Shown: positions 1 to 64,000 of the stretch, piece after piece
Position numbering within the stretch: position 1 is the first letter of the stretch
Layout of the letters: every line of letters starts with the position of its first letter
Virus record (IMG/VR): IMGVR_UViG_3300021137_000001
Coordinates: 1-64,000 of that record
From: a virus
Reading direction: 5' to 3' (one strand)
Length of the DNA stretch: 64,000 nucleotides
Made by a program: the position numbers and the translations under genes
The notes under the pieces: generated by a model
What the model saw: only the letters and a program-made list of their open reading frames with translations
Database searches by the model: none
Told to the model about the DNA's origin: nothing

Positions 1-1773
1 CCAACATTAGTTGGACAACAAGCAACACAAGCATTGTATAATACCGTTGCAACTACAATGAACTTTGCTGGTGCTGCAACTGCAATTACAATTGGTGCTA
101 TTACTGGTACTGCAAACATACGTAATGCGCTAACTACTATAACTGGTGTTGCAAATATATTAGCAACAACTGATAGTACTGTGTCTACAACTGGTGCATT
201 AATAGTAGCTGGTGGTGTTGGTGTGGGTGGTAATGTACACGTTAAATCAGGCAAACAAATAATCGTCGGTTATGATATTGTTGGTGATGTTTATCTACCA
301 CAATCAACTGCGCAATTCTTTAGTAACGTTGCTGGATATAGCCAAGTTAACCAACAAAACATTAGTAGCAACACATGGGCAAGTAGTGACTTTATTGCAA
401 CTGCTGATAACGGTAATGATACACAAGGTTATATTGACTTAGGTGTTAACAGTAGTACATATAATCAAGCAACATTTACAATTAGTAAAGCAAATGATGG
501 TTATTTATATGTACAAGGTAATGCAACAACAGGTGGTGGTAACTTAGCAATAGGTACTGCAACTGCAAATGATTTACAATTCTTTACTGGCGGTACTTTA
601 GCTGCAAATGAAGTTGCGCGATTTAATAATTCATCTGCTAATTTACAACTTAAACAAACTACAGTATCAACATCGGCGACAACTGGTGCGTTAACTGTAG
701 CTGGTGGTGCTGGTTTTGCTAAAAACGTATATGTAGCTACAGGCGCAACAATTAATAGCACACAAAGCTCAGATAACTTCTTAGTTAAAGGCTTGCATTC
801 AACTGCATTAATTTACGCAGATAGTAATAATGATTCAGTTGTTATTGGTGGCGGACATAGTGGCGCTTCTGGTGGTAACACAACTATACAAGGTGGCGTA
901 ACATTAAAAATTGATTCAACTGATACATTTATGGTACCGGTTGGTACAACTGCACAACGTCCAAGTAACAGTGGCAACGTTGATGCTAGGGGTATGACAC
1001 GATTCAACTCTACTATTAACAACTTAGAGTTTTATGATGGTACAGTATGGCAAAGTGCTGGTTCTGTATTTACTGTAATTAGTGATAGACAATTTTCGGG
1101 TGCAACTGGCGGATTATACGGAAACGTTGATGGCACAAATGCTGTCTTTACAATACAATCAAGTTCAACAGCAGCGGCAACTATTGTAAGTATCAATGGT
1201 GTGGTACAAATCCCAGTAATAGCTTATGATGTAAGTACGGTAACATTAACATTTACAGAAGCCCCAACATTAGGTGATGTAATTGATGTACGTTGTTTAG
1301 CAGCTACAACAGTATTGACATCACTTGCAAGTAGTAACGGATTAAATCAGTTCATTACAGACACAACTGGCGCACAAATTTGGTCAGGTACAGGTAGTAC
1401 AGTTGAACGTGTAAACGTTGACCCTACTGGTGTAATGCAATTAATGAATGGTACTAAAGTTGGTTATGATCAAACTGCGGTAGCATTAACAGTAAGTGCA
1501 GTAACAGTTGATAGCTTTGCAGTAGCAACATATCGTTCTGCCAAGTACATAGTTACATTTACTAACGGTACAACATCATACGAAACAGCAGAAATTATGG
1601 TAATACATGATGGTACAACTGCTACTAGAGCACAATACGGTACAGTAAGTACAACAGGTAGTACACAGGTAACGTACACAGTGACAATTACTGGTGGTAA
1701 CGTATTATTACAAGCCGCAACAGTGTCTGGTACAGGTACAGTTAAATCATTTGCTACTTATATTAAGGTGTAA
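1..1773 (+). CDS. tail fibre-like structural protein, 5' end outside window
   Basis: The reading frame is open from base 1, so this is the C-terminal 590 or so residues of a longer protein. It is rich in Thr, Ala, Gly and Val and carries at least three copies of a TTGALxVAGGxGxxxNVxV repeat (near positions 190-245 and 675-730), the pattern seen in long beta-structured fibre or adhesin proteins of marine T4-like phages. A short RGMTRFNSTINNLEFYDGTVW module lies near 990-1055. The C-terminal 230 residues form a non-repetitive Val/Thr-rich domain. No chaperone or lyase motif is evident. The role in host binding is inferred from composition and repeats only. Confidence 0.75.
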   Translation, partial: PTLVGQQATQALYNTVATTMNFAGAATAITIGAITGTANIRNALTTITGVANILATTDSTVSTTGALIVAGGVGVGGNVHVKSGKQIIVGYDIVGDVYLPQSTAQFFSNVAGYSQVNQQNISSNTWASSDFIATADNGNDTQGYIDLGVNSSTYNQATFTISKANDGYLYVQGNATTGGGNLAIGTATANDLQFFTGGTLAANEVARFNNSSANLQLKQTTVSTSATTGALTVAGGAGFAKNVYVATGATINSTQSSDNFLVKGLHSTALIYADSNNDSVVIGGGHSGASGGNTTIQGGVTLKIDSTDTFMVPVGTTAQRPSNSGNVDARGMTRFNSTINNLEFYDGTVWQSAGSVFTVISDRQFSGATGGLYGNVDGTNAVFTIQSSSTAAATIVSINGVVQIPVIAYDVSTVTLTFTEAPTLGDVIDVRCLAATTVLTSLASSNGLNQFITDTTGAQIWSGTGSTVERVNVDPTGVMQLMNGTKVGYDQTAVALTVSAVTVDSFAVATYRSAKYIVTFTNGTTSYETAEIMVIHDGTTATRAQYGTVSTTGSTQVTYTVTITGGNVLLQAATVSGTGTVKSFATYIKV

Positions 1774-1776
1774 TTA

Positions 1777-2514
1777 ATGTTAAAGATTAATAAAGTATAT
1801 AGAAAAGATTACATTGGCGAAAACATTGTAGTCGAGAGAAATTACACAGAAGGGACGTGGCATGATACAACAGAACATGTCCCTAATGCTGTAACTAATA
1901 CACAAATATCTAATAGAGCTGTTGTGATTGGCAATGGTCCAAGTAGATTAGAATTTGATATGCAAGCTGTATTTGAGCATAGAGGCGGATTATTAGGGGC
2001 AACAACTGTACAAACTTATGGTTGTAATGCACTGTACCGAGATTATACTCCGGACTTTTTAGTAGCTCGAGGTAATAGTATAGTTAATGAATTGGCAACC
2101 TCGACGTACATCAATAATAATATTGTGTATGCAAGCTCGATTGATGTGTTGGGTCATCCTAGTAAATTTTATTTAATTCCAATCGATCCATATTGTGATG
2201 TCGGAACAACAGCAGCATATATTGCGGCATTTGATGGACACACAACAATATTTTTATTAGGGTTTGATAATCAAGATAGCCCAGACTATAATTATAATGT
2301 ATATGCAGATACTACAGGATATGATGCACATAATAATAGTACATCAGACCAAAAGTGGATTGCAGATAGAGCAATGCTAGTTAAAACATATAGCGAAGTT
2401 GATTTTGTATGGGTAACTAAATTTGGTAGAACAACAATGCCAACTGCATGGACAACATTGGTGAACTATAGACAAATCTCTTTTAAAGAGTTTGTACTAG
2501 AAGCTAGTCTATAA
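1777..2514 (+). CDS. hypothetical protein, possible glycosyltransferase-like fold
   Basis: This 245-residue protein starts three bases after the fibre stop, so it is probably co-transcribed with it. Residues 47-60 read AVVIGNGPSRLEFD, a Rossmann-like start resembling DUF115/MptE-type and sialyl- or glycosyltransferase-like proteins, followed by YGCNALYRDYTPDFLVA, in which a position is compared with an expected residence. A second hydrophobic strand TTIFLLGFDNQDSP is near residue 160. These features suggest a nucleotide- or sugar-binding alpha/beta protein. The exact activity is not established. Its 3' end overlaps the convergent NUDIX gene by six bases. Confidence 0.6.
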   Translation: MLKINKVYRKDYIGENIVVERNYTEGTWHDTTEHVPNAVTNTQISNRAVVIGNGPSRLEFDMQAVFEHRGGLLGATTVQTYGCNALYRDYTPDFLVARGNSIVNELATSTYINNNIVYASSIDVLGHPSKFYLIPIDPYCDVGTTAAYIAAFDGHTTIFLLGFDNQDSPDYNYNVYADTTGYDAHNNSTSDQKWIADRAMLVKTYSEVDFVWVTKFGRTTMPTAWTTLVNYRQISFKEFVLEASL

Positions 2515-2961
2515 TATAGATTCTAAAGTTTTAATCTTAGCAATAACTTCTTTAAAATTAACAGTACGCCAAACTCCAGGATGTAGGGGTTTGGGGTAAT
2601 CTCCTAATCCAACCCAGCAATAACCTCTATGCTCGTGATTTAAGTCAGGAACAAATTCTTCTTTAACTGGTAATAAAAATGTGTGATATGAGAAATTGTT
2701 TTTGTCGCTAGTAAACTTTTCAATAGGTATCACTTTAGCAGAGGAAAAATCTACACCAAGCTCTTCTATAAGCTCGCGATGTAATGATTCAAGCAACTGT
2801 TCGCCAGCATCAATCTTACCACCTGCTAGTCCCCATGTACCTGCATACTTGCTTGAATTACGTAATAGAAAAAGATATCGATGTGTAGTTACACAATAAA
2901 TGAACGTACCTACACCTTCAATTGATTTATTTGATATTGATTCTTTTATTTTAGTTAACAT
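2509..2961 (-). CDS. NUDIX hydrolase
   Basis: This 150-residue protein has a complete NUDIX box at about residues 48-70: GKIDAGE, then seven residues, then RELIEELGV, matching Gx5Ex7REUxEExGU. NUDIX enzymes hydrolyse nucleoside diphosphates linked to another moiety; the substrate cannot be read from the sequence. An upstream VGTFIYCVTTHRYLFLLR strand pair is typical of the family. A perfect early promoter on the same strand ends six bases before the ATG, predicting a leaderless transcript. The gene is convergent with its left neighbour and is a likely early accessory enzyme. Confidence 0.9.
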   Translation of the reverse strand: MLTKIKESISNKSIEGVGTFIYCVTTHRYLFLLRNSSKYAGTWGLAGGKIDAGEQLLESLHRELIEELGVDFSSAKVIPIEKFTSDKNNFSYHTFLLPVKEEFVPDLNHEHRGYCWVGLGDYPKPLHPGVWRTVNFKEVIAKIKTLESIL

Positions 2962-2996
2962 ATTACTATTATACTACATTAACTGATAAATGTCAA
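2962..2996 (-). promoter_or_regulatory. early sigma70-type promoter of the NUDIX gene
   Basis: On the minus strand, TTGACA (2991-2996) and TATAAT (2968-2973) are separated by 17 bases. Six bases separate the -10 element from the ATG at 2961, so transcription should start at or next to the start codon. Confidence 0.8.
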
Positions 2997-4397
2997 CTAA
3001 AGAACTAATGTCCAGAGTCCATTTTTATATTCTCCCTCAAAAGATTTAACCCATTGATTGAGATTCCATTTATATTGTGTTCCAGTATTCAAATTTGACA
3101 CGTATTGTAACACAGTTTCTGCTACACTGTCAAATACAACAGTCCAATGTGTGCCGTTGAATTCAATAATGTCATTTGCGTTAGCAATTAAATCTGCATT
3201 GTCTGTACCGCGCCACGCACTTGGACCATCGCCGTTTGCTGAATTAGTACTACCAATTGCATTTAAAATTAAATAACGTGTGCCTGCTACAGCACTTTGC
3301 GCTAAGTCAACAGCAGTATTCTTACGTGGGTCAATAATAGCATCAATTGCGTCTAAAGAATTTGCAGGATATGTATCGATGTCTGCATTAAAAATCAATA
3401 AACTATCGTCTGTTGGATGATAACTTACTGTACCAACAACCTCCGTAACTCCGTCACCAGAAGCTAATCTAATCTGACTGATACCTTCCTCTATAGACCC
3501 ATAAACATTAACTAAATTTTTCCATATATCACGTGTACCAATTTTAGTCGGAGTAGTTAACGTGGGCTCTCTTAATGTTTCTAAATCTTGCACTTTCAGC
3601 AAGGTAAGTGTATTACCGATTAATAAAACTCCATAGTCCATCGGAGTATAATACATACGTGCGCCCATTAAATTAGCTTCTGTGTACGCCGCAGAATTTA
3701 AATCACCCTGTGCATCGTGTATATTAGCAATAATTTTTTGAATAACGCCAAGTTTCTTAACTTTAGCTGGCGGACTAATCCAAATTGGTAATTTAAATGT
3801 TAATGTTGCAATATCAATTGGATTTTCGGTAGTAGCAGATACAGTTCTGCTTGACCAAGATGGGCTATCTAAATAGATAATACTTAAACTTGTCCAATCG
3901 ATGTAATTATCTGTACTTTGTATTTCTAATCCCGGATTAAACAACGGTAATATTTGTTCAATTAATTGTAATTTTTGTTTTGTATTACTTGTCCATATAT
4001 CTAACTTTAATTCTAAAGTATATGGCACTGGCATTATACGTTCGATAGTAAATGCATTACCTTGTGTTGGTACGTAGGTATCAGTTTCTGGATCGTATTT
4101 ACGTTGACGTATGCTCATATTATTAACATAAGTTGGACTTTGTACACGATCTCTATCGTATGTTAGTCCGCTAATATAAACCGCCATTGCTGGAACAGCA
4201 TTCATAGTACTTTCGCTATTGTTTGCTAAAATTGCTGCCACCTGTCTGCTACCATCTGCATAATAAATCGGCACACGTTGTAAAGTTTTACTACCAGTGC
4301 GATCTTGCCCAAACTCGACTTCGTACCCACTCATTATTCTAATGAATTGTACTACAAAACGTTCGATTTGTCCGTCATAAAAATATTGAGCTGCCAT
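2997..4397 (-). CDS. gp15: tail sheath stabilizer / completion protein gp15
   Basis: This 466-residue protein resembles T4 gp15, the terminator ring that caps the contracted or extended tail and joins it to the neck. The N terminus YFYDGQIERFVVQFIRIMSG is followed by VPIYYADGSRQ, and the mid-protein VPYTLELKLDIWT...LIEQILPLFNPG segment matches the conserved core. T4 gp15 is about 270 residues, so roughly 200 C-terminal residues are extra; they include a GTRYLILNAIG / NDIIEFNGTHWTVVF beta module. The gene overlaps gp14 by one base (TAATG), giving a coupled gp14-gp15 pair on the minus strand. Confidence 0.8.
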   Translation of the reverse strand: MAAQYFYDGQIERFVVQFIRIMSGYEVEFGQDRTGSKTLQRVPIYYADGSRQVAAILANNSESTMNAVPAMAVYISGLTYDRDRVQSPTYVNNMSIRQRKYDPETDTYVPTQGNAFTIERIMPVPYTLELKLDIWTSNTKQKLQLIEQILPLFNPGLEIQSTDNYIDWTSLSIIYLDSPSWSSRTVSATTENPIDIATLTFKLPIWISPPAKVKKLGVIQKIIANIHDAQGDLNSAAYTEANLMGARMYYTPMDYGVLLIGNTLTLLKVQDLETLREPTLTTPTKIGTRDIWKNLVNVYGSIEEGISQIRLASGDGVTEVVGTVSYHPTDDSLLIFNADIDTYPANSLDAIDAIIDPRKNTAVDLAQSAVAGTRYLILNAIGSTNSANGDGPSAWRGTDNADLIANANDIIEFNGTHWTVVFDSVAETVLQYVSNLNTGTQYKWNLNQWVKSFEGEYKNGLWTLVL

Positions 4398-5941
4398 TAG
4401 TTATCCGCCAAAGGTTTAAGTGCGTCAGACAACGCCTGACGTTCCTGTATTACTTTACTGTAAACAGTGTATTCTAGCATGTCGTTATTAGCGAGTGTAT
4501 TTGTGAGTGTAAATGACACATTTCCGGCAGTATTTGACATCGTATTTGTAATATGTGTACCATTTAGTAGAGTTTTTACACCATATGTACTCACATACGC
4601 AATTTTCGTTACAACCGTCTTAGTTGACATATTAAATGATATTGTAGTTACATTAGCTACTGGAGTATAAGGACTTGCGACACGAATCGCATCCCACCCA
4701 AGTCCGCCACTGTACATAGCATTAATATTATTAACAAAGCCGCTAGCCAATGAAGTATTGTCTAATCCTGGAGTTAAGTTTGTACGTACAGCATCTTCAA
4801 TTTTAATCCAACGACGTGAATCATAACGGAATAGTCTATTTGGAACATAGTCCAATCGTAAATAATAATCACCTTTAACAGGAGTATCTGGAAAGGCAAT
4901 ACCAGCACCAACAGGCAAACCATTAGGCGGCAATCCTGTGCTAGTTAAGTATCCTTGTACTTTAGCAGTAGGCGATGCAACTGGATCATCGGGGAAACCA
5001 CTATCGTCTACAGGAGCAACATAGATGGAACTTGTATCGTATCCACTTAGTGGTACTTCAATTTCTGCACGTGCAATAATAGCATCGTTAACCGCAGTAT
5101 ATTTGTTGTATGTACTTAATAAATCACCAATTGGAGTATTGTTTGCATCACCGCTACTAATATTAGTTGTAATATCTTTATATTCTTGGCTATCAACTAA
5201 TGGTGCAACTTTAACTCTCCATAAATGGGGATACCATGTTTGACTAAACCCTTCTGCGGCACGAGTAGCATCTTGTACAACGTAATAACGTTTTAATGCA
5301 CTTGGTAAATCATCGTCTAACGGATAGAAGTCTTTAAGATGTGGCATTTCAATTACATCACCGACTATAATCTTACGTCCAAGCAATTCAACCATGTCGT
5401 TTAAGTGAAAAACCATAAACAACGTATCACCAGTTAAGAACAATCCAAACTGACTTAAATCAAAATCATTGTCACTCATACGATATACACTACGCAAAGT
5501 ATAAATGCTAGTATCATACTTGCGATCTCTATTCTCAAGGAATAATAGGTCTTGTATATTTTTTACACTTTCATTGGCATAACTTGGCTGTGTTGCATCA
5601 GTATAGAACGCTATCGCCGCCCCAGCCCCAACAATAGCAGTAGTGCTTGCTGATAGCGTAACGGTTGTGCTAGTTTTTGCAATAACGGTTGTATTTGGTG
5701 GAATGCTAGTACCAGCAACAAACATACCTCTTGTTATTGCTGAAGTATTTGCAAATACTAATTCAGTCCCAGGTGCAGACTGCGCCGCTGATGTGGCAAT
5801 ACTCGTACCTTGCTCTAATGGGCCGAGATACTTATGGATGTTAATATCAACGCCGCCGACAGTAAACATCTCACTGATTCGGCGATCCATAAATTTATAA
5901 TCATTGCCCTTCTGGGGTTTGTACATGCTTAATCTTGGCAT
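4397..5941 (-). CDS. gp14: neck protein gp14
   Basis: This is a 514-residue relative of T4 gp14, a neck protein that completes the head and forms the joint with the tail. Recognisable core: a C-terminal part of the conserved half reading LFMVFHLNDMVELLGRKIIVGDV and a following YYVVQDATRA...HLWRVKVAPL stretch. T4 gp14 is 256 residues. The extra length includes an Ala/Thr/Ser-rich insert at residues 46-115 that interrupts the N-terminal part, and a C-terminal beta-rich domain with KGDYYLRLDYVPNRLFRYDS followed by RRW. A late element (CTAAATA, minus, 5963-5969) lies 21 bases upstream. Confidence 0.75.
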   Translation of the reverse strand: MPRLSMYKPQKGNDYKFMDRRISEMFTVGGVDINIHKYLGPLEQGTSIATSAAQSAPGTELVFANTSAITRGMFVAGTSIPPNTTVIAKTSTTVTLSASTTAIVGAGAAIAFYTDATQPSYANESVKNIQDLLFLENRDRKYDTSIYTLRSVYRMSDNDFDLSQFGLFLTGDTLFMVFHLNDMVELLGRKIIVGDVIEMPHLKDFYPLDDDLPSALKRYYVVQDATRAAEGFSQTWYPHLWRVKVAPLVDSQEYKDITTNISSGDANNTPIGDLLSTYNKYTAVNDAIIARAEIEVPLSGYDTSSIYVAPVDDSGFPDDPVASPTAKVQGYLTSTGLPPNGLPVGAGIAFPDTPVKGDYYLRLDYVPNRLFRYDSRRWIKIEDAVRTNLTPGLDNTSLASGFVNNINAMYSGGLGWDAIRVASPYTPVANVTTISFNMSTKTVVTKIAYVSTYGVKTLLNGTHITNTMSNTAGNVSFTLTNTLANNDMLEYTVYSKVIQERQALSDALKPLADN

Positions 5942-5962
5942 TGCGTAGTCCTGTATATCTAA

Positions 5963-5969
5963 TATTTAG
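5963..5969 (-). promoter_or_regulatory. late promoter element of gp14-gp15
   Basis: The minus strand reads GCTAAATA here, 21 bases before the gp14 ATG. The same element and spacing occur before gp13 at 7539-7545. It resembles the T4 late -10 element TATAAATA. Confidence 0.6.
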
Positions 5970-5975
5970 CTTAGA

Positions 5976-6004
5976 TTGACATCGTGACAAATAGATGTTA
6001 TACT
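5976..6004 (+). promoter_or_regulatory. early sigma70-type promoter
   Basis: TTGACA (5976-5981), 17 bases, TATACT (5999-6004). Six bases separate the -10 from the ATG at 6011, predicting a leaderless mRNA. It also rules out the upstream GTG at 5984 as the start, because that codon lies inside the promoter. Confidence 0.75.
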
Positions 6005-6010
6005 TGCTTT

Positions 6011-6277
6011 ATGAGTGAATTAACTACAAGTTTAGATTGGGTAAGGGTGCAAGCCGAAATTGAAGCACCAGTGCATAAACTAAAAAGCTATAGTGGCGAG
6101 ATGCTAAAGATGAGCAGAAATATTGCTTTGATGGTTACGAAGCTAAGTACTGAAGAAATAGAGTGCAGACGTCAGCAGAAACAAACACGTAAACACAAAG
6201 AAATATTAGACAACATCAACGCAGAGATACATAACTACGAGCAAATGGTAACTTTTGCGGTATTATTGGCAAGTTGA
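6011..6277 (+). CDS. small early protein of unknown function
   Basis: This 88-residue, mostly helical protein begins MSELTTSLDW. The ATG at 6011 is chosen because the alternative GTG at 5984 falls within the promoter. It contains a basic stretch CRRQQKQTRKHKE near residues 53-65 and a hydrophobic end (FAVLLAS). There are no recognisable catalytic motifs. It is the first gene of a two-promoter early unit in front of the 392-residue protein. Function not recognised. Confidence 0.65.
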   Translation: MSELTTSLDWVRVQAEIEAPVHKLKSYSGEMLKMSRNIALMVTKLSTEEIECRRQQKQTRKHKEILDNINAEIHNYEQMVTFAVLLAS

Positions 6278-6279
6278 GC

Positions 6280-6308
6280 TTGACAAATGAATACAATGGC
6301 TGTATAAT
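6280..6308 (+). promoter_or_regulatory. early sigma70-type promoter, consensus
   Basis: TTGACA (6280-6285), 17 bases, TATAAT (6303-6308): a perfect consensus. It lies 32 bases before the ATG at 6341, leaving a short leader with a weak AAGGAC ribosome site. The block GGCTGTATAATGCTATA is repeated almost exactly at the promoter at 45752. Confidence 0.85.
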
Positions 6309-6340
6309 GCTATATATAAACTGTTAACAAGGACGAACAA

Positions 6341-7519
6341 ATGGCTATTAAAATTGATGGTATGAAGAAAAAAACTAAAGTAACACGTGATCCGATTTTT
6401 ATGGATGAGAAAAGTGTTGGCTCAGAACCAGTATGGGATCCAGTACGTGCTTTAGAGTTTACAGAAGAAGAATTCGACCATCACATGCGTATTAGCTTAC
6501 GTTATTACAATTATTTCTATACAACTAAAGAACTTAAGAAGTACTTGGTTGAATGGGCACGTAACTATGATAGTGCCGCACATAAATTTGATAAAGCAAC
6601 TTTAGATAAGTTTGCTAAAGCATCAGACAGTTTACTACCACTTACACCTTGTGCATTAGCTAAAGCACACAAACAGGGTATGCCGCTACACGAAAGACAC
6701 GTTACTTACTTGGTTAGCTCGATTAGAAAAGTAGTCGATAACTTAGTCGACGAAGCAGAAGTAATTGACCCAACAGCACCAGTAGTTGTTCGAGTAACTA
6801 TCCAAGATAGACTTAACGATATACTTAAAACACATATCTTACACTTTGAAGAACTTGAGGATCAGCTGATCGAAGGTAAAACAGTAGACCCAAAAGCATA
6901 TGAGTACTTAACGGGCAAAAACGTCCCACAAGGTATGTTAAGCAGAATTGCGGCAGTATTTGAAAAACATCAAGACGAAATGAACGAAGCACGTGCTGGT
7001 AAAGACGAGCAACTGAATGAAGGTTATGCGCATTACAAAGCGGCAGATTACAAACGCTTTGATGCATTTTACACAAAACTGATTGCAGACTTAACTAGCT
7101 ACGGTCAAGTTAAGAAAGCAACTAAGAAAGTAACAGTACGTAAGCCACTTGCTAAAGAGAAGTTAGTTGCAAAACTAAAATATCTTAAAGAAGAAAAGAC
7201 TCTACGCTTAGTATCTGTCAATCCAGTTGACATAGTTGGGTGTGCTGAATTGTGGGTTTACAACGTTAAGACACGTAAACTTGGCAAGTACGTTGCAGAG
7301 TCAATGGGCGGAGCACTTACTGTTAAAGGTACTGCTATTGTTGGATTTGATGTATCAACAAGCGTACAAAAGACATTGCGTAAACCCGAGCTACAACTTA
7401 AAGAGTTTTTAGCGGCAGGTAAGATACAACTGCGCAAGTTTATTGAAGATATTAAAGCAACAGAGATTAAACTAACGGGTCGTATTGGTCTAGATACTAT
7501 CCTTCTTAAAGTTCAGTAG
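6341..7519 (+). CDS. conserved-looking early protein of unknown function
   Basis: This 392-residue Lys-rich protein (many KK and KxxK runs) has its own consensus early promoter. The first half is helical and charged. The region 280-330 (RLVSVNPVDIVGCAELWVYNVKTRKLGKY) is predicted beta, and the C terminus (KIQLRKFIEDIKATEIKLTGR) is basic. It could be a DNA-binding or virion-associated protein, but no family is recognised. It sits between the gp14-gp15 unit and gp13, away from known replication genes. Confidence 0.7.
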   Translation: MAIKIDGMKKKTKVTRDPIFMDEKSVGSEPVWDPVRALEFTEEEFDHHMRISLRYYNYFYTTKELKKYLVEWARNYDSAAHKFDKATLDKFAKASDSLLPLTPCALAKAHKQGMPLHERHVTYLVSSIRKVVDNLVDEAEVIDPTAPVVVRVTIQDRLNDILKTHILHFEELEDQLIEGKTVDPKAYEYLTGKNVPQGMLSRIAAVFEKHQDEMNEARAGKDEQLNEGYAHYKAADYKRFDAFYTKLIADLTSYGQVKKATKKVTVRKPLAKEKLVAKLKYLKEEKTLRLVSVNPVDIVGCAELWVYNVKTRKLGKYVAESMGGALTVKGTAIVGFDVSTSVQKTLRKPELQLKEFLAAGKIQLRKFIEDIKATEIKLTGRIGLDTILLKVQ

Positions 7520-7538
7520 CCATACAGTCCTGTTTCTG

Positions 7539-7545
7539 CTAAATA
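7539..7545 (+). promoter_or_regulatory. late promoter element of gp13
   Basis: CTAAATA preceded by G, 20 bases before the gp13 ATG. An AGGA ribosome site follows at 7553-7556. The same arrangement is seen on the other strand before gp14. Confidence 0.55.
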
Positions 7546-7565
7546 CATGAAACAGGACTTTTACA

Positions 7566-8450
7566 ATGGCAACAGCAACTGGTAATTTAACCGCAACACT
7601 CAGTCTAACCACAGACAGCTTATACGATCCAGCTACGGGCACGGGCGCAGGGCATATTGCGTATGACCCGGCATTATTAACAGCGGAAAATCAGCTACGT
7701 AATGATATAGTTGATTATATTCGTCTACGTTTGGGTGATGGCATCATTGATGTTGAAGCAGATAAAGAACATTATGACATGGGTATTAAACAAGCCTTTG
7801 TACGTTATCGTCAACGCAGTTCAAACGCAGTAGAAGAAAGTTATGCGTTCCTAGACTTACTTCCAGAAACACAAGAGTATATACTACCACGTGAGATTAT
7901 GGATGTTAGACAAATATTTAGACGTGGTATTGGATCTGTAACAGGTACAACAGCAAGTCAATTTGAGCCATTCGCATCGGGCTACTTAAACACTTATATG
8001 TTAGTAGCTGGTCGTGTTGGCGGATTGGCAAACTACGAATTATTTGTGGATTATCAAAAGCTAGCAATGACTATGTTTGGTGGATATATGAACTTTACGT
8101 TTAACAAAGCAACTAAGAAGCTAACAGTAATACGTAAACAACCATGGCAAGGCACGAACTCTACTGCGGTAGAAGCAGTTGCACTATGGGTATATAATGT
8201 TAAACCAGATTCGATGTTGTTAAACGACCCACAAGTGTTTCCGTGGATACAGGATTATGCTTATGCATTGGTAATGATATCAATCGGTCAAGCACGTGAA
8301 AAATTTGCGCAAATCGCAGGCCCACAAGGCGGTAGTAGTTTAAACGGTGCTGCACTTAAAGCAGAAGGACAACTATTGCTCGACAAACTTGATGCAGAAA
8401 TATCAAGCTATGCTGATGGCGGGTCTCCGCTTACGTGGGTGACTGGCTAA
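7566..8450 (+). CDS. gp13: neck protein gp13
   Basis: This 294-residue protein matches the T4 gp13 type (309 residues in T4), which binds the portal vertex after packaging and pairs with gp14. The recognisable core is IVDYIRLRLGDGIIDVE followed by KEHYDMGIKQAFVRYRQRSS, then a conserved LPREIMDVRQIFRRG strand-helix and the C-terminal half ending with a Gln/Ala-rich helix (ALKAEGQLLLDKLDAEI). It is placed apart from gp14-gp15, which lie 1.6 kb upstream on the opposite strand; in T4 these three genes are adjacent and co-directional. Confidence 0.8.
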   Translation: MATATGNLTATLSLTTDSLYDPATGTGAGHIAYDPALLTAENQLRNDIVDYIRLRLGDGIIDVEADKEHYDMGIKQAFVRYRQRSSNAVEESYAFLDLLPETQEYILPREIMDVRQIFRRGIGSVTGTTASQFEPFASGYLNTYMLVAGRVGGLANYELFVDYQKLAMTMFGGYMNFTFNKATKKLTVIRKQPWQGTNSTAVEAVALWVYNVKPDSMLLNDPQVFPWIQDYAYALVMISIGQAREKFAQIAGPQGGSSLNGAALKAEGQLLLDKLDAEISSYADGGSPLTWVTG

Positions 8451-8501
8451 ATCAATAATTGACATCTGTCTGTAATAAATAAAATCATCTTATCCGCAAC
8501 G

Positions 8502-8509
8502 TATAAATA
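8502..8509 (+). promoter_or_regulatory. late promoter TATAAATA before HNH gene
   Basis: An exact T4 late consensus octamer, 19 bases before the ATG at 8528, with AAGGAA as ribosome site. Confidence 0.65.
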
Positions 8510-8527
8510 TATGTAAGGAATTAACTT

Positions 8528-9241
8528 ATGTTCTTACAAAATAAATATACAACGTGGTATTATGCAATCATTCACCGCGGTCAAGATAGAATATTAACTG
8601 GTTATAAAGAAAATCATCATATTATACCAAAATCACTCAACGGATCAGACGATAAGAGTAATTTAGTTAGTCTAACTGCTCGAGAACATTTAATATGTCA
8701 TTTATTATTAACTAGAATGACTATTGGATCAAATAAACATAAAATGTTGCATGCAGCGTGGGCATTAACTACCTATCGCGATAATAGTAGAGATACAATT
8801 AAAATAACATCACGGCTATACGAATCATTAAAGATAGCTCGCTCTTTAATGATCACTGCTACACAAAGTGGCGAAAATAATCCATTTTATAATAAAAAAC
8901 ATTCTAATGCTACCCGCATTAAAATGTCACAATCTGCATCAAAACCAAAATCACTTGCATGGAAAGAATCTGCATCAACTAATAGAAAAGGAGACGGCGG
9001 TAGTTTCTTTGGTAAAACTCACTCGGATTCTCAAAAAGAAAAATGGAAAACAGACCCTCGAAGAATTCATATGGGTGCAGAAAATGGATTTTATGGTAAA
9101 ACTCATACTGATGAACAGCGACAAAAGAAACGTGAGGAAAAACTTGCAGCTTCTAAGAAAATATGTTATTATTGTAATAAGAGTGTAGATGCAATGAATT
9201 ATGGGAGATGGCACGGTGATAGATGTAAATCAAAAAAATAG
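8528..9241 (+). CDS. HNH homing endonuclease with NUMOD3 repeats
   Basis: This 237-residue free-standing endonuclease carries the catalytic HNH region at about residues 30-65: ENHHIIPKSLNGS, then N-LVSLTAREHLICHLLL. Behind it are three NUMOD3-type DNA-recognition repeats (NNPFYNKKHS, GSFFGKTHSD, NGFYGKTHTD). A C-terminal CYYCNKSVDAMNYGRWH element may bind zinc. It has its own late promoter and overlaps the next gene (dNMP kinase), as expected for an invading mobile gene. It is a paralogue of the minus-strand gene at 58378-59067, with a near-identical N-terminal design (NKYT-WYY). Confidence 0.9.
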   Translation: MFLQNKYTTWYYAIIHRGQDRILTGYKENHHIIPKSLNGSDDKSNLVSLTAREHLICHLLLTRMTIGSNKHKMLHAAWALTTYRDNSRDTIKITSRLYESLKIARSLMITATQSGENNPFYNKKHSNATRIKMSQSASKPKSLAWKESASTNRKGDGGSFFGKTHSDSQKEKWKTDPRRIHMGAENGFYGKTHTDEQRQKKREEKLAASKKICYYCNKSVDAMNYGRWHGDRCKSKK

Positions 9242-9908
9242 ACAGATAATTAGTGTATCTGGTTTTATTTCAAGTGGCAAAGATACAATTGCAGATTACT
9301 TAGTTGCTGAACATGGCTTTAAACGAGAGAGCTTTGCTGGTACACTTAAAGATGCAGTTGCTACAGTCTTTGGGTGGGATAGAGAACTACTCGAAGGACG
9401 AAGCGCAGAAGGCAGAGCATGGCGGGAAAAAGTAGATCCATGGTGGGCTAAACGCTTAAAGATGCCAAAACTAACTCCACGTTGGGTATTACAAAACTGG
9501 GGCACAGAAGTATGTCGTCATGGTTTCCACACTGATATATGGATAGCAAGTCTAGAAAACAAACTACGTAAAACAAATGAAGATATTGTAATTTCGGATT
9601 GTCGCTTCCCTAATGAAATTAAAATGATTAAGAACATGGGCGGTAAAACAGTACGTGTTAAACGCGGCACTGAACCTGTATGGTATAATTCGGCTAAAGA
9701 TGTTAATGCTGGTATGAAGCGCATCGGCTGGGCATTAGGTAAAGGCGAATTAGATAAGTTAGGAATACACCCGAGCGAATATGCATGGATCGGTACTAAA
9801 TTTGATGTCACTGTTACCAACGATGGTACCATCGAAGACTTGTATGCTACTACTGAAGAACTACTAATATCAGAAATCAGGAACGAGATCGCCCTGAGTC
9901 CAGCCTAG
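9216..9908 (+). CDS. deoxynucleoside monophosphate kinase (T4 gp1-like)
   Basis: This 230-residue kinase is expected to phosphorylate dNMPs to dNDPs for phage DNA synthesis. The P-loop GFISSGKDT lies at about residues 16-24, followed by FAGTLKDAV and the conserved VLQNWGTEVCRHGFHTDIW and ISDCRFPNE segments typical of the phage dNMP kinase family. GTG at 9216 is preferred because GGAG lies eight bases before it; ATG 9201, five codons upstream in frame, has no ribosome site. Its first codons lie inside the HNH gene, and its end overlaps the convergent GIY-YIG gene by 39 bases. It is thus squeezed between two mobile genes. Confidence 0.85.
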   Translation: MIDVNQKNRQIISVSGFISSGKDTIADYLVAEHGFKRESFAGTLKDAVATVFGWDRELLEGRSAEGRAWREKVDPWWAKRLKMPKLTPRWVLQNWGTEVCRHGFHTDIWIASLENKLRKTNEDIVISDCRFPNEIKMIKNMGGKTVRVKRGTEPVWYNSAKDVNAGMKRIGWALGKGELDKLGIHPSEYAWIGTKFDVTVTNDGTIEDLYATTEELLISEIRNEIALSPA

Positions 9909-10811
9909 TCCTTCTTTAACGATAGTGATTTGACAGTTTGCGCAAATAGTTCTTAAATTTAGCGGAGCATTATTCTTTAAGTTACCATCAACATAGTACA
10001 CGCTGAGTTGTTCTTTATACTTTGCCTTAAAGCCACATTTCTCACAGTGTGGCTTTTTCTTATACCCAGCTAATATCCATGTTGGCTTTTGTGGAGCAAG
10101 TTTTCTATTCTTTCTAGCACATGCACTGCATCGAGTGCGATAATGAGTGATGCCATTCCGCTTATAATTGACAGCAGATAGGTTTCTAGTACAGCTTTGA
10201 CATAAAGGACGGTGTGATATTAATTCTAATTTATCTGTAGTTAACTTAATTTTAATTTTTTGTGCTTCTTCTCTCGATTGCAAATTTTCTTGTTCTCTAC
10301 TTAATATTAATGCAATGCGAGCATTTTTCCGCTCTTCTTTTAACTTGAGTTTTTCTTGTTCTTTAATGAATTTATTATTATCTCTAACTTTTTTCTGTTC
10401 ACTCTTTAAAACTGCATGTTTTTCTTGAGTACGGAGTTTACGTATCGCATTAGCCTTTTGCTGATTTCTAATAGAGTCTGGGCTTCGTTTTCTTCCTTTT
10501 GGCCATCCAGGTCCTCGGTGACCGCCGGCCGAAATATTCCACCCAATATTTTTAGACGCTCGTATTTTACCCTCGAGTTCGTAACAATATGTTTCATCAC
10601 CGATTAGTATTATTTCTTTAATAATAGTATCCCATCCATATTTGCTAACAGCATACGCTAGATGTGGATTTGAATGAGTCTTGGCTATTAGTTTAGTAAA
10701 ATGATCAACAATGCGTCTATCATATCTTTTAGATACTCCGATATATCCTTCTAATAAAGGGTTTGTGTGGGATTCTAAGTGAATCCAATATAAGACTGCG
10801 GGTGTCTGCAT
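9870..10811 (-). CDS. GIY-YIG homing endonuclease with C-terminal zinc domain
   Basis: This protein of about 313 residues starts at ATG 10811 (an in-frame TTG exists at 10826). The N terminus has the GIY-YIG core: LYWIHLES...GYIGVSKRYDRRI, then H and Y/E positions ending NISAGG. Next come a NUMOD-like GWPKGRKRS-PDS element and a long Lys/Glu-rich helix. The C-terminal third has two CxxC pairs (CQSC, CSAC) and a CEKCGF...NLRTICANC unit that looks like a zinc-bound HNH-type finger. A GIY-YIG nuclease plus a second Cys-rich domain could mean two DNA-binding modules or a fusion. It is convergent with dNMP kinase. Confidence 0.85.
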   Translation of the reverse strand: MQTPAVLYWIHLESHTNPLLEGYIGVSKRYDRRIVDHFTKLIAKTHSNPHLAYAVSKYGWDTIIKEIILIGDETYCYELEGKIRASKNIGWNISAGGHRGPGWPKGRKRSPDSIRNQQKANAIRKLRTQEKHAVLKSEQKKVRDNNKFIKEQEKLKLKEERKNARIALILSREQENLQSREEAQKIKIKLTTDKLELISHRPLCQSCTRNLSAVNYKRNGITHYRTRCSACARKNRKLAPQKPTWILAGYKKKPHCEKCGFKAKYKEQLSVYYVDGNLKNNAPLNLRTICANCQITIVKEGLGWTQGDLVPDF

Positions 10812-10912
10812 ACTATTATTTACCAAAACCTTTAAAAAGGTATTAGATTTGTTATTACTGCTAAAAATGTTATTAATATATGCGGTATAATACCGTTAAA
10901 TTTTGATGATTT

Positions 10913-10920
10913 GATAAATA
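10913..10920 (+). promoter_or_regulatory. late promoter element of gp18
   Basis: GATAAATA, 32 bases before the gp18 ATG at 10953. A perfect palindrome CGGTATAATACCG (10883-10895) lies just upstream. Confidence 0.6.
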
Positions 10921-10952
10921 TTTTAAAGTATTATAATATAAGGATACTAAAA

Positions 10953-13900
10953 ATGGCAGCACTAATTTCCCCAGGCGTATCGGTTACCATCATTGATGAG
11001 AGCCAATATCAACCTACAGCAACCGGTACTATTGCTTATGTATTGTTAGCAACAGACCAAGACAAAATTAATCCAAGTGGCACAACTGCTACTTACACAA
11101 CTAAAGCAAATGCTAATAAAATAGTTAAAATTACCAGCCAACGTGAATTAGTTTCTAACTTTGGTAGTATTAATTTCCAACTTGATTCAAGTGGCAATCC
11201 GATACATGCACATGAATTAAACGAATATGGCTTGTTAGCAGCTTACAGCGCATTAGGCGTTGCAAACCAATTATACATTCAACGTGCTGATGTTAAATTA
11301 TCTGAGTTAACTGGTACGAGCATTCGCCCTACTGGCAATGCATCAGATGGTACATATTGGCTAGATTTAACTACAACTAATTGGGGTGTTACTGAATGGA
11401 CTGAGTTAGGTTTTGTTCTTCAAACTCCAACAGTAATTACTGATGCTGCTAATTTATCAGGTGGCGTACCGCTAGCATCATTTGGTGCAATTGGCACTTA
11501 TGCTGTAGTTGCTACGAGCTCATCTAACCCAATCTACTTTAAACGTTTCGATAATACATGGGTATTAGTTGGTAGCGATGATTGGCAAGTTGCGGTTCCG
11601 ACTATTGTTGGTACAGCTGCAGACCCATTATTGAGTATTGGTACTAAAATGGTACTTAACGGTGTTAACGTTACATTAACTGGTACTTCTATTTCTAGCG
11701 CGGCAGACGACATTAATTCTGCATTAAGCGGTAAAAATGTTAGTGCAACAGTTAACGTTGCTGGTCAAATTGAATTACGTATTAACAGTTTAGCTGCATC
11801 AAGTGGTAACTTGTTACTTCCAAATGGTGAGTTAACAATTGCTAAAGGTACTGAAATTGGCGGAACAGATTGTGCTGTAACATTAGGCTTGTTTACATCA
11901 GCTGATGGTACTGCAAACGTTAAAACAGTATTTGGACCAACAGTGGCATTTGATTCATATCGTAATGCTCCAGCTTGGAGAACAAGTGATCAAACTCCTC
12001 GCCCAACTGGTAGTATCTGGCTTAAAACTTCAGCAACTGGTAACGGTGCTAATTGGGGTATTAAAGAATACAGTGCTAACTTAGATTCATGGGTATTGCA
12101 AGCTGCACCTTTATATTCTGGTGATACTGCTGCAATTAACGGATTGGATCCAGTAGGCGGCGGCGGACAACTAGGTGTTGGCACAGTATATGTACGTTAT
12201 GATACATTAGGAACAAATACTGCTACATATAAACCATACGTTAAAAACGTAACGGGCTTATTAAATGTAACAGGTACAACTCCAATCACTCCGTTTGAAT
12301 TTAAAGCAGGCGATGCGTTTATTATGGATGTAAGTGTTCCTGGTTCAACTATTACAACAGCAAAAACAATCACTATATCTGGCACAGGCAATGCTGTACC
12401 AGCGACTACATTTGTTGGTGATATTTTAGCTGCAAGTTTGCCAAATATTGTTGCAACAGTTACAACAAGCGGTGCAATTAGCATTAGTCATCTTGCTGGT
12501 GGTACTATTAAATTTACATACGTAACAGGTACTCCATTAACAACAGCTGGTTTAATTAATGATAGTAATGTGCAAACAGTGGTCGGTGGTCAAGTTTACT
12601 TGGCTAGTCCGTTTACTCCATTGACATACACATATTCAACTACTGCACCTTATAGCAACCCAGCTGATGGTACTTTATGGTATTACAATTCAGCACTTGA
12701 AGTTGACATTATGATTAATGATGGCAGTGGATGGAAAGGTTACAAAAACGTAGTTAATGATGCACGTGGTTATGATTTAAGTGCAACTGACGTATTAGGT
12801 CCAATCTTAGCAGCGGCTAAACCAACTACGCAAGTAAGTGGTGGACAATTAGTACCTGGTGATTTATGGATTGATACGGGTGATTTAGAAAATTATCCAA
12901 TGATTTATCGCTACACTTCTGCAAGCATCTGGGAATTATTAGATAATACAGATCAAGTTAGTGTTGATGGTGTATTGTTTGCTGATGCACGTTGGAGCTT
13001 TAATGATTCAACTAACCCGATCGTTGATGCAATTCCAAGCATTGTTAGTTTAGCATCAAGTGACAACACTGATAGTGATTGTCCAGATTACAGACTATAT
13101 GCACGTGGGACATTATTGTTTAATACACGTCGTAGTGGTTACGGTGTTAAACGCTTTGAAAGCACATGGTTTGCTAATGATGCAGTTCCTCCAACAGAAG
13201 TTGCAACATGGGTAAGTAACAGTGGCGTAGATCAAAACTTAGTTCCTTACTTCGGTCACAAAGCAGTTCGCAATGTTATTGTTGAAGCTATGAAAGCTGC
13301 AATTGAATCAAGTACAGCATTACGTGAAGAACAAGTACAATTTAACTTAATCGTTTGCCCTGGTTACCCAGAGTTAATGCAAAACATGATTACTTTAAAT
13401 AACGATCGTAAACAAACTGCATTCATTATTGGTGATAGTCCGATGACATTGAATTCAAGTTCTGCTACTATCGAAGCATGGGCAAGCAACGCAAATCTTG
13501 CACAAGATAACGGTACAAACGGCTTAGTAAGTACAAGTGAATACTTAGGTGTGTTCTACCCAAGCGGATTAGGTACAGACTTAGGTGGTGAAACTGTTGC
13601 AGTTCCTCCAAGTCACATGATGTTGCGTACAATTATCCGTAGTGACAATGTTAGCTATCCATGGTTTGCACCAGCTGGTGTACGTCGTGGCTTAATTGAC
13701 AATGTTACTGCAATTGGATATGTTGACACAACTGATAGCAATTCATTCCGTAGTATCGGAGTTACTCAAGGTCTACGTGATGTATTATACACACAAAGAG
13801 TTAACCCAATTACAGTACTTCCTGGTGTTGGTTTAGTTAACTACGGTCAAAAAACTCGTGCAGCAATGACAAGTGCAATGGATCGTATTAATGTTGCTCG

Positions 13901-14201
13901 TTTAGTATGTTACTTACGTGTTGTACTTGACCAAGTTGCTCGTCCGTTTATATTCGAACCAAATGATACAATTACACGTAATCAAGTTAAAGGTGCATTT
14001 GAATCGGTACTTAATGATGTAGTTGCTAAACGTGGTATCTATGACTATGTAGTAGTTTGCGATACAAGTAACAACACACCAGATCGTATTGACCGTAATG
14101 AATTGTATGTTGATATTGCAATTGAGCCAGTTAAAGCAATTGAATTCATCTACATTCCAGTACGCTTGAAAAATACAGGTGCTATTGCAGCAGGTGTTTA
14201 A
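10953..14201 (+). CDS. gp18: contractile tail sheath protein gp18, enlarged
   Basis: The start is ATG 10953 with AAGGA upstream, giving MAALISPGVSVTIIDESQY, the classic sheath N terminus. The protein is 1082 residues against 659 in T4. The C-terminal 380 residues hold the conserved sheath core (NLVPYFGHKAVRNVIVEA, then PGYPELMQNMITLNNDR, and the C-terminal VKAIEFIYIPVRLKN arm that interlocks subunits). The middle is expanded with beta-rich Thr/Gly/Ala sequence containing at least four GxxW-type modules near residues 132, 353, 572 and 636 (for example GDLWIDTGDLEN...YRYTSASIWELL). These extra domains should decorate the outside of the tail. Confidence 0.92.
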   Translation: MAALISPGVSVTIIDESQYQPTATGTIAYVLLATDQDKINPSGTTATYTTKANANKIVKITSQRELVSNFGSINFQLDSSGNPIHAHELNEYGLLAAYSALGVANQLYIQRADVKLSELTGTSIRPTGNASDGTYWLDLTTTNWGVTEWTELGFVLQTPTVITDAANLSGGVPLASFGAIGTYAVVATSSSNPIYFKRFDNTWVLVGSDDWQVAVPTIVGTAADPLLSIGTKMVLNGVNVTLTGTSISSAADDINSALSGKNVSATVNVAGQIELRINSLAASSGNLLLPNGELTIAKGTEIGGTDCAVTLGLFTSADGTANVKTVFGPTVAFDSYRNAPAWRTSDQTPRPTGSIWLKTSATGNGANWGIKEYSANLDSWVLQAAPLYSGDTAAINGLDPVGGGGQLGVGTVYVRYDTLGTNTATYKPYVKNVTGLLNVTGTTPITPFEFKAGDAFIMDVSVPGSTITTAKTITISGTGNAVPATTFVGDILAASLPNIVATVTTSGAISISHLAGGTIKFTYVTGTPLTTAGLINDSNVQTVVGGQVYLASPFTPLTYTYSTTAPYSNPADGTLWYYNSALEVDIMINDGSGWKGYKNVVNDARGYDLSATDVLGPILAAAKPTTQVSGGQLVPGDLWIDTGDLENYPMIYRYTSASIWELLDNTDQVSVDGVLFADARWSFNDSTNPIVDAIPSIVSLASSDNTDSDCPDYRLYARGTLLFNTRRSGYGVKRFESTWFANDAVPPTEVATWVSNSGVDQNLVPYFGHKAVRNVIVEAMKAAIESSTALREEQVQFNLIVCPGYPELMQNMITLNNDRKQTAFIIGDSPMTLNSSSATIEAWASNANLAQDNGTNGLVSTSEYLGVFYPSGLGTDLGGETVAVPPSHMMLRTIIRSDNVSYPWFAPAGVRRGLIDNVTAIGYVDTTDSNSFRSIGVTQGLRDVLYTQRVNPITVLPGVGLVNYGQKTRAAMTSAMDRINVARLVCYLRVVLDQVARPFIFEPNDTITRNQVKGAFESVLNDVVAKRGIYDYVVVCDTSNNTPDRIDRNELYVDIAIEPVKAIEFIYIPVRLKNTGAIAAGV

Positions 14202-14213
14202 TTAATAAAGTAT

Positions 14214-14248
14214 GCATATAATGGGGGAGTTATTTCCCCCGGTTATGC
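14214..14248 (+). other. stem-loop between sheath and tube genes
   Basis: GCATA...GGGGGA and TTCCCCC...TATGC can pair around a short loop. No T-run follows, so it may be an RNA-processing or stability hairpin setting the ratio of gp18 to gp19 message, or a weak terminator. Confidence 0.45.
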
Positions 14249-14260
14249 GCTAAGAAATAG

Positions 14261-14267
14261 CTAAATA
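14261..14267 (+). promoter_or_regulatory. late promoter element of gp19
   Basis: GCTAAATA (14260-14267), followed by AAAAGGA and ATG at 14286. Confidence 0.55.
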
Positions 14268-14285
14268 TATAAAAGGAACAACAAG

Positions 14286-14903
14286 ATGGCAACATCATCA
14301 TTAAGTAAGTTTACCGTACCGCTAAGTACAGACCAAAGCGCAAGCGCACAAGGTTTGTTAATGCCTAAATTAAAGTTCCGCTTTCGCGTAACATTTGAAA
14401 ACTTCGGTGTTAGTCAACCATCAACGGAATTAACTAAACAGGTTATGAGCTTTAAACGTCCAAGTTTAACGTTTGATCCAATTGAAATTCCAGTTTACAA
14501 CAGCCGAGTTTATCTAGCTGGTAAACCAACATGGGACACAGTTACCACTACATTACGTGATGATGCAGGTGGTGAAGTTGCTAAACGTGTTGGTGAGCAA
14601 TTACAAAAACAATTTGACTTTATGGAACAAGCTTCTGCTTCTAGCGGTATTGACTATAAATTTATTACACGTTGGGAATCATTAGACGGCGGCAATGGTG
14701 CAAGTGAGCCAACTATTCTTGAATCATGGGAATTATATGGTTGCTTTATTACTACTGCTGACTATGGCGATTCTGATTATAGTGCAAATGATCCAATGAC
14801 AATTGCTTTAACAATCCGTTATGATAATGCTATCCAAACTCCAATTGGTACAGGTGTTGGTAGTGTTGTTGCAAGAACATTAGGCAGCACAATTACTGGT
14901 TAA
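14286..14903 (+). CDS. gp19: tail tube protein gp19
   Basis: This 205-residue protein has the features of T4-like tail tube subunits: KFRFRVTFENFG, then QVMSFKRPSLTFDPIEIPVYNSR and PTWDTVTTTLRDDAG, the conserved strand order of the tube fold, and WELYGCFITTADYGDSDY towards the end. It forms the inner tube inside gp18. It follows gp18 with its own late element and is closed by a strong terminator. Slightly longer than T4 gp19 (163 residues). Confidence 0.92.
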   Translation: MATSSLSKFTVPLSTDQSASAQGLLMPKLKFRFRVTFENFGVSQPSTELTKQVMSFKRPSLTFDPIEIPVYNSRVYLAGKPTWDTVTTTLRDDAGGEVAKRVGEQLQKQFDFMEQASASSGIDYKFITRWESLDGGNGASEPTILESWELYGCFITTADYGDSDYSANDPMTIALTIRYDNAIQTPIGTGVGSVVARTLGSTITG

Positions 14904-14924
14904 TTCCCGTAAATGAAACAACTC

Positions 14925-14954
14925 AAAAGCTCGGTTATTACCGGGCTTTTTTTT
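14925..14954 (+). terminator. rho-independent terminator after gp19
   Basis: AAAAGCTCGGT / ACCGGGCTTTT hairpin with a TATT loop, followed by an eight-base T run. Confidence 0.85.
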
Positions 14955-14957
14955 GGC

Positions 14958-14965
14958 GATAAATA
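14958..14965 (+). promoter_or_regulatory. late promoter element of the gp54-like gene
   Basis: GATAAATA directly after the gp19 terminator, 19 bases before the ATG at 14985. Confidence 0.6.
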
Positions 14966-14984
14966 ATATAAATGGATAGAACAA

Positions 14985-16034
14985 ATGGCAGCTGGATTCT
15001 TTAACCAACTATTATCACAAGTAAGCACGGGCGACCAAATAAAAGATTGGCAACATGCCTCTCGGACCTTTGTTGACGGATTATATCGACTTAGTCCTAA
15101 AATGGGATCGATGTTCCATGTGTATATCGATGTAAATAGTCAATTAGTACCCGGTGATCCAACGGAAATTGGTATGATGGCAAAAACAGTTACCTTGCCA
15201 AAGTTTACTATACAGAATAAAATTCTTAATGCATATAACAGAAAAAATATAGTACAAGAACGCATTAACTATGATCCAATTAATCTTACATTTCACGATG
15301 ATAGTTCCGATATTGTAAATAAGTTTTGGCAGGGATATTATCAGTATTATTATAGAGATTGGGATCACCAAGAAGCATTATATAAACAAGAATCTAAATA
15401 TCAAAAACGACAAGCACAAGATTGGGGGTTTAGTCCTAAATCAAGTGGAACTAATGCACCTAACTATATTAATAGTATTCGAATTTATAGTCTACATCAA
15501 AAATCATTTAGCAGTTATATACTAATAAATCCAATGATTACATCATTTCAACATGGTCAACATGCACAAGGTGAATATACTCCGCTTGAAAATTCAATGA
15601 CAGTAGCATATGAAGCTGTGCATTACGAAAGCGGCCCTGTCGGAAGCGGTAAAGTTATGGGCTTTGATCATGTACACTACGATAAAACAGCAAGCCCATT
15701 ATCATCCTTGGGCGGTGGCACACAAAGTTTGCTTGGGCAAGGTGGTGCAATACAGGGCATTGGAGATGTGTTGACTAACTTAGGAAGTGGCAATTTTGGT
15801 GCAGCGGCACTCGGAGCATTGCGAACAGGCACAAATATTAGTAATATGAATATTAAGCAAGTAGCAAATGCTGAATTACAACAAACTGCAATGAATATAC
15901 TTCGCGGACAAAATACACAAAGTACAGTATTTGTTCCTACTGCATCTAGTGTACAAGCAGGATTATCCAAGGCAATATATTCTGTACCGGGATTAGTTGG
16001 TGTAAAAAACCCTTCAACTGGTAATATGAACTAA
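14985..16034 (+). CDS. baseplate tail-tube initiator, gp54-like
   Basis: This 349-residue protein is a tube-fold relative: GSMFHVYIDVNSQLV, then AKTVTLPKFTIQNKILNAYN and INLTFHDDSSDIVNKFW echo the strand order of gp19 and its baseplate paralogues. The mid region TSFQHGQHAQGEYTPLENSM and MTVAYEAVHY match the gp54 style (T4 gp54 is 320 residues). The C-terminal 110 residues are Gly/Ala-rich and may be flexible. gp54 nucleates tube polymerisation on the baseplate hub. T4 gp48 is a less likely alternative. Adjacent to gp19 and the next small gene, with AAGGAA spacing. Confidence 0.65.
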   Translation: MAAGFFNQLLSQVSTGDQIKDWQHASRTFVDGLYRLSPKMGSMFHVYIDVNSQLVPGDPTEIGMMAKTVTLPKFTIQNKILNAYNRKNIVQERINYDPINLTFHDDSSDIVNKFWQGYYQYYYRDWDHQEALYKQESKYQKRQAQDWGFSPKSSGTNAPNYINSIRIYSLHQKSFSSYILINPMITSFQHGQHAQGEYTPLENSMTVAYEAVHYESGPVGSGKVMGFDHVHYDKTASPLSSLGGGTQSLLGQGGAIQGIGDVLTNLGSGNFGAAALGALRTGTNISNMNIKQVANAELQQTAMNILRGQNTQSTVFVPTASSVQAGLSKAIYSVPGLVGVKNPSTGNMN

Positions 16035-16044
16035 AGGAACAACA

Positions 16045-16410
16045 ATGACAATTAACGGAAATTTACCACCAAGTACCAACACAAACAGTACAACAACCTA
16101 TTTTAACAATTTTTTTAAAAACGGATTTACTGTTAGTCAAAATGTCGACGATACGATGATAGGATACTTTCAAACTATTACAGGCGACAGGGCAAGTGGA
16201 ACAACGTTGGCATCGGCTGTACTTTATACAGCACAAAGTCAGGGTATTGATCCAATGATTATTATCGATGAGTTCCGTAAATTAAAACCCAATGAACTTA
16301 ACGCATACTTAACAATGTTCTTAAATCTAAATAGAGTAAGCACTAGTTTACTTGGGCTTAGTAACAGCCCGCAAACAAACAAATACATAGTAAGAGCAAT
16401 TCTTCCATAA
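16045..16410 (+). CDS. small probable virion protein of unknown function
   Basis: This 121-residue protein has an AAGGAA ribosome site. The N terminus is Asn/Thr-rich, followed by a helical core with ASAVLYTAQSQGIDPMIIIDEFRKL and NELNAYLTMFLNLNR. It overlaps gp4 by one base and sits in the late tail/head block, so a structural or assembly role is inferred. No family recognised. Confidence 0.7.
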   Translation: MTINGNLPPSTNTNSTTTYFNNFFKNGFTVSQNVDDTMIGYFQTITGDRASGTTLASAVLYTAQSQGIDPMIIIDEFRKLKPNELNAYLTMFLNLNRVSTSLLGLSNSPQTNKYIVRAILP

Positions 16411-16841
16411 TGGCAAAGTATGCAAATGGCAAATTTACAATAAAGAATACTGAGAAATACATCGGTAAACGTTTGCCAACATACAGATCAAGCTGGGAAT
16501 TTACGTTTATGTCATTCTGCGATAACAACCCAGCAGTAGTTAACTGGGCAAGTGAAGCAATTACAATCCCATACCGTAATCCAGTAACTGGAAAGAATAC
16601 AGTTTATATTCCGGATTTTCTCGTTGTGTATATTGATGCAAATCAGCGCAAGCACTCAGAACTTATCGAAATCAAACCAAGCACACAAACAACAATGGAA
16701 GGCGCTAAAAGCTATCAAGACAAATTGTCGGTAGCGGTGAACATGGCTAAGTGGGCAATGGCAGATGCTTATTGTAAAGCCCATGGCATGCGCTTTAGAG
16801 TAATTACAGAGTTTGATATTTTTAAAAACGTCAAACGCTAG
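16410..16841 (+). CDS. gp4: head completion protein gp4, TnsA/PD-(D/E)XK nuclease fold
   Basis: This 143-residue protein matches T4 gp4 (150 residues), a nuclease-fold head-completion protein. The motif order is YRSSWE at residues 25-30, then AITIPYRNPVTGK, IPDFLVVY (Asp of PD) and ELIEIKP (E-x-K), followed by a helix with KLSVAVNMAKWAMADAYC and FRVITEFD. In T4, gp4 is needed with gp50 for tail attachment and protection of DNA ends. The same motif set recurs in the endonuclease inside uvsW (51708-52610), which is notable. Confidence 0.88.
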   Translation: MAKYANGKFTIKNTEKYIGKRLPTYRSSWEFTFMSFCDNNPAVVNWASEAITIPYRNPVTGKNTVYIPDFLVVYIDANQRKHSELIEIKPSTQTTMEGAKSYQDKLSVAVNMAKWAMADAYCKAHGMRFRVITEFDIFKNVKR

Positions 16842-16844
16842 ACT

Positions 16845-16852
16845 AATAAATA
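16845..16852 (+). promoter_or_regulatory. late promoter element of gp16
   Basis: AATAAATA, seven bases before the gp16 ATG, so the late transcript would start at or near the start codon. Confidence 0.5.
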
Positions 16853-16859
16853 GTTTACT

Positions 16860-17363
16860 ATGACAAAAAAACTTGAAGAACTCTTTAACCTTGCTCCTAC
16901 TGATGAAGTTACAGTAGAAGAAGCAACACAAACAATCGAAGAAAACAATGCAATACTAGCAGATGTCAATCTTGCAATTGATAAGATTGATGCGGCACTA
17001 CCATATGTTAACGACATCGATACAACAGACACTGAACTAGATGAGCTTGCTGAGTTAGCAACTGAAAAGTTTAAAGACTTACTAGATTTAGGTATGAATG
17101 TAGAAGCACGTTTTAGCGGGACAATATTGCAAACAGCGGGCACACTACTAGGACATGCAATTACAGCAAGACAAGCTAAAATGGATAGAAAGATGCGCAC
17201 TATTGATCTGCAACTTAAAAAGATGCGACTTGATCAGATTGCGGCTAAAGATGCTATTAAATCAGACAGCGATAAGATACTTGATGCAGTAGAAGGCGGT
17301 GGCGTGGTACTTGACAGAAACGCACTACTAGCACAAATCTTAAACAAAGCCAAGCCAGATTAA
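16860..17363 (+). CDS. gp16: terminase small subunit gp16
   Basis: This 167-residue acidic/helical protein is close in length to T4 gp16 (164 residues). Two acidic helices come first, and the central SGTILQTAGTLLGHAITARQAKMDRKMRTI helix pair corresponds to the T4 gp16 central oligomerisation helices, followed by a charged tail. It recognises and presents phage DNA to the large subunit. It is encoded 3.1 kb before terL, with putative internal head genes between them, an unusual separation. Confidence 0.72.
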   Translation: MTKKLEELFNLAPTDEVTVEEATQTIEENNAILADVNLAIDKIDAALPYVNDIDTTDTELDELAELATEKFKDLLDLGMNVEARFSGTILQTAGTLLGHAITARQAKMDRKMRTIDLQLKKMRLDQIAAKDAIKSDSDKILDAVEGGGVVLDRNALLAQILNKAKPD

Positions 17364-17376
17364 AACAGCAATTTTG

Positions 17377-17384
17377 AATAAATA
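17377..17384 (+). promoter_or_regulatory. late promoter element
   Basis: AATAAATA, 22 bases before the ATG at 17407, with AAGGA in between. Confidence 0.5.
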
Positions 17385-17406
17385 ACTGTAAGGATATATA
17401 AAAACT

Positions 17407-18003
17407 ATGAAGAATTTTCTACAACATTTAACTGAAAACCAAAAAACATACGAGTTTCGCATCAAGATAGCCGACATTGATCCAGCAGATATAATGGACA
17501 GATTGAAAGCGGCACTTGATGCATATGGCTTAGAAAGTTTGAGCAAACCAAAACGTTTACCAATTAAATCTAATGACATTGACTTTCCGAGTTTAGCTAA
17601 CTGTCAATTGTATTTAATGGACGCAGTGCTTAAATATCCAGTCAATGATGCTCAGTTACGTGCCATTGTATCGGAACGTGGTGCAATCCCAATAAGTAAT
17701 ATCGTAGTTGTTCCTGGCAATCATCCAGAAGAACAACGTCGTTGGAACTTAGAAGGTAATGATGTGCGTGAATTTAAAAAAGGTGAGTCAGTATTAGACA
17801 AACCATATGAAGCAGACAAACCAGATGCTAAAGTAGCAAGTGAAGCATTTGCAAATGCAACAAGTTTACTTAAAGAACTAAGCACACCGTCATTTGGCAT
17901 TGCAGGTAGTGAAAAAGCAGACGGCAAAACAACAAACGATATCCCAACTGGTGATATAAGCCCAATTGGCAGTACACAAAATAAAATTACAAAGGTAAAA
18001 TAA
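17407..18003 (+). CDS. probable internal head protein with capsid-targeting N terminus
   Basis: This 198-residue protein begins MKNFLQHLTEN, which resembles the ten-residue capsid-targeting sequence of T4 internal proteins (MKTYQEFIAE, cut after Glu by the prohead protease). The middle has a compact alpha/beta region (FRIKIADIDPADIMDRLKAA, then VLKYPVNDAQLRAIV) and NIVVVPGNHPEEQRRW. The C-terminal 70 residues look disordered. Late promoter upstream; the gene lies in the gp16-terL interval. The N-terminal similarity is seen directly, while packaging in the head is an inference. Confidence 0.6.
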   Translation: MKNFLQHLTENQKTYEFRIKIADIDPADIMDRLKAALDAYGLESLSKPKRLPIKSNDIDFPSLANCQLYLMDAVLKYPVNDAQLRAIVSERGAIPISNIVVVPGNHPEEQRRWNLEGNDVREFKKGESVLDKPYEADKPDAKVASEAFANATSLLKELSTPSFGIAGSEKADGKTTNDIPTGDISPIGSTQNKITKVK

Positions 18004-18005
18004 TC

Positions 18006-19562
18006 ATGAGCAATAACAACATCTATAACATCTTAGGCAAGTTAAAAAGCATTACTGATACTGCTGCATTAACGCCAGACACACAACCTACTACTGTTTA
18101 CGAAAGCGTAGAAGCACGTGGTAGTATTACTGAAGCAGTCAGAGCTTTAGAAGCTAAGTTTGCAACGTTTAAAGAAAGCGTAGCAGATGACATTGCTGAT
18201 AAGAAAGCAGAAAAAGAAGCTGGCGATTGGTGGGGCGATAAGAAAGCTAGCCTTAACAAAGACAAACGTGAAGTTAAGGGTAGCAAGTACGGCGGGAGCA
18301 AACAAAAAGACGACGACGAAGCTAAAGATAAAGACGACAAGAAAGATGCACAACTTTCTAAAAAATCTAATAAGACTGCTATCTTAGATAAAGATGACGA
18401 AGAAGATTTAGATGAAGGCATTGTAGATGCTATTGGCAGTAGAATTGGTCACGCAGTTAAAGGTGCTAAACGTGCATTAGCTGGCAAACCAAGTGCTAAA
18501 CAAGTTCAACAACAACATGCTTTTAAAGCAGGTCTCGGTCAGGTGAATTTAGGTGTTACAGCTCAACAAATTGCTGATGCTCCTGGTGAATATAAGAAAG
18601 CTGAAAGAACTGGCAAACTATTGCGCAATGTCTCTGCACAACAAGCTGGTTATAAAAATGATGTAGATGAAGCATTTGAGTTTGGTAGCAAAAACTTTAA
18701 AAATGCATCTAGCTTAAAGAAAGCTCCAAAAGCTAAACTAGTTAAAGAAAGTGCAGTACGTAATCACCCAATCTATACTAACCCAGAAGCGTGGGATCAC
18801 TATAAGAAAGAATTAGACGAAGAAGAATTAAACAAAGCAACACAAGAGTTAGACGAAATTGCTAAACTTGCTGGTCTGCCAAAACAAATCAACGTTGATA
18901 TGAATAAACCACTTGGCGCACCTGCTAAAGCAGACGGAGTAACCCTTCCACCAGCGCCGATTGAGCATGAGCCAATGTTGGAAATGGATGATGAATGGGA
19001 CGACGAATCAGGTTATGATTTAGATGATCCAAAACATCCAACATGGGCAGAAAGACAACGTGAAAAAGCAGAGTGGGCTAGAGATTATGCTAGAGATAGT
19101 GAGTTAGATGAAGCTGAAATGGAAGAAGGCAACGAATTCAGTGGAGCATTAGCATCTGCTAAAGCAACTGGCGCTAAAGAATTTACAGTTGGCGATAATC
19201 CAACAGTATACAAACTTAAAGAAGATATTAACGTAAGCGTTACAGCAAATGGCGAAGAAGATGCACTTAATCTATTCCGCAAACTAGCTGGTATGCCACA
19301 AATTGCAATTGCACAAAATGAAGAACCGTGTGATGGCGCAATGGAAATTGAAGTTGATGAAGAACGTGACCCAGAATACGTAAACAGTCCACGTGAACAA
19401 ATAGCACCAGTTAGTGCTGCTATTCCAAGTGGTACTGACTTAAACCGTAGCAAACGTCAATACAAAAAAGAATATCCAGGCGATAACCCAATGGCAGTTG
19501 CAGAAGCTAAAGATACTAGCTGGAGCAAATATGCTAGCATGTTAAAAGGTTTATTGAAATAA
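18006..19562 (+). CDS. large charged virion-associated protein, repetitive
   Basis: This 518-residue protein is dominated by Lys, Asp, Glu and Ala. Residues 55-130 are a dense KD/KK/DDE block (for example KAEKEAGDWWGDKKASL). Two copies of a short motif, EIAKLAGLPKQI and LFRKLAGMPQIAI, occur near residues 290 and 430; a similar element ends the 781-residue protein (IAQMRRIAGI). The composition fits a scaffold-like or internal head protein cut by the prohead protease. There are no enzyme motifs. It follows its left neighbour by two bases and overlaps the next gene by one base. Confidence 0.65.
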   Translation: MSNNNIYNILGKLKSITDTAALTPDTQPTTVYESVEARGSITEAVRALEAKFATFKESVADDIADKKAEKEAGDWWGDKKASLNKDKREVKGSKYGGSKQKDDDEAKDKDDKKDAQLSKKSNKTAILDKDDEEDLDEGIVDAIGSRIGHAVKGAKRALAGKPSAKQVQQQHAFKAGLGQVNLGVTAQQIADAPGEYKKAERTGKLLRNVSAQQAGYKNDVDEAFEFGSKNFKNASSLKKAPKAKLVKESAVRNHPIYTNPEAWDHYKKELDEEELNKATQELDEIAKLAGLPKQINVDMNKPLGAPAKADGVTLPPAPIEHEPMLEMDDEWDDESGYDLDDPKHPTWAERQREKAEWARDYARDSELDEAEMEEGNEFSGALASAKATGAKEFTVGDNPTVYKLKEDINVSVTANGEEDALNLFRKLAGMPQIAIAQNEEPCDGAMEIEVDEERDPEYVNSPREQIAPVSAAIPSGTDLNRSKRQYKKEYPGDNPMAVAEAKDTSWSKYASMLKGLLK

Positions 19563-19915
19563 TGAAAAGTCTACGCTCATACATAGAAGAAGGCATGCAA
19601 CGACTAGTTGAGCGTAGTTCTATTGATCCAGAAACACAAAATATGCTAAATGTAGCAAAAGCCAAATACCCAGATACTACTGATGACTTTGGTGCACTTG
19701 CTACATTAGTACGTAGAGCAAATACTCACAGTATTGCAGGTATTAAAACACTTGGCGCAGAAAATGATGCGGAAGAAGCAGACATTGACACATTAGAAAT
19801 TGAGAATGATGTTGAAGATAGAGAAATTGCACACGGCGAACACAGACTCGACGGAATTGATGCAGAGCTTGCGGCCTTGCGCAGACAAATTGCTACACTT
19901 ACAGGTAAACAATAA
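19562..19915 (+). CDS. probable internal head protein, coiled coil
   Basis: 117 residues starting MKSLRSYIEEG, a capsid-targeting-like N terminus. From residue 60 on it is an acidic heptad-rich coiled coil (EENDAEEADIDTLEIENDVED, then ELAALRRQIATLTGKQ). It starts on the last base of the previous stop (TAATG) and ends overlapping the next gene, so translation is coupled. Function unknown. Confidence 0.6.
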   Translation: MKSLRSYIEEGMQRLVERSSIDPETQNMLNVAKAKYPDTTDDFGALATLVRRANTHSIAGIKTLGAENDAEEADIDTLEIENDVEDREIAHGEHRLDGIDAELAALRRQIATLTGKQ

Positions 19916-20301
19916 TGAAAATTAAAGATATTATTACAGAAACCGACCACCACGCAAGTGCCAAAGACTTGCCAGGCGATCAAGTCGCCGCCCTAAAAGG
20001 TGCTGTAAGTATGCCCGGTATTAGTATGAACAAATCAAACGGTAGTGCGTATGCACAATATCGCTTTGGGCTAGCATTAGCAGGTGCACCGGATTTCCCA
20101 ACTAAAGCAGCAGGTGCAATAGCAGGTGACCCATTACTATGTACATATACAGATGAAGAACTAGCGATGATTAATAGTGCTGCTGATATGGTAGGCGCAG
20201 GTCATGTTAATCGCTTAACTAACAATCGTAGTGAAGAACTTGGCAACACTGGCAAAACTAGCCCAGTACCCACACGTAAAAAGAACAAGTACGGTGTCTA
20301 A
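19915..20301 (+). CDS. probable internal head protein
   Basis: 128 residues starting MKIKDIITETD, with a possible prohead-protease site after ITE. The middle is Ala/Gly-rich with a conserved-looking SAYAQYRFGLALAGAPDFP segment and TDEELAMINSAADMVG, then a basic tail (TRKKNKYGV). It sits in the overlapping gene run before terL. No family recognised by name. Confidence 0.6.
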   Translation: MKIKDIITETDHHASAKDLPGDQVAALKGAVSMPGISMNKSNGSAYAQYRFGLALAGAPDFPTKAAGAIAGDPLLCTYTDEELAMINSAADMVGAGHVNRLTNNRSEELGNTGKTSPVPTRKKNKYGV

Positions 20302-20479
20302 ACAATATCGCATTAGGGCACAGGACTATACAGAGTCATTAATCCCCGATGCAATACTTGATGTAAACGACCCAGCATACACAATTGCAAGTGTAACTGA
20401 TGTAAATCAACCGATGAGTTTATCTAACTTCATCGCAACACACAACAATATTAACACATTACCTCCGCAAGCTAAGTAA
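20294..20479 (+). CDS. small protein before terL
   Basis: 61 residues from GTG 20294 (MSKQYRIRAQDYTES), overlapping the previous stop by eight bases. An upstream in-frame ATG at 20231 would overlap the previous gene by 70 bases and is unlikely. It contains DAILDVNDPAYTIASV and SNFIATHNNINTLPP. It lies four bases before terL. Unknown function. Confidence 0.6.
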   Translation: MSKQYRIRAQDYTESLIPDAILDVNDPAYTIASVTDVNQPMSLSNFIATHNNINTLPPQAK

Positions 20480-20483
20480 TATT

Positions 20484-21401
20484 ATGGCACAAACTCCAGA
20501 CAGCGTCTTAGTTAAAAGACCCTACCAATCAGAAACATTTACAGAAGAACAGCTCTTAGAATTTGCTAAGTGTGCTGACCCAATCACTGGGCCGGAATAC
20601 TTTATGAGTCATTACTTCTACATACAACATCCTACTAAAGGACGTATGTTGTATCAGCCGTTTGAATATCAAAAACGCTTAATTGAAACATATCACAATT
20701 ATAGATTCAGTATCAGTTTAATGCCACGTCAAACTGGTAAATCAACAAGTGCTGCCGGATACTTACTATGGTACGCAATGTTCGTACCCGATGCAACAAT
20801 TCTTATCGCGGCACACAAATATACAGGCTCGCAAGAAATTATGTCACGTATTCGTTACGCATATGAACTATGCCCTGACTTTATACGTGCTGGCGTAACA
20901 ACATACAACAAAGGTAATATCGATTTTGAAAATGGCTCACGTATTAACTCGGCTACAACGACAGAAAACACAGGTCGCGGTATGTCTATATCATTATTAT
21001 ATTGTGATGAGTTCGCATTTGTACGCAGTACAATCGGTCGTGAATTTTGGACTTCTATCAGTCCTACACTAGCAACAGGCGGTAAATGTATTATCACATC
21101 AACTCCTAACTCAGACGAAGATCAATTTGCTACTCTGTGGAAGGGAGCCAACAAATGCGTGGACGATTTTGGAAACGCCACTGCGTTAGGAGTTAATGGG
21201 TTTAAATCATTCCGTAGTTATTGGAGAGAACATCCAGATAGAGATGACACGTGGGCAACGGAACAACGTGCGCAATTAGGTGATGAACGCTTCCGTAGAG
21301 AGATGGATTGCTGTAACGGTGATACAATACTACAATTAGAAATTAATGATGAGCAAAAAATAGTCACAATTGGTGAATTGTTTAATATAATCGATAAATA
21401 A
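20484..21401 (+). CDS. gp17: terminase large subunit gp17, ATPase half, fused to a 30-residue N-intein
   Basis: Residues 1-275 are the packaging motor ATPase: Walker A MPRQTGKST (80-88), Walker B LLYCDEFAF (171-179), and the coupling motif TSTPN (205-209). From residue 276 (base 21309) the sequence CCNGDTILQLE begins an intein block A and runs only 30 residues to a stop. The nuclease half is in the separate gene at 22424-23506. This short N-intein matches the architecture of atypically split TerL inteins such as AceL-TerL. Trans-splicing after REMD and before CEFII would restore a 521-residue TerL. Confidence 0.9.
   Translation: MAQTPDSVLVKRPYQSETFTEEQLLEFAKCADPITGPEYFMSHYFYIQHPTKGRMLYQPFEYQKRLIETYHNYRFSISLMPRQTGKSTSAAGYLLWYAMFVPDATILIAAHKYTGSQEIMSRIRYAYELCPDFIRAGVTTYNKGNIDFENGSRINSATTTENTGRGMSISLLYCDEFAFVRSTIGREFWTSISPTLATGGKCIITSTPNSDEDQFATLWKGANKCVDDFGNATALGVNGFKSFRSYWREHPDRDDTWATEQRAQLGDERFRREMDCCNGDTILQLEINDEQKIVTIGELFNIIDK
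21393..21400 (+). promoter_or_regulatory. late promoter element before the terL endonuclease
   Basis: GATAAATA overlaps the last codons of the N-intein half of terL, 31 bases before the ATG of the endonuclease. The endonuclease in uvsW has an equivalent element. Confidence 0.5.
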
Positions 21402-21431
21402 TTGGAGAAGACCAATTTAATTGAGAAATGT

Positions 21432-22433
21432 ATGAGTGATGCAAATTATGTAATATCGAAAATAGATAACAAAAACTATTGTGTATCTAACGGTCAGTTT
21501 ACAAAACATCTCAGAACAAATCAACTCACATATCAAGCATATTATGAAAAATATATAACAGGTACTATTAAATTATGTAGTTGTAGTAAACCATTGACCT
21601 TTTATCAAAAAAATCACACCTATGCTAGCAGTTGCGGAAACCCTGTATGTGTGGGTAAAACTATAGCTAAATCAAAACAATTATGGACAGACGAGCAGAA
21701 GCTATCGGATTCAGCAAACAAGAAAAAAGCTGCCAATGCTAAGACAGACAAACAGAAAGAGCTGCAAGTGGCTCGAGCCAGAGCAACTTTTATGCGCAAG
21801 TATGGAGTTGAATGGAGTTCTAAGTTTGCCGACCAAAAAGAAAAATCTAGAAAGACAAAGAAAGAAAAATATGGTAGCGAAACATATAATAATAGCAAGC
21901 AAACAAGCAATGCCTGGCAAGCAAAGACACTTGATGAAATTTCCAATATAGTATCTAAACGTCGTGCAACTTGTATGGATCGATTTGGGGTCGAAAATGC
22001 TTTAATGAAACCGGAAGCTAGAATAAATTCTGCTAAATCAAATAGTATAGGTCGAGCATTTGTTATGCCATCGGGTAAGGTTGTTGGGGTTCGTGGGTAC
22101 GAAGATACTGTGCTGGCCAACTTATTAAAAGAATACAGCGAATCAGAATTATTATTTGATGATAGGAAAACTATATATAGTTTACCGGTGTTTGCATATA
22201 TAAACGTAAACTTACACCTTGCAACATATTATCCGGATATCTATATTTCAAAAGAGAATAAAATCATCGAAGTAAAAAGCATGTGGTGGTGGAACGGAAA
22301 TGGTAATGAAAAATATAATTCTAGACTAATTAATAATTTACGGAAGAAAGATTCAGTAATAGAGCAAGGATACGAATACGAAGTTTGGTTGTTTAAAAAT
22401 AAAACAGAATATGAGATACTAGCATGGAAATAA
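21432..22433 (+). CDS. free-standing homing endonuclease inside the terL split-intein locus
   Basis: About 333 residues from ATG 21432 (a TTG lies in frame at 21402). It begins with a possible zinc site (CSCSKPL...SSCGNPVC), followed by tandem RxTxxxKYGxE units (RATFMRKYGVEW, KTKKEKYGSETY, RRATCMDRFGVEN) that look like DNA-recognition repeats. The C-terminal catalytic part has RGYEDTVLANLL and YYPDIYI then KIIEVKS, resembling the Vsr-like EDxHD / PD-(D/E)XK class found beside split inteins in metagenomic phage genes. Its stop overlaps the start region of the C-intein gene. Confidence 0.82.
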   Translation: MSDANYVISKIDNKNYCVSNGQFTKHLRTNQLTYQAYYEKYITGTIKLCSCSKPLTFYQKNHTYASSCGNPVCVGKTIAKSKQLWTDEQKLSDSANKKKAANAKTDKQKELQVARARATFMRKYGVEWSSKFADQKEKSRKTKKEKYGSETYNNSKQTSNAWQAKTLDEISNIVSKRRATCMDRFGVENALMKPEARINSAKSNSIGRAFVMPSGKVVGVRGYEDTVLANLLKEYSESELLFDDRKTIYSLPVFAYINVNLHLATYYPDIYISKENKIIEVKSMWWWNGNGNEKYNSRLINNLRKKDSVIEQGYEYEVWLFKNKTEYEILAWK

Positions 22434-23506
22434 TGTATAAAGAAAACAAACACGGTTATAAAGTGTTAACTCCTGATGGATATAAATCCTTTGTAGGCAT
22501 TCGGTGTCTTGGCAAAAAAGAAATCCACCGGATTGAATTGGGTACTGACTATTGGATTGAGTGTACATCTAATCATAAGGTATTTGTTAGTGATACTATC
22601 AGAGTTACTGTTGATGAACTTGTAGTAGGAGATATAGTATTAACTAATAGTGGCAATCAACAAGTATCTGCTAAATTAAATTTAGGAAGAGAAGAATTAG
22701 TATACGATTTAATCGAAGTAGACGGTGGGCATCGTTATTATACAAATGGAATATTGTCGTCAAATTGTGAATTTATCATCTGGGATGAAACACTTATTAA
22801 CCCAGGGCATTTAGTTGAAATGCAAGGTATTGACCCAATCGAACAGCAAGGACAAATACGTTGGTATAAAAAGCCAAATCCAGCATTTACATATCTCGTT
22901 GCACTTGACCCAAGTCTAGGCACAGGCGGCGACCCAGCGGCAATACAAATATTTGAACTCCCAAGTTTTATACAAGTAGGCGAGTGGCAACATAATCGCA
23001 CACCAGTACAACGTCAAATTGTTATACTAAGTGAGATTACTAAGTACCTTGCTGAAACTGTGCCAGTTAATAGCATATACTATAGCATGGAAAACAACTC
23101 TATCGGCGAAGCGGCATTAGTAACAGTAGCATCGATGGGCGAAGAAAACATTAAGGGAACATTCTTAAACGAACCACGCAAATCAAGTGGCGGAAGTTAT
23201 AGAAAGGGATTTAATACAACACAACGTTCTAAGCTATCTGCTTGCGCAAAGTTAAAAAACTTAATTGAATCTAAACGCTTAACAGTAAACAGTAAGAACT
23301 TAATCTCAGAACTAAAAACATTTGTTGCAAACGGCTCTAGCTTTGCTGCTAAACCCGGCGAAACAGATGACTTAGTAATGAGTGTAGTACTAATGGTACG
23401 CATGGCTATGCTATTGCAATCATACGATGCAAGTTTAGATAGTGCGATGCGTGATACGTTAGATGATTTCATCGAGCCTCTTCCCTGGATAATGACTACA
23501 TATTAG
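22424..23506 (+). CDS. gp17: C-intein fused to terminase large subunit nuclease half
   Basis: The first 114 residues are the C-intein: YKVLTPDGYKSFVGIRCLG, the TSNHKVF block B at about 49-55, DELVVGDIV, and VYDLIEVDGGHRYYTNG then SSN with the terminal Asn at 22763-22765. The next residue is Cys (base 22766), the +1 splice nucleophile. The C-extein of 246 residues is the RNase H-fold nuclease: LDPSLGTGGD, SMENNSIGEA and GETDDLVMS carry the three acidic metal ligands. An alternative start at ATG 22433 overlaps the endonuclease stop as TAATG and would shorten the intein to 111 residues. Confidence 0.9.
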   Translation: MEIMYKENKHGYKVLTPDGYKSFVGIRCLGKKEIHRIELGTDYWIECTSNHKVFVSDTIRVTVDELVVGDIVLTNSGNQQVSAKLNLGREELVYDLIEVDGGHRYYTNGILSSNCEFIIWDETLINPGHLVEMQGIDPIEQQGQIRWYKKPNPAFTYLVALDPSLGTGGDPAAIQIFELPSFIQVGEWQHNRTPVQRQIVILSEITKYLAETVPVNSIYYSMENNSIGEAALVTVASMGEENIKGTFLNEPRKSSGGSYRKGFNTTQRSKLSACAKLKNLIESKRLTVNSKNLISELKTFVANGSSFAAKPGETDDLVMSVVLMVRMAMLLQSYDASLDSAMRDTLDDFIEPLPWIMTTY

Positions 23507-23530
23507 ATTAGATGCCTTTCAACAGACTAG

Positions 23531-23538
23531 CATAAATA
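23531..23538 (+). promoter_or_regulatory. late promoter element
   Basis: CATAAATA, 19 bases before the ATG at 23558. Five bases after it an ATG opens an 8-codon ORF (MRIKKCAK, 23544-23570) that overlaps the main start and could act as a leader peptide. Confidence 0.5.
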
Positions 23539-23557
23539 ATACTATGAGAATAAAAAA

Positions 23558-25903
23558 ATGCGCGAAATAAACAAAATAGCTGAAGCATTGTTTGAAAAAA
23601 TCCGTGATAGATTTGATGATGTTACTTTAGGTGATGAAAACGCTAAAGCAACACAAGATCCAGCATCCGCACGTTTCTTCAACTTTGATTATACAGTAGA
23701 TGGCGCAAGCCACGGTAACATAACAATTAGCGTTATTGATGAAAATTCACTTAAAGTATACTTTAGTAAAAACATCAGTAGTGATTTAGACGATGAAGAA
23801 AAAGCAAAATGGTATGCGTTTTTACGTGAACTAAGAGAGTTTGCTCGTCGCAACTTATTAAGTTTCGACCCACGTGATATTACACGTAGTACACTAAAAC
23901 ACCGCGATTTGCAACAAGTAAGCAAATCAGACAATACATACAGTAAAGATGAAGTTGCACTTGGCGAAAGCAGAATGCACGGCACAAGTCGTAGTAGTTA
24001 CGAGCAAGATGGTGACGTAAAGATTATTGTACGTCATAGCGATCGAGTAGACCCAGAGCAACGTGGCGCACGTAGTCGTAAAATTAAAGCTCTGTTTATT
24101 GAAACAGCAGATGGCGCACGTATTAAACTACCCCACAACAACTTAAAATACGCACGTGCAATGGCACAACACATATCACAAGGTGGTGACGCTGGTGATG
24201 ATTTTGGGTGCCATATTACTAAAATAGCAGAAGAATGTGGTAAACTACGTCCGTTTAAATCAGCAATGATACGTAGAACATTTGAAGATGCTGAAACACA
24301 ATCAATGGCAGAAGCCGCATTTGAATATCACGGCTTGCTAAACAATACACTTAAAAAAATGGGTGGACGTAAAGGTTATGCTGCTTGTAAAGAAAGTTTT
24401 ATAGCAGATGATGTTTTAATGGATGAATTTGATGTTGATGCATTGCGTGAACGCTTTGTTAAACGATCATTTAATGATAGAATGGAAGACGCACTACCAC
24501 TTGTACAAAAGGCATATAATATGAAAAAATCTAATAACTTCGCGCAACAATTTGAAAGCTGGGCAGACAACGTAAGTGAAGGCACATGGGCTAAACCGGA
24601 AGGTGAAGAACAAGTTGCTGAACTTATCGACTTGTTGATGGAACCGCTAACAGTTGGTATTGATGCAACTAACGCAACTAGCGCACTATATAACTTAGTC
24701 GGTGATGACCAATTGTTTGATCGCTTAGGTGATTTAGCAGAAGAAAACCCAGAAGCTGATGCACGTGATGTGGTTATGGATTGGGTACAAGAAAACATGC
24801 CAGAAATTTATCAACAAGTTATGGCTGCAATTGGCGATGAAGATACAGCCGGTCAACAAGCAGAGCCAGAAATGGATGAAGGCGACACATATGGCGGCAC
24901 ACCGGCTGGTGGACAAGATTATACAAACGTTGAAGAAAACTACGACGATGAAGAAAATGATAGCTGCGATGCAGTACAAGCGGCAATTATTCGTCGTATC
25001 ATAAATTCACATAGTGATTTACTATCACAATACGGACCAGAAGCAATTACAAATGCATCTAGAGATGTTGCTGAATGGGTGGGTAACGTTGAAGAAATTG
25101 GTAGCAGTGATGTTAGCGGTTGGGTTAAAGAAGTTATTAACAACTTAGGCGGCACTGACGAAATTGAACTTGAACGTGACCGTGATGAACCAGAGCAAGA
25201 ATACGGTAGCGATATGCAGTTTGATCAAGACATCGACAGCCCAGACCAGTTTAATCGCGGTGGCGAAATGGATGAAGGCATAGTTGATACTGTTCGCGGT
25301 AAGAACTATAAACGTTTAGCAGATCGCAGTTTTAACAAGGCAATGAACGCACATGATGAGACTTTGAAATATGATTTTGATGACCCGTTCGGCCGCCCTC
25401 CACACGAAAAAGAATTTAGTAAACAAATGGCTAACATGCGTCAACGTGATAACAAAGCAAAATCACTTGGTATCGATGAAGCCACAGGTGCGTTAGATGC
25501 TATTATTGCTAATAACAAAGCGGCAGTTGATAATTTTATCCATCACAATGAATTAGATTATGATTTAGAAAGTGACTTACATGAATATTATTATGACAGA
25601 TTAAGTCATTCTGCACAACGTGATGCAGACGACGAAGGTGAAATTGCACAAATGTTTGCAGATGATTTGGCTGACATGGGTATGATGTCTAACGTTGACG
25701 AAGCAATTGGCGACGATTACGTAAACAAAGATGAAAAATTAAAACGTATGGGTGCGAAAGAATTAAGTCCGTTAGACAAAGCTAGAATTATGCCAAGCCA
25801 AATGAAAGCAATGTCTAAAGGCGACGACGAAGGCGACTTAACAGCATACAACAAACAATTTAATGAAGAAATCGCACAGATGCGCAGAATCGCTGGTATT
25901 TAA
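23558..25903 (+). CDS. large acidic protein, probable internal head protein
   Basis: 781 residues beginning MREINKIAEALF; KIAE followed by A closely matches the FIAE/A cleavage context of T4 capsid-targeting sequences. Residues 130-280 form a globular-looking region (VKIIVRHSDRVDPEQRGARSRK...ALFIETADGARIKLPHNNLKY). Residues 430-560 are very acidic, and the C-terminal half has several DEG/DEA repeats (MDEGIVD, IDEATG, VDEAIG). It ends IAQMRRIAGI, like motifs in the 518-residue protein. A late promoter precedes it and a terminator follows, so it is a single-gene late unit. Function unknown; injection into the host is possible. Confidence 0.65.
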   Translation: MREINKIAEALFEKIRDRFDDVTLGDENAKATQDPASARFFNFDYTVDGASHGNITISVIDENSLKVYFSKNISSDLDDEEKAKWYAFLRELREFARRNLLSFDPRDITRSTLKHRDLQQVSKSDNTYSKDEVALGESRMHGTSRSSYEQDGDVKIIVRHSDRVDPEQRGARSRKIKALFIETADGARIKLPHNNLKYARAMAQHISQGGDAGDDFGCHITKIAEECGKLRPFKSAMIRRTFEDAETQSMAEAAFEYHGLLNNTLKKMGGRKGYAACKESFIADDVLMDEFDVDALRERFVKRSFNDRMEDALPLVQKAYNMKKSNNFAQQFESWADNVSEGTWAKPEGEEQVAELIDLLMEPLTVGIDATNATSALYNLVGDDQLFDRLGDLAEENPEADARDVVMDWVQENMPEIYQQVMAAIGDEDTAGQQAEPEMDEGDTYGGTPAGGQDYTNVEENYDDEENDSCDAVQAAIIRRIINSHSDLLSQYGPEAITNASRDVAEWVGNVEEIGSSDVSGWVKEVINNLGGTDEIELERDRDEPEQEYGSDMQFDQDIDSPDQFNRGGEMDEGIVDTVRGKNYKRLADRSFNKAMNAHDETLKYDFDDPFGRPPHEKEFSKQMANMRQRDNKAKSLGIDEATGALDAIIANNKAAVDNFIHHNELDYDLESDLHEYYYDRLSHSAQRDADDEGEIAQMFADDLADMGMMSNVDEAIGDDYVNKDEKLKRMGAKELSPLDKARIMPSQMKAMSKGDDEGDLTAYNKQFNEEIAQMRRIAGI

Positions 25904-25923
25904 TACAAGAAATTAGTTTTACC

Positions 25924-25950
25924 AAAAGGGCACTTTTTAGTGCCTTTTTT
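25924..25950 (+). terminator. rho-independent terminator
   Basis: AAAAGGGCACT / AGTGCC hairpin with a TTTT loop and a T run, between the 781-residue protein and gp32. Confidence 0.88.
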
Positions 25951-25951
25951 C

Positions 25952-25980
25952 TTGACCTTACTATCAATATAACGTATTAT
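25952..25980 (+). promoter_or_regulatory. early promoter of gp32
   Basis: TTGACC (25952-25957), 17 bases, TATTAT (25975-25980), beginning immediately after the terminator. Confidence 0.6.
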
Positions 25981-25992
25981 TAATGTGTAGGT

Positions 25993-26000
25993 GATAAATA
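25993..26000 (+). promoter_or_regulatory. late promoter element of gp32
   Basis: GATAAATA downstream of the early promoter, giving gp32 tandem early and late control across a leader of roughly 60 bases. Confidence 0.5.
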
Positions 26001-26063
26001 GTATTGTAAGTAGCGGGAAGTTACCTACATTAAAGACCAACTTAAAACACAAGGAGTTATACC

Positions 26064-27077
26064 ATGGCAACATCATTAGCAGAAATCAGAGCAAAGTTAC
26101 AAGCGCAAGACACACGTAGTACAGGTAAATCATCAGGCGGCGGCGACAACGCAATCTACGCACATTGGAACATTGACGAAGGTGCAACGGCACGTATTCG
26201 TTTCTTACCAGATGCAGATCCAAAAAACACATTCTTCTGGGTTGAACGTAATATGATCAACTTAGAATTCGCTGGCGTTAAAGGTCAGACAGACAGCAAA
26301 AAAGTAGTAGTTCAAGTACCATGCGTTGAGATGTGGGGCGAAGCGTGTCCAATCTTAGCAGAAGTGCGCACATGGTTTAAAGATTCTTCATTAGAAGAAA
26401 TGGGCCGTAAGTATTGGAAAAAGAAATCATATTTGTTCCAGGGCTTTGTTCGTGAAAATCCAATGAAAGATGACAAGACCCCAGACAATCCAATTCGTCG
26501 TTTCATCATCAGTCCACAAATCTTTAACTTAGTTAAGTCAGCGTTACTTGACCCAGAGTTAGAAAACTTGCCAACTGATTATGCAGGCGGTTTAGATTTT
26601 ACTGCAACTAAAACATCTAAAGGTGGTTACGCAGACTATAGTACTAGTAAATGGTCACGTAAAGAATCTGCATTAACTGTAGACGAAGCTGAAGCAATTG
26701 AGAAACACGGTTTATATAATCTTGCAGACTTCTTGCCTAAACGTCCAACTGATGTTGATCTTAAAATCATGAAAGAAATGTTCGAAGCATCAGTTGATGG
26801 ACAACCATACGATGAAGAAAAATGGGGTGCGTATTACAAACCACGCGGTTCATTCACTTCTAATGCTCCGGCCACTAACACAGCACCGGCTGCGCAAGCA
26901 CCTGTAGCTACACCTGCTGCAACAGCAGTTGTTAGTGAGCATGTTGCTACAACAGACGTTCCATTTGAAGCAGATGATGCTCCAGAACCAACAGCGGCAG
27001 TAACAACTCCTGCTAGTGGCGGACAACGTGCTGAAGACATTTTAGCAATGATTCGTAATCGTCAAAAGACTGCGTAG
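26064..27077 (+). CDS. gp32: single-stranded DNA-binding protein gp32
   Basis: This 337-residue protein matches T4-like gp32: a basic N terminus (AEIRAKLQAQDTR) used for cooperativity, then GATARIRFLPDAD, FFWVERNMINLEF, VQVPCVEMWGEACPIL (probable zinc ligands) and KKSYLFQGFVRENPM of the OB-fold core. After a Pro/Ala/Thr-rich linker (residues 276-318) the C terminus is AEDILAMIRNRQKTA rather than the strongly acidic tail of T4. It coats ssDNA in replication and recombination. Ribosome site AAGGAGTTATACC is strong. It heads the uvsX-uvsY group. Confidence 0.9.
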   Translation: MATSLAEIRAKLQAQDTRSTGKSSGGGDNAIYAHWNIDEGATARIRFLPDADPKNTFFWVERNMINLEFAGVKGQTDSKKVVVQVPCVEMWGEACPILAEVRTWFKDSSLEEMGRKYWKKKSYLFQGFVRENPMKDDKTPDNPIRRFIISPQIFNLVKSALLDPELENLPTDYAGGLDFTATKTSKGGYADYSTSKWSRKESALTVDEAEAIEKHGLYNLADFLPKRPTDVDLKIMKEMFEASVDGQPYDEEKWGAYYKPRGSFTSNAPATNTAPAAQAPVATPAATAVVSEHVATTDVPFEADDAPEPTAAVTTPASGGQRAEDILAMIRNRQKTA

Positions 27078-27086
27078 GGAGTATAA

Positions 27087-27869
27087 TTGATTACGTATGT
27101 AATTGATTACCAAAACGGGAGTATGGGTCAGAGTTTGTTGGCTCATACTCTTTATAGTTGCAATCAAGTCGAGTTAGATCTAAATCTATTTTTTTCTGAT
27201 ACTGGCAATAGTCATAACATTTGTAAATTAAATAAAACACATCTACAGGCGCAGCATTATATTAATATTATTGATACTTGCAATTATACAAAGCTAGTGG
27301 AAATAGTGCCCGATAATGAATATAAGTTGCTTCGATTAAAGATGAGTTATGAAAAATGGACTGGATGTTTTCCGGAGCCAGGTAATTTTGAAAAATTTAA
27401 TTTTCGTGATCTAGGTAAAGATAATTCATATTATGAATCGTTGGCTTTAAATTATTATGGTATATTTGATGATATACCATACAATAGTGATATAGTAACA
27501 CTGTCGGCATTTATAGCCAATGATATTGATGCATATAAAACATTAATTGCACGTACATTTGGTTGGCAGTGGGATGATGCTAAAAGTACTGAATTTAACC
27601 ATTCAATGATTTATGCCAATAAAGCATATTTAGATTGGCTTAATAAAATAACCACTATTTGTACAGATATTATTAATTTCAACATTAGTCAACTTGATAA
27701 TTTATTGTTTTGGGAAAAGGCTGCAATTATAGCGTATGTTTGTTATACATTAAAGATAGATGATTTAAAGAAGTTAACCTGGAACGAAGCAGATCAATTC
27801 CTACTTAACGATACTAAATTTTTAATTACTGATTTAAAAAGGATATTAACACATGGCAAAACCATTTGA
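27087..27869 (+). CDS. hypothetical protein inserted between gp32 and uvsX
   Basis: 260 residues starting at TTG 27087, five bases after AGGGAG. It is AT-rich with many Asn, Ile, Tyr and Leu residues, unlike gp32 and uvsX on either side. N terminus ITYVIDYQNGSMGQSLLAHTL hints at an alpha/beta nucleotide- or sulfotransferase-like beginning, but no motif is secure. A pair of helices rich in Asp/Asn/Trp follows (FGWQWDDAKSTEFNH). The end overlaps uvsX by 17 bases. Probably an accessory gene added to a conserved replication block. Confidence 0.55.
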   Translation: MITYVIDYQNGSMGQSLLAHTLYSCNQVELDLNLFFSDTGNSHNICKLNKTHLQAQHYINIIDTCNYTKLVEIVPDNEYKLLRLKMSYEKWTGCFPEPGNFEKFNFRDLGKDNSYYESLALNYYGIFDDIPYNSDIVTLSAFIANDIDAYKTLIARTFGWQWDDAKSTEFNHSMIYANKAYLDWLNKITTICTDIINFNISQLDNLLFWEKAAIIAYVCYTLKIDDLKKLTWNEADQFLLNDTKFLITDLKRILTHGKTI

Positions 27870-28923
27870 TGTAAGTAAATTTAGAAAGACCTTAACTAAG
27901 TCAATTGACGGGTTAGGATTTGGATTCAACGACCCAACTGATTGGGTTAGTACAGGTAACTATGCACTTAACTATTTAATTAGTGGCGACTTTAACAAAG
28001 GTATTCCGCTAGGTAAAGTAACAGTATTTGCTGGTGAGTCTGGCGCAGGTAAATCATACATCTGTTCTGGCAATATTATTAAAAATGCACAAGATCAAGG
28101 CATCTATGTTGTTTTAATTGACAGCGAAAATGCGTTAGATGAAGCATGGCTTAAAGCACTTGGTGTTGATACAGACGACAGCAAATTGCTTAAACTAAGC
28201 ATGTGTATGATTGATGATGTAGCAAAAACAATTAGTACATTTATGGCAGACTATAAAGTATTAGCAGAAGGCGATCGCCCAAAAGTTATGTTTGTAGTTG
28301 ATTCGCTTGGTATGTTACTAACACCAACGGACGTCAATCAGTTCGAAGCAGGCGACATGAAAGGTGATATGGGTCGTAAACCTAAAGCCCTTACATCACT
28401 TGTACGTAACTGTGTAAACATGTTTGGTAACTACAACGTGGGCTTAGTGTGTACAAATCACACATACGCAAGTCAAGATATGTTTGACCCAGATGATAAA
28501 ATCAGTGGCGGCCAAGGCTTTATCTACGCATCAAGTATTGTAGTTGCTATGCGTAAATTAAAACTTAAAATTGACGAAGACGGCAACAAAGTTACTGAAG
28601 TACTTGGTATACGTGCGGCTTGTAAGATTATGAAAACACGTTATGCTAAACCATTTGAATCAGTGCAAGTACAGATCCCATATGAAACAGGTATGAGCCC
28701 GTACAGTGGACTAGTTGATTTAAGTGAGAAAAAAGGTATTTTGGCTAAAGATGGTAACAGTCTTAAGTATACCGCAGTCGATGGCACGGTTATTAAACAA
28801 TTCCGCAAAGCGTGGGAACGTAATGATAACAACTGTCTAGACAAAATTATGAAAGATCTTCAAGACAATCCTGATATGCTAAGTAAACAAGATACAGTTA
28901 AATCAGAGGAAGAAGCAGAATGA
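27853..28923 (+). CDS. uvsX: UvsX recombinase
   Basis: This 356-residue RecA-family protein has Walker A GESGAGKS (61-68), Walker B MFVVDSLGML (146-155), DSENALDE after the P-loop, and ISGGQGFIYASSIVVAM, as in T4 UvsX. It forms filaments on ssDNA with gp32 and UvsY to drive strand exchange, repair and recombination-dependent replication. The C terminus is acidic (KSEEEAE). It is followed by the 76-residue protein with a four-base ATGA overlap and then uvsY. Confidence 0.93.
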   Translation: MAKPFDVSKFRKTLTKSIDGLGFGFNDPTDWVSTGNYALNYLISGDFNKGIPLGKVTVFAGESGAGKSYICSGNIIKNAQDQGIYVVLIDSENALDEAWLKALGVDTDDSKLLKLSMCMIDDVAKTISTFMADYKVLAEGDRPKVMFVVDSLGMLLTPTDVNQFEAGDMKGDMGRKPKALTSLVRNCVNMFGNYNVGLVCTNHTYASQDMFDPDDKISGGQGFIYASSIVVAMRKLKLKIDEDGNKVTEVLGIRAACKIMKTRYAKPFESVQVQIPYETGMSPYSGLVDLSEKKGILAKDGNSLKYTAVDGTVIKQFRKAWERNDNNCLDKIMKDLQDNPDMLSKQDTVKSEEEAE

Positions 28924-29150
28924 GTGTAGATGTAGAAATTTTGAGTGAAATGTGGCTTACAGTTAAGGAGTACATCTCGCAAAAGGACAGACAAGCAGTA
29001 GCAGATCATGTTATTAATGTTGTAGCAGACCACAGCATTACAGAAGCAGATTTGAAGAAGTTTGGCGGTACTGATGCATATCTGCGACGAGCAGTTGAGG
29101 AATACTTAGGCGAAGAAGCTGAACCCGAAAACGACTACGACGACGAGTAA
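28920..29150 (+). CDS. small acidic protein between uvsX and uvsY
   Basis: 76 residues. VKEYISQKDRQAVADHVINVVADHSITEADLKKFGG is helical and the tail is acidic (EPENDYDDE). It overlaps uvsX by four bases and precedes uvsY by two, so it is co-translated with the recombination genes. It may regulate or bridge them; no family name is claimed. Confidence 0.7.
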   Translation: MSVDVEILSEMWLTVKEYISQKDRQAVADHVINVVADHSITEADLKKFGGTDAYLRRAVEEYLGEEAEPENDYDDE

Positions 29151-29152
29151 AT

Positions 29153-29608
29153 ATGTGGTATAACAAAGTAGTACAAGATATTAGCAGACTCCCTGACTTC
29201 ATTGATTACTATGGTGCTGAACTAGCACAGGCGAAAAATGAAGTTAAGGTGTTTGGCAATATTGAAAAGGGACTAGCAATGCTCCCAGGCGTTACAGAGC
29301 AACGTTTCAATCAGTTACAAGAGATTGAAGCGGTGCTTAACTTTCTAAACATTAAACTACGTAAAATTCGTCAAGATCACTATAAAAAGTATCTCGAAGG
29401 ATATGCACGTGCGCTAACATCGAGAGATGCTGAAAAGTACGTTGATGGCGAAAGCGAAGTTATTGATATGGAAACAATTATTAACGAAGTTGCACTATTG
29501 CGCAACAAGTGGCTTGGCATTATGAAAGGGCTCGAAGCGAAATCATACATGATAGGACATATTGTTAGACTGCGTACGGCAGGAATGGAAGATGCAACAA
29601 TTAACTAA
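29153..29608 (+). CDS. uvsY: UvsY recombination mediator
   Basis: 151 residues, near T4 UvsY (137). The conserved central part LNIKLRKIRQDHYKKYLEGYARAL, then a YVDGE/IDMETI segment, and the C-terminal helix MKGLEAKSYMIGHIVRLRTAGM match the UvsY pattern of ssDNA contacts and hexamer helix. It loads UvsX onto gp32-coated DNA. Position right after uvsX supports the call. Confidence 0.82.
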   Translation: MWYNKVVQDISRLPDFIDYYGAELAQAKNEVKVFGNIEKGLAMLPGVTEQRFNQLQEIEAVLNFLNIKLRKIRQDHYKKYLEGYARALTSRDAEKYVDGESEVIDMETIINEVALLRNKWLGIMKGLEAKSYMIGHIVRLRTAGMEDATIN

Positions 29609-29858
29609 TCCTGTAGACGAATTATTGGAACAATGGGAAGAAATTAAACATATTTCTTCCCATATCACCTCAACTGACAACACAGACATATTAGATTATA
29701 TGCGTCGCAAAGCTCAACTCGTGCATTATTCTCAAGAACTACGATTCGCAAGACTAAGCAACGATACTAAAACTGAAGAAGAATATACTGCAAAATTTAT
29801 AGAAGCTTACACTACTTTCAGCAAAGATTTTATTTTTAGGATATTAAAAAATGGCTAG
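29592..29858 (+). CDS. small helical protein overlapping uvsY end
   Basis: 88 residues from ATG 29592 (MQQLTNPVDELLEQWEEIKH), 17 bases within uvsY; a GGAA precedes it. The helices LDYMRRKAQLVHYSQELRFARL and TKTEEEYTAKFIEAYTTFSKDF suggest a coiled coil. It overlaps the downstream methyltransferase by eight bases. Unknown function. Confidence 0.6.
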   Translation: MQQLTNPVDELLEQWEEIKHISSHITSTDNTDILDYMRRKAQLVHYSQELRFARLSNDTKTEEEYTAKFIEAYTTFSKDFIFRILKNG

Positions 29859-30747
29859 ACATGCACTTAAGGTATTAAATCAACTTAGGGAATATGATAG
29901 CTTCCTTGATAGTTTACATACAATTGTAGACATAGGCTGTGGCACTGGTGAAGATATCACTTGGTGGGCTACATTAGAGTCACGCGATGATACGCCTGTT
30001 CCATACAACTATAATTGTTTTGCTATTGACCGCGACGCCGCTAAATTATCAAAAGTTCCCGATCTTATTAACATACATAAACTTGAAAAAGATTTTAATA
30101 AATTCTGTTTGCCTGTATTGGCTGATTTAATGTGGTCGCACGATAGTTTACAGTATAGCACTAACCCAATTGAAACATTGAAAGTGTGGAATGAGCAAAT
30201 GAATGTTGATGCTATGCTAATTTTAAGCATTCCACAACATTCCGGAGTTGCCGATAACAAATACTATAGTCGTACACATAGCGGATGTTTTTATAACTTT
30301 ACTCCAACCAGTTTAATTTATATGCTTGCAGTTAATGGCTTTGATTGTAAAGATGCATATATGCTTAAAGAATTCAATGATCCGTGGATTCATGTTGCAG
30401 TATATAAATCAGCAATTGCTCCAATGGATGCAACTACAACAACTTGGCTTGATTTGGTTAATTTTGGTTTACTGAATCAAACAGTAGTTGATTCGATTAA
30501 TTCGTATGGTTACTTACGACAAGAAGATATACTATATCCGTGGTTAGATAAAGAAAACTATTATATTGATTATGTAAGTCAATGGACAGAAATCCCAGAG
30601 CAAGCAACACGAACGGTAGATGGTGTTATTAACATTTCCACACCGACTACTACACCGGTTATTAAACAAGGCAAACCTACTAAAAAAAGTACAACGCTAC
30701 TTAAAGCAGTTGGTATAATGCGCCCACCTAAGAAAAAATATGATTAA
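29851..30747 (+). CDS. SAM-dependent methyltransferase
   Basis: 298 residues with motif I VDIGCGTGED at 26-35, FAIDRD (motif II), and LADLMWSHDSLQYS (motif IV-like), followed by SIPQHSG. The C-terminal 110 residues are separate, ending in a basic Pro/Lys tail (KQGKPTKKS, MRPPKKKYD). The acceptor cannot be deduced. Being upstream of sugar-nucleotide and radical-SAM genes, it may modify a glycan or a metabolite. Overlaps both neighbours. Confidence 0.8.
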   Translation: MARHALKVLNQLREYDSFLDSLHTIVDIGCGTGEDITWWATLESRDDTPVPYNYNCFAIDRDAAKLSKVPDLINIHKLEKDFNKFCLPVLADLMWSHDSLQYSTNPIETLKVWNEQMNVDAMLILSIPQHSGVADNKYYSRTHSGCFYNFTPTSLIYMLAVNGFDCKDAYMLKEFNDPWIHVAVYKSAIAPMDATTTTWLDLVNFGLLNQTVVDSINSYGYLRQEDILYPWLDKENYYIDYVSQWTEIPEQATRTVDGVINISTPTTTPVIKQGKPTKKSTTLLKAVGIMRPPKKKYD

Positions 30748-31504
30748 TAGAGTTGTGCTTGTAACGGGCGGGTTTGACTGCTTGCATAGCGGGCATATTG
30801 CCTACTTCAAAGCTGCTAAAGCACTTGGGCATATACTTGTTGTTGGAGTAAACAGTGATGCTTGGATTGCTCGTAAGAAGGGCCGAGCATTTATGCCAAG
30901 CACTGAGCGTATTGCTATTATTGAAAACTTAAAGATGGTTGATCATTGTATATTGTTTAACGACGATGATGATACTGCAATCGAAGCAATTAATAACGTT
31001 AAAGCAATGTACCCAAACAGCGAGATAGTATTTGCTAACGGCGGCGATAGAACAGAATATAACATTCCTGAGATGAAATGTGCAGATGTTGCATTTGCAT
31101 TTGGCGTTGGCGGCAAGGATAAGCTCAATAGTAGCAGTTGGATATTAGATGAGTGGAAAGCGCCTAAAACTCTACGAGAATGGGGTTATTATCGTGTATT
31201 ACATGACGTTCCAGGTCTAAAAGTGAAAGAATTAACCATCGATCCGGGCAAGCGCCTAAGTATGCAGAAACATTACGATAGATCCGAGTTATGGTTTATT
31301 GCAGATGGCGAAGCAACTGTTAGCGAGTACAGTATTGTTTACCCAACAACGCTACAAAATCCGCACCTACCCAAAAGTTCAACTCATCGCATACCAGAAG
31401 AACAATGGCATCAACTTGCTAACCCATATACTAGACCATGTCGCATAATTGAAATACAATATGGCGATCAATGTGTCGAAGAAGATATAGAAAGGAAAGA
31501 TTAA
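30740..31504 (+). CDS. cytidylyltransferase-like domain fused to a cupin
   Basis: 254 residues. N-terminal: VLVTGGFDCLHSGHIAYFKAA with the HSGH (16-19) of the nucleotidyltransferase superfamily (RfaE/TagD type), then VVGVNSDAWIARKKGR and STERIAII. C-terminal residues 140-254: cupin like the mannose-6-phosphate isomerase/guanylyltransferase tail (VKELTIDPGKRLSMQKHYDR then SELWFIADGEATV and HQLANP). The fusion suggests a sugar- or polyol-phosphate nucleotidyl transfer step coupled to a sugar-binding cupin. Likely part of glycan synthesis with the genes at 34.8-40 kb. Confidence 0.85.
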   Translation: MINRVVLVTGGFDCLHSGHIAYFKAAKALGHILVVGVNSDAWIARKKGRAFMPSTERIAIIENLKMVDHCILFNDDDDTAIEAINNVKAMYPNSEIVFANGGDRTEYNIPEMKCADVAFAFGVGGKDKLNSSSWILDEWKAPKTLREWGYYRVLHDVPGLKVKELTIDPGKRLSMQKHYDRSELWFIADGEATVSEYSIVYPTTLQNPHLPKSSTHRIPEEQWHQLANPYTRPCRIIEIQYGDQCVEEDIERKD

Positions 31505-33066
31505 TGTTTGACAATAGTAAGCCAAATATTATTTTATTAACAGATCACAGTGAGCCAATATTCATGCAGAAGTTGTTTGGGATTGCACGAGTTGCATCGG
31601 CCCTACGACAAGCAGGGTATCAGGTGGTTGTTATTAATCATTTGCATATATGGACTCCTGATGAACTTATGACTACACTTAGTCATTTAATTTCATCTCA
31701 CACATTGTTTGTAGGGTTTAATTCTATATTTTATCGTGATTTAGAAAATGTAATTACCCGAGACGATGGTCATATCGAGTGGCCGTTATGTAAACCTGGA
31801 TCTATGTTACCACATGCACACAGTCTGAATCGACGAGTAGTGCAGACTATTAAAACCGCAAATCCTAATTGTAAAATAGTATTGGGTGGTCCTGATGCTG
31901 CTGATGCTAGTTGGAATAAAGATTATGAGTATGTAGTATGTGGTTATGCAGATATGAGTATAGTTAATCTTGCAAATCATTTATTAAATGGCGAAAAACT
32001 TAATAAATCATATAGAAGCATTAATGGATTTATTATAATAAATGATAGTAAAGCAGATGGGTTTGATATAGCAACATCTAGGACATCGTACGAAACATAT
32101 GATGTAGTATTACCAGGAGAAACATTACCTATTGAGATTGCTCGTGGCTGCATATTCCAGTGTGCATTTTGTAGTTATCCATTAAATGGTAAAAAGAAAT
32201 TAGATTTTATTCGTAGTGAAGAATTCTTATATAATGAATTTTTAGAAAACTACGAAAAATATCAAGTAACTAGATATATATTCTCCGATGATACCTTTAA
32301 TGATAGCGTGGATAAAGTGCAGATGATGTATAATGTTTCAAAACGCTTGCCTTTTAAATTGGAATATTGGGCATATATAAGATTAGATTTAATCTCGGCC
32401 CATCCAGAAACAGCTGATTTACTGTTAGACAGTGGCATGCGTGGAGCCTACATGGGTATCGAATCGTGGAATAAAATCACCGGTGAAATCATTGGCAAGG
32501 GCATGGCTAAAGAAAAGCAACTTGCAACCTTACGATACCTTAAAGGTAAGTGGGGAAATCAAATAATGCTACACGGTTCTTTTATGGTTGGCTTACCGGA
32601 AGAAAGCGTAGAATCAGTAACTGACACCTTTAATACTTTAATGACTGATGATTCTCCACTTGATTCTTGGATATTTCGAGGATTTAACATGGAAGATAAA
32701 GCCGCCAAATCAAATGAATTTTACAGTAAGATAACATTAGATCCTAAGGGCTATGGATATCGAATATTAGGCAAACAAGATCATTTGCTAGCATGGGAAA
32801 ATGATTATATGGATTGGAAAAAAGCAACAGAACTTGCCAACCATTTTACATTGTCTGGCAGAACAGTTCGATCTGTTAAAATTGGAGGATTGGGATCATT
32901 TTCTATTGCTAGCCTTGGATTTGATTTAGAATTTTCGACAAATAAATATGTTTCAGACTTTGATTGGAATCAAGTTGATATGCGTAAACAACAGCGAGCA
33001 ACGGAATATAAACATAAATTTTTCAAAGAACTACGTATACCTATTGATATAGAACGAAAAGAATAA
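31504..33066 (+). CDS. B12-binding/radical SAM protein
   Basis: 520 residues from ATG 31504, which overlaps the previous stop. The radical-SAM cluster CIFQCAFC is at C216, C220 and C223. Upstream is a cobalamin-binding-like region (ADLxxAGYQVVVINHLHIW, then VLGGPDAAD). Downstream, SFMVGLPEESVESV and a DSWIFRGFNM segment follow the B12-radical SAM architecture. Such enzymes methylate or rearrange unactivated carbons. The gene is AT-rich and adjoins the sugar genes; the substrate is unknown. Confidence 0.83.
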   Translation: MFDNSKPNIILLTDHSEPIFMQKLFGIARVASALRQAGYQVVVINHLHIWTPDELMTTLSHLISSHTLFVGFNSIFYRDLENVITRDDGHIEWPLCKPGSMLPHAHSLNRRVVQTIKTANPNCKIVLGGPDAADASWNKDYEYVVCGYADMSIVNLANHLLNGEKLNKSYRSINGFIIINDSKADGFDIATSRTSYETYDVVLPGETLPIEIARGCIFQCAFCSYPLNGKKKLDFIRSEEFLYNEFLENYEKYQVTRYIFSDDTFNDSVDKVQMMYNVSKRLPFKLEYWAYIRLDLISAHPETADLLLDSGMRGAYMGIESWNKITGEIIGKGMAKEKQLATLRYLKGKWGNQIMLHGSFMVGLPEESVESVTDTFNTLMTDDSPLDSWIFRGFNMEDKAAKSNEFYSKITLDPKGYGYRILGKQDHLLAWENDYMDWKKATELANHFTLSGRTVRSVKIGGLGSFSIASLGFDLEFSTNKYVSDFDWNQVDMRKQQRATEYKHKFFKELRIPIDIERKE

Positions 33067-33072
33067 TAAATA
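33065..33072 (+). promoter_or_regulatory. late promoter element
   Basis: AATAAATA ends four bases before the ATG at 33077, overlapping the end of the radical-SAM gene. No clear ribosome site is present, so the message may be leaderless. Confidence 0.5.
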
Positions 33073-33076
33073 CATT

Positions 33077-34234
33077 ATGCGCAAATTTATTGACCTCATT
33101 TTAGAAGCTGAATCTATTCTTAAACAACAAGTAGTTGATTTAGTACACCAAACCAACGATCCACAAATATTACACAAAGTACTATTAGCGTTAAAGTCTA
33201 CTGACTTAGGTGCAAAACTTAAACAAGTACTTAAACAGGATGTTGATGCTAACAAGATGGTAGATAAGTTGGCTAATTTAATTGTACATGTTGATGGTAC
33301 CGTTGAAGAAAAAGAAAAATTTGCAGACGAATATCCAAATGGCTTTGTTGATACTACTACGTTACTGAATGGTAAGAGAAATAGTTTTACTGATATCATT
33401 GAAGCTGGCTTCCCAGATCGAGTATTTCGTTTACTTGCAATTGAATTAACAGCACAGGGTGTTGGACCAGGGGAAATTGCACTAGCAATACTAAGTCCTA
33501 AGATTAAACATAGTGGCCGTGCAAGTGGTGGCGGCGATTTGAATATTGATGGTAAGGCAGTTGAAGTTAAGACTACAGTAAGCAAAGGTGGCCGCTGGAG
33601 CGACGCACGTAAAGCTAATTTAAACATGCGAGCTATTAGAGATGCAATTGCTGAAATAGTAGTAGCAAACGGTATTGAAATGCCAGCACGAGTAGGGATT
33701 ACGTTTTGGGTTAATACAGTACGTCCTTTGATACAGGATGATTCGACAGCACTCGACAAAGTAACAACAATTATGGCCGATGGATTGTTTTCACATGTTA
33801 ATAACTCAGAGTATAAAGAATCACTACAAACTGGTGACGCCGGTGCCATCAAAGAAGCAGTATTGAGTACAGGATATGATAATTATAAAAAATATGCTGG
33901 ATTTGATGGTATGCTATTGCTAGATGTGCGCGGCGGTGGATCTGCGCAGTATTTTGAAACATACGACGATATGCGCGGTCAAATTAATGCGTCGACTATC
34001 TATCTAATGGCACCAGAATCAGAGGCTATGCCACAAATAGTATTGTCAACTTCGTCAAATGGTGCAGAACAATTTACAGGAATTGCGCCCCAATCCAGTA
34101 AAGAAACAGCAGATGCAATACGTAAGCAAGTAGATAACATAACTGCACCAACTACAGGACTTAGACCACCCGGAACAGTGACAGCTCCACGTGCTCAGAG
34201 GACAGTATCAGACATACCAAGAGAAAAACGATAG
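33077..34234 (+). CDS. putative PD-(D/E)XK protein with capsid-targeting N terminus
   Basis: 385 residues beginning MRKFIDLILEAES: LILE then A resembles the cleavage site of T4 capsid-targeting sequences. Residues 155-172 (GGGDLNIDGKAVEVKTT) have the D-x(n)-E-x-K layout of restriction-endonuclease-like folds, and GEIALAILSPKIKHSG precedes it. The C-terminal 60 residues are Pro/Thr-rich and basic. The late promoter, the N terminus and the nuclease motif together suggest a protein packed in the head and delivered into the host. The nuclease activity is an inference; a structural role is the main alternative. A terminator follows. Confidence 0.65.
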   Translation: MRKFIDLILEAESILKQQVVDLVHQTNDPQILHKVLLALKSTDLGAKLKQVLKQDVDANKMVDKLANLIVHVDGTVEEKEKFADEYPNGFVDTTTLLNGKRNSFTDIIEAGFPDRVFRLLAIELTAQGVGPGEIALAILSPKIKHSGRASGGGDLNIDGKAVEVKTTVSKGGRWSDARKANLNMRAIRDAIAEIVVANGIEMPARVGITFWVNTVRPLIQDDSTALDKVTTIMADGLFSHVNNSEYKESLQTGDAGAIKEAVLSTGYDNYKKYAGFDGMLLLDVRGGGSAQYFETYDDMRGQINASTIYLMAPESEAMPQIVLSTSSNGAEQFTGIAPQSSKETADAIRKQVDNITAPTTGLRPPGTVTAPRAQRTVSDIPREKR

Positions 34235-34241
34235 ATTCTCT

Positions 34242-34266
34242 AAAAAGGCACTTCGGTGCCTTTTTT
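34242..34266 (+). terminator. rho-independent terminator, TTCG loop
   Basis: AAAAAGGCAC TTCG GTGCCTTTTTT: a stable tetraloop hairpin with a T run. Confidence 0.92.
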
Positions 34267-34267
34267 A

Positions 34268-34296
34268 TTGACTTCATTTTCTAAAGGCTATATAAT
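34268..34296 (+). promoter_or_regulatory. early promoter
   Basis: TTGACT (34268-34273), 17 bases, TATAAT (34291-34296). Six bases remain before the ATG at 34303: predicted leaderless start. Confidence 0.8.
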
Positions 34297-34302
34297 AGTA
34301 CT

Positions 34303-34542
34303 ATGAACTACACATTAGAACAAATTATAGCACTAGCACAAGAAGTTGAAACAACTGATGCAATTGATTGGGAAAACTTGCCGCTTAATAAAGATCATAT
34401 ATATCAAATGGTTGGCAGTCAAGCATACGAACTATATAAGCAACACGCCGATACAGAAGATGGCGAAGCAATTATAGTAGCAACAATAACTAAACTGTTA
34501 GTAGAAAATTTTGTACTAAATCTCAAAGTTGAATCACGATAA
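34303..34542 (+). CDS. small acidic early protein
   Basis: 79 residues, mainly helical (NYTLEQIIALAQEVETTDAIDW, AYELYKQHADTEDGEAI). It has no ribosome site; translation is predicted from a leaderless transcript. It is first in the transcription unit that leads into the sugar genes. Unknown function. Confidence 0.65.
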   Translation: MNYTLEQIIALAQEVETTDAIDWENLPLNKDHIYQMVGSQAYELYKQHADTEDGEAIIVATITKLLVENFVLNLKVESR

Positions 34543-34555
34543 GGAGTATTACAGC

Positions 34556-34765
34556 ATGGCTAAAACAAATGCAAGTTTTAAATTAGGTAAGATGGTTAAA
34601 TTAACATTGTCTACAATTGATGACAAAGAATCACGTCGTTTATATTTGAAAGCAATGGTTGATGCACAGCAATCATTTATGGAATCAAAGAACAAAAAGT
34701 TCTCTGAATTACGCTCAACACCAGCTAACGGCGGACAAGCACGTCAGCAACAACCAGCTAAGTAA
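34556..34765 (+). CDS. small basic protein
   Basis: 69 residues from ATG 34556, preceded by AAGGAGTATTACAGC. MAKTNASFKLGKMVKLTLS is basic, the middle is a helix (ESRRLYLKAMVDAQQSF), and the tail is Gln/Ala-rich (GGQARQQQPAK). The alternative start at 34529 lacks a ribosome site. Shares its last base with the rfbC start. Unknown. Confidence 0.65.
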   Translation: MAKTNASFKLGKMVKLTLSTIDDKESRRLYLKAMVDAQQSFMESKNKKFSELRSTPANGGQARQQQPAK

Positions 34766-35310
34766 TGCAGGTACATAATCTTATTGGCGGAGCAAAGCTA
34801 CTTATGTTTGCTCGCCATGCAGATAGTAGAGGCTGGTTTGCTGAAAGTTGGTCGAACAAATGGATGGAAGAATACGGAATTGCAAAACCATTTGTTCAAT
34901 CCAACACAGTGCGCACTGAACTAAAACATACTATTCGTGGATTGCACACACAAATCCCACCTCACCAAACTTCCAAGTTATTGCAAGTTATACGTGGTGC
35001 GGTGTTGGATGTGTTTGTTGATGCACGTGTAGATTCAGTAACGTATGGGCAATGGGGCTCAGTTACCCTAAGCGAAGATACTGCACAATTAATTTACGTA
35101 CCCGATGGATTTTATCACGGCTATATGACATTAGTTGATAATACTATTGTACACTATCAACAGGATGAATTTTACTCATCCGATTCGGATCACGGCTTAC
35201 TATGGAATGATTCAACAATAAACATAGAATGGGGGCTAAATGGTGCAATACCGATAGTTTCTAGCAAAGATACTGCCCAACCGACGTGGAATCTTGCCAA
35301 AAAGTTCTAA
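34765..35310 (+). CDS. rfbC: dTDP-4-dehydrorhamnose 3,5-epimerase
   Basis: 181-residue RfbC/RmlC cupin. Key positions: ADSRGWFAESW, QSNTV, IRGLHTQIPPHQTSKLLQVI (active His in RGLH) and VPDGFYHGYMTL. It epimerises dTDP-4-keto-6-deoxyglucose. It pairs with rfbB at 35602. The usual RfbA (nucleotidyltransferase) and RfbD (reductase) are not seen here, so precursors may come from the host. Confidence 0.9.
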   Translation: MQVHNLIGGAKLLMFARHADSRGWFAESWSNKWMEEYGIAKPFVQSNTVRTELKHTIRGLHTQIPPHQTSKLLQVIRGAVLDVFVDARVDSVTYGQWGSVTLSEDTAQLIYVPDGFYHGYMTLVDNTIVHYQQDEFYSSDSDHGLLWNDSTINIEWGLNGAIPIVSSKDTAQPTWNLAKKF

Positions 35311-35315
35311 AAAGG

Positions 35316-35345
35316 TTGACATTGTGCTTGCAAATATGCTATTAT
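35316..35345 (+). promoter_or_regulatory. early promoter
   Basis: TTGACA (35316-35321), 18 bases, TATTAT (35340-35345), before the small gene at 35380. Confidence 0.65.
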
Positions 35346-35379
35346 TGTAAGATAAACAATTAATCAATGAGGTAACACT

Positions 35380-35535
35380 ATGTTTGAATCAATCGAAATT
35401 AGAAAAGTAGCAAATGGTTTTATTGTAATTTTAAATACCGAAGATGACGCTAAAGAGTTTGTATTTGATACAAGTCGCAAAGCAGTTAAGTTCATTCGTG
35501 AATACGTAGAAGGTAAAGTATCACAACCAGCATAA
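35380..35535 (+). CDS. small protein in the sugar cassette
   Basis: 51 residues from ATG 35380 with GAGGTAACACT before it: MFESIEIRKVANGFIVILN then EDDAKEFVFDTSRKAVKF. A beta-beta-alpha pattern. It has its own promoter between rfbC and rfbB. Short conserved-looking phage protein; function not known. Confidence 0.65.
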   Translation: MFESIEIRKVANGFIVILNTEDDAKEFVFDTSRKAVKFIREYVEGKVSQPA

Positions 35536-35557
35536 TTTTATCTGTGTTATATGCTAA

Positions 35558-35565
35558 AATAAATA
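35558..35565 (+). promoter_or_regulatory. late promoter element before rfbB
   Basis: AATAAATA, 36 bases before the ATG at 35602. If used, the sugar genes would be expressed late. Confidence 0.45.
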
Positions 35566-35601
35566 CCATATAGCAGTAAATTCAACTAAAAGGAACATTC
35601 A

Positions 35602-36630
35602 ATGTCAAAAAACGTACTCGTAACGGGTGGCGCAGGTTTTGTAGCCCATCACGTTATTGAAAACTTACTTAGAAATACTGATTGGAATATTATCAGTCTT
35701 GATCGCTTAGATTTCTCAGGCAACTTAAATCGCCTTGCAGATATGATGGATCAATTTGATGCGACAACTAAAAAACGTGTACGGGTTGTGCATCACGATT
35801 TACGTGCAGAACTTAACTCAATGTTACAATATGATTTAGGTGATGTTAATCTTGTATTACACTTAGCGGCAGGTTCTCACGTTGATCGCAGTATTGCCGA
35901 TCCAATGAGCTTTGTGCTTGATAACGTTGTAGGTACTTGTAATATTCTAAACTATGCACGTACACTTCCTAACTTAGAACGCTTTATCTACTTCTCAACA
36001 GATGAGATCTTCGGCGCAGCTCCTCCTGGTATTAATTATGGTGAGCGCGACCGTTACAACTCAACTAACCCATACTCTGCTACTAAAGCAGGCGGTGAAG
36101 AACTTGCAGTTGCATACGAAAATACATATAAAATGCCAATCTTCATTACACACACGATGAACGTGTTTGGTGAAAGACAGCATCCAGAGAAATTTATCCC
36201 AATGTGTGTACGTAAAGTATTAGATGGTGACACAATTACTGTACATAGTGATGTTAGTCGCACAGTAGCAGGTAGTAGACATTATATCCATGCCGCAGAC
36301 GTTGCAGATGCAATGCACTTCTTGTTAAACTTAGATGATGCTAAACTTACTACTGACTTTGGCGGCGCCAAATGTCCTAAGTTCAACTTAGTAGGTAAAG
36401 AAGAAATCGATAATTTAACGCTTGCTAAAATTATTGCGCAAGTACAAGGCAAAGAACTAAAATACGAATTAGTGGATTGTCATAGTTCACGTCCAGGACA
36501 TGATTTACGTTATGCATTAAGTGGTGACTACATGCGCAGTTTAGGATGGGAACCAAAGTATTCATTAAGCCAACGTATTGGTGAAGTAGTTGAGTGGACA
36601 CTTGCAAATGAGAGATGGTTAAGATGCTAA
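35602..36630 (+). CDS. rfbB: dTDP-glucose 4,6-dehydratase
   Basis: 342-residue short-chain dehydrogenase/reductase. NAD-binding GGAGFVAHHV at the N terminus, FSTDEIFG at the active site, and Y158-x3-K162 in YSATK. HTMNVFGERQHPEKFIPM and SRHYIHAADVADAM match the RfbB type. It produces dTDP-4-keto-6-deoxyglucose. AAGGAA ribosome site. Overlaps the next gene by 16 bases. Confidence 0.88.
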   Translation: MSKNVLVTGGAGFVAHHVIENLLRNTDWNIISLDRLDFSGNLNRLADMMDQFDATTKKRVRVVHHDLRAELNSMLQYDLGDVNLVLHLAAGSHVDRSIADPMSFVLDNVVGTCNILNYARTLPNLERFIYFSTDEIFGAAPPGINYGERDRYNSTNPYSATKAGGEELAVAYENTYKMPIFITHTMNVFGERQHPEKFIPMCVRKVLDGDTITVHSDVSRTVAGSRHYIHAADVADAMHFLLNLDDAKLTTDFGGAKCPKFNLVGKEEIDNLTLAKIIAQVQGKELKYELVDCHSSRPGHDLRYALSGDYMRSLGWEPKYSLSQRIGEVVEWTLANERWLRC

Positions 36631-37286
36631 GAGATATATTTGATAATTTAGATTTACATTGCGGTAAATGGTCTGAGTACTTTGACATTTATGAACGACA
36701 TTTTGCAAAATATCAAAACAGAAAACCAGTTGTAGTCGAAGTTGGTATCTGTAGGGGCGGAAGTGCTGAGATGTGGAAGAAGTATTTTGGTACTGATGCT
36801 ACTATTGTCGGCATCGATGTTGATCCAGTGTCATTTGAACAACGCCATCAAACTGAAGGTTGCATACAAGTAAATGGCAATCAAGGTGACCCTGCATTTT
36901 GGCAAGAGTTTCTAAAAACATATCCGCAAATTGATGTGTTCTTAGACGATGGTGGTCATCATATGAGTCAACAGATTGTTACGTTGCAACAAGTATGGCC
37001 ACATATTGTTAATGGTGGTGTTTATATGTGTGAAGATACACATACTGCATACTGGCCAGAATATGGCGGCGGACTTAATAACCCACGTAGCTTTCTTGAA
37101 TATGCAAAACAAATTTCAGATACAATGAATGTTAATTACTATCGTGGCAATGACCGTCACCCTGATAATATTGCACTTGCTAAATTCTTTAAAGAACTAA
37201 CCGGCATGCATTTTTATGATAGCATTGTAGTAATGGACAAAAATGTCCGTAAAGAACAAATTCTTGTAACGAGTACACCAATATAA
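36615..37286 (+). CDS. sugar O-methyltransferase, MycE/TylF-like
   Basis: 223 residues. VVVEVGICRGGSAEMW is the SAM-binding motif I; VGIDVDP and VFLDDGGHHMSQQI hold probable metal/catalytic residues; EDTHTAYWPEYGGG is the hallmark of macrolide-sugar O-methyltransferases (MycE/CmcI group). ATG 36615 overlaps rfbB; ATG 36624 (MLRDIF) is an alternative. It probably methylates a deoxysugar made by the cassette. Confidence 0.82.
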   Translation: MVKMLRDIFDNLDLHCGKWSEYFDIYERHFAKYQNRKPVVVEVGICRGGSAEMWKKYFGTDATIVGIDVDPVSFEQRHQTEGCIQVNGNQGDPAFWQEFLKTYPQIDVFLDDGGHHMSQQIVTLQQVWPHIVNGGVYMCEDTHTAYWPEYGGGLNNPRSFLEYAKQISDTMNVNYYRGNDRHPDNIALAKFFKELTGMHFYDSIVVMDKNVRKEQILVTSTPI

Positions 37287-38023
37287 TGAAAAACACAGTC
37301 CTAGTAACATCGGCAGTATATACTAACTATGGTATATACGATACTAAACAGCGTATACAACAAACATTAGATACCGTTAAAAGCGCACGTAAGTATATCC
37401 CAGATTGTACTATTATTCTAATTGACAATAGCACTACTGCAATTGCGCAAGACGACAGTACAGAACTAAATGAACTAATTGATATTGTTGATTACTATAT
37501 CGACAATAGTGATGACAAAGACATACAGCACTTCCATAACAATATTACTAATTACGACATTGGTAAGAACTCAATGGAGTGTATTGGTATGTACAAAGCA
37601 CTTGCTTACATGTCGTCTAATGCAGAGATAATGGATATTATTACAAGCTCATCACGCATATTTAAACTTAGTGGTCGTTATCAAGTTACTGATAAGTTTG
37701 ACATTACTAAGTTTGATAATGAAACAACTGTGGACAAATATGTGTTTAAGAAGGCACAAGCAAGTTGGATTGCAGAAGCTGATACCGGTGTAACTACATT
37801 GTTACAAACTCGTCTGTGGTCATTTACTCCGAGTTTGTTTGTTGATACAGTTCAGTTGTTTCAAAACATTCTAAAAAATATGTTTTCTACTATTAATAAC
37901 GGCAAGTACATTGATGTCGAGCATAGTATGGCTAAGTTCATTCCAGCAGACAAGTTAGTTGAACTCGACACAGTTGGATTAATTGGTAATATTGCTCCAA
38001 ACGGTATGGTAGTAGTTGATTAG
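37286..38023 (+). CDS. probable glycosyltransferase-like protein
   Basis: 245 residues. TVLVTSAVYTN, then TLDTVKSARKYIPDCTIILIDNS resembles the start of a GT-A Rossmann-like fold; FKLSGRYQVTDKFDI is a motif seen in phage and viral glycosyltransferase-like proteins. No clear DxD. Starts on the last base of the previous gene. Inferred to transfer or handle the modified sugar. Confidence 0.55.
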   Translation: MKNTVLVTSAVYTNYGIYDTKQRIQQTLDTVKSARKYIPDCTIILIDNSTTAIAQDDSTELNELIDIVDYYIDNSDDKDIQHFHNNITNYDIGKNSMECIGMYKALAYMSSNAEIMDIITSSSRIFKLSGRYQVTDKFDITKFDNETTVDKYVFKKAQASWIAEADTGVTTLLQTRLWSFTPSLFVDTVQLFQNILKNMFSTINNGKYIDVEHSMAKFIPADKLVELDTVGLIGNIAPNGMVVVD

Positions 38024-38024
38024 C

Positions 38025-39227
38025 ATGGAACACGCAAAAGAACTTAACGAATGTTTATGTTGTGGAAGTAAACAGTTGACATTGGTGATGGATTTAGGCG
38101 AGCAACCACTTGCTAATAGCTTTATCGACGATACTGCTATTCCTGAATATATATTTCCATTACAAGTAAATCTTTGTACGGATTGTACTCATTTGCAATT
38201 AAGTCATGCAGTAAATCCAGACTTAATGTTTAAAAATTATCTATATGTAAGTGGTACAAGCAAAACATTGCGTGACTACTTTGATAGTTTTGCTAAGTCG
38301 ACGTTGGATTATTTTACAACACCACCAACGACTATGTTAGATATTGCATGCAATGATGGTTCGCAATTGAATTCATTTAAAGCATTAGGATTAAAAACAT
38401 ACGGAATTGATCCTGCTCGTAACTTGTATATGTTAAGTAGTGCCAAACATGAAGTGGTTTGTGATTACTTTACGGAAGAATATGTAGAGCATTTTAAATC
38501 TAAACATATAGATATTATTAACGCACAAAATGTATTTGCGCATACAAGTTATCCGTTAGAGTTTTTAATGATGTGTAAAGAAATTATGCATGACAATAGT
38601 CGCTTGTTCTTACAAACAAGTCAGGCTAACATGGTGCACAATGATGAATTTGATACTGTGTACCATGAGCATTTAAGTTTCTTTAATGTTGCAAGTATGC
38701 AGGCACTAGCTATTCGTGCAGGGCTGTATTTAATTGATGTAGAGAAAACTCCAATTCACGGAATTAGTTATAAATTTGTGTTTGCTACAGTGCCAGACTT
38801 TAAGTCGGGAGTCGAACAACACCTGGCAGAAGAACGTGCATGGGGATTACAAGAGATTGATACGTACACTACGTGGGCAGAAAAATGTCAACAAGGGGTT
38901 GATGTACTTAAAGAAAAGATTAAGGAATATCGAGCTGAAGGATATGTAATCGCTGGCTATGGTGCCGCTGCAAAAGGTATGACATTACTCAACTTTGGTA
39001 ATATACAATTAGATTTTATCATTGACGATAATCCATTGAAACAAAATTTGTTTACGCCAGGTATGCATATTCCTGTAGTATCAATTGACATACTTAAAGA
39101 AGTTGAAGATATGAATGTAGCATTTATTCCGCTAGCATGGAATTTCTTTGATGAAATAAGTGCAAACATTCGGCTAGTACGTAATAAAGAAGGTGACGTA
39201 TTTCTTAAATACGCACCAGGTAACTAA
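38025..39227 (+). CDS. sugar C-methyltransferase
   Basis: 400 residues from ATG 38025. The N-terminal zinc region CLCCGS and CTDCTHLQL is followed by LDIACNDGSQLNSFK (SAM motif I) and a C-terminal Rossmann-like third (VIAGYGAAAKGMTLLNF, then IDDNPLKQ), the domain order of NDP-hexose C-methyltransferases such as TylCIII/NovU. YHEHLSFFN is the conserved catalytic His region. With rfbB/rfbC it points to a branched methylated deoxysugar. Confidence 0.88.
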   Translation: MEHAKELNECLCCGSKQLTLVMDLGEQPLANSFIDDTAIPEYIFPLQVNLCTDCTHLQLSHAVNPDLMFKNYLYVSGTSKTLRDYFDSFAKSTLDYFTTPPTTMLDIACNDGSQLNSFKALGLKTYGIDPARNLYMLSSAKHEVVCDYFTEEYVEHFKSKHIDIINAQNVFAHTSYPLEFLMMCKEIMHDNSRLFLQTSQANMVHNDEFDTVYHEHLSFFNVASMQALAIRAGLYLIDVEKTPIHGISYKFVFATVPDFKSGVEQHLAEERAWGLQEIDTYTTWAEKCQQGVDVLKEKIKEYRAEGYVIAGYGAAAKGMTLLNFGNIQLDFIIDDNPLKQNLFTPGMHIPVVSIDILKEVEDMNVAFIPLAWNFFDEISANIRLVRNKEGDVFLKYAPGN

Positions 39228-39228
39228 T

Positions 39229-40008
39229 ATGAAGAAAACAGTTGTTTGTACTTTTTATAATGAAGAATATATATTACCGTGGTTTTTAAAACATAATCGT
39301 GAAGTGTTCGACCATGGCGTTATGATTGACTATCACAGCACCGACAGAAGTAGAGAAATTATTAAAGAACTATGCCCAACTTGGGATATAGTAATGAGTC
39401 GAAACTTTGATTTCCAAGCCGATAAAGTAGATCGAGAAATAATGGATGTTGAGAACCAATTTGATGGTTGGAAGATGTGCCTTAACGCAACTGAATTGTT
39501 AGTAGGTGATTATTCTATATTAGGTGATCAACCTGGGCAATTTCTTGTGCCAAGTGTGTTTATGGTTGATTGCGATAAAGAACGACTAGTTACACATGAT
39601 CTTCCTTTATATGAACAAAAGACTTTTGGATTTACATTTGATACACAGCAAAACTTTTTAGAACGACGGGCTCGCAGCATACATAGTATACCTGTGCAAT
39701 ACGCACTTCAATCTACAGTTGAGTGTATGGGTCCGGGAAGACATTTTAACAAGTACACAACGGATAAGTTAGCAGTATTTTATTACGGTTGGGCTCCATT
39801 GGATGAACAGGGTATGAAACGTAAGTTACAAATCCAAACACAAACTCCTTTACATGATAGACAACGCGGATGGGGATTTCATCACATAACAAACAAAGAA
39901 ACAGTCGAGTATAGATTAGAAAATGAATTTATACCACGCAGTCGAGACTTAACACAGGAAATTGCAAAATATGTCACTAAACATAAAAATCTTTCAAATA
40001 TACTTTAA
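39229..40008 (+). CDS. glycosyltransferase, GT2/GT92-like
   Basis: 259 residues from ATG 39229. VVCTFYNEEYILPWFLKHN then MIDYHSTDRSREII match GT-A enzymes of the Glyco_tranf_2_4/GT92 sort; FLVPSVFMVDCDKERLV and HFNKYTTDKLAVFYYGW follow. It likely transfers a sugar onto a phage or host glycan. Its end overlaps the next gene by 38 bases. Confidence 0.75.
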   Translation: MKKTVVCTFYNEEYILPWFLKHNREVFDHGVMIDYHSTDRSREIIKELCPTWDIVMSRNFDFQADKVDREIMDVENQFDGWKMCLNATELLVGDYSILGDQPGQFLVPSVFMVDCDKERLVTHDLPLYEQKTFGFTFDTQQNFLERRARSIHSIPVQYALQSTVECMGPGRHFNKYTTDKLAVFYYGWAPLDEQGMKRKLQIQTQTPLHDRQRGWGFHHITNKETVEYRLENEFIPRSRDLTQEIAKYVTKHKNLSNIL

Positions 40009-40804
40009 GCCAGAACAAGTTGCAACGTTAGATCCAGCATTTACTCCACTTGATAACACAGTAAACCTTAAACCAGAGTTGCGCGAGTGGGCAATATGGG
40101 AACAGGAATATGAACGTATATGTGCAGAAGGATTGGACTACTGGGGCTTTGTATCTTGGAAGTTTAAAGAGAAAACAAATCTAAGCGGTGAACAGTTACT
40201 GGCTTTTATTACTGATAATCCCGGTGCTGACTTATACTTTGTTAACCCATGCTTAGTAAATGAAGCGTTATTTGCTAACAGTTGGGAACAAGGCGATATA
40301 CACCACCCTAACATCTCTGCAATTGGCAACAGCTTTCTAACTAAGATCGGTTACGAAGATGTTGATGTACGCAGTATGGTACTTGATCGTAACTGTACTA
40401 TGTTTGCTAACTACATTGTTGGTAGTAGAGCATTCTGGGATAAGTTTATGACATTTACACGTCGACTATTTACAGAAGCAGAAAAAGACCCTGTGTTCAA
40501 ACAGCAAGTATTTGGTGAGGGTATGAGTAACTATGCGCATGATAAAACTCTACCTAACTTTACATTTTTAATTGAACGCTTAATCCCAACGTTTATTGAT
40601 CTTGAGAAGATTTCTGCACTTGCATACCAATACACGCCAGAAACTATACTTGAAAAATATCAGCCATATTTAGGCGAGTTACGAGCATTATCGAACCTAA
40701 AAGTACTCATAAATCAGTATAATAGTGATGATTTGTACGACATTTGGAACCATTATAGACATAGCCTACTACAGCGTCACCCTGGGATATTGGGGTTAGA
40801 ATGA
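39971..40804 (+). CDS. hypothetical protein of the glycan cassette
   Basis: 277 residues from ATG 39971. IKIFQIYFKPEQVATL, then DYWGFVSWKFKEKT and YFVNPCLVNEALFANSWEQG are distinctive Trp/Tyr-rich segments; RAFWDKFMTFTRRLF is helical. No catalytic signature recognised. Gene order (overlapping a glycosyltransferase) implies a linked step in glycan synthesis. Confidence 0.6.
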   Translation: MSLNIKIFQIYFKPEQVATLDPAFTPLDNTVNLKPELREWAIWEQEYERICAEGLDYWGFVSWKFKEKTNLSGEQLLAFITDNPGADLYFVNPCLVNEALFANSWEQGDIHHPNISAIGNSFLTKIGYEDVDVRSMVLDRNCTMFANYIVGSRAFWDKFMTFTRRLFTEAEKDPVFKQQVFGEGMSNYAHDKTLPNFTFLIERLIPTFIDLEKISALAYQYTPETILEKYQPYLGELRALSNLKVLINQYNSDDLYDIWNHYRHSLLQRHPGILGLE

Positions 40805-41307
40805 GTTTAACTAGTAAAAAAATTATTAAGATCGAGCCAATAAATCCGACATTTTCGATAACTTGGTTTTTAGGATTAAGATGTAACTTTGATTGTATGT
40901 ATTGCCCTGACAAATATCATAATTTAACTGATAAGGATCTGACATTAGCTGAATTGCAACATAAATGGGAGATAATTTTTGCAAAAACACAAAAGCGTGG
41001 ATTAAAATATAAATTAGCATTCACTGGCGGTGAAGTTACTGCTAATAAAAATTTCCTACCTTTCTTACAATGGCTTGATACAAATTATAAGGAATATATT
41101 TCCGAAACAGGATTCACTACAAATGGATCCGCTAGTAAACAATATTACTTAACTGCAATATCAATTGATATAATTTCATTTATTAGTTTTTCAACGCACA
41201 GTGAATTTTTTAATGAACATAAATTTTTTGATACAATAATAGCAGTTCATCGAATAGCAACAATGATCCGTAAAAGTATACATGTTAATGTTATGAATGA
41301 ATATTAG
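40801..41307 (+). CDS. N-terminal fragment of a radical-SAM protein
   Basis: 168 residues with cluster C28-x3-C32-x2-C35 in CNFDCMYC and a TGGEVT motif near residue 75. It stops after VNVMNEY, much shorter than normal radical-SAM enzymes (300-450 residues). The downstream bases continue the family only in other reading frames, so this is the front of a broken gene. Confidence 0.75.
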   Translation: MSLTSKKIIKIEPINPTFSITWFLGLRCNFDCMYCPDKYHNLTDKDLTLAELQHKWEIIFAKTQKRGLKYKLAFTGGEVTANKNFLPFLQWLDTNYKEYISETGFTTNGSASKQYYLTAISIDIISFISFSTHSEFFNEHKFFDTIIAVHRIATMIRKSIHVNVMNEY

Positions 41308-41439
41308 AGCACTGAAAAATCTACAATATATTGCAACTTTTTAAAAGAGAAAAAATCAATCATAGTCTTAATGAAATCGAATACAGTCTTAAAATTAGAG
41401 ATACTATAAAACTTAATCCTAATAAAAAGGAGTTTAATT

Positions 41440-41739
41440 TTGACAGTCAATGATCGTAATTATAATTCAAAAGTTACATTTGATGATAATACTACGGCAC
41501 TAATATATGTTAGTAGATTACATAATGAGGGGCTTGATCATTGGCAAGGTTGGCACTGTGACGCAGGGGTCAATTATATTTACATTTATCAGAATGAAGT
41601 ATATGGCGGTGAATGTCAAAATGATAGGCTAGGCATATTGGATCAAGAATGGGACTTAATTGATTATTATACCATTTGTAATTTAGATAGGTGTAGCGGC
41701 TGCACCAATGATTTGATGCAGAAAAAGCAGAAACCGTAG
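41440..41739 (+). CDS. C-terminal Cys-rich fragment of the radical-SAM gene
   Basis: 99 residues from TTG 41440, 11 bases after AAGGAG. GWHCDAGVNYIYIYQNEVYGG then ECQNDRLG and CNLDRCSGCTNDLMQKK look like the auxiliary iron-sulfur part of a SPASM protein. An independent small protein with its own ribosome site is possible but less likely than a remnant. Confidence 0.6.
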   Translation: MTVNDRNYNSKVTFDDNTTALIYVSRLHNEGLDHWQGWHCDAGVNYIYIYQNEVYGGECQNDRLGILDQEWDLIDYYTICNLDRCSGCTNDLMQKKQKP

Positions 41740-41820
41740 TTATCCCAACCTACATAAAGTAAAGTATATAGTAAACCATAGGAACACATGGACTATATAT
41801 AATACACAAGGAGGATTCTT

Positions 41821-42036
41821 ATGCGCAAACCAGAAGAAGCCACATTGCAACAAGCAACACCCGCCAGAGATTATTATTGTGCGGGAAGGAAGTGTAAGAT
41901 AAGTAATACGTGCCACAGACACACAGCAAGTCTAGAAGTTGCAGAACCCAGATGTAGTGATTATGATCTACTGATGATTCAAGAGCAACCAGCTACTTGC
42001 AGATTTTATACAATTCAAAGAAAGACATCAACTTAG
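41821..42036 (+). CDS. small Cys-rich protein
   Basis: 71 residues, strong AAGGAGGATTCTT ribosome site. Five Cys residues (YYCAGRKCKISNTCHRH, PRCSDYD, TCRFYTIQ) suggest metal binding or disulfides. A TATAAT (41798-41803) is just upstream without a clear -35. It precedes the lysin gene. Unknown. Confidence 0.6.
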   Translation: MRKPEEATLQQATPARDYYCAGRKCKISNTCHRHTASLEVAEPRCSDYDLLMIQEQPATCRFYTIQRKTST

Positions 42037-42084
42037 TAACACGTCTGTAAGAAATACGCAATAACTTAATAGGAGGTATCTACT

Positions 42085-42600
42085 ATGAGCAGTTTCGTCT
42101 ACTCAAAAATAGCATTCATGGCCATTATGTCATTAGTTATAATTACTGCCAACGCAGAAGAAGCAATATCAGTCGCAACACAAAAACAATTAACTTGTTT
42201 AGCACAAAACATCTACCACGAAGCCGGAAACGAAAGTTTAGCTGGCAAAGTAGCAGTGGCTCAAGTAACAATCAATCGCGCTAAAAGCGGAGACTTCCCA
42301 CGTACAATATGTGGTGTAGTTAATCAAAAAATAGTAATAGCAGATAAAACAATATGTCAGTTCTCGTGGGTATGCGATCCGCTTGCTCACGGACAACGCA
42401 TATATTCTGCAGCATGGAAAGAAAGCTACACAATAGCACAAAACGTATTGTTCGAAGGACTACGCATTGAGTCATTGGGTACAGAAGCATTGTACTTTCA
42501 TAATGCATCTGCCAACCCACGATGGGGACTTGCAAAACTTGATCGCATTGGCGGGCATACATTTTACAGCGCAGACAAAGTAAAAGTAGCAGCCAGATAA
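42085..42600 (+). CDS. cell wall hydrolase (SleB/CwlJ type) with signal peptide
   Basis: 171 residues. Residues 1-24 form a signal peptide (hydrophobic AFMAIMSLVIITANA, cleavage after ANA). The catalytic domain begins with CLAQNIYHEAGNESLAGKVAV (catalytic Glu in HEAGNE), then VAQVTINRAKSGDFP, CQFSWVCDP and ALYFHN. It is the Hydrolase_2 family that cuts peptidoglycan. Most likely the endolysin or a lysis aid. SD AGGAGGT. Followed closely by an early promoter. Confidence 0.88.
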   Translation: MSSFVYSKIAFMAIMSLVIITANAEEAISVATQKQLTCLAQNIYHEAGNESLAGKVAVAQVTINRAKSGDFPRTICGVVNQKIVIADKTICQFSWVCDPLAHGQRIYSAAWKESYTIAQNVLFEGLRIESLGTEALYFHNASANPRWGLAKLDRIGGHTFYSADKVKVAAR

Positions 42601-42603
42601 TGC

Positions 42604-42632
42604 TTGACACTTTCACTAAATTCAAGTATACT
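42604..42632 (+). promoter_or_regulatory. early promoter
   Basis: TTGACA (42604-42609), 17 bases, TATACT (42627-42632), directly after the lysin stop. Confidence 0.75.
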
Positions 42633-42657
42633 ATGTTTTTAGTGAAGGAGAGTTAAA

Positions 42658-43140
42658 ATTAAAATTGGATTCAGTTTTGGAAGATGCTTGCGAGATTTAG
42701 TCAACGGCACAGTTAAACTTGAAGATGTTATGTGCATCATTGCACGTACACATATGATTACAGAAGAACACGTTAAGAATGTGATTAAAGAATACACATA
42801 TCGACGTGATTACTTATACGGGCTTGACTCAGCAGAGTGTGAACGTATTGGACTCGAACTATGGAAGTCCGGTAAAATACTCGAGCCACGTGCTAACGGT
42901 ATTAGTGCTAGCTCAGTACCGCGTGATTATATCTGGATGGATTTATACCCAACAGAAGCAGACGTTACAAGTGATGGCGTTAAAGAAGCATGGGAAACAT
43001 ATCGTCTTATGATTGCGCTTACTGAACAACTACCCGAACCAAATGAGCAAGTGTATCATCACAGTTCAAAGTTTGTAAGCGAAAATGAGCGTGGCACCTT
43101 TGATGACATTGACCCCGCTATACTTGCGGCATTAATTTAA
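42658..43140 (+). CDS. hypothetical protein with predicted ATT start codon
   Basis: About 160 residues. GAAGGAG at 42643-42649 sits eight bases before an in-frame ATT at 42658, giving (M)KIGFSFGRCLRDLVNG. The first ATG or GTG/TTG in frame is TTG 42688, 38 bases after the ribosome site. Helical protein with HVKNVIKEYTYRRDYLYGL and DAECERIGLELWKSG-like segments; no family recognised. A strong early promoter precedes it. The protein is likely real; the ATT start is an inference. Confidence 0.6.
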   Translation: MKIGFSFGRCLRDLVNGTVKLEDVMCIIARTHMITEEHVKNVIKEYTYRRDYLYGLDSAECERIGLELWKSGKILEPRANGISASSVPRDYIWMDLYPTEADVTSDGVKEAWETYRLMIALTEQLPEPNEQVYHHSSKFVSENERGTFDDIDPAILAALI

Positions 43141-43147
43141 CTAAATA
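43141..43147 (+). promoter_or_regulatory. late promoter element
   Basis: CTAAATA, 46 bases before the ATG at 43194. Preceded by the stop codon of the upstream gene. Confidence 0.35.
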
Positions 43148-43193
43148 TTTACATGGTGACAAAATTACCGTGCAAATTACAAAGGGACATACA

Positions 43194-43319
43194 ATGTCGA
43201 ACACTACAGATACAAACTTACCAACTCCCCCAGAAGAACCAACTCCCTCAACTGTCTGCCAACCAGGTGATACAGAATGCGTTAAACGCTTAATTGAAGC
43301 TTTTTCGGACTGTGATTAA
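43194..43319 (+). CDS. small Pro/Thr-rich protein
   Basis: 41 residues: MSNTTDTNLPTPPEEP then VCQPGDTECVKRLIEAFSDCD. AAGGGACATACA ribosome site. Three Cys residues in the last 22. Too short for family assignment. Its end faces the minus-strand cassette. Confidence 0.5.
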   Translation: MSNTTDTNLPTPPEEPTPSTVCQPGDTECVKRLIEAFSDCD

Positions 43320-43320
43320 A

Positions 43321-43650
43321 TTATAGATTATCTGGCCAGTCACGATATAATGCATGTTGGATATTGCCTTTAACAAACTGATTAAAACTTCTATGTTTAG
43401 ATTCTAGTTCACCTTCTAACGGAGCAACACGTTTAAACGCATTGTCCAGTTGCGCCATATCTTTAAATTCCATCATAATATGCCACTCTGGAATATCCAG
43501 GCTTCGAAATCCCATCTTACAACGTGTAATACGATAGCTAACTAATTTATCCTCGTTAACTAAATGTTGTAAAAATCCTTTCATATTATTGACCCAGTCT
43601 AAATCACTGATGTCGCCTTCTTTGTCTGCCCATATATGATAAATGTCCAT
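43321..43650 (-). CDS. hypothetical protein of the amidinotransferase cassette
   Basis: 109 residues, last gene of the minus-strand unit. MDIYHIWADKEG, then SYRITRCKMGFRSLDIPEWHIMMEFKDMAQLD fits a ferredoxin-like alpha/beta dimer fold. It lies one base beyond the amidinotransferase stop. Function not recognised. Confidence 0.65.
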   Translation of the reverse strand: MDIYHIWADKEGDISDLDWVNNMKGFLQHLVNEDKLVSYRITRCKMGFRSLDIPEWHIMMEFKDMAQLDNAFKRVAPLEGELESKHRSFNQFVKGNIQHALYRDWPDNL

Positions 43651-43651
43651 C

Positions 43652-44803
43652 TTAACTCCTCTCCGGAAAATAGTCTTTTATTGTACCTTCTCTATGCAAG
43701 TCACTTGTAATACAATGGAGGCCGCCATCCCAAAAATATCTATGTCGAAAATTGACAACATGAGGAGTAATTCCGTGCCGAACAAATGCCTCAAATACAT
43801 GTTCATTGTAATTATTACACACTACATTATGCTCATCTATAACCAACATATTGACATCAAATACAGTTTCTTCTACATAACCAACCCAATGCCCTAACCA
43901 TTGCTCGACAAAATCAGTAAATTCATCATTTAGTTCTTCTCCCGGAACCCACCACTTACCATAATTTTTTTCTTTAAGATCTAAAAATGGTTTAACAGCC
44001 GCCCAACTTTGACCTGGTAAATAAACAACTTCCCAGTCTGGGAATGTTTCGGCATACGTCGGAACATCCCTCAGACTTATAATCAGTCCTGGTTTAACCG
44101 GACAGTATGTGCTATCCATGTGTCCACCAGTATTAATAACACGGCACCGGTATTCTGAGAAAAAATTACTATATTTTTTTTTAATTTCTAATAGATCATC
44201 ATTGTAATTTTCAGTGCCAAAATATAAATCTCGACCAACTCTGGTAGTCATAGCACGGTTCAACAGTGCTGGTCCCGATCCGTCTGACATCGGTTGTTCA
44301 CTTATTATATTTCCTTGTGCGGATATTTTTTGAAATATATGGTTGTATTCTTGTGAAATAGTCACCCGATGTTTATTAATAATTGACTGTACTTCTTGTT
44401 TAATAATATCGGGTAATATATTATATTCATCTACAGTAGATATTTTTGGCCAATCATCTGCTGCAATACTTTGATATACCTGCACCTCGGTGCACCAATT
44501 ATGATAAAAAGTTTCACCAATCATAACTGAAAAATCACATGGAGTCATTGGTGGGGGTAGATATCTCCCATCCTTTAAATATACACTAAAATCTTCATTA
44601 ATTATAGGTCTGAGTACTTCGACCCCAAATGATTCTAATAGAATGATTAATTTTTGATAATCTTCTTCTGTTTCGACGGCAATGCGTTCCATAACAGAAC
44701 GCACACGTATATTTTTAATAAATGAATAAAATTCAGGAGGATAGCTACGTCCTACTATGCAGACCTTAAGTGGATCCCAATGTTGATAAACTGAATATGT
44801 CAT
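43652..44803 (-). CDS. amidinotransferase-family (pentein) enzyme
   Basis: 383 residues of the glycine/arginine amidinotransferase type. Catalytic His228 and Asp230 lie in NTGGHMDSTYCPVKPG and the nucleophile Cys364 in FWDGGLHCITSDLHREG; TPCDF (residues 87-91) and MLVIDEHNVVCNNYN are other conserved parts. The enzyme would move an amidino group from arginine to an amine, or deiminate a guanidino compound. Overlaps the acetyltransferase-like gene by four bases (ATGA). Uncommon in phages. The substrate is unknown. Confidence 0.82.
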   Translation of the reverse strand: MTYSVYQHWDPLKVCIVGRSYPPEFYSFIKNIRVRSVMERIAVETEEDYQKLIILLESFGVEVLRPIINEDFSVYLKDGRYLPPPMTPCDFSVMIGETFYHNWCTEVQVYQSIAADDWPKISTVDEYNILPDIIKQEVQSIINKHRVTISQEYNHIFQKISAQGNIISEQPMSDGSGPALLNRAMTTRVGRDLYFGTENYNDDLLEIKKKYSNFFSEYRCRVINTGGHMDSTYCPVKPGLIISLRDVPTYAETFPDWEVVYLPGQSWAAVKPFLDLKEKNYGKWWVPGEELNDEFTDFVEQWLGHWVGYVEETVFDVNMLVIDEHNVVCNNYNEHVFEAFVRHGITPHVVNFRHRYFWDGGLHCITSDLHREGTIKDYFPERS

Positions 44804-45228
44804 TCTAATTTTCCTAATAATTCAAACCCGGAGATAGTTTGTTTGTATTCATCTGCTCCGCCCATATACAAATAAGTAAATCCTAATGCTTTGTATATAG
44901 CACACTCATTCTTTAAACTTTCTATTCCTAATCGCAATTTAGGATTATCATAATCCCATGCAAACTGTAAACTTTCAGCATTATTAACATCGTATTTTTT
45001 AACTAAACTAAATGCTATTAATTGACCCTGATTATGATATCCGATTATGTCAGTATTACTATCTAAATATTGTTGATTAAAAATTGGCATTACGCTACTA
45101 AACTTTTTATACTCGCAGTACTTGCGATAAATGAGATTTAATTCTGATATATCAGGGTTGCGGATATATTGCCAGTTGGTTGATGTTGTATAATTGGTTT
45201 TTGCCAGATTTATTCTTGCGTATTTCAT
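44800..45228 (-). CDS. GNAT/aminoacyl-transferase-like protein
   Basis: 142 residues. GQLIAFSLVKKYD, then SLQFAWDYDNPKLRLGIESL and ECAIYKALGFTYLYMGG follow the acetyltransferase/arginyl-transferase C-terminal pattern (a fold with a helix after LGF). It sits in a four-gene unit with the amidinotransferase, so it may act on the same small molecule. The assignment is from motifs only. Confidence 0.6.
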   Translation of the reverse strand: MKYARINLAKTNYTTSTNWQYIRNPDISELNLIYRKYCEYKKFSSVMPIFNQQYLDSNTDIIGYHNQGQLIAFSLVKKYDVNNAESLQFAWDYDNPKLRLGIESLKNECAIYKALGFTYLYMGGADEYKQTISGFELLGKLE

Positions 45229-45232
45229 TAAA

Positions 45233-45727
45233 TTACTTATGGCGCCACGTTACTACTTCGTCTAACTCTGATTGACTCCATGTATCATAATATCCCTTAG
45301 CACGAATTTGATCAGACGCCGCAGTTAATTTACTCAACGGAGAGATTACAAATAATCCACATTGCCCAAAGTTCATATTAACCCCTGCAATATATTCTTT
45401 TACATCTGGGTGGTCTTCTAATAGAACATAATCATTTTGCATAATGTTAGCATTCAATTCTAATGCTAACTGTTGGCAATCTTCACCAGAGATTAGTGTA
45501 TGGTCAAAGCATATAACTGCTACGTCATACTGTCCGAACATAGTTAAACTTTCGTTGACAGTTTTGGTTAAGTCTGCTATACTACTTTCGATTATAAGGA
45601 TTTTATTGTTTATGCGAGCTTGTCTTGCATACAGGCAAGGCGGCCAATTATTTAATGCAGGATTTGGTTTCTCTACAAATGACGTCAACCATTCGATTAA
45701 TTGAGTCTTTATTAAATTGAAGTTCAT
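45233..45727 (-). CDS. hypothetical protein, first gene of the minus cassette
   Basis: 164 residues. LNNWPPCLYARQARINN has Trp-Pro-Pro-Cys, an unusual motif; YDVAVICFDHTLI and VNMNFGQCGLFVISPLSKL complete an alpha/beta pattern. A TTAAATA element lies close before the ATG. Its stop is four bases from the next gene. Family not recognised. Confidence 0.6.
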   Translation of the reverse strand: MNFNLIKTQLIEWLTSFVEKPNPALNNWPPCLYARQARINNKILIIESSIADLTKTVNESLTMFGQYDVAVICFDHTLISGEDCQQLALELNANIMQNDYVLLEDHPDVKEYIAGVNMNFGQCGLFVISPLSKLTAASDQIRAKGYYDTWSQSELDEVVTWRHK

Positions 45728-45751
45728 ACTACTATTTAAGGTAGATTTAGG

Positions 45752-45780
45752 TTGACAAAATATTATTTTGGCTGTATAAT
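45752..45780 (+). promoter_or_regulatory. early promoter, consensus
   Basis: TTGACA (45752-45757), 17 bases, TATAAT (45775-45780), divergent from the minus cassette; drives the lipoprotein gene. Confidence 0.85.
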
Positions 45781-45812
45781 GCTATACATACACTAACAAC
45801 AAGGAGCAACAA

Positions 45813-45977
45813 ATGACTAAACTTATTATTATTTTTATCTGCCTTAATTTAACTGCTTGCGGGTGGGACCAGAAGAAATGTGTAGATGGAAAGTTATACC
45901 ACAAGCCCTACGGAAATGGACCGTACCTACTCGAAAACGGTATCACTTGCCTACCTGAAGATAAGGAAACAAAATGA
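45813..45977 (+). CDS. small lipoprotein
   Basis: 54 residues from ATG 45813 with AAGGAG seven bases before it. MTKLIIIFICLNLTACG holds a lipobox (LTAC) with Cys16 as the acylated residue, followed by KKCVDGKLYHKPYGNG and ENGITCLPEDKETK. Membrane anchored; could be a lysis accessory (spanin-like) or superinfection protein. Overlaps the next gene's start. Confidence 0.75.
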   Translation: MTKLIIIFICLNLTACGWDQKKCVDGKLYHKPYGNGPYLLENGITCLPEDKETK

Positions 45978-46261
45978 AAAACTTAGCACAGTATATTGAA
46001 CAGAAAAATACTTGGGCAATTTTTTTTAAAAGCCCAACTTATGATGTTAATAACTTATCAGAACGTGATTGTCAAAATCTGTACGATAGTTTAGACAATG
46101 ACCTAAGCCCAGAGAACTTAACTTGTGACGGCGAACTTAGCGGAGCAAACATTCGCGGTCGCGCACGTTTATTGAACTCAGCGGCAAAAGAGTTAGTTAC
46201 GATAATTCGTGCTAACAACTACACAATCCCCTACTCCGACTTCCGCGAACTTAATTTTTAA
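45974..46261 (+). CDS. hypothetical small early protein
   Basis: 95 residues starting in the stop of the lipoprotein (ATGA). MKNLAQYIEQKNTWAIFF, then NIRGRARLLNSAAKELVTIIRAN. Helical with a C-terminal acidic/aromatic tail. No motif. Early class by promoter. Confidence 0.6.
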   Translation: MKNLAQYIEQKNTWAIFFKSPTYDVNNLSERDCQNLYDSLDNDLSPENLTCDGELSGANIRGRARLLNSAAKELVTIIRANNYTIPYSDFRELNF

Positions 46262-46265
46262 TCAC

Positions 46266-46294
46266 TTGACTTTTTGGTAAAATGGCTGTATAAT
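46266..46294 (+). promoter_or_regulatory. early promoter
   Basis: TTGACT (46266-46271), 17 bases, TATAAT (46289-46294). Confidence 0.8.
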
Positions 46295-46326
46295 AGCACT
46301 TATACACTAAAGCAACGGAGCACAAG

Positions 46327-46758
46327 ATGACATACACATTTGATGAGAACGTAGTTAGCGACTTACACAAAGATGCACGTGGTTCACGTCCAAATGAATA
46401 CTTTTGGGAAGAATGGTATAACATCAATGATGAAGGTAAACAGTCAATATGGGATGGCTTGCTTGTGGAACTTGACGTTACTGATAAGGAAGAACAAGCT
46501 CGCGAACAATCAGCAATTGCTAGTTTTGAACGGCACATTGCTTCATTGGAATCAATTAGCAACTCACGTGAACAATCAATCAGATGGATTCTTGAAGGCT
46601 TAGAACTTACTGAATCAGACAAACTATATGGTAGTGATTACATTTGCTACAAATTGGGTCTACCATACAGTTACGCTACACAATTTGATCTAGCAAGTGT
46701 GCGCAACGACGCAGACATATATGCGGATTTAGATGCTATTGCATATGGCAACAAATAG
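46327..46758 (+). CDS. hypothetical early protein
   Basis: 143 residues. ACGGAG ribosome site. Helical, acidic: FDENVVSDLHKDARGSRPNEYFW, then SIASFERHIASLESI-like coiled segment and a C-terminal DADIYADLDAIAYGNK. It ends one base before the promoter of the AAA+ gene. Function unknown. Confidence 0.65.
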   Translation: MTYTFDENVVSDLHKDARGSRPNEYFWEEWYNINDEGKQSIWDGLLVELDVTDKEEQAREQSAIASFERHIASLESISNSREQSIRWILEGLELTESDKLYGSDYICYKLGLPYSYATQFDLASVRNDADIYADLDAIAYGNK

Positions 46759-46759
46759 G

Positions 46760-46788
46760 TTGACAGAACAGAAAATAGACTGTATAAT
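46760..46788 (+). promoter_or_regulatory. early promoter of the AAA+ ATPase
   Basis: TTGACA (46760-46765), 17 bases, TATAAT (46783-46788), followed by a 60-base leader and AAGGAGCATTAA before the ATG at 46851. Confidence 0.85.
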
Positions 46789-46850
46789 AGCTACATAATA
46801 AGAAAACAGATAACTGTTTCAAAATTATAAAATTATTTAAGGAGCATTAA

Positions 46851-47873
46851 ATGACTGGTTTTGTTAAAATTAAAAGTGGTACTTACAGAAACGCTAAAGT
46901 AGAAAACGAAGTGTTTCCGCTTGTTAAACAATATACTGTTGGTGCTAAAGGTGGCTTTATTACTGTTGATGGTACAGGACAGTTTGGTAAGGATAAAGTA
47001 CGTGTGTTAGTAGATGGTGTAACAGACTTTGAGTTTGTACACGCAGACGAATATACAGGTACTGTTAGCACAGCAACAAAAACTTCAGCAGTAACGTCAA
47101 CAGATGAAGAACGTATTACGCAAATTGCAGAACGTTTTGAAATCTTAGATGACATGACTAAGGCAACATTGAATGGTGACATTCGTGCGCTGATTGTAAG
47201 TGGCCCTCCGGGTGTTGGTAAATCTTTTACAGTTGAACGTGAACTTGAACGTTCTGCACTGTTTGATCAAATTAGCGGACGTCGTGTAAAAAGTACTATT
47301 GTTAAAGGTAGTGCAACAGCTATTGGCTTGTACAAAACATTGTATGAGTTTAGTGATAGCAACTGCGTAATTGTATTTGATGACTGTGATAGCATCTTGT
47401 TTGATGAAGTGAGTTTGAACTTGCTTAAAGGTGCATTGGACAGTGGTAAAAATCGTAAGATTAGCTGGTTAGCTGAATCACGTGTATTGAAAAATGAAGG
47501 CATTCCAAATAGCTTTACATTTCACGGTAGCGTAATTTTTATTACAAACTTGAAATTTGATCAAGTACGTAGTCAAAAGATGAAAGATCACTTAGAAGCA
47601 TTGCAATCACGTTGTCATTACTTAGATTTGACACTTGATACAATGCGTGATAAGATTTTGCGTATCAAACAAATTGCCGATACTGGTGTGTTGTTTGCAG
47701 ACTACGATTTTGAACAATGCGCACAAGATGAGATTATTAACTTCTTGAACGTAAACAAAAACAAAATGCGTGAAATGAGTTTGCGTATGGCAATTAAAGT
47801 AGCAGAGCTACGTAAGAGCTTTCCGACAAAATGGCAGGCACTTGCTTCAACAACTTGTATGAAAGCAGGTTAA
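46851..47873 (+). CDS. AAA+ ATPase
   Basis: 340 residues. An N-terminal beta domain (1-70) is followed by Walker A GPPGVGKS (118-125), Walker B VIVFDDCD (173-180) and sensor 1 FITN region VIFITNLKF, with SQKMKDHLEALQSRC as a likely arginine-finger region. The motif order is that of DNA- or protein-remodelling AAA+ proteins. It is unlike the T4 clamp-loader gp44 in its N terminus. Partner unknown; two small genes and an HNH protein follow. Confidence 0.82.
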   Translation: MTGFVKIKSGTYRNAKVENEVFPLVKQYTVGAKGGFITVDGTGQFGKDKVRVLVDGVTDFEFVHADEYTGTVSTATKTSAVTSTDEERITQIAERFEILDDMTKATLNGDIRALIVSGPPGVGKSFTVERELERSALFDQISGRRVKSTIVKGSATAIGLYKTLYEFSDSNCVIVFDDCDSILFDEVSLNLLKGALDSGKNRKISWLAESRVLKNEGIPNSFTFHGSVIFITNLKFDQVRSQKMKDHLEALQSRCHYLDLTLDTMRDKILRIKQIADTGVLFADYDFEQCAQDEIINFLNVNKNKMREMSLRMAIKVAELRKSFPTKWQALASTTCMKAG

Positions 47874-48139
47874 TGCGACATCGCAAGCGTAGAGTCTTAG
47901 AGGGTAGCTGGTTTAACTTAAACAGTGTAACCAGCCCCGCAACAGGTCGTAAGCACTATGTGGTCAGTGCTAATGCCTACAGACTATTAAAGTTAGAAGG
48001 CATGAACATAGACGATGTGCGTGATCACTTTGACCCACATCATAATAGAGGTAGTAAGCACAGTACTTCGTGGAAGTTTAGAAGCCGTGAACAAGCAGAA
48101 CAATTACTTACAATGGCAATATTAAAGTTCGGAGGATAA
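47873..48139 (+). CDS. small basic protein after the AAA+ gene
   Basis: 88 residues from ATG 47873, which overlaps the AAA+ stop as TAATG. RHRKRRVLEGSWFNLN is strongly basic, and HFDPHHNRGSKHSTSWKFRS is His/Arg-rich. A nucleic-acid-binding role is plausible. Unknown family. Confidence 0.65.
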   Translation: MRHRKRRVLEGSWFNLNSVTSPATGRKHYVVSANAYRLLKLEGMNIDDVRDHFDPHHNRGSKHSTSWKFRSREQAEQLLTMAILKFGG

Positions 48140-48140
48140 G

Positions 48141-48515
48141 ATGGCTACTGGATACGCTCACGCAACAATTGAACGGCAGTTTCTAGCAGAAACAATACGT
48201 AAAGCAAAGTACGCGGCAAAGACAACTAGGAATCTTGCTTTCCTAGTTGACTTGGACTATGTTATTGGTTTACTAAAAGCGCAGTCCGGCAAGTGTGCGA
48301 TTACAGGTTGGGATTTAGAATTTACACGCGGCGGGACCTTCAAGGGAAGTATGAATCCTCGAGGTTGCACGATGGATAGAATTGATAACGACAAAGGTTA
48401 TATTCGAGGTAATATTCAATTGACCTGTGTGTTGCCTAATATGATTCGGGGAACAATGTCGTTGGAGTCATTTAAATCTTTGTGCAATGATGTAGTTGCA
48501 CATACAGGAAAATAA
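48141..48515 (+). CDS. HNH endonuclease-like protein
   Basis: 124 residues. CAITGWDLEFTRGG, then GCTMDRIDNDKGYIRGNIQLTC carries the HNH-type core (ITG, DRIDND, GN-IQLTC), with PNMIRGTMSLESF after it. The type occurs in many phages as a free nuclease or mobile gene. Ends one base before the tiny membrane gene. Confidence 0.78.
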   Translation: MATGYAHATIERQFLAETIRKAKYAAKTTRNLAFLVDLDYVIGLLKAQSGKCAITGWDLEFTRGGTFKGSMNPRGCTMDRIDNDKGYIRGNIQLTCVLPNMIRGTMSLESFKSLCNDVVAHTGK

Positions 48516-48516
48516 G

Positions 48517-48624
48517 ATGGACAACAACACAGCCGCACTATTATTACTTGCTGGTACAGCTTATTTGGTAGGTTGGTGCGGCTGGAGTGCTTGGTGGTTT
48601 TTGTTTGCAGTATTATTGATGTAA
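48517..48624 (+). CDS. tiny membrane protein
   Basis: 35 residues: MDNNTAALLLLAGTAYLV then GWCGWSAWWFLFAVLLM. One transmembrane helix with a Trp-rich second half; holin-like or membrane-inserted early toxin are possibilities. ATAAGATG context; starts right after the HNH stop. Confidence 0.5.
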   Translation: MDNNTAALLLLAGTAYLVGWCGWSAWWFLFAVLLM

Positions 48625-48631
48625 TAGCTTT

Positions 48632-48663
48632 CACTGTGTCGCATGTATGCTCCTGACACAGTG
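48632..48663 (+). other. stable stem-loop
   Basis: CACTGTGTC and GACACAGTG form a nine-base-pair stem with a 14-base loop, just before the terminator. Possibly part of a two-hairpin terminator. Confidence 0.6.
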
Positions 48664-48668
48664 ACCTC

Positions 48669-48703
48669 AAAGCCCGATGTTTAATCGCATTGGGCTTTTT
48701 TTT
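48669..48703 (+). terminator. rho-independent terminator
   Basis: AAAGCCC-GATG / CATTGGGC hairpin followed by eight or more T residues. Closes the early block. Confidence 0.9.
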
Positions 48704-48708
48704 ATCGG

Positions 48709-48737
48709 TTGCTCTCTATAACTTAATCGCGTATAAT
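48709..48737 (+). promoter_or_regulatory. early promoter, leaderless
   Basis: TTGCTC (48709-48714), 17 bases, TATAAT (48732-48737). Five bases before ATG 48743. Confidence 0.65.
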
Positions 48738-48742
48738 AAACT

Positions 48743-49870
48743 ATGACCTATAAATTCATCGAAGATTTTTTAGAAATAATGGCTGGTTACGATAACAATA
48801 TCGCACCAAACATATTTCACGTTGCTAACTACACCCCAACTATTAGCCTTGCTCGTTACGACCATACAATAGTTGAGAGCATGGGCGCACATACACGTTA
48901 TGGTGGCGCACTAACTGATAAGCAAGCTGACTTGGCTGTACGCCTAGTGCTTAAATATCGTAAGCAATTTACTAAACTTGGTATTGATGTAACGCCAGCC
49001 GAGAACCCACAGTATCGCAGACCAGTGCGCATTATTAACAGAGCAAAACGTGTATGGTTAGATGATGAACGTATTGCTATGCGCTTCCCATACGACATGG
49101 CGATTATTAAAGAAGTGCAGACATACAGAAATCAAAGTCAAGGGCGCATGAAGTTTGATAGCGAAGATAAGATATGGTATCTAGCATTAACAGAATCAAA
49201 CATCTGTTGGGCAGTTGCATTTAGCGAACTATATAACTTTGAAGTCGATGAGCTTGTACAAAACTTAAACACACTAATCACAACATGCGAAGCAGAACTG
49301 TATGAGATTAAACTTGTATATGATGCGGTGCATGGCTTTAAGATTACTAACGCGGCTGATAGTTTAATTGAATACATCAATACTAACTTAGGTGGGTTTG
49401 GTCTCGACAATGCAGTTGCACTAATTGATAATGCAAGTGTGCTAGGTTATACGTATGACGAAATGATTATACACCCTGCACTATTAGATGTGTTTAATAT
49501 GCGTCGTAACATACATCTACCAACTACAGCAAGTGCCCTTACGCTTGTTTTAGACTATGCAGAGCTAACTAATCGCTACCCTGTATGTATATACGACCCA
49601 TCAATGACATCAACGGATATGGATTTAAGCAGGTTTAGTGAAAGCGAAATTGTACGCTTTAATCATAGTGGTAAAACAAAGACTTGCGATTATAACATAG
49701 ATTGTGTTAAAGTAGTATATGCAAACAAGATACCAACGACATGGGAGTATCCAGTGCCGTTACTTATATCAACTGCTGAGATGATGTTTGGTGGTAAACG
49801 GATGGAATGGATTAATCGAGCAGAGAAGATTGTTTACTATACCAATGTTAAATTGAGAGAAGCTGATTAA
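48743..49870 (+). CDS. HARP-like DNA-binding protein
   Basis: 375 residues. Around residues 112-150 the sequence FPYDMAIIKEVQTYRNQSQG then KFDSEDKIWYLALTESN resembles the HARP domain of SMARCAL1/HepA proteins that recognises fork DNA. The rest is alpha-helical with no helicase motifs. Upstream promoter predicts a leaderless message. Possible role in fork handling with UvsW, which is two genes downstream. Confidence 0.55.
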   Translation: MTYKFIEDFLEIMAGYDNNIAPNIFHVANYTPTISLARYDHTIVESMGAHTRYGGALTDKQADLAVRLVLKYRKQFTKLGIDVTPAENPQYRRPVRIINRAKRVWLDDERIAMRFPYDMAIIKEVQTYRNQSQGRMKFDSEDKIWYLALTESNICWAVAFSELYNFEVDELVQNLNTLITTCEAELYEIKLVYDAVHGFKITNAADSLIEYINTNLGGFGLDNAVALIDNASVLGYTYDEMIIHPALLDVFNMRRNIHLPTTASALTLVLDYAELTNRYPVCIYDPSMTSTDMDLSRFSESEIVRFNHSGKTKTCDYNIDCVKVVYANKIPTTWEYPVPLLISTAEMMFGGKRMEWINRAEKIVYYTNVKLREAD

Positions 49871-50664
49871 TGGCAACAAAAATTTTAGTAGTCGGATGTT
49901 CGTTTTCAAATGGTCATGGGCTCAATGATCAGGACAATGGCGATTGTAATAAATCTGATCCAAAACTTTGGGTTAATCAGGTATGCAATAAAGTTTGGCC
50001 TAATTCAGACATAACTAATCTTGCGAAAACTGGAGCAAATAATAATTGGATATTCTTTGAAACTATAAGCGCATTATTATTAAATGAATATGATATTGTT
50101 TTAGTAGAATGGACGGCGATACCTAGATTCAATATTAAAGTAGGATTAGAATTGTACACCGTTGAATCAATGTTAAATTCAGAATCAATTGATATTAATA
50201 TTAATAACAATATAACTTATACCAGTAAATGGCTAAACTCATTAGGTGATAATTTACGAAAAATACATAACGATCATTGGGATATTTTAGATCTTGTCAA
50301 ATATATAAATGTCATATTGCAAATACACAAAGGAAAAACATTTTTTATCAATGGGTTGGCTCCGTGGCCAGATCAATATTTTACTAAGAAAAAAATTCAG
50401 TATCCATCTGAATTATCAAATTTTGAACAAAATATGTTTGCTATAAGTACCAGAGATGACGATGAAATATTTGCTCTTTATGAAATGGTACATAATCAAT
50501 ATCAACAATATGGAGGAGTACGTCAAGAGCATTGGTTAAATTTATATAGCTCATTGATGTCGATGCAAGTTGATTATATAAGCGATACAGATCTGCACCC
50601 AGGTTACAAAAGTCAAGATATATTTGCAGAATATTTAATATCACAACTAAGAGAAAATAATTAA
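49870..50664 (+). CDS. SGNH/GDSL-type hydrolase
   Basis: 264 residues. Block I VVGCSFSNGHGLND (nucleophile Ser), NLAKTGANNNWIF (Asn of block III), and C-terminal DTDLHPGYKSQ (Asp/His dyad) are the SGNH signatures. Family members are acyl- or carbohydrate esterases. It is AT-rich compared with its neighbours and inserted between the HARP-like gene and uvsW with one-base overlaps, an accessory gene possibly deacylating a glycan. Confidence 0.75.
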   Translation: MATKILVVGCSFSNGHGLNDQDNGDCNKSDPKLWVNQVCNKVWPNSDITNLAKTGANNNWIFFETISALLLNEYDIVLVEWTAIPRFNIKVGLELYTVESMLNSESIDININNNITYTSKWLNSLGDNLRKIHNDHWDILDLVKYINVILQIHKGKTFFINGLAPWPDQYFTKKKIQYPSELSNFEQNMFAISTRDDDEIFALYEMVHNQYQQYGGVRQEHWLNLYSSLMSMQVDYISDTDLHPGYKSQDIFAEYLISQLRENN

Positions 50665-51680
50665 TGGCACTAGCTAGACTGATAATCAAAGATGAAGTTA
50701 ATGTAAAGATCGAAGGACTAGACTTACATGAACGCAAAGAACTCAGCAACATGTTCAAGTATGAAATTCCGGGCGCACGTTATCTACCAAGTGTACGTCT
50801 TGGTCGTTGGGATGGCAAGATTGCTTACTTTCAGTTAGGTGGTAGCACGTACACTAACTTGCTTGCTGAGATATTACCATACTTAGATGAGCGTGGGTAT
50901 AACATTGAGTTGGAAGATTTACGTGACTATAGAACACAGTTTAGTTTTGCGCAGGTAACAGAACAAACATTCGCACACAAAGTATGGCCAGCTAAACATC
51001 CGATTGCGGGCCAGCCAGTTGTGCTACGAGATTATCAAATTGAAATCATTAACAAGTTTCTTGAGAACCCACAGTGCATACAAGAAATTGCAACTGGCGC
51101 AGGTAAGACATTAATTACTGCGGCACTAAGTTATAGCTGTGAACAATACGGTCGTACTGTAGTAATCGTACCAAACAAATCACTTGTTACACAAACAGAA
51201 GCAGACTACATTAACTTGGGACTAGACGTTGGTGTTTACTTTGGTGACAGAAAAGAATATGGACGTACACATACAATATGTACATGGCAAAGTCTTAACA
51301 TTATGCTTAAGAACACTAAGTCAGCAGAAGCCGATGTTACTATAATGGAATTTTTAGAAGGTGTTGTATGCGTTATGGTCGACGAATGTTTTGATAGTGA
51401 TAGTAAGGTATTAACTCCGACTGGATATGTGGCTATTAAAAATATAAAAGCTGGTGACAAAGTAATTAACTATTCGGAAAATACTAAAGAATTTAAGATA
51501 GATACTGTAGTTAAACAACATATAAATTTAACTAATTCGTCTAGCGAAAAAATGTATGAGCTAACCTTTGATAATGGAGTATCTATCCGTGTAACTGGCA
51601 ATCATAAATTTTTAACTAATTTGGGTTGGTGCAGGGCCGACGAATTATCAGATAACCATGAAATTGTAAATAAAACATAA
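50664..51680 (+). CDS. uvsW: UvsW helicase N-half fused to N-intein
   Basis: Residues 1-241 are the UvsW N half: a DNA-binding N domain (PSVRLGRWDGKIAYF), Q-like LRDYQ (121-125), motif I IATGAGKT (142-149) and the first half of motif II, VDE (239-241). At base 51387 the N-intein begins: CFDSDSKVLTPTG, GDKVINYS, and block B RVTGNHKFLT, 97 residues to the stop. The helicase DECH motif is thus split between DE and CH. Splicing with the 52597 gene would restore a 485-residue protein (T4 UvsW is 503). Confidence 0.9.
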   Translation: MALARLIIKDEVNVKIEGLDLHERKELSNMFKYEIPGARYLPSVRLGRWDGKIAYFQLGGSTYTNLLAEILPYLDERGYNIELEDLRDYRTQFSFAQVTEQTFAHKVWPAKHPIAGQPVVLRDYQIEIINKFLENPQCIQEIATGAGKTLITAALSYSCEQYGRTVVIVPNKSLVTQTEADYINLGLDVGVYFGDRKEYGRTHTICTWQSLNIMLKNTKSAEADVTIMEFLEGVVCVMVDECFDSDSKVLTPTGYVAIKNIKAGDKVINYSENTKEFKIDTVVKQHINLTNSSSEKMYELTFDNGVSIRVTGNHKFLTNLGWCRADELSDNHEIVNKT

Positions 51681-51683
51681 ATA
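51676..51683 (+). promoter_or_regulatory. late promoter element before the uvsW endonuclease
   Basis: CATAAATA overlaps the stop of the N-intein half, 24 bases before the ATG at 51708. Confidence 0.5.
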
Positions 51684-51707
51684 CATATAACTAATGCAGA
51701 AGTCCTT

Positions 51708-52610
51708 ATGAAAATACAATACAATAAATGGATAGAATTACTCAATGACAGACTAATAGAACATAATCAATCTATTAGAGTAATCGAGTACTCTAGTGGC
51801 ACATTAACATTGTCGAGCGGTGAAACTTTACTAGATAATAAGTTTGAGAAATTTAAAAAACGAGTTATGAATAAAAAAACCACAATGTGGGTAGATAATA
51901 TGGATAACTTATTCCATGGTACAGTTACTGAAAAAGAAATTAAATCTAAATTGGCGGCAATTGGCGGGTTGTCAGTACAAGAAAAATACGGTGAAAATAT
52001 TAGATTAAATCTTAATACAGGTACCCCATGGAATAAAGGTACCAAAGGACAAAATATAGGTACAGGTACTCCCCGACCACAAGCAGTTAAAGACAAAATT
52101 AGTGAAAAAAATTCCGGCAACAGAAATGGTATGTACGGAATTAAGATGACTGAACAAGATAGACAAAAAAAATCATCATTAATGAAACAAAAAATATTAG
52201 CAGGAGAGTTTACTCCTAACAGCAATAATAGAAATACTCATTGGGACACGAAATTTAATAGTAAATCGTATAGGTCAAGTTGGGAGGCATTATATCAATA
52301 TATTAACCCTTTTGCAGAATACGAGACACTGAGGATAGAATATAATTTGCATGATAAAAGACATATTTATATTGTGGATTTTGTAGATCATGTCAATAAA
52401 CTAGTGGTAGAAGTTAAACCTAAAGAATTGTGCATTGGAGAGAAATTTGGTGCGAAAATGTCGGCACTAACTGCATGGGCCAACAATAATAACTATAAAA
52501 CACTATTAGTTAATAAAAAGTGGTTACAAGAACAAGTAGTTGATATTGATTACAGTATGTTTGATACAAAAACTGCAAAAAAAATAAAGGCGTTATATGA
52601 AACTAATTAA
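51708..52610 (+). CDS. homing endonuclease inside the uvsW split-intein locus, gp4-like catalytic core
   Basis: 300 residues. The middle has NUMOD3-like elements (NSGNRNGMYGIKMTEQDR) and GTPWNKGTKG. The C-terminal core is SYRSSWEALYQYI, YIVDFVDH, LVVEVKP, then KMSALTAWANNNNYKTLLV: the same motif order and wording as the phage gp4 head-completion nuclease (YRSSWE, PDF, EIKP, WA). It has its own late promoter and overlaps the C-intein gene by 14 bases. Confidence 0.85.
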   Translation: MKIQYNKWIELLNDRLIEHNQSIRVIEYSSGTLTLSSGETLLDNKFEKFKKRVMNKKTTMWVDNMDNLFHGTVTEKEIKSKLAAIGGLSVQEKYGENIRLNLNTGTPWNKGTKGQNIGTGTPRPQAVKDKISEKNSGNRNGMYGIKMTEQDRQKKSSLMKQKILAGEFTPNSNNRNTHWDTKFNSKSYRSSWEALYQYINPFAEYETLRIEYNLHDKRHIYIVDFVDHVNKLVVEVKPKELCIGEKFGAKMSALTAWANNNNYKTLLVNKKWLQEQVVDIDYSMFDTKTAKKIKALYETN

Positions 52611-53436
52611 CCGAACAGAAATATCTAAACCGGCCAATGTATATAATTTACATATAGAAAATGACCACAACTATATTGTCGACGGAGCAGTGGTGTCAAA
52701 TTGTCATATGGCCAAAGCGGATGCGCTGAAAACTTTATTAACGGGAGTGATGTCACACATACCTATCCGATGGGGCTTAACGGGCACAATACCTAAAGAA
52801 ATGTACGAGTTTATGAGCCTAAAGTGTTCATTGGGTGAAGTCATTGGGCGTTTAAGTGCAAGTGAATTACAAGATCAGGGTGTACTTGCTAACTGTCATG
52901 TAAACGTTGTACAGCTAATAGACCATGTTGAATATAAGGATTATCAAAGCGAGTTAAAATATCTATTAGAGACAGACGCACGTATTGATTATATAAGTAA
53001 AATGATAGAGCGTATTAGATTAACTGGCAATACACTTGTCTTAGTTGATCGCATCGCACCGGGCAAAGCATTAGTTGAGCTAGTTAAAGATGCTGTGTTT
53101 GTATCAGGAGGAACAAAAGCAAATGATAGGAAAGAAAGTTATGATGAGTTTGCAACCAGTGATAACTTTGTTGCTGTTGCCACTTATGGGGTTGCTGCTG
53201 TTGGTATCAATATCCCTCGCGTTTTTAACCTTGTGCTCATTGAGCCTGGTAAGAGCTTTGTGCGGGTCATCCAAAGTATCGGGCGTGGCATTCGTAAAGC
53301 GGAAGACAAAGATTTCGTCCAAATCTGGGACGTAACGTCAACTTGTAAGTTTGCTAAACGACATCTTACAGTCAGAAAGAAATTTTATTCTGAGGCCTCA
53401 TATCCTTACGCAATAGAAAAAACCGAATGGAAATAA
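52597..53436 (+). CDS. uvsW: C-intein fused to UvsW helicase C-half
   Basis: Residues 1-35 are the C-intein: NVYNLHIENDHNYIVDG (block F) and VVSN (block G, Asn at 52699-52701). The C-extein starts Cys-His (52702), completing the DECH box, then motif III WGLTGT, VRVIQSIGRGIRK (motif VI) and VLVDRIAPGKALVEL (motif IV). 244 residues of extein. Short C-intein with a long N-intein is the canonical split position, unlike the terL intein. Confidence 0.9.
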   Translation: MKLINRTEISKPANVYNLHIENDHNYIVDGAVVSNCHMAKADALKTLLTGVMSHIPIRWGLTGTIPKEMYEFMSLKCSLGEVIGRLSASELQDQGVLANCHVNVVQLIDHVEYKDYQSELKYLLETDARIDYISKMIERIRLTGNTLVLVDRIAPGKALVELVKDAVFVSGGTKANDRKESYDEFATSDNFVAVATYGVAAVGINIPRVFNLVLIEPGKSFVRVIQSIGRGIRKAEDKDFVQIWDVTSTCKFAKRHLTVRKKFYSEASYPYAIEKTEWK

Positions 53437-53455
53437 TTAATCAAGGAGCATTAAA

Positions 53456-53533
53456 ATTCACATCCTCACCTTAGAAAATACCGCATACGAAATGAATGAA
53501 ATCCCAGATGAAGTGGAGGATTTACGCTTTGCG
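53456..53533 (+). repeat. direct repeat, left copy
   Basis: 78 bases nearly the same as 54485-54562 (differences mostly at third codon positions). Between the copies lie the 72-residue and oxygenase genes. Confidence 0.85.
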
Positions 53534-53608
53534 CTATTTGGATTGAATTCTGACAGATTATGTAGACCAAAAGATTTTAGCAACACCACCATACCTTATG
53601 AATACTAA
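53456..53608 (+). CDS. truncated duplicate of the 166-residue protein gene, ATT start
   Basis: 50 residues. AAGGAGCATTAAA precedes ATT 53456, giving (M)HILTLENTAYEMNEIPDEV. The first 26 codons are near-identical to the gene at 54485; after that the sequence diverges (GLNSDRLC...). The ribosome leader is also shared in style with the AAA+ gene. Probably a relic of duplication rather than a functional gene. Confidence 0.5.
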   Translation: MHILTLENTAYEMNEIPDEVEDLRFALFGLNSDRLCRPKDFSNTTIPYEY

Positions 53609-53816
53609 CATAGTTTGCGCTATGTTGGAATATTTTGATACAAATGCAATTAGTATTACAGATAATGTAGGTGTAATATTACCTGCTGATCCAAAGTGTG
53701 CGGACTATTATCTGTATAACGCATGGATTATTAAAACAAAACAAATTGATCAAATAGTATGGTCTGATGAACTTGTTGCTAGTTTGCCATTTGACAGAAC
53801 ATTACGTAGACATTAA
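53598..53816 (+). CDS. small hypothetical protein
   Basis: 72 residues, beginning inside the end of the truncated gene. MNTNIVCAMLEYFDTNAISI then NVGVILPADPKCADYYLYNAW. It could be the rest of an older reading frame now fused to the duplication; no ribosome site is obvious. Unknown. Confidence 0.45.
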   Translation: MNTNIVCAMLEYFDTNAISITDNVGVILPADPKCADYYLYNAWIIKTKQIDQIVWSDELVASLPFDRTLRRH

Positions 53817-53836
53817 ATTTAGAAAAGGAAACAACA

Positions 53837-54472
53837 ATGATTTATAAAGTAGATTTACCTCCGCCTCATCCGGGCATTATTAAATATTGTCTTGAAAATA
53901 TATTAGGAACTCACTTAGACTGGGCGTATACATGGCATGACCAATTTATCGCACCGCACATACCTGCAGGAACAACACCGGTATCATCTTATATACATCC
54001 ATTTCTACCTGAAAGTTTGGTATTTAAACAGATTAATATACAGTATAAAACGTATTTTAGTAAACCCGTTAGACCTGCAATTGTTATGTTTACTAATAAC
54101 TCCACAGATCATAAATTTGCTAGTCTAGTACCGCATTGTGATAAGAATCGAACATTTTCTATTAATTATATAATAGAACAGGGCGGCGCCGAAGTCACCA
54201 CATCATTTTATCGAGAAGGTAGAGAAAATCCGGATTTATCAGTGGCAGAATTTGGATATCCTAATCAGTTAACACTTGAAAATGTTTATGTATGTCCGAA
54301 AAATTCCTGGTCGATGCTTAATGTTCAGCAATATCATGGCGTTGATAATATTGAATCTACTAGAATCGTGTTTATGTTAATGTCGCTGGATAATTTTGAT
54401 AGATCAGTAGAAGAAATATATAAAGAGTTAGAACATTTAACAACACCACTGGAACCAATTAACAAGGATTAA
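53837..54472 (+). CDS. 2-oxoglutarate/Fe(II) oxygenase-like protein
   Basis: 211 residues. PHCDKNRTFSINYII supplies H-x-D, and the distal QQYHGVDNIESTRIVFML gives His then Arg, the double-stranded beta-helix pattern of 2OG-Fe(II) oxygenases. AAGGAAACAACA ribosome site. Substrate unknown; the enzyme may modify an amino acid or nucleobase. It is inside the segment bounded by the direct repeats. Confidence 0.7.
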   Translation: MIYKVDLPPPHPGIIKYCLENILGTHLDWAYTWHDQFIAPHIPAGTTPVSSYIHPFLPESLVFKQINIQYKTYFSKPVRPAIVMFTNNSTDHKFASLVPHCDKNRTFSINYIIEQGGAEVTTSFYREGRENPDLSVAEFGYPNQLTLENVYVCPKNSWSMLNVQQYHGVDNIESTRIVFMLMSLDNFDRSVEEIYKELEHLTTPLEPINKD

Positions 54473-54484
54473 TACCATAATACT

Positions 54485-54562
54485 ATGCATATACTAACAT
54501 TAGAAAATACCGCGTACGAAATGAATGAAATCCCTGATGAAGTGGAGGATTTACGCTTTGCT
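54485..54562 (+). repeat. direct repeat, right copy
   Basis: Pairs with 53456-53533; see that entry. The copies are about 1.03 kb apart. Confidence 0.85.
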
Positions 54563-54985
54563 ATTTTAGACAACAGTGATCCAAAGAATCCGGACTATTT
54601 CTTTATCCCACTAATCTTTTTAGAATCATTTAACAGCCCTGCACTTGTATTAAACATCGGTGGCAACATGGTAAAGATGCCGGTTGATTGGCAAGTGCTA
54701 ATCGGCGAACCAGACATTGGTGATTTAGAAGTAATACCATTAACTAGCATCAATGACAGGGGCTTTAGTGTATTCGAATTCAATCCAATCTCGAGCTTTA
54801 AGCCAGAGTTCTTTAAGATTGAGATTGTAGACATCTATCAAGACGTTAAATGGTACTTCCCAAAACTTAAACCAGGGCAGATGCTGGCTGTACCAATTGA
54901 ATCAGGCGACAAGCCATTATGCGCTTACTTTGTTAAAGACATTTCGAGACAAAGTGAAGTCGTGGATTATTCAAAGATATTTTAA
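54485..54985 (+). CDS. conserved hypothetical protein (full-length copy)
   Basis: 166 residues. MHILTLENTAYEMNEIPDEVED, then FFIPLIFLESFNSPAL, VDWQVLIGEPDIGDLEVIPL and GQMLAVPIESGDKPLCAYF. Mostly beta. It is the intact parent of the duplicated 5' end at 53456. The role is not recognised; it lies one base before the small membrane gene. Confidence 0.7.
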   Translation: MHILTLENTAYEMNEIPDEVEDLRFAILDNSDPKNPDYFFIPLIFLESFNSPALVLNIGGNMVKMPVDWQVLIGEPDIGDLEVIPLTSINDRGFSVFEFNPISSFKPEFFKIEIVDIYQDVKWYFPKLKPGQMLAVPIESGDKPLCAYFVKDISRQSEVVDYSKIF

Positions 54986-55156
54986 ATGGCACGTAAACAT
55001 ATTTGGCGGATGTGGGCTAAGGCACTTGGCGACAAGGCTGGGCTCACCGATAAAGAAGCAGATACAGTTGCATTAATACGCACTATAATTGTGTTAACAT
55101 ATCTGCTAACTAACTTTACTATTGTTGCAGGTGTACTGCGACATTGGAATGGATAA
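54986..55156 (+). CDS. small membrane protein
   Basis: 56 residues: MARKHIWRMWAKALGDKAG then VALIRTIIVLTYLLTNFTIVAG and VLRHWNG. One transmembrane helix with basic ends. It has the style of a short, widely shared protein of T4-like aquatic phages. Overlaps the next gene by one base (TAATG). Function unknown. Confidence 0.7.
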   Translation: MARKHIWRMWAKALGDKAGLTDKEADTVALIRTIIVLTYLLTNFTIVAGVLRHWNG

Positions 55157-55383
55157 TGATATTTGAAAGCCCGGACAAAGGTAAGACTGTGTACAGTAGG
55201 GAAGTGGGAGAAACAGCCCGCACACTACATAGCATGGATGATGACATACAAGATATGTTTGCAACTATACGCGAAGAGAGACTATGGGAGAACATTCGCT
55301 GTGAAGCAAAGACAAATATCGCTTTACAAAACGCCCTCGAACATGCTATAATGATATATAAGTTAAGCAAAGAGTATGAATAA
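55156..55383 (+). CDS. small hypothetical protein
   Basis: 75 residues from ATG 55156. MIFESPDKGKTVYSREVGET, then HSMDDDIQDMFATIREERLW and ALEHAIMIYKLSKEYE. Helical. Coupled to both neighbours by overlaps. Unknown. Confidence 0.65.
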   Translation: MIFESPDKGKTVYSREVGETARTLHSMDDDIQDMFATIREERLWENIRCEAKTNIALQNALEHAIMIYKLSKEYE

Positions 55384-56371
55384 ATTACATATTAGACAAC
55401 ATTTAGATCGCCTGACTACTAAGAAAATATTAGTAGTCGATGAGTCTGATCTACTTGCCGATGAGATAATTTCCACTGATTCATATGATAGTATAATATT
55501 TGATTATGCAACCCCATATATTCAACAGTTAAATGAACTTAAAATAGTTGAGTTGTTAATACAACTAAATTTATCTATACCGTGGATAATAATAACATCA
55601 AATTTTACTTATTATAAAAATAATAATCCACATATAATATATTATCCAATTTATTTTATTGATGGCATTGATAAAGCTGGGCAACGAATAGAGATATGGG
55701 GACCTCGCTTATATAATTTAAGTTTTATGTCGTATCATTTGCACTGGCATCGATTATTGTCGTTGTTAGCATTATATAAACAAACATGGTTTACTACTTG
55801 CCTACTAAATTTATTGCCTATTGCCCAAATGAATTCAAGTCAATTACAAGGATATCAAAATGGTATACTATTGTTAACTAAGGATGAATTGTTATCATTA
55901 AATGAATTGTTTAAATTAGCTCCAATTGTTGCAGACGACACCGATGATCAACGAGAGATTGTGAATATACAAAATCGAGCATTCACTGATTGCTATATAA
56001 ACATGTTTACTGAATCTGATTACGCAAAACCATTTATAACAGAAAAAAGCATAAAACCTTTTTTATCAGGGCAATTCACTGCGGTGATGGCACATAAAGG
56101 AGTATATACCCATTTACAAGATTTAGGATTTGATTTATTTCAAGAATACATTAATTTAGAATTTAATATAATAGACATAAATGATGCAAGAAATGCAATT
56201 AATAATGTGATTGATCAAATTTCTAAATTATTACCTAATATAGAACAAGTATGGAATGATACCTATATTAGACGTAAGCATAATTATGAACTTGCAATAT
56301 CGCCTGCATTGCGCAGTGAATTGTGTAGAGAATTAACAGAACAATTAAATAAAGATAAAGAGACTATATAA
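55376..56371 (+). CDS. glycosyltransferase-like protein
   Basis: 331 residues, AT-rich and Ile/Asn/Tyr-rich compared with its neighbours. The C-terminal FITEKSIKPFLSGQFTAVM then GVYTHLQDLGFDLF strongly resembles the sugar-nucleotide-binding part of fucosyltransferase-like (GT10-type) enzymes (ITEKxxxPFLxGxxP, YLxxxGFxxF). N-terminal half is less clear. Likely accessory gene for glycan modification. Confidence 0.6.
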   Translation: MNKLHIRQHLDRLTTKKILVVDESDLLADEIISTDSYDSIIFDYATPYIQQLNELKIVELLIQLNLSIPWIIITSNFTYYKNNNPHIIYYPIYFIDGIDKAGQRIEIWGPRLYNLSFMSYHLHWHRLLSLLALYKQTWFTTCLLNLLPIAQMNSSQLQGYQNGILLLTKDELLSLNELFKLAPIVADDTDDQREIVNIQNRAFTDCYINMFTESDYAKPFITEKSIKPFLSGQFTAVMAHKGVYTHLQDLGFDLFQEYINLEFNIIDINDARNAINNVIDQISKLLPNIEQVWNDTYIRRKHNYELAISPALRSELCRELTEQLNKDKETI

Positions 56372-56610
56372 TGGCATATAACCCAGCCCAATTTAAAGCA
56401 AAGAAGAAACGTGCAGTAGATCCAAATGCGCCACCGCGCCCTAACTTGCTAGCACATGAAAAGAAAATGAAAGAGTCGCAAGCGGCATTTGAAGAACTGT
56501 ATCATAGAGTGCATCAACAAGCAGAGTTGATTGAAAGTTTGCGCACAAAGTTTCAATTTTTAGAACACACAGTGAATTACATTGTGGCTAAACTTAAAGG
56601 TAACAAATGA
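56371..56610 (+). CDS. small coiled-coil protein
   Basis: 79 residues. Basic, Pro-containing N terminus (QFKAKKKRAVDPNAPPRPN), then heptads QAAFEELYHRVHQQAELIESL and KFQFLEHTVNYIVAKLKGNK. Overlaps neighbours by one and four bases. Unknown. Confidence 0.65.
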   Translation: MAYNPAQFKAKKKRAVDPNAPPRPNLLAHEKKMKESQAAFEELYHRVHQQAELIESLRTKFQFLEHTVNYIVAKLKGNK

Positions 56611-57071
56611 GTTCAAGTTTACAAATTAGTGATGAGATGGCAGCATATGATCGCAAAGATCGTGCTTACTACGATAACTTTACAGACGAAGATGTGAAGA
56701 AGTTTAGCACATACTTAATGCTACGTTATGGCGCAAGCGTTACTGGGTCAAGTGATTTACAAGCATACTATGTTATGGCAGTAAACGAACGTGTAAACAA
56801 AAACTTCTTTGACTTAGGCAAACACCCGAAGTTACAATGGTTACTTTGTACAACAGTAAGCCCGGGAATGGGCAGACAAAGTCATTACTGGCAGGGTACT
56901 AAGAAGAAAGAAGGCGATAGCAAAGCAGTAAAGTTTCTTGCTAAACTATATCCTAATTTAAAACAAGATGAGCTCGATGTACTTGTTGCAATCAATGATA
57001 CTAAAAGTCTTAAACTGCTAGGGCAAACAATGGGTATGGATGATAAGGCAATTAAGAAAGAGCTTGGATGA
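56607..57071 (+). CDS. possible clamp-loader small subunit gp62
   Basis: 154 residues. HPKLQWLLCTTVSPGMGRQSHYW, then KAVKFLAKLYPNLKQDELDVLVAIND resembles the central helices of gp62, which with gp44 loads the sliding clamp. T4 gp62 is 187 residues. No gp44 or gp45 is seen nearby in this window, so the call is tentative. Confidence 0.45.
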   Translation: MSSSLQISDEMAAYDRKDRAYYDNFTDEDVKKFSTYLMLRYGASVTGSSDLQAYYVMAVNERVNKNFFDLGKHPKLQWLLCTTVSPGMGRQSHYWQGTKKKEGDSKAVKFLAKLYPNLKQDELDVLVAINDTKSLKLLGQTMGMDDKAIKKELG

Positions 57072-57805
57072 TTAACGACATTGTTAGCGCATGGAAGGAT
57101 AGCAACATAGCAAAGCCCGCGGGATATACGTGTAAGTATTGCGAGCGTAGTTTTCAACGTGAGAAAACACTTGCTGCGCATCAGTGCGAACCAAAGCGCA
57201 GATGGCAACAGGAAAAAGAAGTCGGTGTACAGTTTGGCTTACAGGCATACTTACGCTTCTTTGAACTGAGTCAAGGTAGCGCAAAGACAAAGAGCTACGA
57301 AGATTTTGTTACAAGCCCTTACTACACAGCATTTGTTAAGTGTGGCAGATACATGATTGATGTACGTGCAGTGAACCCAAAAGCGTTTATTGAATATGTA
57401 CTTAAACAAAACAAGAAGATTGATCATTGGACACACGAAGTAGTATACTTAGAATACTTACATCAGTATATGCGCAAAGAAGCAGTGTCGGATGCGCTTG
57501 AAAGAGCATTAACGGAGATGCAAAAATATGTGGACGAAAATACAGAATTATTTCCGAATGGGTTCAGAGACTATTTTAGAGTGGCTAATCCAAACCGTGT
57601 TTGCCATCATATTGCTAATGGGCGTGTCAGTCCTTGGATTGTGTTTAACTGTGATTCGGGCATTGCATTTCTTGGTGAGTTGGGCGAAGAGCAAGTTACA
57701 CAAATAATTAAAATGATTGACCCGGAGTACTGGCAACGTAAGTTTAAAGATTACTTGGCTGATACTGAATGGACTAAACAGATTTTAAAAGATGCCGGGC
57801 TATGA
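57068..57805 (+). CDS. zinc-finger-containing phage protein
   Basis: 245 residues. CKYCERSFQREKTLAAHQC (residues 22-40) is a C2H2/C2HC-like finger at the N terminus. The rest is helical with YEDFVTSPYYTAFVKCGRYM, LEYLHQYMRKEAVSDALER and FNCDSGIAFLGELG. The design suggests a DNA-binding phage protein, perhaps replication-linked. Overlaps the previous gene by four bases. Confidence 0.65.
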   Translation: MINDIVSAWKDSNIAKPAGYTCKYCERSFQREKTLAAHQCEPKRRWQQEKEVGVQFGLQAYLRFFELSQGSAKTKSYEDFVTSPYYTAFVKCGRYMIDVRAVNPKAFIEYVLKQNKKIDHWTHEVVYLEYLHQYMRKEAVSDALERALTEMQKYVDENTELFPNGFRDYFRVANPNRVCHHIANGRVSPWIVFNCDSGIAFLGELGEEQVTQIIKMIDPEYWQRKFKDYLADTEWTKQILKDAGL

Positions 57806-58389
57806 CAATTAAGTTTAAATCCGACATTGATATCGATTTTGCTGACCGAACAGAGATATTGAATTTAATAGATCATGTACCTGCGAGCATACTAACTAAT
57901 GGTAATTTTCGAAAACATGCGTCTGGAATCTATGTAACGGACATCCCACAAGACCCATTTACAGCACAAGCAAGTATTGATTATGATGTTGCTGAAGATA
58001 GAGGTTATGTTAAACTGGACTTTCTTAACGTAAACTTATACAAGCAAGTACGTGACGAAGCACATTTAATTGAACTTATGCGTGAACCGGACTGGGCTCG
58101 ACTATATGACCCAGACTTCTGTGCGCAATTGATGCATGTAAATGCACATTATGATACATTGATTAAAATGCCCGAAGCAGTAAACACTATTCCGCGACTA
58201 GCAATGTTCCTTGCTATCATACGTCCTGCAAAGCGACACTTGGTTGGTAAAACTTGGAAAGAAGTTGCTGAAACTGTGTGGGATAAACCCGATGATGATA
58301 CTTATTACTTTAAGAAGGCGCATTCGATTTCGTACAGCCAATTAGTTGTTGTTAATATGAATTTAATAGAAGAACAATTAATGTTGTAA
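57802..58389 (+). CDS. conserved-looking hypothetical protein
   Basis: 195 residues. FKSDIDIDFADRTEILNLI then TNGNFRKHASGIYVTDIP and IRPAKRHLVGKTWKEVAETVW. DIDFADR gives two acidic residues near the start. The style is that of a phage replication accessory protein. The 3' end overlaps the convergent HNH gene by 12 bases. Confidence 0.6.
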   Translation: MTIKFKSDIDIDFADRTEILNLIDHVPASILTNGNFRKHASGIYVTDIPQDPFTAQASIDYDVAEDRGYVKLDFLNVNLYKQVRDEAHLIELMREPDWARLYDPDFCAQLMHVNAHYDTLIKMPEAVNTIPRLAMFLAIIRPAKRHLVGKTWKEVAETVWDKPDDDTYYFKKAHSISYSQLVVVNMNLIEEQLML

Positions 58390-59067
58390 TCGTTTTAATT
58401 CGGCAACTTTTCTGGCAGCATCTCCTAATTTTCTTTTATGCTCTTCTGTTCTAACAGGTTTTGGTTTTCTTAATTTAGCCTTTCGTTCTTCGGATAATGG
58501 TATTCCCTTCAACTTCGATACTTTGCCTGTTTGTGAGATTGATTTCTTCCGTTTGGTTTCTTCTGAATCGGGTATTCTGTGTTTGTGTGCTTCGCTCATT
58601 TTTAATTTAGTTTCGAGTGAATGTTTCTTTCGTGCGATACCTTTTTGTGCATTGGAAATTTTTTGTCGTGTTTCTGCAGAACACACACGCTTTGTTAATT
58701 GTTGGGTTACCAAATTTGATCTTTCTATTCTTAAATTTTCATACACCCTGCTAGTGATGTTAGTGGTATATCTAGGTTGAGTAACAGACATTCGCTTCAT
58801 TGAAAACAACGCAAAAATCATCGATGTTCGACCTGGGCCAGTGGTAATTTTACTTAATAACCAATGACAAATAAAATGTTCTCTTGCTGTTAATTTAACT
58901 AAATTACCTAATTCGTTGCTTCCTAATAAAGAACGAGGAATAATATGATGAGTTTCGTAATATACATACTCGGGATTACTTTTTTTTAATTTTTTTCGAT
59001 TCTGTGATTTTGCGGTATTGATTATATTATAATACCAGATAGTGTATTTGTTATTAATAAATAACAT
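58378..59067 (-). CDS. HNH homing endonuclease, second copy
   Basis: 229 residues. FINNKYTIWYY, then YYETHHIIPRSLLGSNEL and NLVKLTAREHFICHWLLSKI form the HNH core, closely parallel to the gene at 8528. The second half has NUMOD-type repeats (TRQKISNAQKGI, TKLKMSEAHKHR, ETKRKKSISQTG, ERKAKLRKPKP). AGGAG ribosome site; a late element on the minus strand lies at 59130-59137. Invading free-standing gene. Confidence 0.9.
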   Translation of the reverse strand: MLFINNKYTIWYYNIINTAKSQNRKKLKKSNPEYVYYETHHIIPRSLLGSNELGNLVKLTAREHFICHWLLSKITTGPGRTSMIFALFSMKRMSVTQPRYTTNITSRVYENLRIERSNLVTQQLTKRVCSAETRQKISNAQKGIARKKHSLETKLKMSEAHKHRIPDSEETKRKKSISQTGKVSKLKGIPLSEERKAKLRKPKPVRTEEHKRKLGDAARKVAELKRLQH

Positions 59068-59129
59068 AGCTGTAACTCCTAAATAGTTATAGAGTAGTTG
59101 GATATGTCTAGTATCGTGAACTACATTAA

Positions 59130-59137
59130 TATTTATC
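59130..59137 (-). promoter_or_regulatory. late promoter element before HNH gene
   Basis: Minus strand GATAAATA, 62 bases before the ATG at 59067. Confidence 0.45.
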
Positions 59138-59511
59138 TATTGAACACGTCTTACCAACGTGATGGAACGGCGCTTACTGCGCTTTGCTGCAATTTCTCTT
59201 AGACTTACGTACGGCCCGTGTTGTATTACGACATCTTTACTGTTGAATGTTTTTAAACAAACTCTAAACTCTACCCAATCCTGCTTTAAAAATACGTTAA
59301 TAGGTATAAGTCTATTACTCTCCCACCACCACTGATCTGCCATAGCTAAAAACACTGTTTTCTGCTCCAATGTTCGTAGTGCAGCGAAGTCATATATAGT
59401 GGTGATGAATTCATCTGCGTTCTGAACCACGCCAATATATTCATTACCACCATACGTTAAGAACGACATGAAAGGGTATTGATCTAATAAAATCTTGTGA
59501 CTGTCTTCCAT
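59137..59511 (-). CDS. hypothetical basic-tailed protein
   Basis: 124 residues from ATG 59511 (a start further upstream at 59556 would overlap the opposite-strand late promoter). MEDSHKILLDQYPFMSFLTYG, then EFITTIYDFAALRTLEQKTVF and a basic end SLREIAAKRSKRRSITLVRR. Divergent from the fibre block. Could bind nucleic acid. Unknown. Confidence 0.6.
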   Translation of the reverse strand: MEDSHKILLDQYPFMSFLTYGGNEYIGVVQNADEFITTIYDFAALRTLEQKTVFLAMADQWWWESNRLIPINVFLKQDWVEFRVCLKTFNSKDVVIQHGPYVSLREIAAKRSKRRSITLVRRVQ

Positions 59512-59520
59512 TGGATTCCG

Positions 59521-59528
59521 TATAAATA
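59521..59528 (+). promoter_or_regulatory. late promoter TATAAATA of the fibre genes
   Basis: Exact T4 late octamer, 21 bases before the ATG at 59550. Confidence 0.7.
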
Positions 59529-59549
59529 TGTGATAAGGGATAAAACATA

Positions 59550-60044
59550 GTGCCACTCATTACTTCATATTTATACGAGAATATTATCGAGGTTCAGATT
59601 CTGGACACAAATCCCACAATTAAAACAAGGAATAATGTCGTGTATAGCAGACCAATCAAAATTTACCAAGGAATAGATAATCCTGTTCAAGTTCATATTA
59701 AGAATCAAGATCAAAAATCAGTAAATTTGACGGGCTATGCAGTACAAATAGACATACAAGATCCATTAGTACAAGGGTCGATGGAAAGTTTAGCTGTAGA
59801 CATGACAGACATAACAACAGGACAAGGTACGGTAATTATTACACGTGATGTTGTAAACTCGTTAGATCAACGATACTATAAACTAACTATTAAATTAATT
59901 AAACAAAGTAATAATGCAGAACGCCCGTTGTATATTGACAGCAACTTTGGCGCACTGTTAGATTTAGAAGTATTACCGGGTTGGTATGAAAGCATGCCAC
60001 TCACATTAAACTCAGATGAAGTAATTGACGGTGGAACAATATAA
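59550..60044 (+). CDS. baseplate/fibre adaptor-like protein
   Basis: 164 residues. YSRPIKIYQGIDNPVQVHIKN, then NLTGYAVQIDIQDP and GQGTVIITRDVVNSLDQRYY: a BppU-like N-domain beta sandwich used as a baseplate-to-fibre connector. The downstream gene overlaps by one base. A late promoter precedes it. Confidence 0.65.
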   Translation: MPLITSYLYENIIEVQILDTNPTIKTRNNVVYSRPIKIYQGIDNPVQVHIKNQDQKSVNLTGYAVQIDIQDPLVQGSMESLAVDMTDITTGQGTVIITRDVVNSLDQRYYKLTIKLIKQSNNAERPLYIDSNFGALLDLEVLPGWYESMPLTLNSDEVIDGGTI

Positions 60045-63000
60045 TGACAATATCATATAGCAAACAAGTATTATTAAAAAGAGGCAATACTGCGGTATCG
60101 AGTACATATCTTGGACCGCTGGGTGAGTTAGTATTAGATACTGATACATTAAATGTATATGTACACGATGGCGTAACTGTAGGTGGTACATTAATAGGTA
60201 CGGGCACAGGCGGTACTGGTGGCAGCATTTATGGTGACGCTAATGTTGCGGCTTATTTGACAAGTATCGGATATAACCCATACGGTGATTCAAATGTTGC
60301 TACGTATCTAGGTGCGTTTGATGGTAACATCGTTCCATCGGCAAATAATGTTTATAGTTTAGGTAGTATTGATAGTCAATGGAAGGATTTGTTTGTTAGT
60401 AATAACACCATTTACATCAATGGTGTGCCATTAACGTTGGGCGCAGATAATACTTCATTGAGTATTAACGGACAACCCATATTAAGCAACGGTAGTATTA
60501 GTAGTTTTAGTACAACAGGTAATATCGCAGCCAGCAACTTCTTTATAACTGATGGTGTTCCCTTAACAGGCAACATAGCATTTGCTGGTGATCAAATTAT
60601 TAATTCAGCTGGAAATGATATCCGTATTGTTGCCAATAACAATACGTGGGCATTTGGCACAGATGGAGTAATTACGTTCCCAGACAACACAGTACAAACT
60701 ACAGCATATCCGGGAGATGGTGCAATCGACACACATAGCTGGGTTAACAAATTATCATATCCTGTTAATTCATCTATTAATCCAATAGCAGTAACATCTA
60801 CAGAATATGACAGTCAAGGTAATATTATTGCGCTAGTACTTAATTATTCAAATGGACCAGATTTTGTCACTGTTATGAAGTTTGATCAATACGGGTCATT
60901 AATCGGGCAAGTTAACTATGCTGATACTTTTAATATTGATGGCTGGGGACTGGCAGTTGATCTAAATGACGATAGTATATACATTACCGGTTCCACTGCC
61001 GGCGTACTTGATACTGAGATATTTATTACTAAATTAACTAGCGAACTGGTGGCAGTATGGACAAATACTTACGGCACACCACAAGACGATAATGGGTATG
61101 TTATTGACGTAGCATCGGATGGCAACCCAGTTATAGTTGGTATATCATCAGTTACTGCTATTACTATATTAAAAGTTGCTAGTGCAGATGGAGCAGTTAT
61201 CTGGCAACAAGAATTAATTGCGGCTACAGGCAGTTCTCAAGCATACGGAATGGGAGTAGGCCCAAGTGGCGAGATTGTTGCGGTTGGCAATAGATATGAC
61301 GTTGGTGATTCTACTAATCGTCAATTAGTTGTAAAATATGATAGTACTGGCGCAATACAGTGGCAAAAAGAATTATTAATGGATGCTGGCTTTGAGTGTC
61401 GTGGTGCTGATGCAGATATAGATAGTAGCGGAAATATTTACGTACTTGGTACTTACGATTGGGCCAGTGGTACCGGTCTTAGCGTAACGCAACTTAACAG
61501 TTCAGGAGTGGCACAATGGACACGTAAAGTACAAGGACCGTGTAATGAGCTTGCATCTAGTATAGTATGCGGCCAAGATGGTTTCTTATACTTAGAAGCG
61601 ACATCAGGAACTGCTATTACTGGCCCTGATATAAGACTTGATAAATTAATAGCCAAATATGATACAAGTGGTGCAGTTATATGGCAACGTAAATTTTCAT
61701 CGGCAGTTAATTGGCAAGTAGATTTTAATTTCTTCACTAATGGTATTGCTGGCGGCAGCTTGTTAGCAGTTAGAAATGGTTTATTTGCCGTGGGTGGATT
61801 ACAAACTCCTCCTTATTTCGGCGGTGGCCCATCACAGTGGAACGGTCTAGTATTTCAAACTGCTACAAGTGGGGTTGAAGTCACTATGGGAGAATATACA
61901 TTTGCAGCAAGTAACTTATCTGGTATATTAACTACACCGTTTAATACTGCTGATGCTGGATTAGTAACTCAGACAGGTAACTTATCTCAATTTAACACAT
62001 ACGCAATCACATTATCGTCGGGCAGTGTTACTTCGACACATACCGGTACTGAGAATCTTGGTAATTTTATATTCTTTAAAGATACTGTTAGAGTTGATAA
62101 TGGAATGACAGTAATTACCAACCGTGGAACATTAAATATCGGTACTAATATGGAAATGCCCGGCGTTCCACAACATTTTCATATTGCCTTTGATGGTAGT
62201 AATGGCACAGCCCCAACCAGTGACTTATTCTTAGGAGATGATTGGAATTATACAAAAATACCAGCAGGACGTAATGGAGTTATTATTGGTGCTGGTAACT
62301 TAGGTGGCAACGCACAACAATGGAACTTTGGTATCGATGGCAATTTAACATTGCCTAACTCTGCTACCATTTCTGACCTTAAGGGTGGAGCAACAGCATT
62401 TAGTTCTATAGGCGGCGTACAAATTAACACAGCAGCAGGTACTTGGCAATTTGGTGGTGATGGCAGTTTAACATTACCGGGTGGTGGTACAATCACTTCT
62501 GCTCTTGGCTCGCCACAACAAGGACTTTGGTTAGGATGGAATGGACATAAATTATTACTGAACGATGACGGTCAATTTTGGACGGGCGGGGTTCAGCTAG
62601 GCGGTAGTGGACACCCAGGTTATGTTGGGTCATATGGCAACATAACGCTAGATACCAATATTGGTGCTACTCCCGGCGATTCAAAATGGGTCTTTGGAAC
62701 AGATGGTTTGCTAACATTCCCAGATGGACAACTAATTGGATCTCTAGAAGGCTCTGCTGGTATCTTTGGTCCAAACGGAACAGATTTTTTAATCAATACT
62801 CGCTTTGATAACACAGGTTCTTATCAGGCGTGGACATTTGGCACCAATGGTATATTAACATTACCATTTGGTAGCACTATCAATGATACACCGTTAGCCC
62901 CAGGTGCAGGCGGTAATGGCCAGGCTGTTGAGATCAAACCAGGCCGCGTCAGCCATAATAATCAACTATTAAGAATATATCCCACAGCTCCTAATCCAGA

Positions 63001-63904
63001 CGGCAATCACCTACACTTAACTTCAGGCGATCTCACAGACACTGATTTGTTCCTAGGCGATGACAATCAGTTTGTACAAATTGCTGTTGACGGTAAAGTT
63101 TGTATTGGTACTTATGGTACTGAAGGACATTTCTGGCAGTTTGGCACAGATGGTACAACTTCATTTCCTAACAATGCTATTACCACATCTAATACACCAT
63201 TAACAATACAAACTAAATTACCTGCTACATATGGTCCGTTTTACACAGCGTATTTTGAAAGTGGCAATGGCAGTGTAAACGGTGTTCATCCGGGAACTTA
63301 TGCTGGATATTTTAGTATTACTACTGTCAATATTAACAACGATGGAACATATTCAGTTAGTGGTTACCCAGCATCTATACAGAACGGAACTAATCCAACT
63401 TATACAATATCGGGTGTAGACTTAGGCGGTACTTCCCCTGCCAACGACTGCCTATTAACTGTTACCACAGTCGATGACATTATTACAAATGTAGTAGTAT
63501 CCGGTACTGCGCTTTTACCTAAATGGACCTTTGGCACAGATGGTTCGTTGACATTACCTGGTGCAATTATTACAACTGCAAACACTTCATCATATACCAG
63601 TACAACGGTTACTGTTGATATTACTGCATTAGTTAATAAATTAGTACCACAAGCAACAACAGGTGCCCCACATTATTATATTCCTCCAGGAACTGATGGA
63701 CAAATTATGTATCTTGTTCCGGCAAATATACATAATGACGGCAGTGAATCAACAACGATAAGTTTTGATAATGCTCGTTGGTCAAGTGGCGCAGGTCCAA
63801 TTTATATTAGTGAAGGCGCAAGGCCAAGTTGGCTTCCATTTGCAGCCGGTTCTGCTGTTGTAACAATCATATTCGCTAATGGTGCATGGAATCTTCCATA
63901 CTAG
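60044..63904 (+). CDS. very large tail fibre / receptor-binding protein
   Basis: 1286 residues. The N terminus (VLLKRGNTAVSSTYLGPLGE then LVLDTDTLNVYVHDGV) matches the Mtd-type N-terminal attachment domain of fibres. Residues 240-530 contain propeller-like YDSxGNI repeats (FDQYGSLIGQ, YDSTGAIQW, LNSSGVAQW, YDTSGAVIW). From 720 there are at least five WxFGxDGxLTxP modules (for example WNFGIDGNLTLPN). No reverse transcriptase or template repeat is seen. Binds host surface. Confidence 0.85.
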   Translation: MTISYSKQVLLKRGNTAVSSTYLGPLGELVLDTDTLNVYVHDGVTVGGTLIGTGTGGTGGSIYGDANVAAYLTSIGYNPYGDSNVATYLGAFDGNIVPSANNVYSLGSIDSQWKDLFVSNNTIYINGVPLTLGADNTSLSINGQPILSNGSISSFSTTGNIAASNFFITDGVPLTGNIAFAGDQIINSAGNDIRIVANNNTWAFGTDGVITFPDNTVQTTAYPGDGAIDTHSWVNKLSYPVNSSINPIAVTSTEYDSQGNIIALVLNYSNGPDFVTVMKFDQYGSLIGQVNYADTFNIDGWGLAVDLNDDSIYITGSTAGVLDTEIFITKLTSELVAVWTNTYGTPQDDNGYVIDVASDGNPVIVGISSVTAITILKVASADGAVIWQQELIAATGSSQAYGMGVGPSGEIVAVGNRYDVGDSTNRQLVVKYDSTGAIQWQKELLMDAGFECRGADADIDSSGNIYVLGTYDWASGTGLSVTQLNSSGVAQWTRKVQGPCNELASSIVCGQDGFLYLEATSGTAITGPDIRLDKLIAKYDTSGAVIWQRKFSSAVNWQVDFNFFTNGIAGGSLLAVRNGLFAVGGLQTPPYFGGGPSQWNGLVFQTATSGVEVTMGEYTFAASNLSGILTTPFNTADAGLVTQTGNLSQFNTYAITLSSGSVTSTHTGTENLGNFIFFKDTVRVDNGMTVITNRGTLNIGTNMEMPGVPQHFHIAFDGSNGTAPTSDLFLGDDWNYTKIPAGRNGVIIGAGNLGGNAQQWNFGIDGNLTLPNSATISDLKGGATAFSSIGGVQINTAAGTWQFGGDGSLTLPGGGTITSALGSPQQGLWLGWNGHKLLLNDDGQFWTGGVQLGGSGHPGYVGSYGNITLDTNIGATPGDSKWVFGTDGLLTFPDGQLIGSLEGSAGIFGPNGTDFLINTRFDNTGSYQAWTFGTNGILTLPFGSTINDTPLAPGAGGNGQAVEIKPGRVSHNNQLLRIYPTAPNPDGNHLHLTSGDLTDTDLFLGDDNQFVQIAVDGKVCIGTYGTEGHFWQFGTDGTTSFPNNAITTSNTPLTIQTKLPATYGPFYTAYFESGNGSVNGVHPGTYAGYFSITTVNINNDGTYSVSGYPASIQNGTNPTYTISGVDLGGTSPANDCLLTVTTVDDIITNVVVSGTALLPKWTFGTDGSLTLPGAIITTANTSSYTSTTVTVDITALVNKLVPQATTGAPHYYIPPGTDGQIMYLVPANIHNDGSESTTISFDNARWSSGAGPIYISEGARPSWLPFAAGSAVVTIIFANGAWNLPY

Positions 63905-63910
63905 AACGTG

Positions 63911-64000
63911 ATGCAACTATTTTTATATACCTTAATCGTAACACACATTACAATAGTGTGTGTTACGCTTTATCTACACCGTTGCCAAAGTCATAAAGGT
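63911..64000 (+). CDS. fatty acid desaturase-like, 3' end outside window
   Basis: The first 30 codons are open from ATG 63911: a hydrophobic LFLYTLIVTHITIVCVTLYL helix then HRCQSHKG, which resembles the HRxxAH box of membrane acyl desaturases. Confidence is limited by the short length. Desaturase genes are known in aquatic T4-like phages. Confidence 0.5.
   Translation, partial: MQLFLYTLIVTHITIVCVTLYLHRCQSHKG

What the first reader, a model, noticed from the sequence alone, without database searches (positions are those of the whole stretch)
20484..23506. terL broken into two genes by an atypically split intein with an endonuclease between
The ATPase half ends in a 30-residue N-intein that starts CCNGDTIL and stops. 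A free-standing endonuclease follows, and the next gene opens with a 111-114 residue C-intein ending SSN before CEFII and the nuclease half. Splicing gives REMD-CEFII, joining ATPase and nuclease domains. A very short IntN with a long IntC matches AceL-TerL, the atypical split known from Antarctic lake metagenome data. The packaging motor would depend on trans-splicing.
Basis: partly seen in the sequence, partly recalled or inferred. Interest (0 to 1): 0.85.

Follow-up and report, generated by a model that had tools for sequence, protein, structure and literature searches.

The report
DNA-packaging motor rebuilt by split intein
A giant bacteriophage carries the gene for its DNA-packaging motor in two separate pieces, which a two-part self-splicing protein element (a split intein) should join into one enzyme, with a gene for a DNA-cutting enzyme that probably spreads the element lying between them; it is a well-supported new case of a known arrangement, and its relatives swap cutting enzymes and carry up to three such breaks in one motor gene.

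Summary
In a 329-kb phage record, terL is split into a 275-aa ATPase half plus a 30-aa IntN (20484-21401), a free-standing endonuclease gene (probable start ATG 21432, end 22433), and a 111-aa IntC plus a 246-aa nuclease half (22433-23506). Relatives have an uninterrupted terL joined exactly at RREMD|CEFII. The IntC matches the solved atypical split inteins Cat and VidaL by sequence and fold. Three other assemblies carry the identical sequence. Junction residues are invariant in all 71 distinct inteins found at this site, and the intein halves are under purifying selection in close relatives. No RNA intron is detectable. Protein trans-splicing is by far the best explanation, though splicing itself was not shown. 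It is a fractured gene of the AceL-TerL kind, so the kind is known. New here: the nuclease belongs to an uncharacterised family (DUF7487, PD-(D/E)xK-like); other phages carry an HNH nuclease, no nuclease or a fused intein at the same site; intein and terL trees conflict (horizontal spread); all 71 lack the usual penultimate histidine; one relative has three split inteins in one terL; and this phage has a second fractured gene (uvsW).

The parts
20484..21308 (+). terL N-extein: ATPase half (275 aa, ends ...FRREMD)
   Evidence: Pfam Terminase_6N 7.3e-16; phrog_36964 5.9e-70; contains MPRQTGKS (Walker A) and LLYCDEF (Walker B)
21309..21401 (+). IntN, 30 aa (CCNGDTILQLEINDEQKIVTIGELFNIIDK) plus stop TAA
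   Evidence: Begins exactly where intact relatives continue with CEF; Cys1 in 49/49 IntN at this site, lengths 29-37 aa
21432..22433 (+). Free-standing homing endonuclease, DUF7487, 333 aa; ORF open from TTG 21402; N-terminal Cys cluster, C-terminal PD-(D/E)xK-like motif (YYPDIYI...IIEVKS)
   Evidence: PF24308 5e-31, 108.8 bits against cut-off 27; phrog_3339 homing endonuclease 8.2e-6; alignment A2
22433..22765 (+). IntC, 111 aa (alternative start ATG 22424, 114 aa), block B TxxH, block F D, ends ...GILSSN
   Evidence: CatC 6DSL 5.6e-16 and VidaL 6VGV 2.1e-12 by profile; AF2 pLDDT 94.9; Foldseek VidaL TM 0.83, Cat 0.81
22766..23506 (+). terL C-extein: RNase H-like nuclease half, 246 aa, begins CEFIIWDETL
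   Evidence: phrog_36964 9.2e-46; T4-type gp17 nuclease structures 3C6A 3.5e-16, 3EZK, 3CPE

Best explanation
The large terminase gene is fractured by a mobile, atypically split intein. The phage makes an ATPase-IntN precursor (35 kDa), a separate homing endonuclease, and an IntC-nuclease precursor (40 kDa). The 30-aa IntN docks into the nearly complete HINT fold of IntC. Cys1, Cys+1 and the terminal Asn of the intein then carry out class-1 protein trans-splicing and release a seamless 59-kDa TerL joined at REMD-CEFII, the boundary between the ATPase and nuclease domains. The DUF7487 nuclease probably cuts intein-less terL alleles of co-infecting relatives, so that repair copies the IntN-nuclease-IntC cassette into them (homing). 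Shown: anatomy, exact empty site, homology and predicted fold of IntC, conservation, horizontal distribution. Inferred: splicing, the need for splicing, and cleavage of the target by the nuclease.
For: Exact gap-free junction in 141 intact loci; empty-site DNA 54-62/66 identical. IntC homologous to Cat and VidaL by sequence and structure. Cys1 in 49/49; block B His, block F Asp, terminal Asn and Cys+1 in 71/71. Low dN/dS in relatives: L004/L018 IntN 0.076, endonuclease 0.107, IntC 0.105 against 0.099 for the C-extein; L041/L040 IntC 0.059. Identical sequence in three other assemblies excludes a sequencing error. AT-rich cassette, 27-34% GC against 40-41% in the exteins. Intein and terL trees conflict: holding the window's terL with that of its nearest intein relatives is rejected (p-AU 6e-4 and 9e-46); holding its intein with those of L004 and L018, its intein-bearing terL neighbours, gives p-AU 0.02. 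Intein presence changes at least 14 times on starred branches of the terL tree. No Rfam intron. Only one terL in the record.
Against: No splicing has been observed. The penultimate residue is Ser, not the usual His; the whole site family lacks His, and functional inteins without it are known (PMC4031507). IntN alone is too short to find any PDB relative. The IntN comparison window/L182 has dN/dS about 0.7, on only 30 codons. The endonuclease model is weak and its Foldseek matches are not significant.
Confidence: 0.9

Rival explanations
1. The two halves work as separate subunits without splicing, as described for a phage ribonucleotide reductase split by a homing endonuclease gene into two working peptides.
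For: The break lies at the ATPase/nuclease domain boundary and each half is a complete domain; the reductase precedent is described in PMC10448857.
Against: Does not explain a folded IntC with invariant catalytic residues, low dN/dS in IntN and IntC, or breaks inside the Walker A and Walker B motifs in relatives, where halves could hardly work apart.
Confidence: 0.04
2. The break is removed at the RNA level by a self-splicing intron, as shown for terL of phage ICP1.
For: ICP1 terL is spliced as RNA and neighbours a homing endonuclease gene (PMC10448857).
Against: No group I or II intron in Rfam even at E 10; IntN and IntC are open, homologous to inteins and conserved as proteins; fused relatives such as L256 read through in frame as mini-inteins.
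Confidence: 0.02
3. Decaying or dead intein: the gene is broken and packaging uses another terminase or a helper phage.
For: Penultimate His is absent; IntN window/L182 comparison shows little constraint, on few codons.
Against: No second terL in the record; all other catalytic residues intact; the His loss is shared by all 71 inteins at the site; both extein halves keep their catalytic motifs; the same sequence is found in three other assemblies. The record may be incomplete.
Confidence: 0.04

Closest known systems
AceL-TerL and GOS-TerL atypical split inteins, and their consensus Cat-TerL (6DSL)
   Same: Host gene terL; very short IntN (25, 37, 30 aa) with long IntC (104, 115, 104 aa) and Cys+1 (PMC11766414). 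IntC homologous to CatC at 5.6e-16. Here 30 + 111 aa.
   Different: About 35% identity to CatC. Penultimate Ser; a penultimate His in AceL/Cat is recalled from memory, not tested. Here seen in an assembled jumbo-phage genome together with its nuclease gene.
Fractured genes: split intein with a free-standing homing endonuclease gene between the halves (Dassa et al. 2009, doi 10.1093/nar/gkp095)
   Same: Same three-gene layout; the paper is cited as the source of this arrangement by PMC6892783 and others. The paper itself is not held.
   Different: The nuclease here is DUF7487, PD-(D/E)xK-like, not shown to be the endonuclease family of that paper (Vsr-like from memory). Split is of the short-IntN type.
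Vibrio phage Va1 terL (MK387337, unannotated as an intein)
   Same: Split intein at the corresponding terL site: RQNFE|CVSGSTI... stop...GVLNHN|CNFLG.
   Different: The nuclease is fused to the IntC-terL-C reading frame; the penultimate His is present; the terminase is distant.
Pseudomonas jumbo phage MIJ3 split PolB intein with HNH endonuclease (PMC6892783)
   Same: Jumbo phage, with the nearest class of isolate terL (59% in the N half); fractured gene with nuclease between.
   Different: Host gene is DNA polymerase; nuclease is HNH; the terL of this phage group is uninterrupted (PA5oct).

Membership tests
Atypically split TerL inteins (AceL-TerL/GOS-TerL/Cat kind) | Short IntN (15-37 aa) and correspondingly long IntC encoded on separate genes | tested here: met
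   30 aa and 111 aa on separate ORFs; range from PMC13014065
Atypically split TerL inteins (AceL-TerL/GOS-TerL/Cat kind) | IntC homologous to the family's solved members, HINT fold | tested here: met
   CatC 5.6e-16, VidaL 2.1e-12; Foldseek E 1.9e-6 and 2.3e-7
Atypically split TerL inteins (AceL-TerL/GOS-TerL/Cat kind) | Nucleophiles: Cys/Ser1, Cys+1, terminal Asn | tested here: met
   Cys1, Cys+1, Asn111 in the window and in all relatives at the site
Atypically split TerL inteins (AceL-TerL/GOS-TerL/Cat kind) | Penultimate His in block G (usual in inteins, not required for membership: functional inteins without it are known, PMC4031507) | tested here: not met
   Ser in the window; 0 of 71 His at this site
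Atypically split TerL inteins (AceL-TerL/GOS-TerL/Cat kind) | Same insertion site in terL as AceL-TerL | not tested
   AceL flanks recalled as EFE/CEF; sequence not available to the tools
Atypically split TerL inteins (AceL-TerL/GOS-TerL/Cat kind) | Splices in trans | not testable with these tools
   Needs expression
Fractured genes (Dassa 2009) | Gene halves each fused to one half of a split intein, free-standing endonuclease gene between | tested here: met
Fractured genes (Dassa 2009) | Endonuclease of the new family described there (not required for the layout) | tested here: inconclusive
   Protein is DUF7487 with PD-(D/E)xK-like motifs; the paper is not held
DUF7487 (PF24308) | Score above the curated cut-off | tested here: met
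   108.8 bits against 27
T4-type large terminase | ATPase with Walker motifs and RNase H-like nuclease with acidic residues | tested here: met
   Terminase_6N 7.3e-16; Terminase_6C 4e-4, just under its cut-off; gp17 nuclease structures; LDPSLGTGGD, MENNSIGE and TDDLVMS visible

The most novel reading that the evidence does not exclude
This terL site hosts a large, horizontally moving family of split inteins. It has two deep clades, has exchanged its homing-endonuclease cassette between a DUF7487 PD-(D/E)xK-like and an HNH type, has sometimes lost it or re-fused, splices without the penultimate histidine, and sits in motor genes that in some relatives are broken by three split inteins into four genes, so that one motor protein needs three trans-splicing reactions.
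Probability: 0.7. Interest if true: 0.7.

Novelty: new member of a known kind. Interest (0 to 1): 0.5.

Why it matters
It places an AceL-TerL-like atypical split intein in an assembled giant-phage genome with its own nuclease and exact empty sites, so mobility, nuclease exchange and split/fused transitions can be followed at one site. The site-wide loss of the penultimate His gives a natural series for studying how splicing manages without it. Several dozen new short-IntN inteins are candidates for protein labelling. DUF7487 gains a testable function. Whether a virus can time, or lose, DNA packaging through trans-splicing becomes a direct experiment.

Tried and rejected
IntN alone against the PDB: no hit, too short. 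Endonuclease against the PDB by sequence: nothing relevant; its AF2 model (6 sequences, pLDDT 72.6) gave only weak Foldseek matches to PD-(D/E)xK nucleases, best E 0.014, not used as proof. RNA intron: no support. Promoter and terminator scans no better than shuffles. No tandem repeats at the locus, no tRNA in the window. The Dassa 2009 and Sekar 2022 papers are not held. No paper mentions DUF7487. The mechanical endonuclease start TTG 21402 was rejected in favour of ATG 21432 after alignment with homologues. The automatic census missed the N half in some loci (left as unknown) and misread L073's IntN (left out of the IntN counts).

Full report
Observation. The window lies in a 329,321-base virus record. 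terL is present as two ORFs: 20484-21401 (275 aa of ATPase half followed by CCNGDTILQLEINDEQKIVTIGELFNIIDK and a stop) and 22424/22433-23506 (IntC ending GILSSN, then CEFIIWDETL... and the nuclease half); an endonuclease ORF lies between them. Pfam and PHROGs identify the halves as large terminase, the middle ORF as DUF7487 and homing endonuclease, and the start of the third ORF as intein-like. The endonuclease most likely starts at ATG 21432 (homologues). Its TAA stop overlaps ATG 22433 as TAATG, which suggests coupled translation (inference).

More than chance, and not an error. Of 163 loci examined, 141 have terL continuous exactly at RREMD|CEFII with no extra base, 17 have an insertion there (the window's own copy and three identical assemblies among them), and 5 were incomplete. 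Relatives up to 92% identical in the N half are uninterrupted; their DNA across the empty site is 54-62 of 66 bases identical to the window's flanks. Three other assemblies carry the window's sequence without a single difference. The record has only one terL. The cassette is AT-rich: IntN 27%, endonuclease 34%, IntC 33% GC, against 41% and 40% in the exteins.

What the insert is. The IntC matches CatC (6DSL, consensus atypical split intein) at 4.8e-11 alone and 5.6e-16 as a 13-sequence profile, and VidaL (6VGV) at 1.4e-5 and 2.1e-12. Its AlphaFold2 model has pLDDT 94.9; Foldseek ranks VidaL first (TM 0.83, rmsd 1.3) and Cat second. The literature gives 25/104 aa for AceL-TerL, 37/115 for GOS-TerL and 30/104 for Cat (PMC11766414); here 30/111. 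By alignment the break falls about residue 354 of T4 gp17, at the ATPase/nuclease boundary (domain limits from general knowledge).

Conservation. Among 71 distinct inteins at this terL site, block B His, block F Asp, terminal Asn and Cys+1 are invariant, and Cys1 is present in all 49 IntN found. dN/dS in the close pair L004/L018 is 0.076 (IntN), 0.107 (endonuclease), 0.105 (IntC) and 0.099 (C-extein); L041/L040 IntC is 0.059. Such constraint on both halves is expected only if they are used. For the window against its nearest intein relative (L182) synonymous sites are near saturation and IntN is too short to be informative.

Missing histidine. The penultimate residue is Ser in 61 and Lys in 10 of these 71, His in none, whereas 30 of 34 other IntC-like hits, mostly at other terL sites, have His. 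One of the two search patterns required Ser or Lys there, and one pattern required SNC, so this is partly ascertainment; but loci fetched through the endonuclease or the terL N half show the same. Functional inteins without this His are known (PMC4031507).

Endonuclease exchange. In the same slot some phages carry the DUF7487 nuclease (window, L041, L073, L080, L175, L177 and others), others an unrelated HNH nuclease (L004, L018, L117, L128 and others), L070 has none, L071/L072 keep only a remnant of the DUF7487 gene, and five have a fused, uninterrupted intein, such as L256. The IntC tree has two deep clades (both starred at 99): one without any HNH case (30 rows, 22 with DUF7487, the window among them) and one mainly HNH (40 rows, 5 with DUF7487); the tree needs five changes between the two nuclease types. 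The counts are not prevalences, because loci were partly fetched by their nuclease.

Mobility. In the terL tree (145 rows) the window groups with intact genes (12 intact and one of each intein clade in its smallest starred set of 14); intein presence changes 24 times, at least 14 on starred branches. Holding the window's terL together with those of its nearest intein relatives is rejected (p-AU 6e-4 with L182; 9e-46 with L182 and L282), and holding its intein with those of L004 and L018, which lie in the same terL neighbourhood, gives p-AU 0.02. So the intein moved between phages; that the nuclease drives this is the standard homing inference and was not tested. These are quick trees, and the groups were named after the trees were seen.

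Wider picture. Relatives carry inteins at two more terL sites, Walker A (RQLGK|TTTAAGY) and Walker B (LLY|CDEF). L071 has split inteins at all three, leaving terL in four ORFs. Isolates also have terL inteins: Atu_ph07 (Walker A, split), Krischvirus JK32 (Walker B, nuclease fused to IntN), Campylobacter phage CP21 (three sites) and Vibrio phage Va1 (the same site as here).

Second fractured gene. The same window has a uvsW-like helicase split by a canonical split intein with a TnsA-like nuclease gene between: 50664-51680, 51708-52610, 52597-53436. Intact relatives read VDEVHMAKAD, the window VDE|C...VVSN|CHMAKAD.

Verdict. Trans-splicing of TerL is the best explanation (0.9). The kind (fractured gene; atypically split TerL intein) is known, so this is a new member, with unusual family-level features: DUF7487/HNH exchange, site-wide lack of the penultimate His, and multiply split terL in relatives. 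Not shown: splicing, the need for splicing, and the target of the nuclease.

Noticed in passing
window 50664-53436: Second fractured gene: uvsW-like helicase split at VDE|C by a canonical split intein, with a TnsA-like/NUMOD3 nuclease ORF (51708-52610) between the halves; intact relatives up to 94% identical exist (VDEVHMAKAD).
   Followed up: partly
L071:2286-5668 (also L072): terL in four ORFs with three split inteins (Walker A, Walker B, CEF site); three trans-splicing reactions would be needed for one TerL. The endonuclease at the CEF site is reduced to a remnant; close relatives L073-L076 keep it.
   Followed up: partly
L256:1389-3170; also L210, L186, L196, L198: Fused, nuclease-less versions of the same CEF-site intein, so split and fused states interchange; L256 also has a split Walker B intein with its own nuclease.
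   Followed up: partly
L161:1257-4368 (Shigella phage JK32, Krischvirus): terL annotated as two overlapping terminase genes looks like a Walker B split intein with the nuclease fused to IntN; not annotated as an intein.
   Followed up: partly
L162:2501-4692 (Agrobacterium phage Atu_ph07): terL split inside Walker A by a split intein that appears to begin with Ser1, with no nuclease between the halves.
   Followed up: partly
L337 (Campylobacter phage CP21): terL carries three inteins, the middle one split with a GIY-YIG-like nuclease gene between; its IntC is not annotated.
   Followed up: partly
L206, L243, L277 and others (Walker B inteins): Many end in His-Gln instead of His-Asn (11 of the 34 IntC-like hits outside the CEF site end in Gln).
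   Followed up: no
L193: CEF-site split intein with a 2-kb gap holding neither of the two nuclease types; its content was not identified.
   Followed up: no
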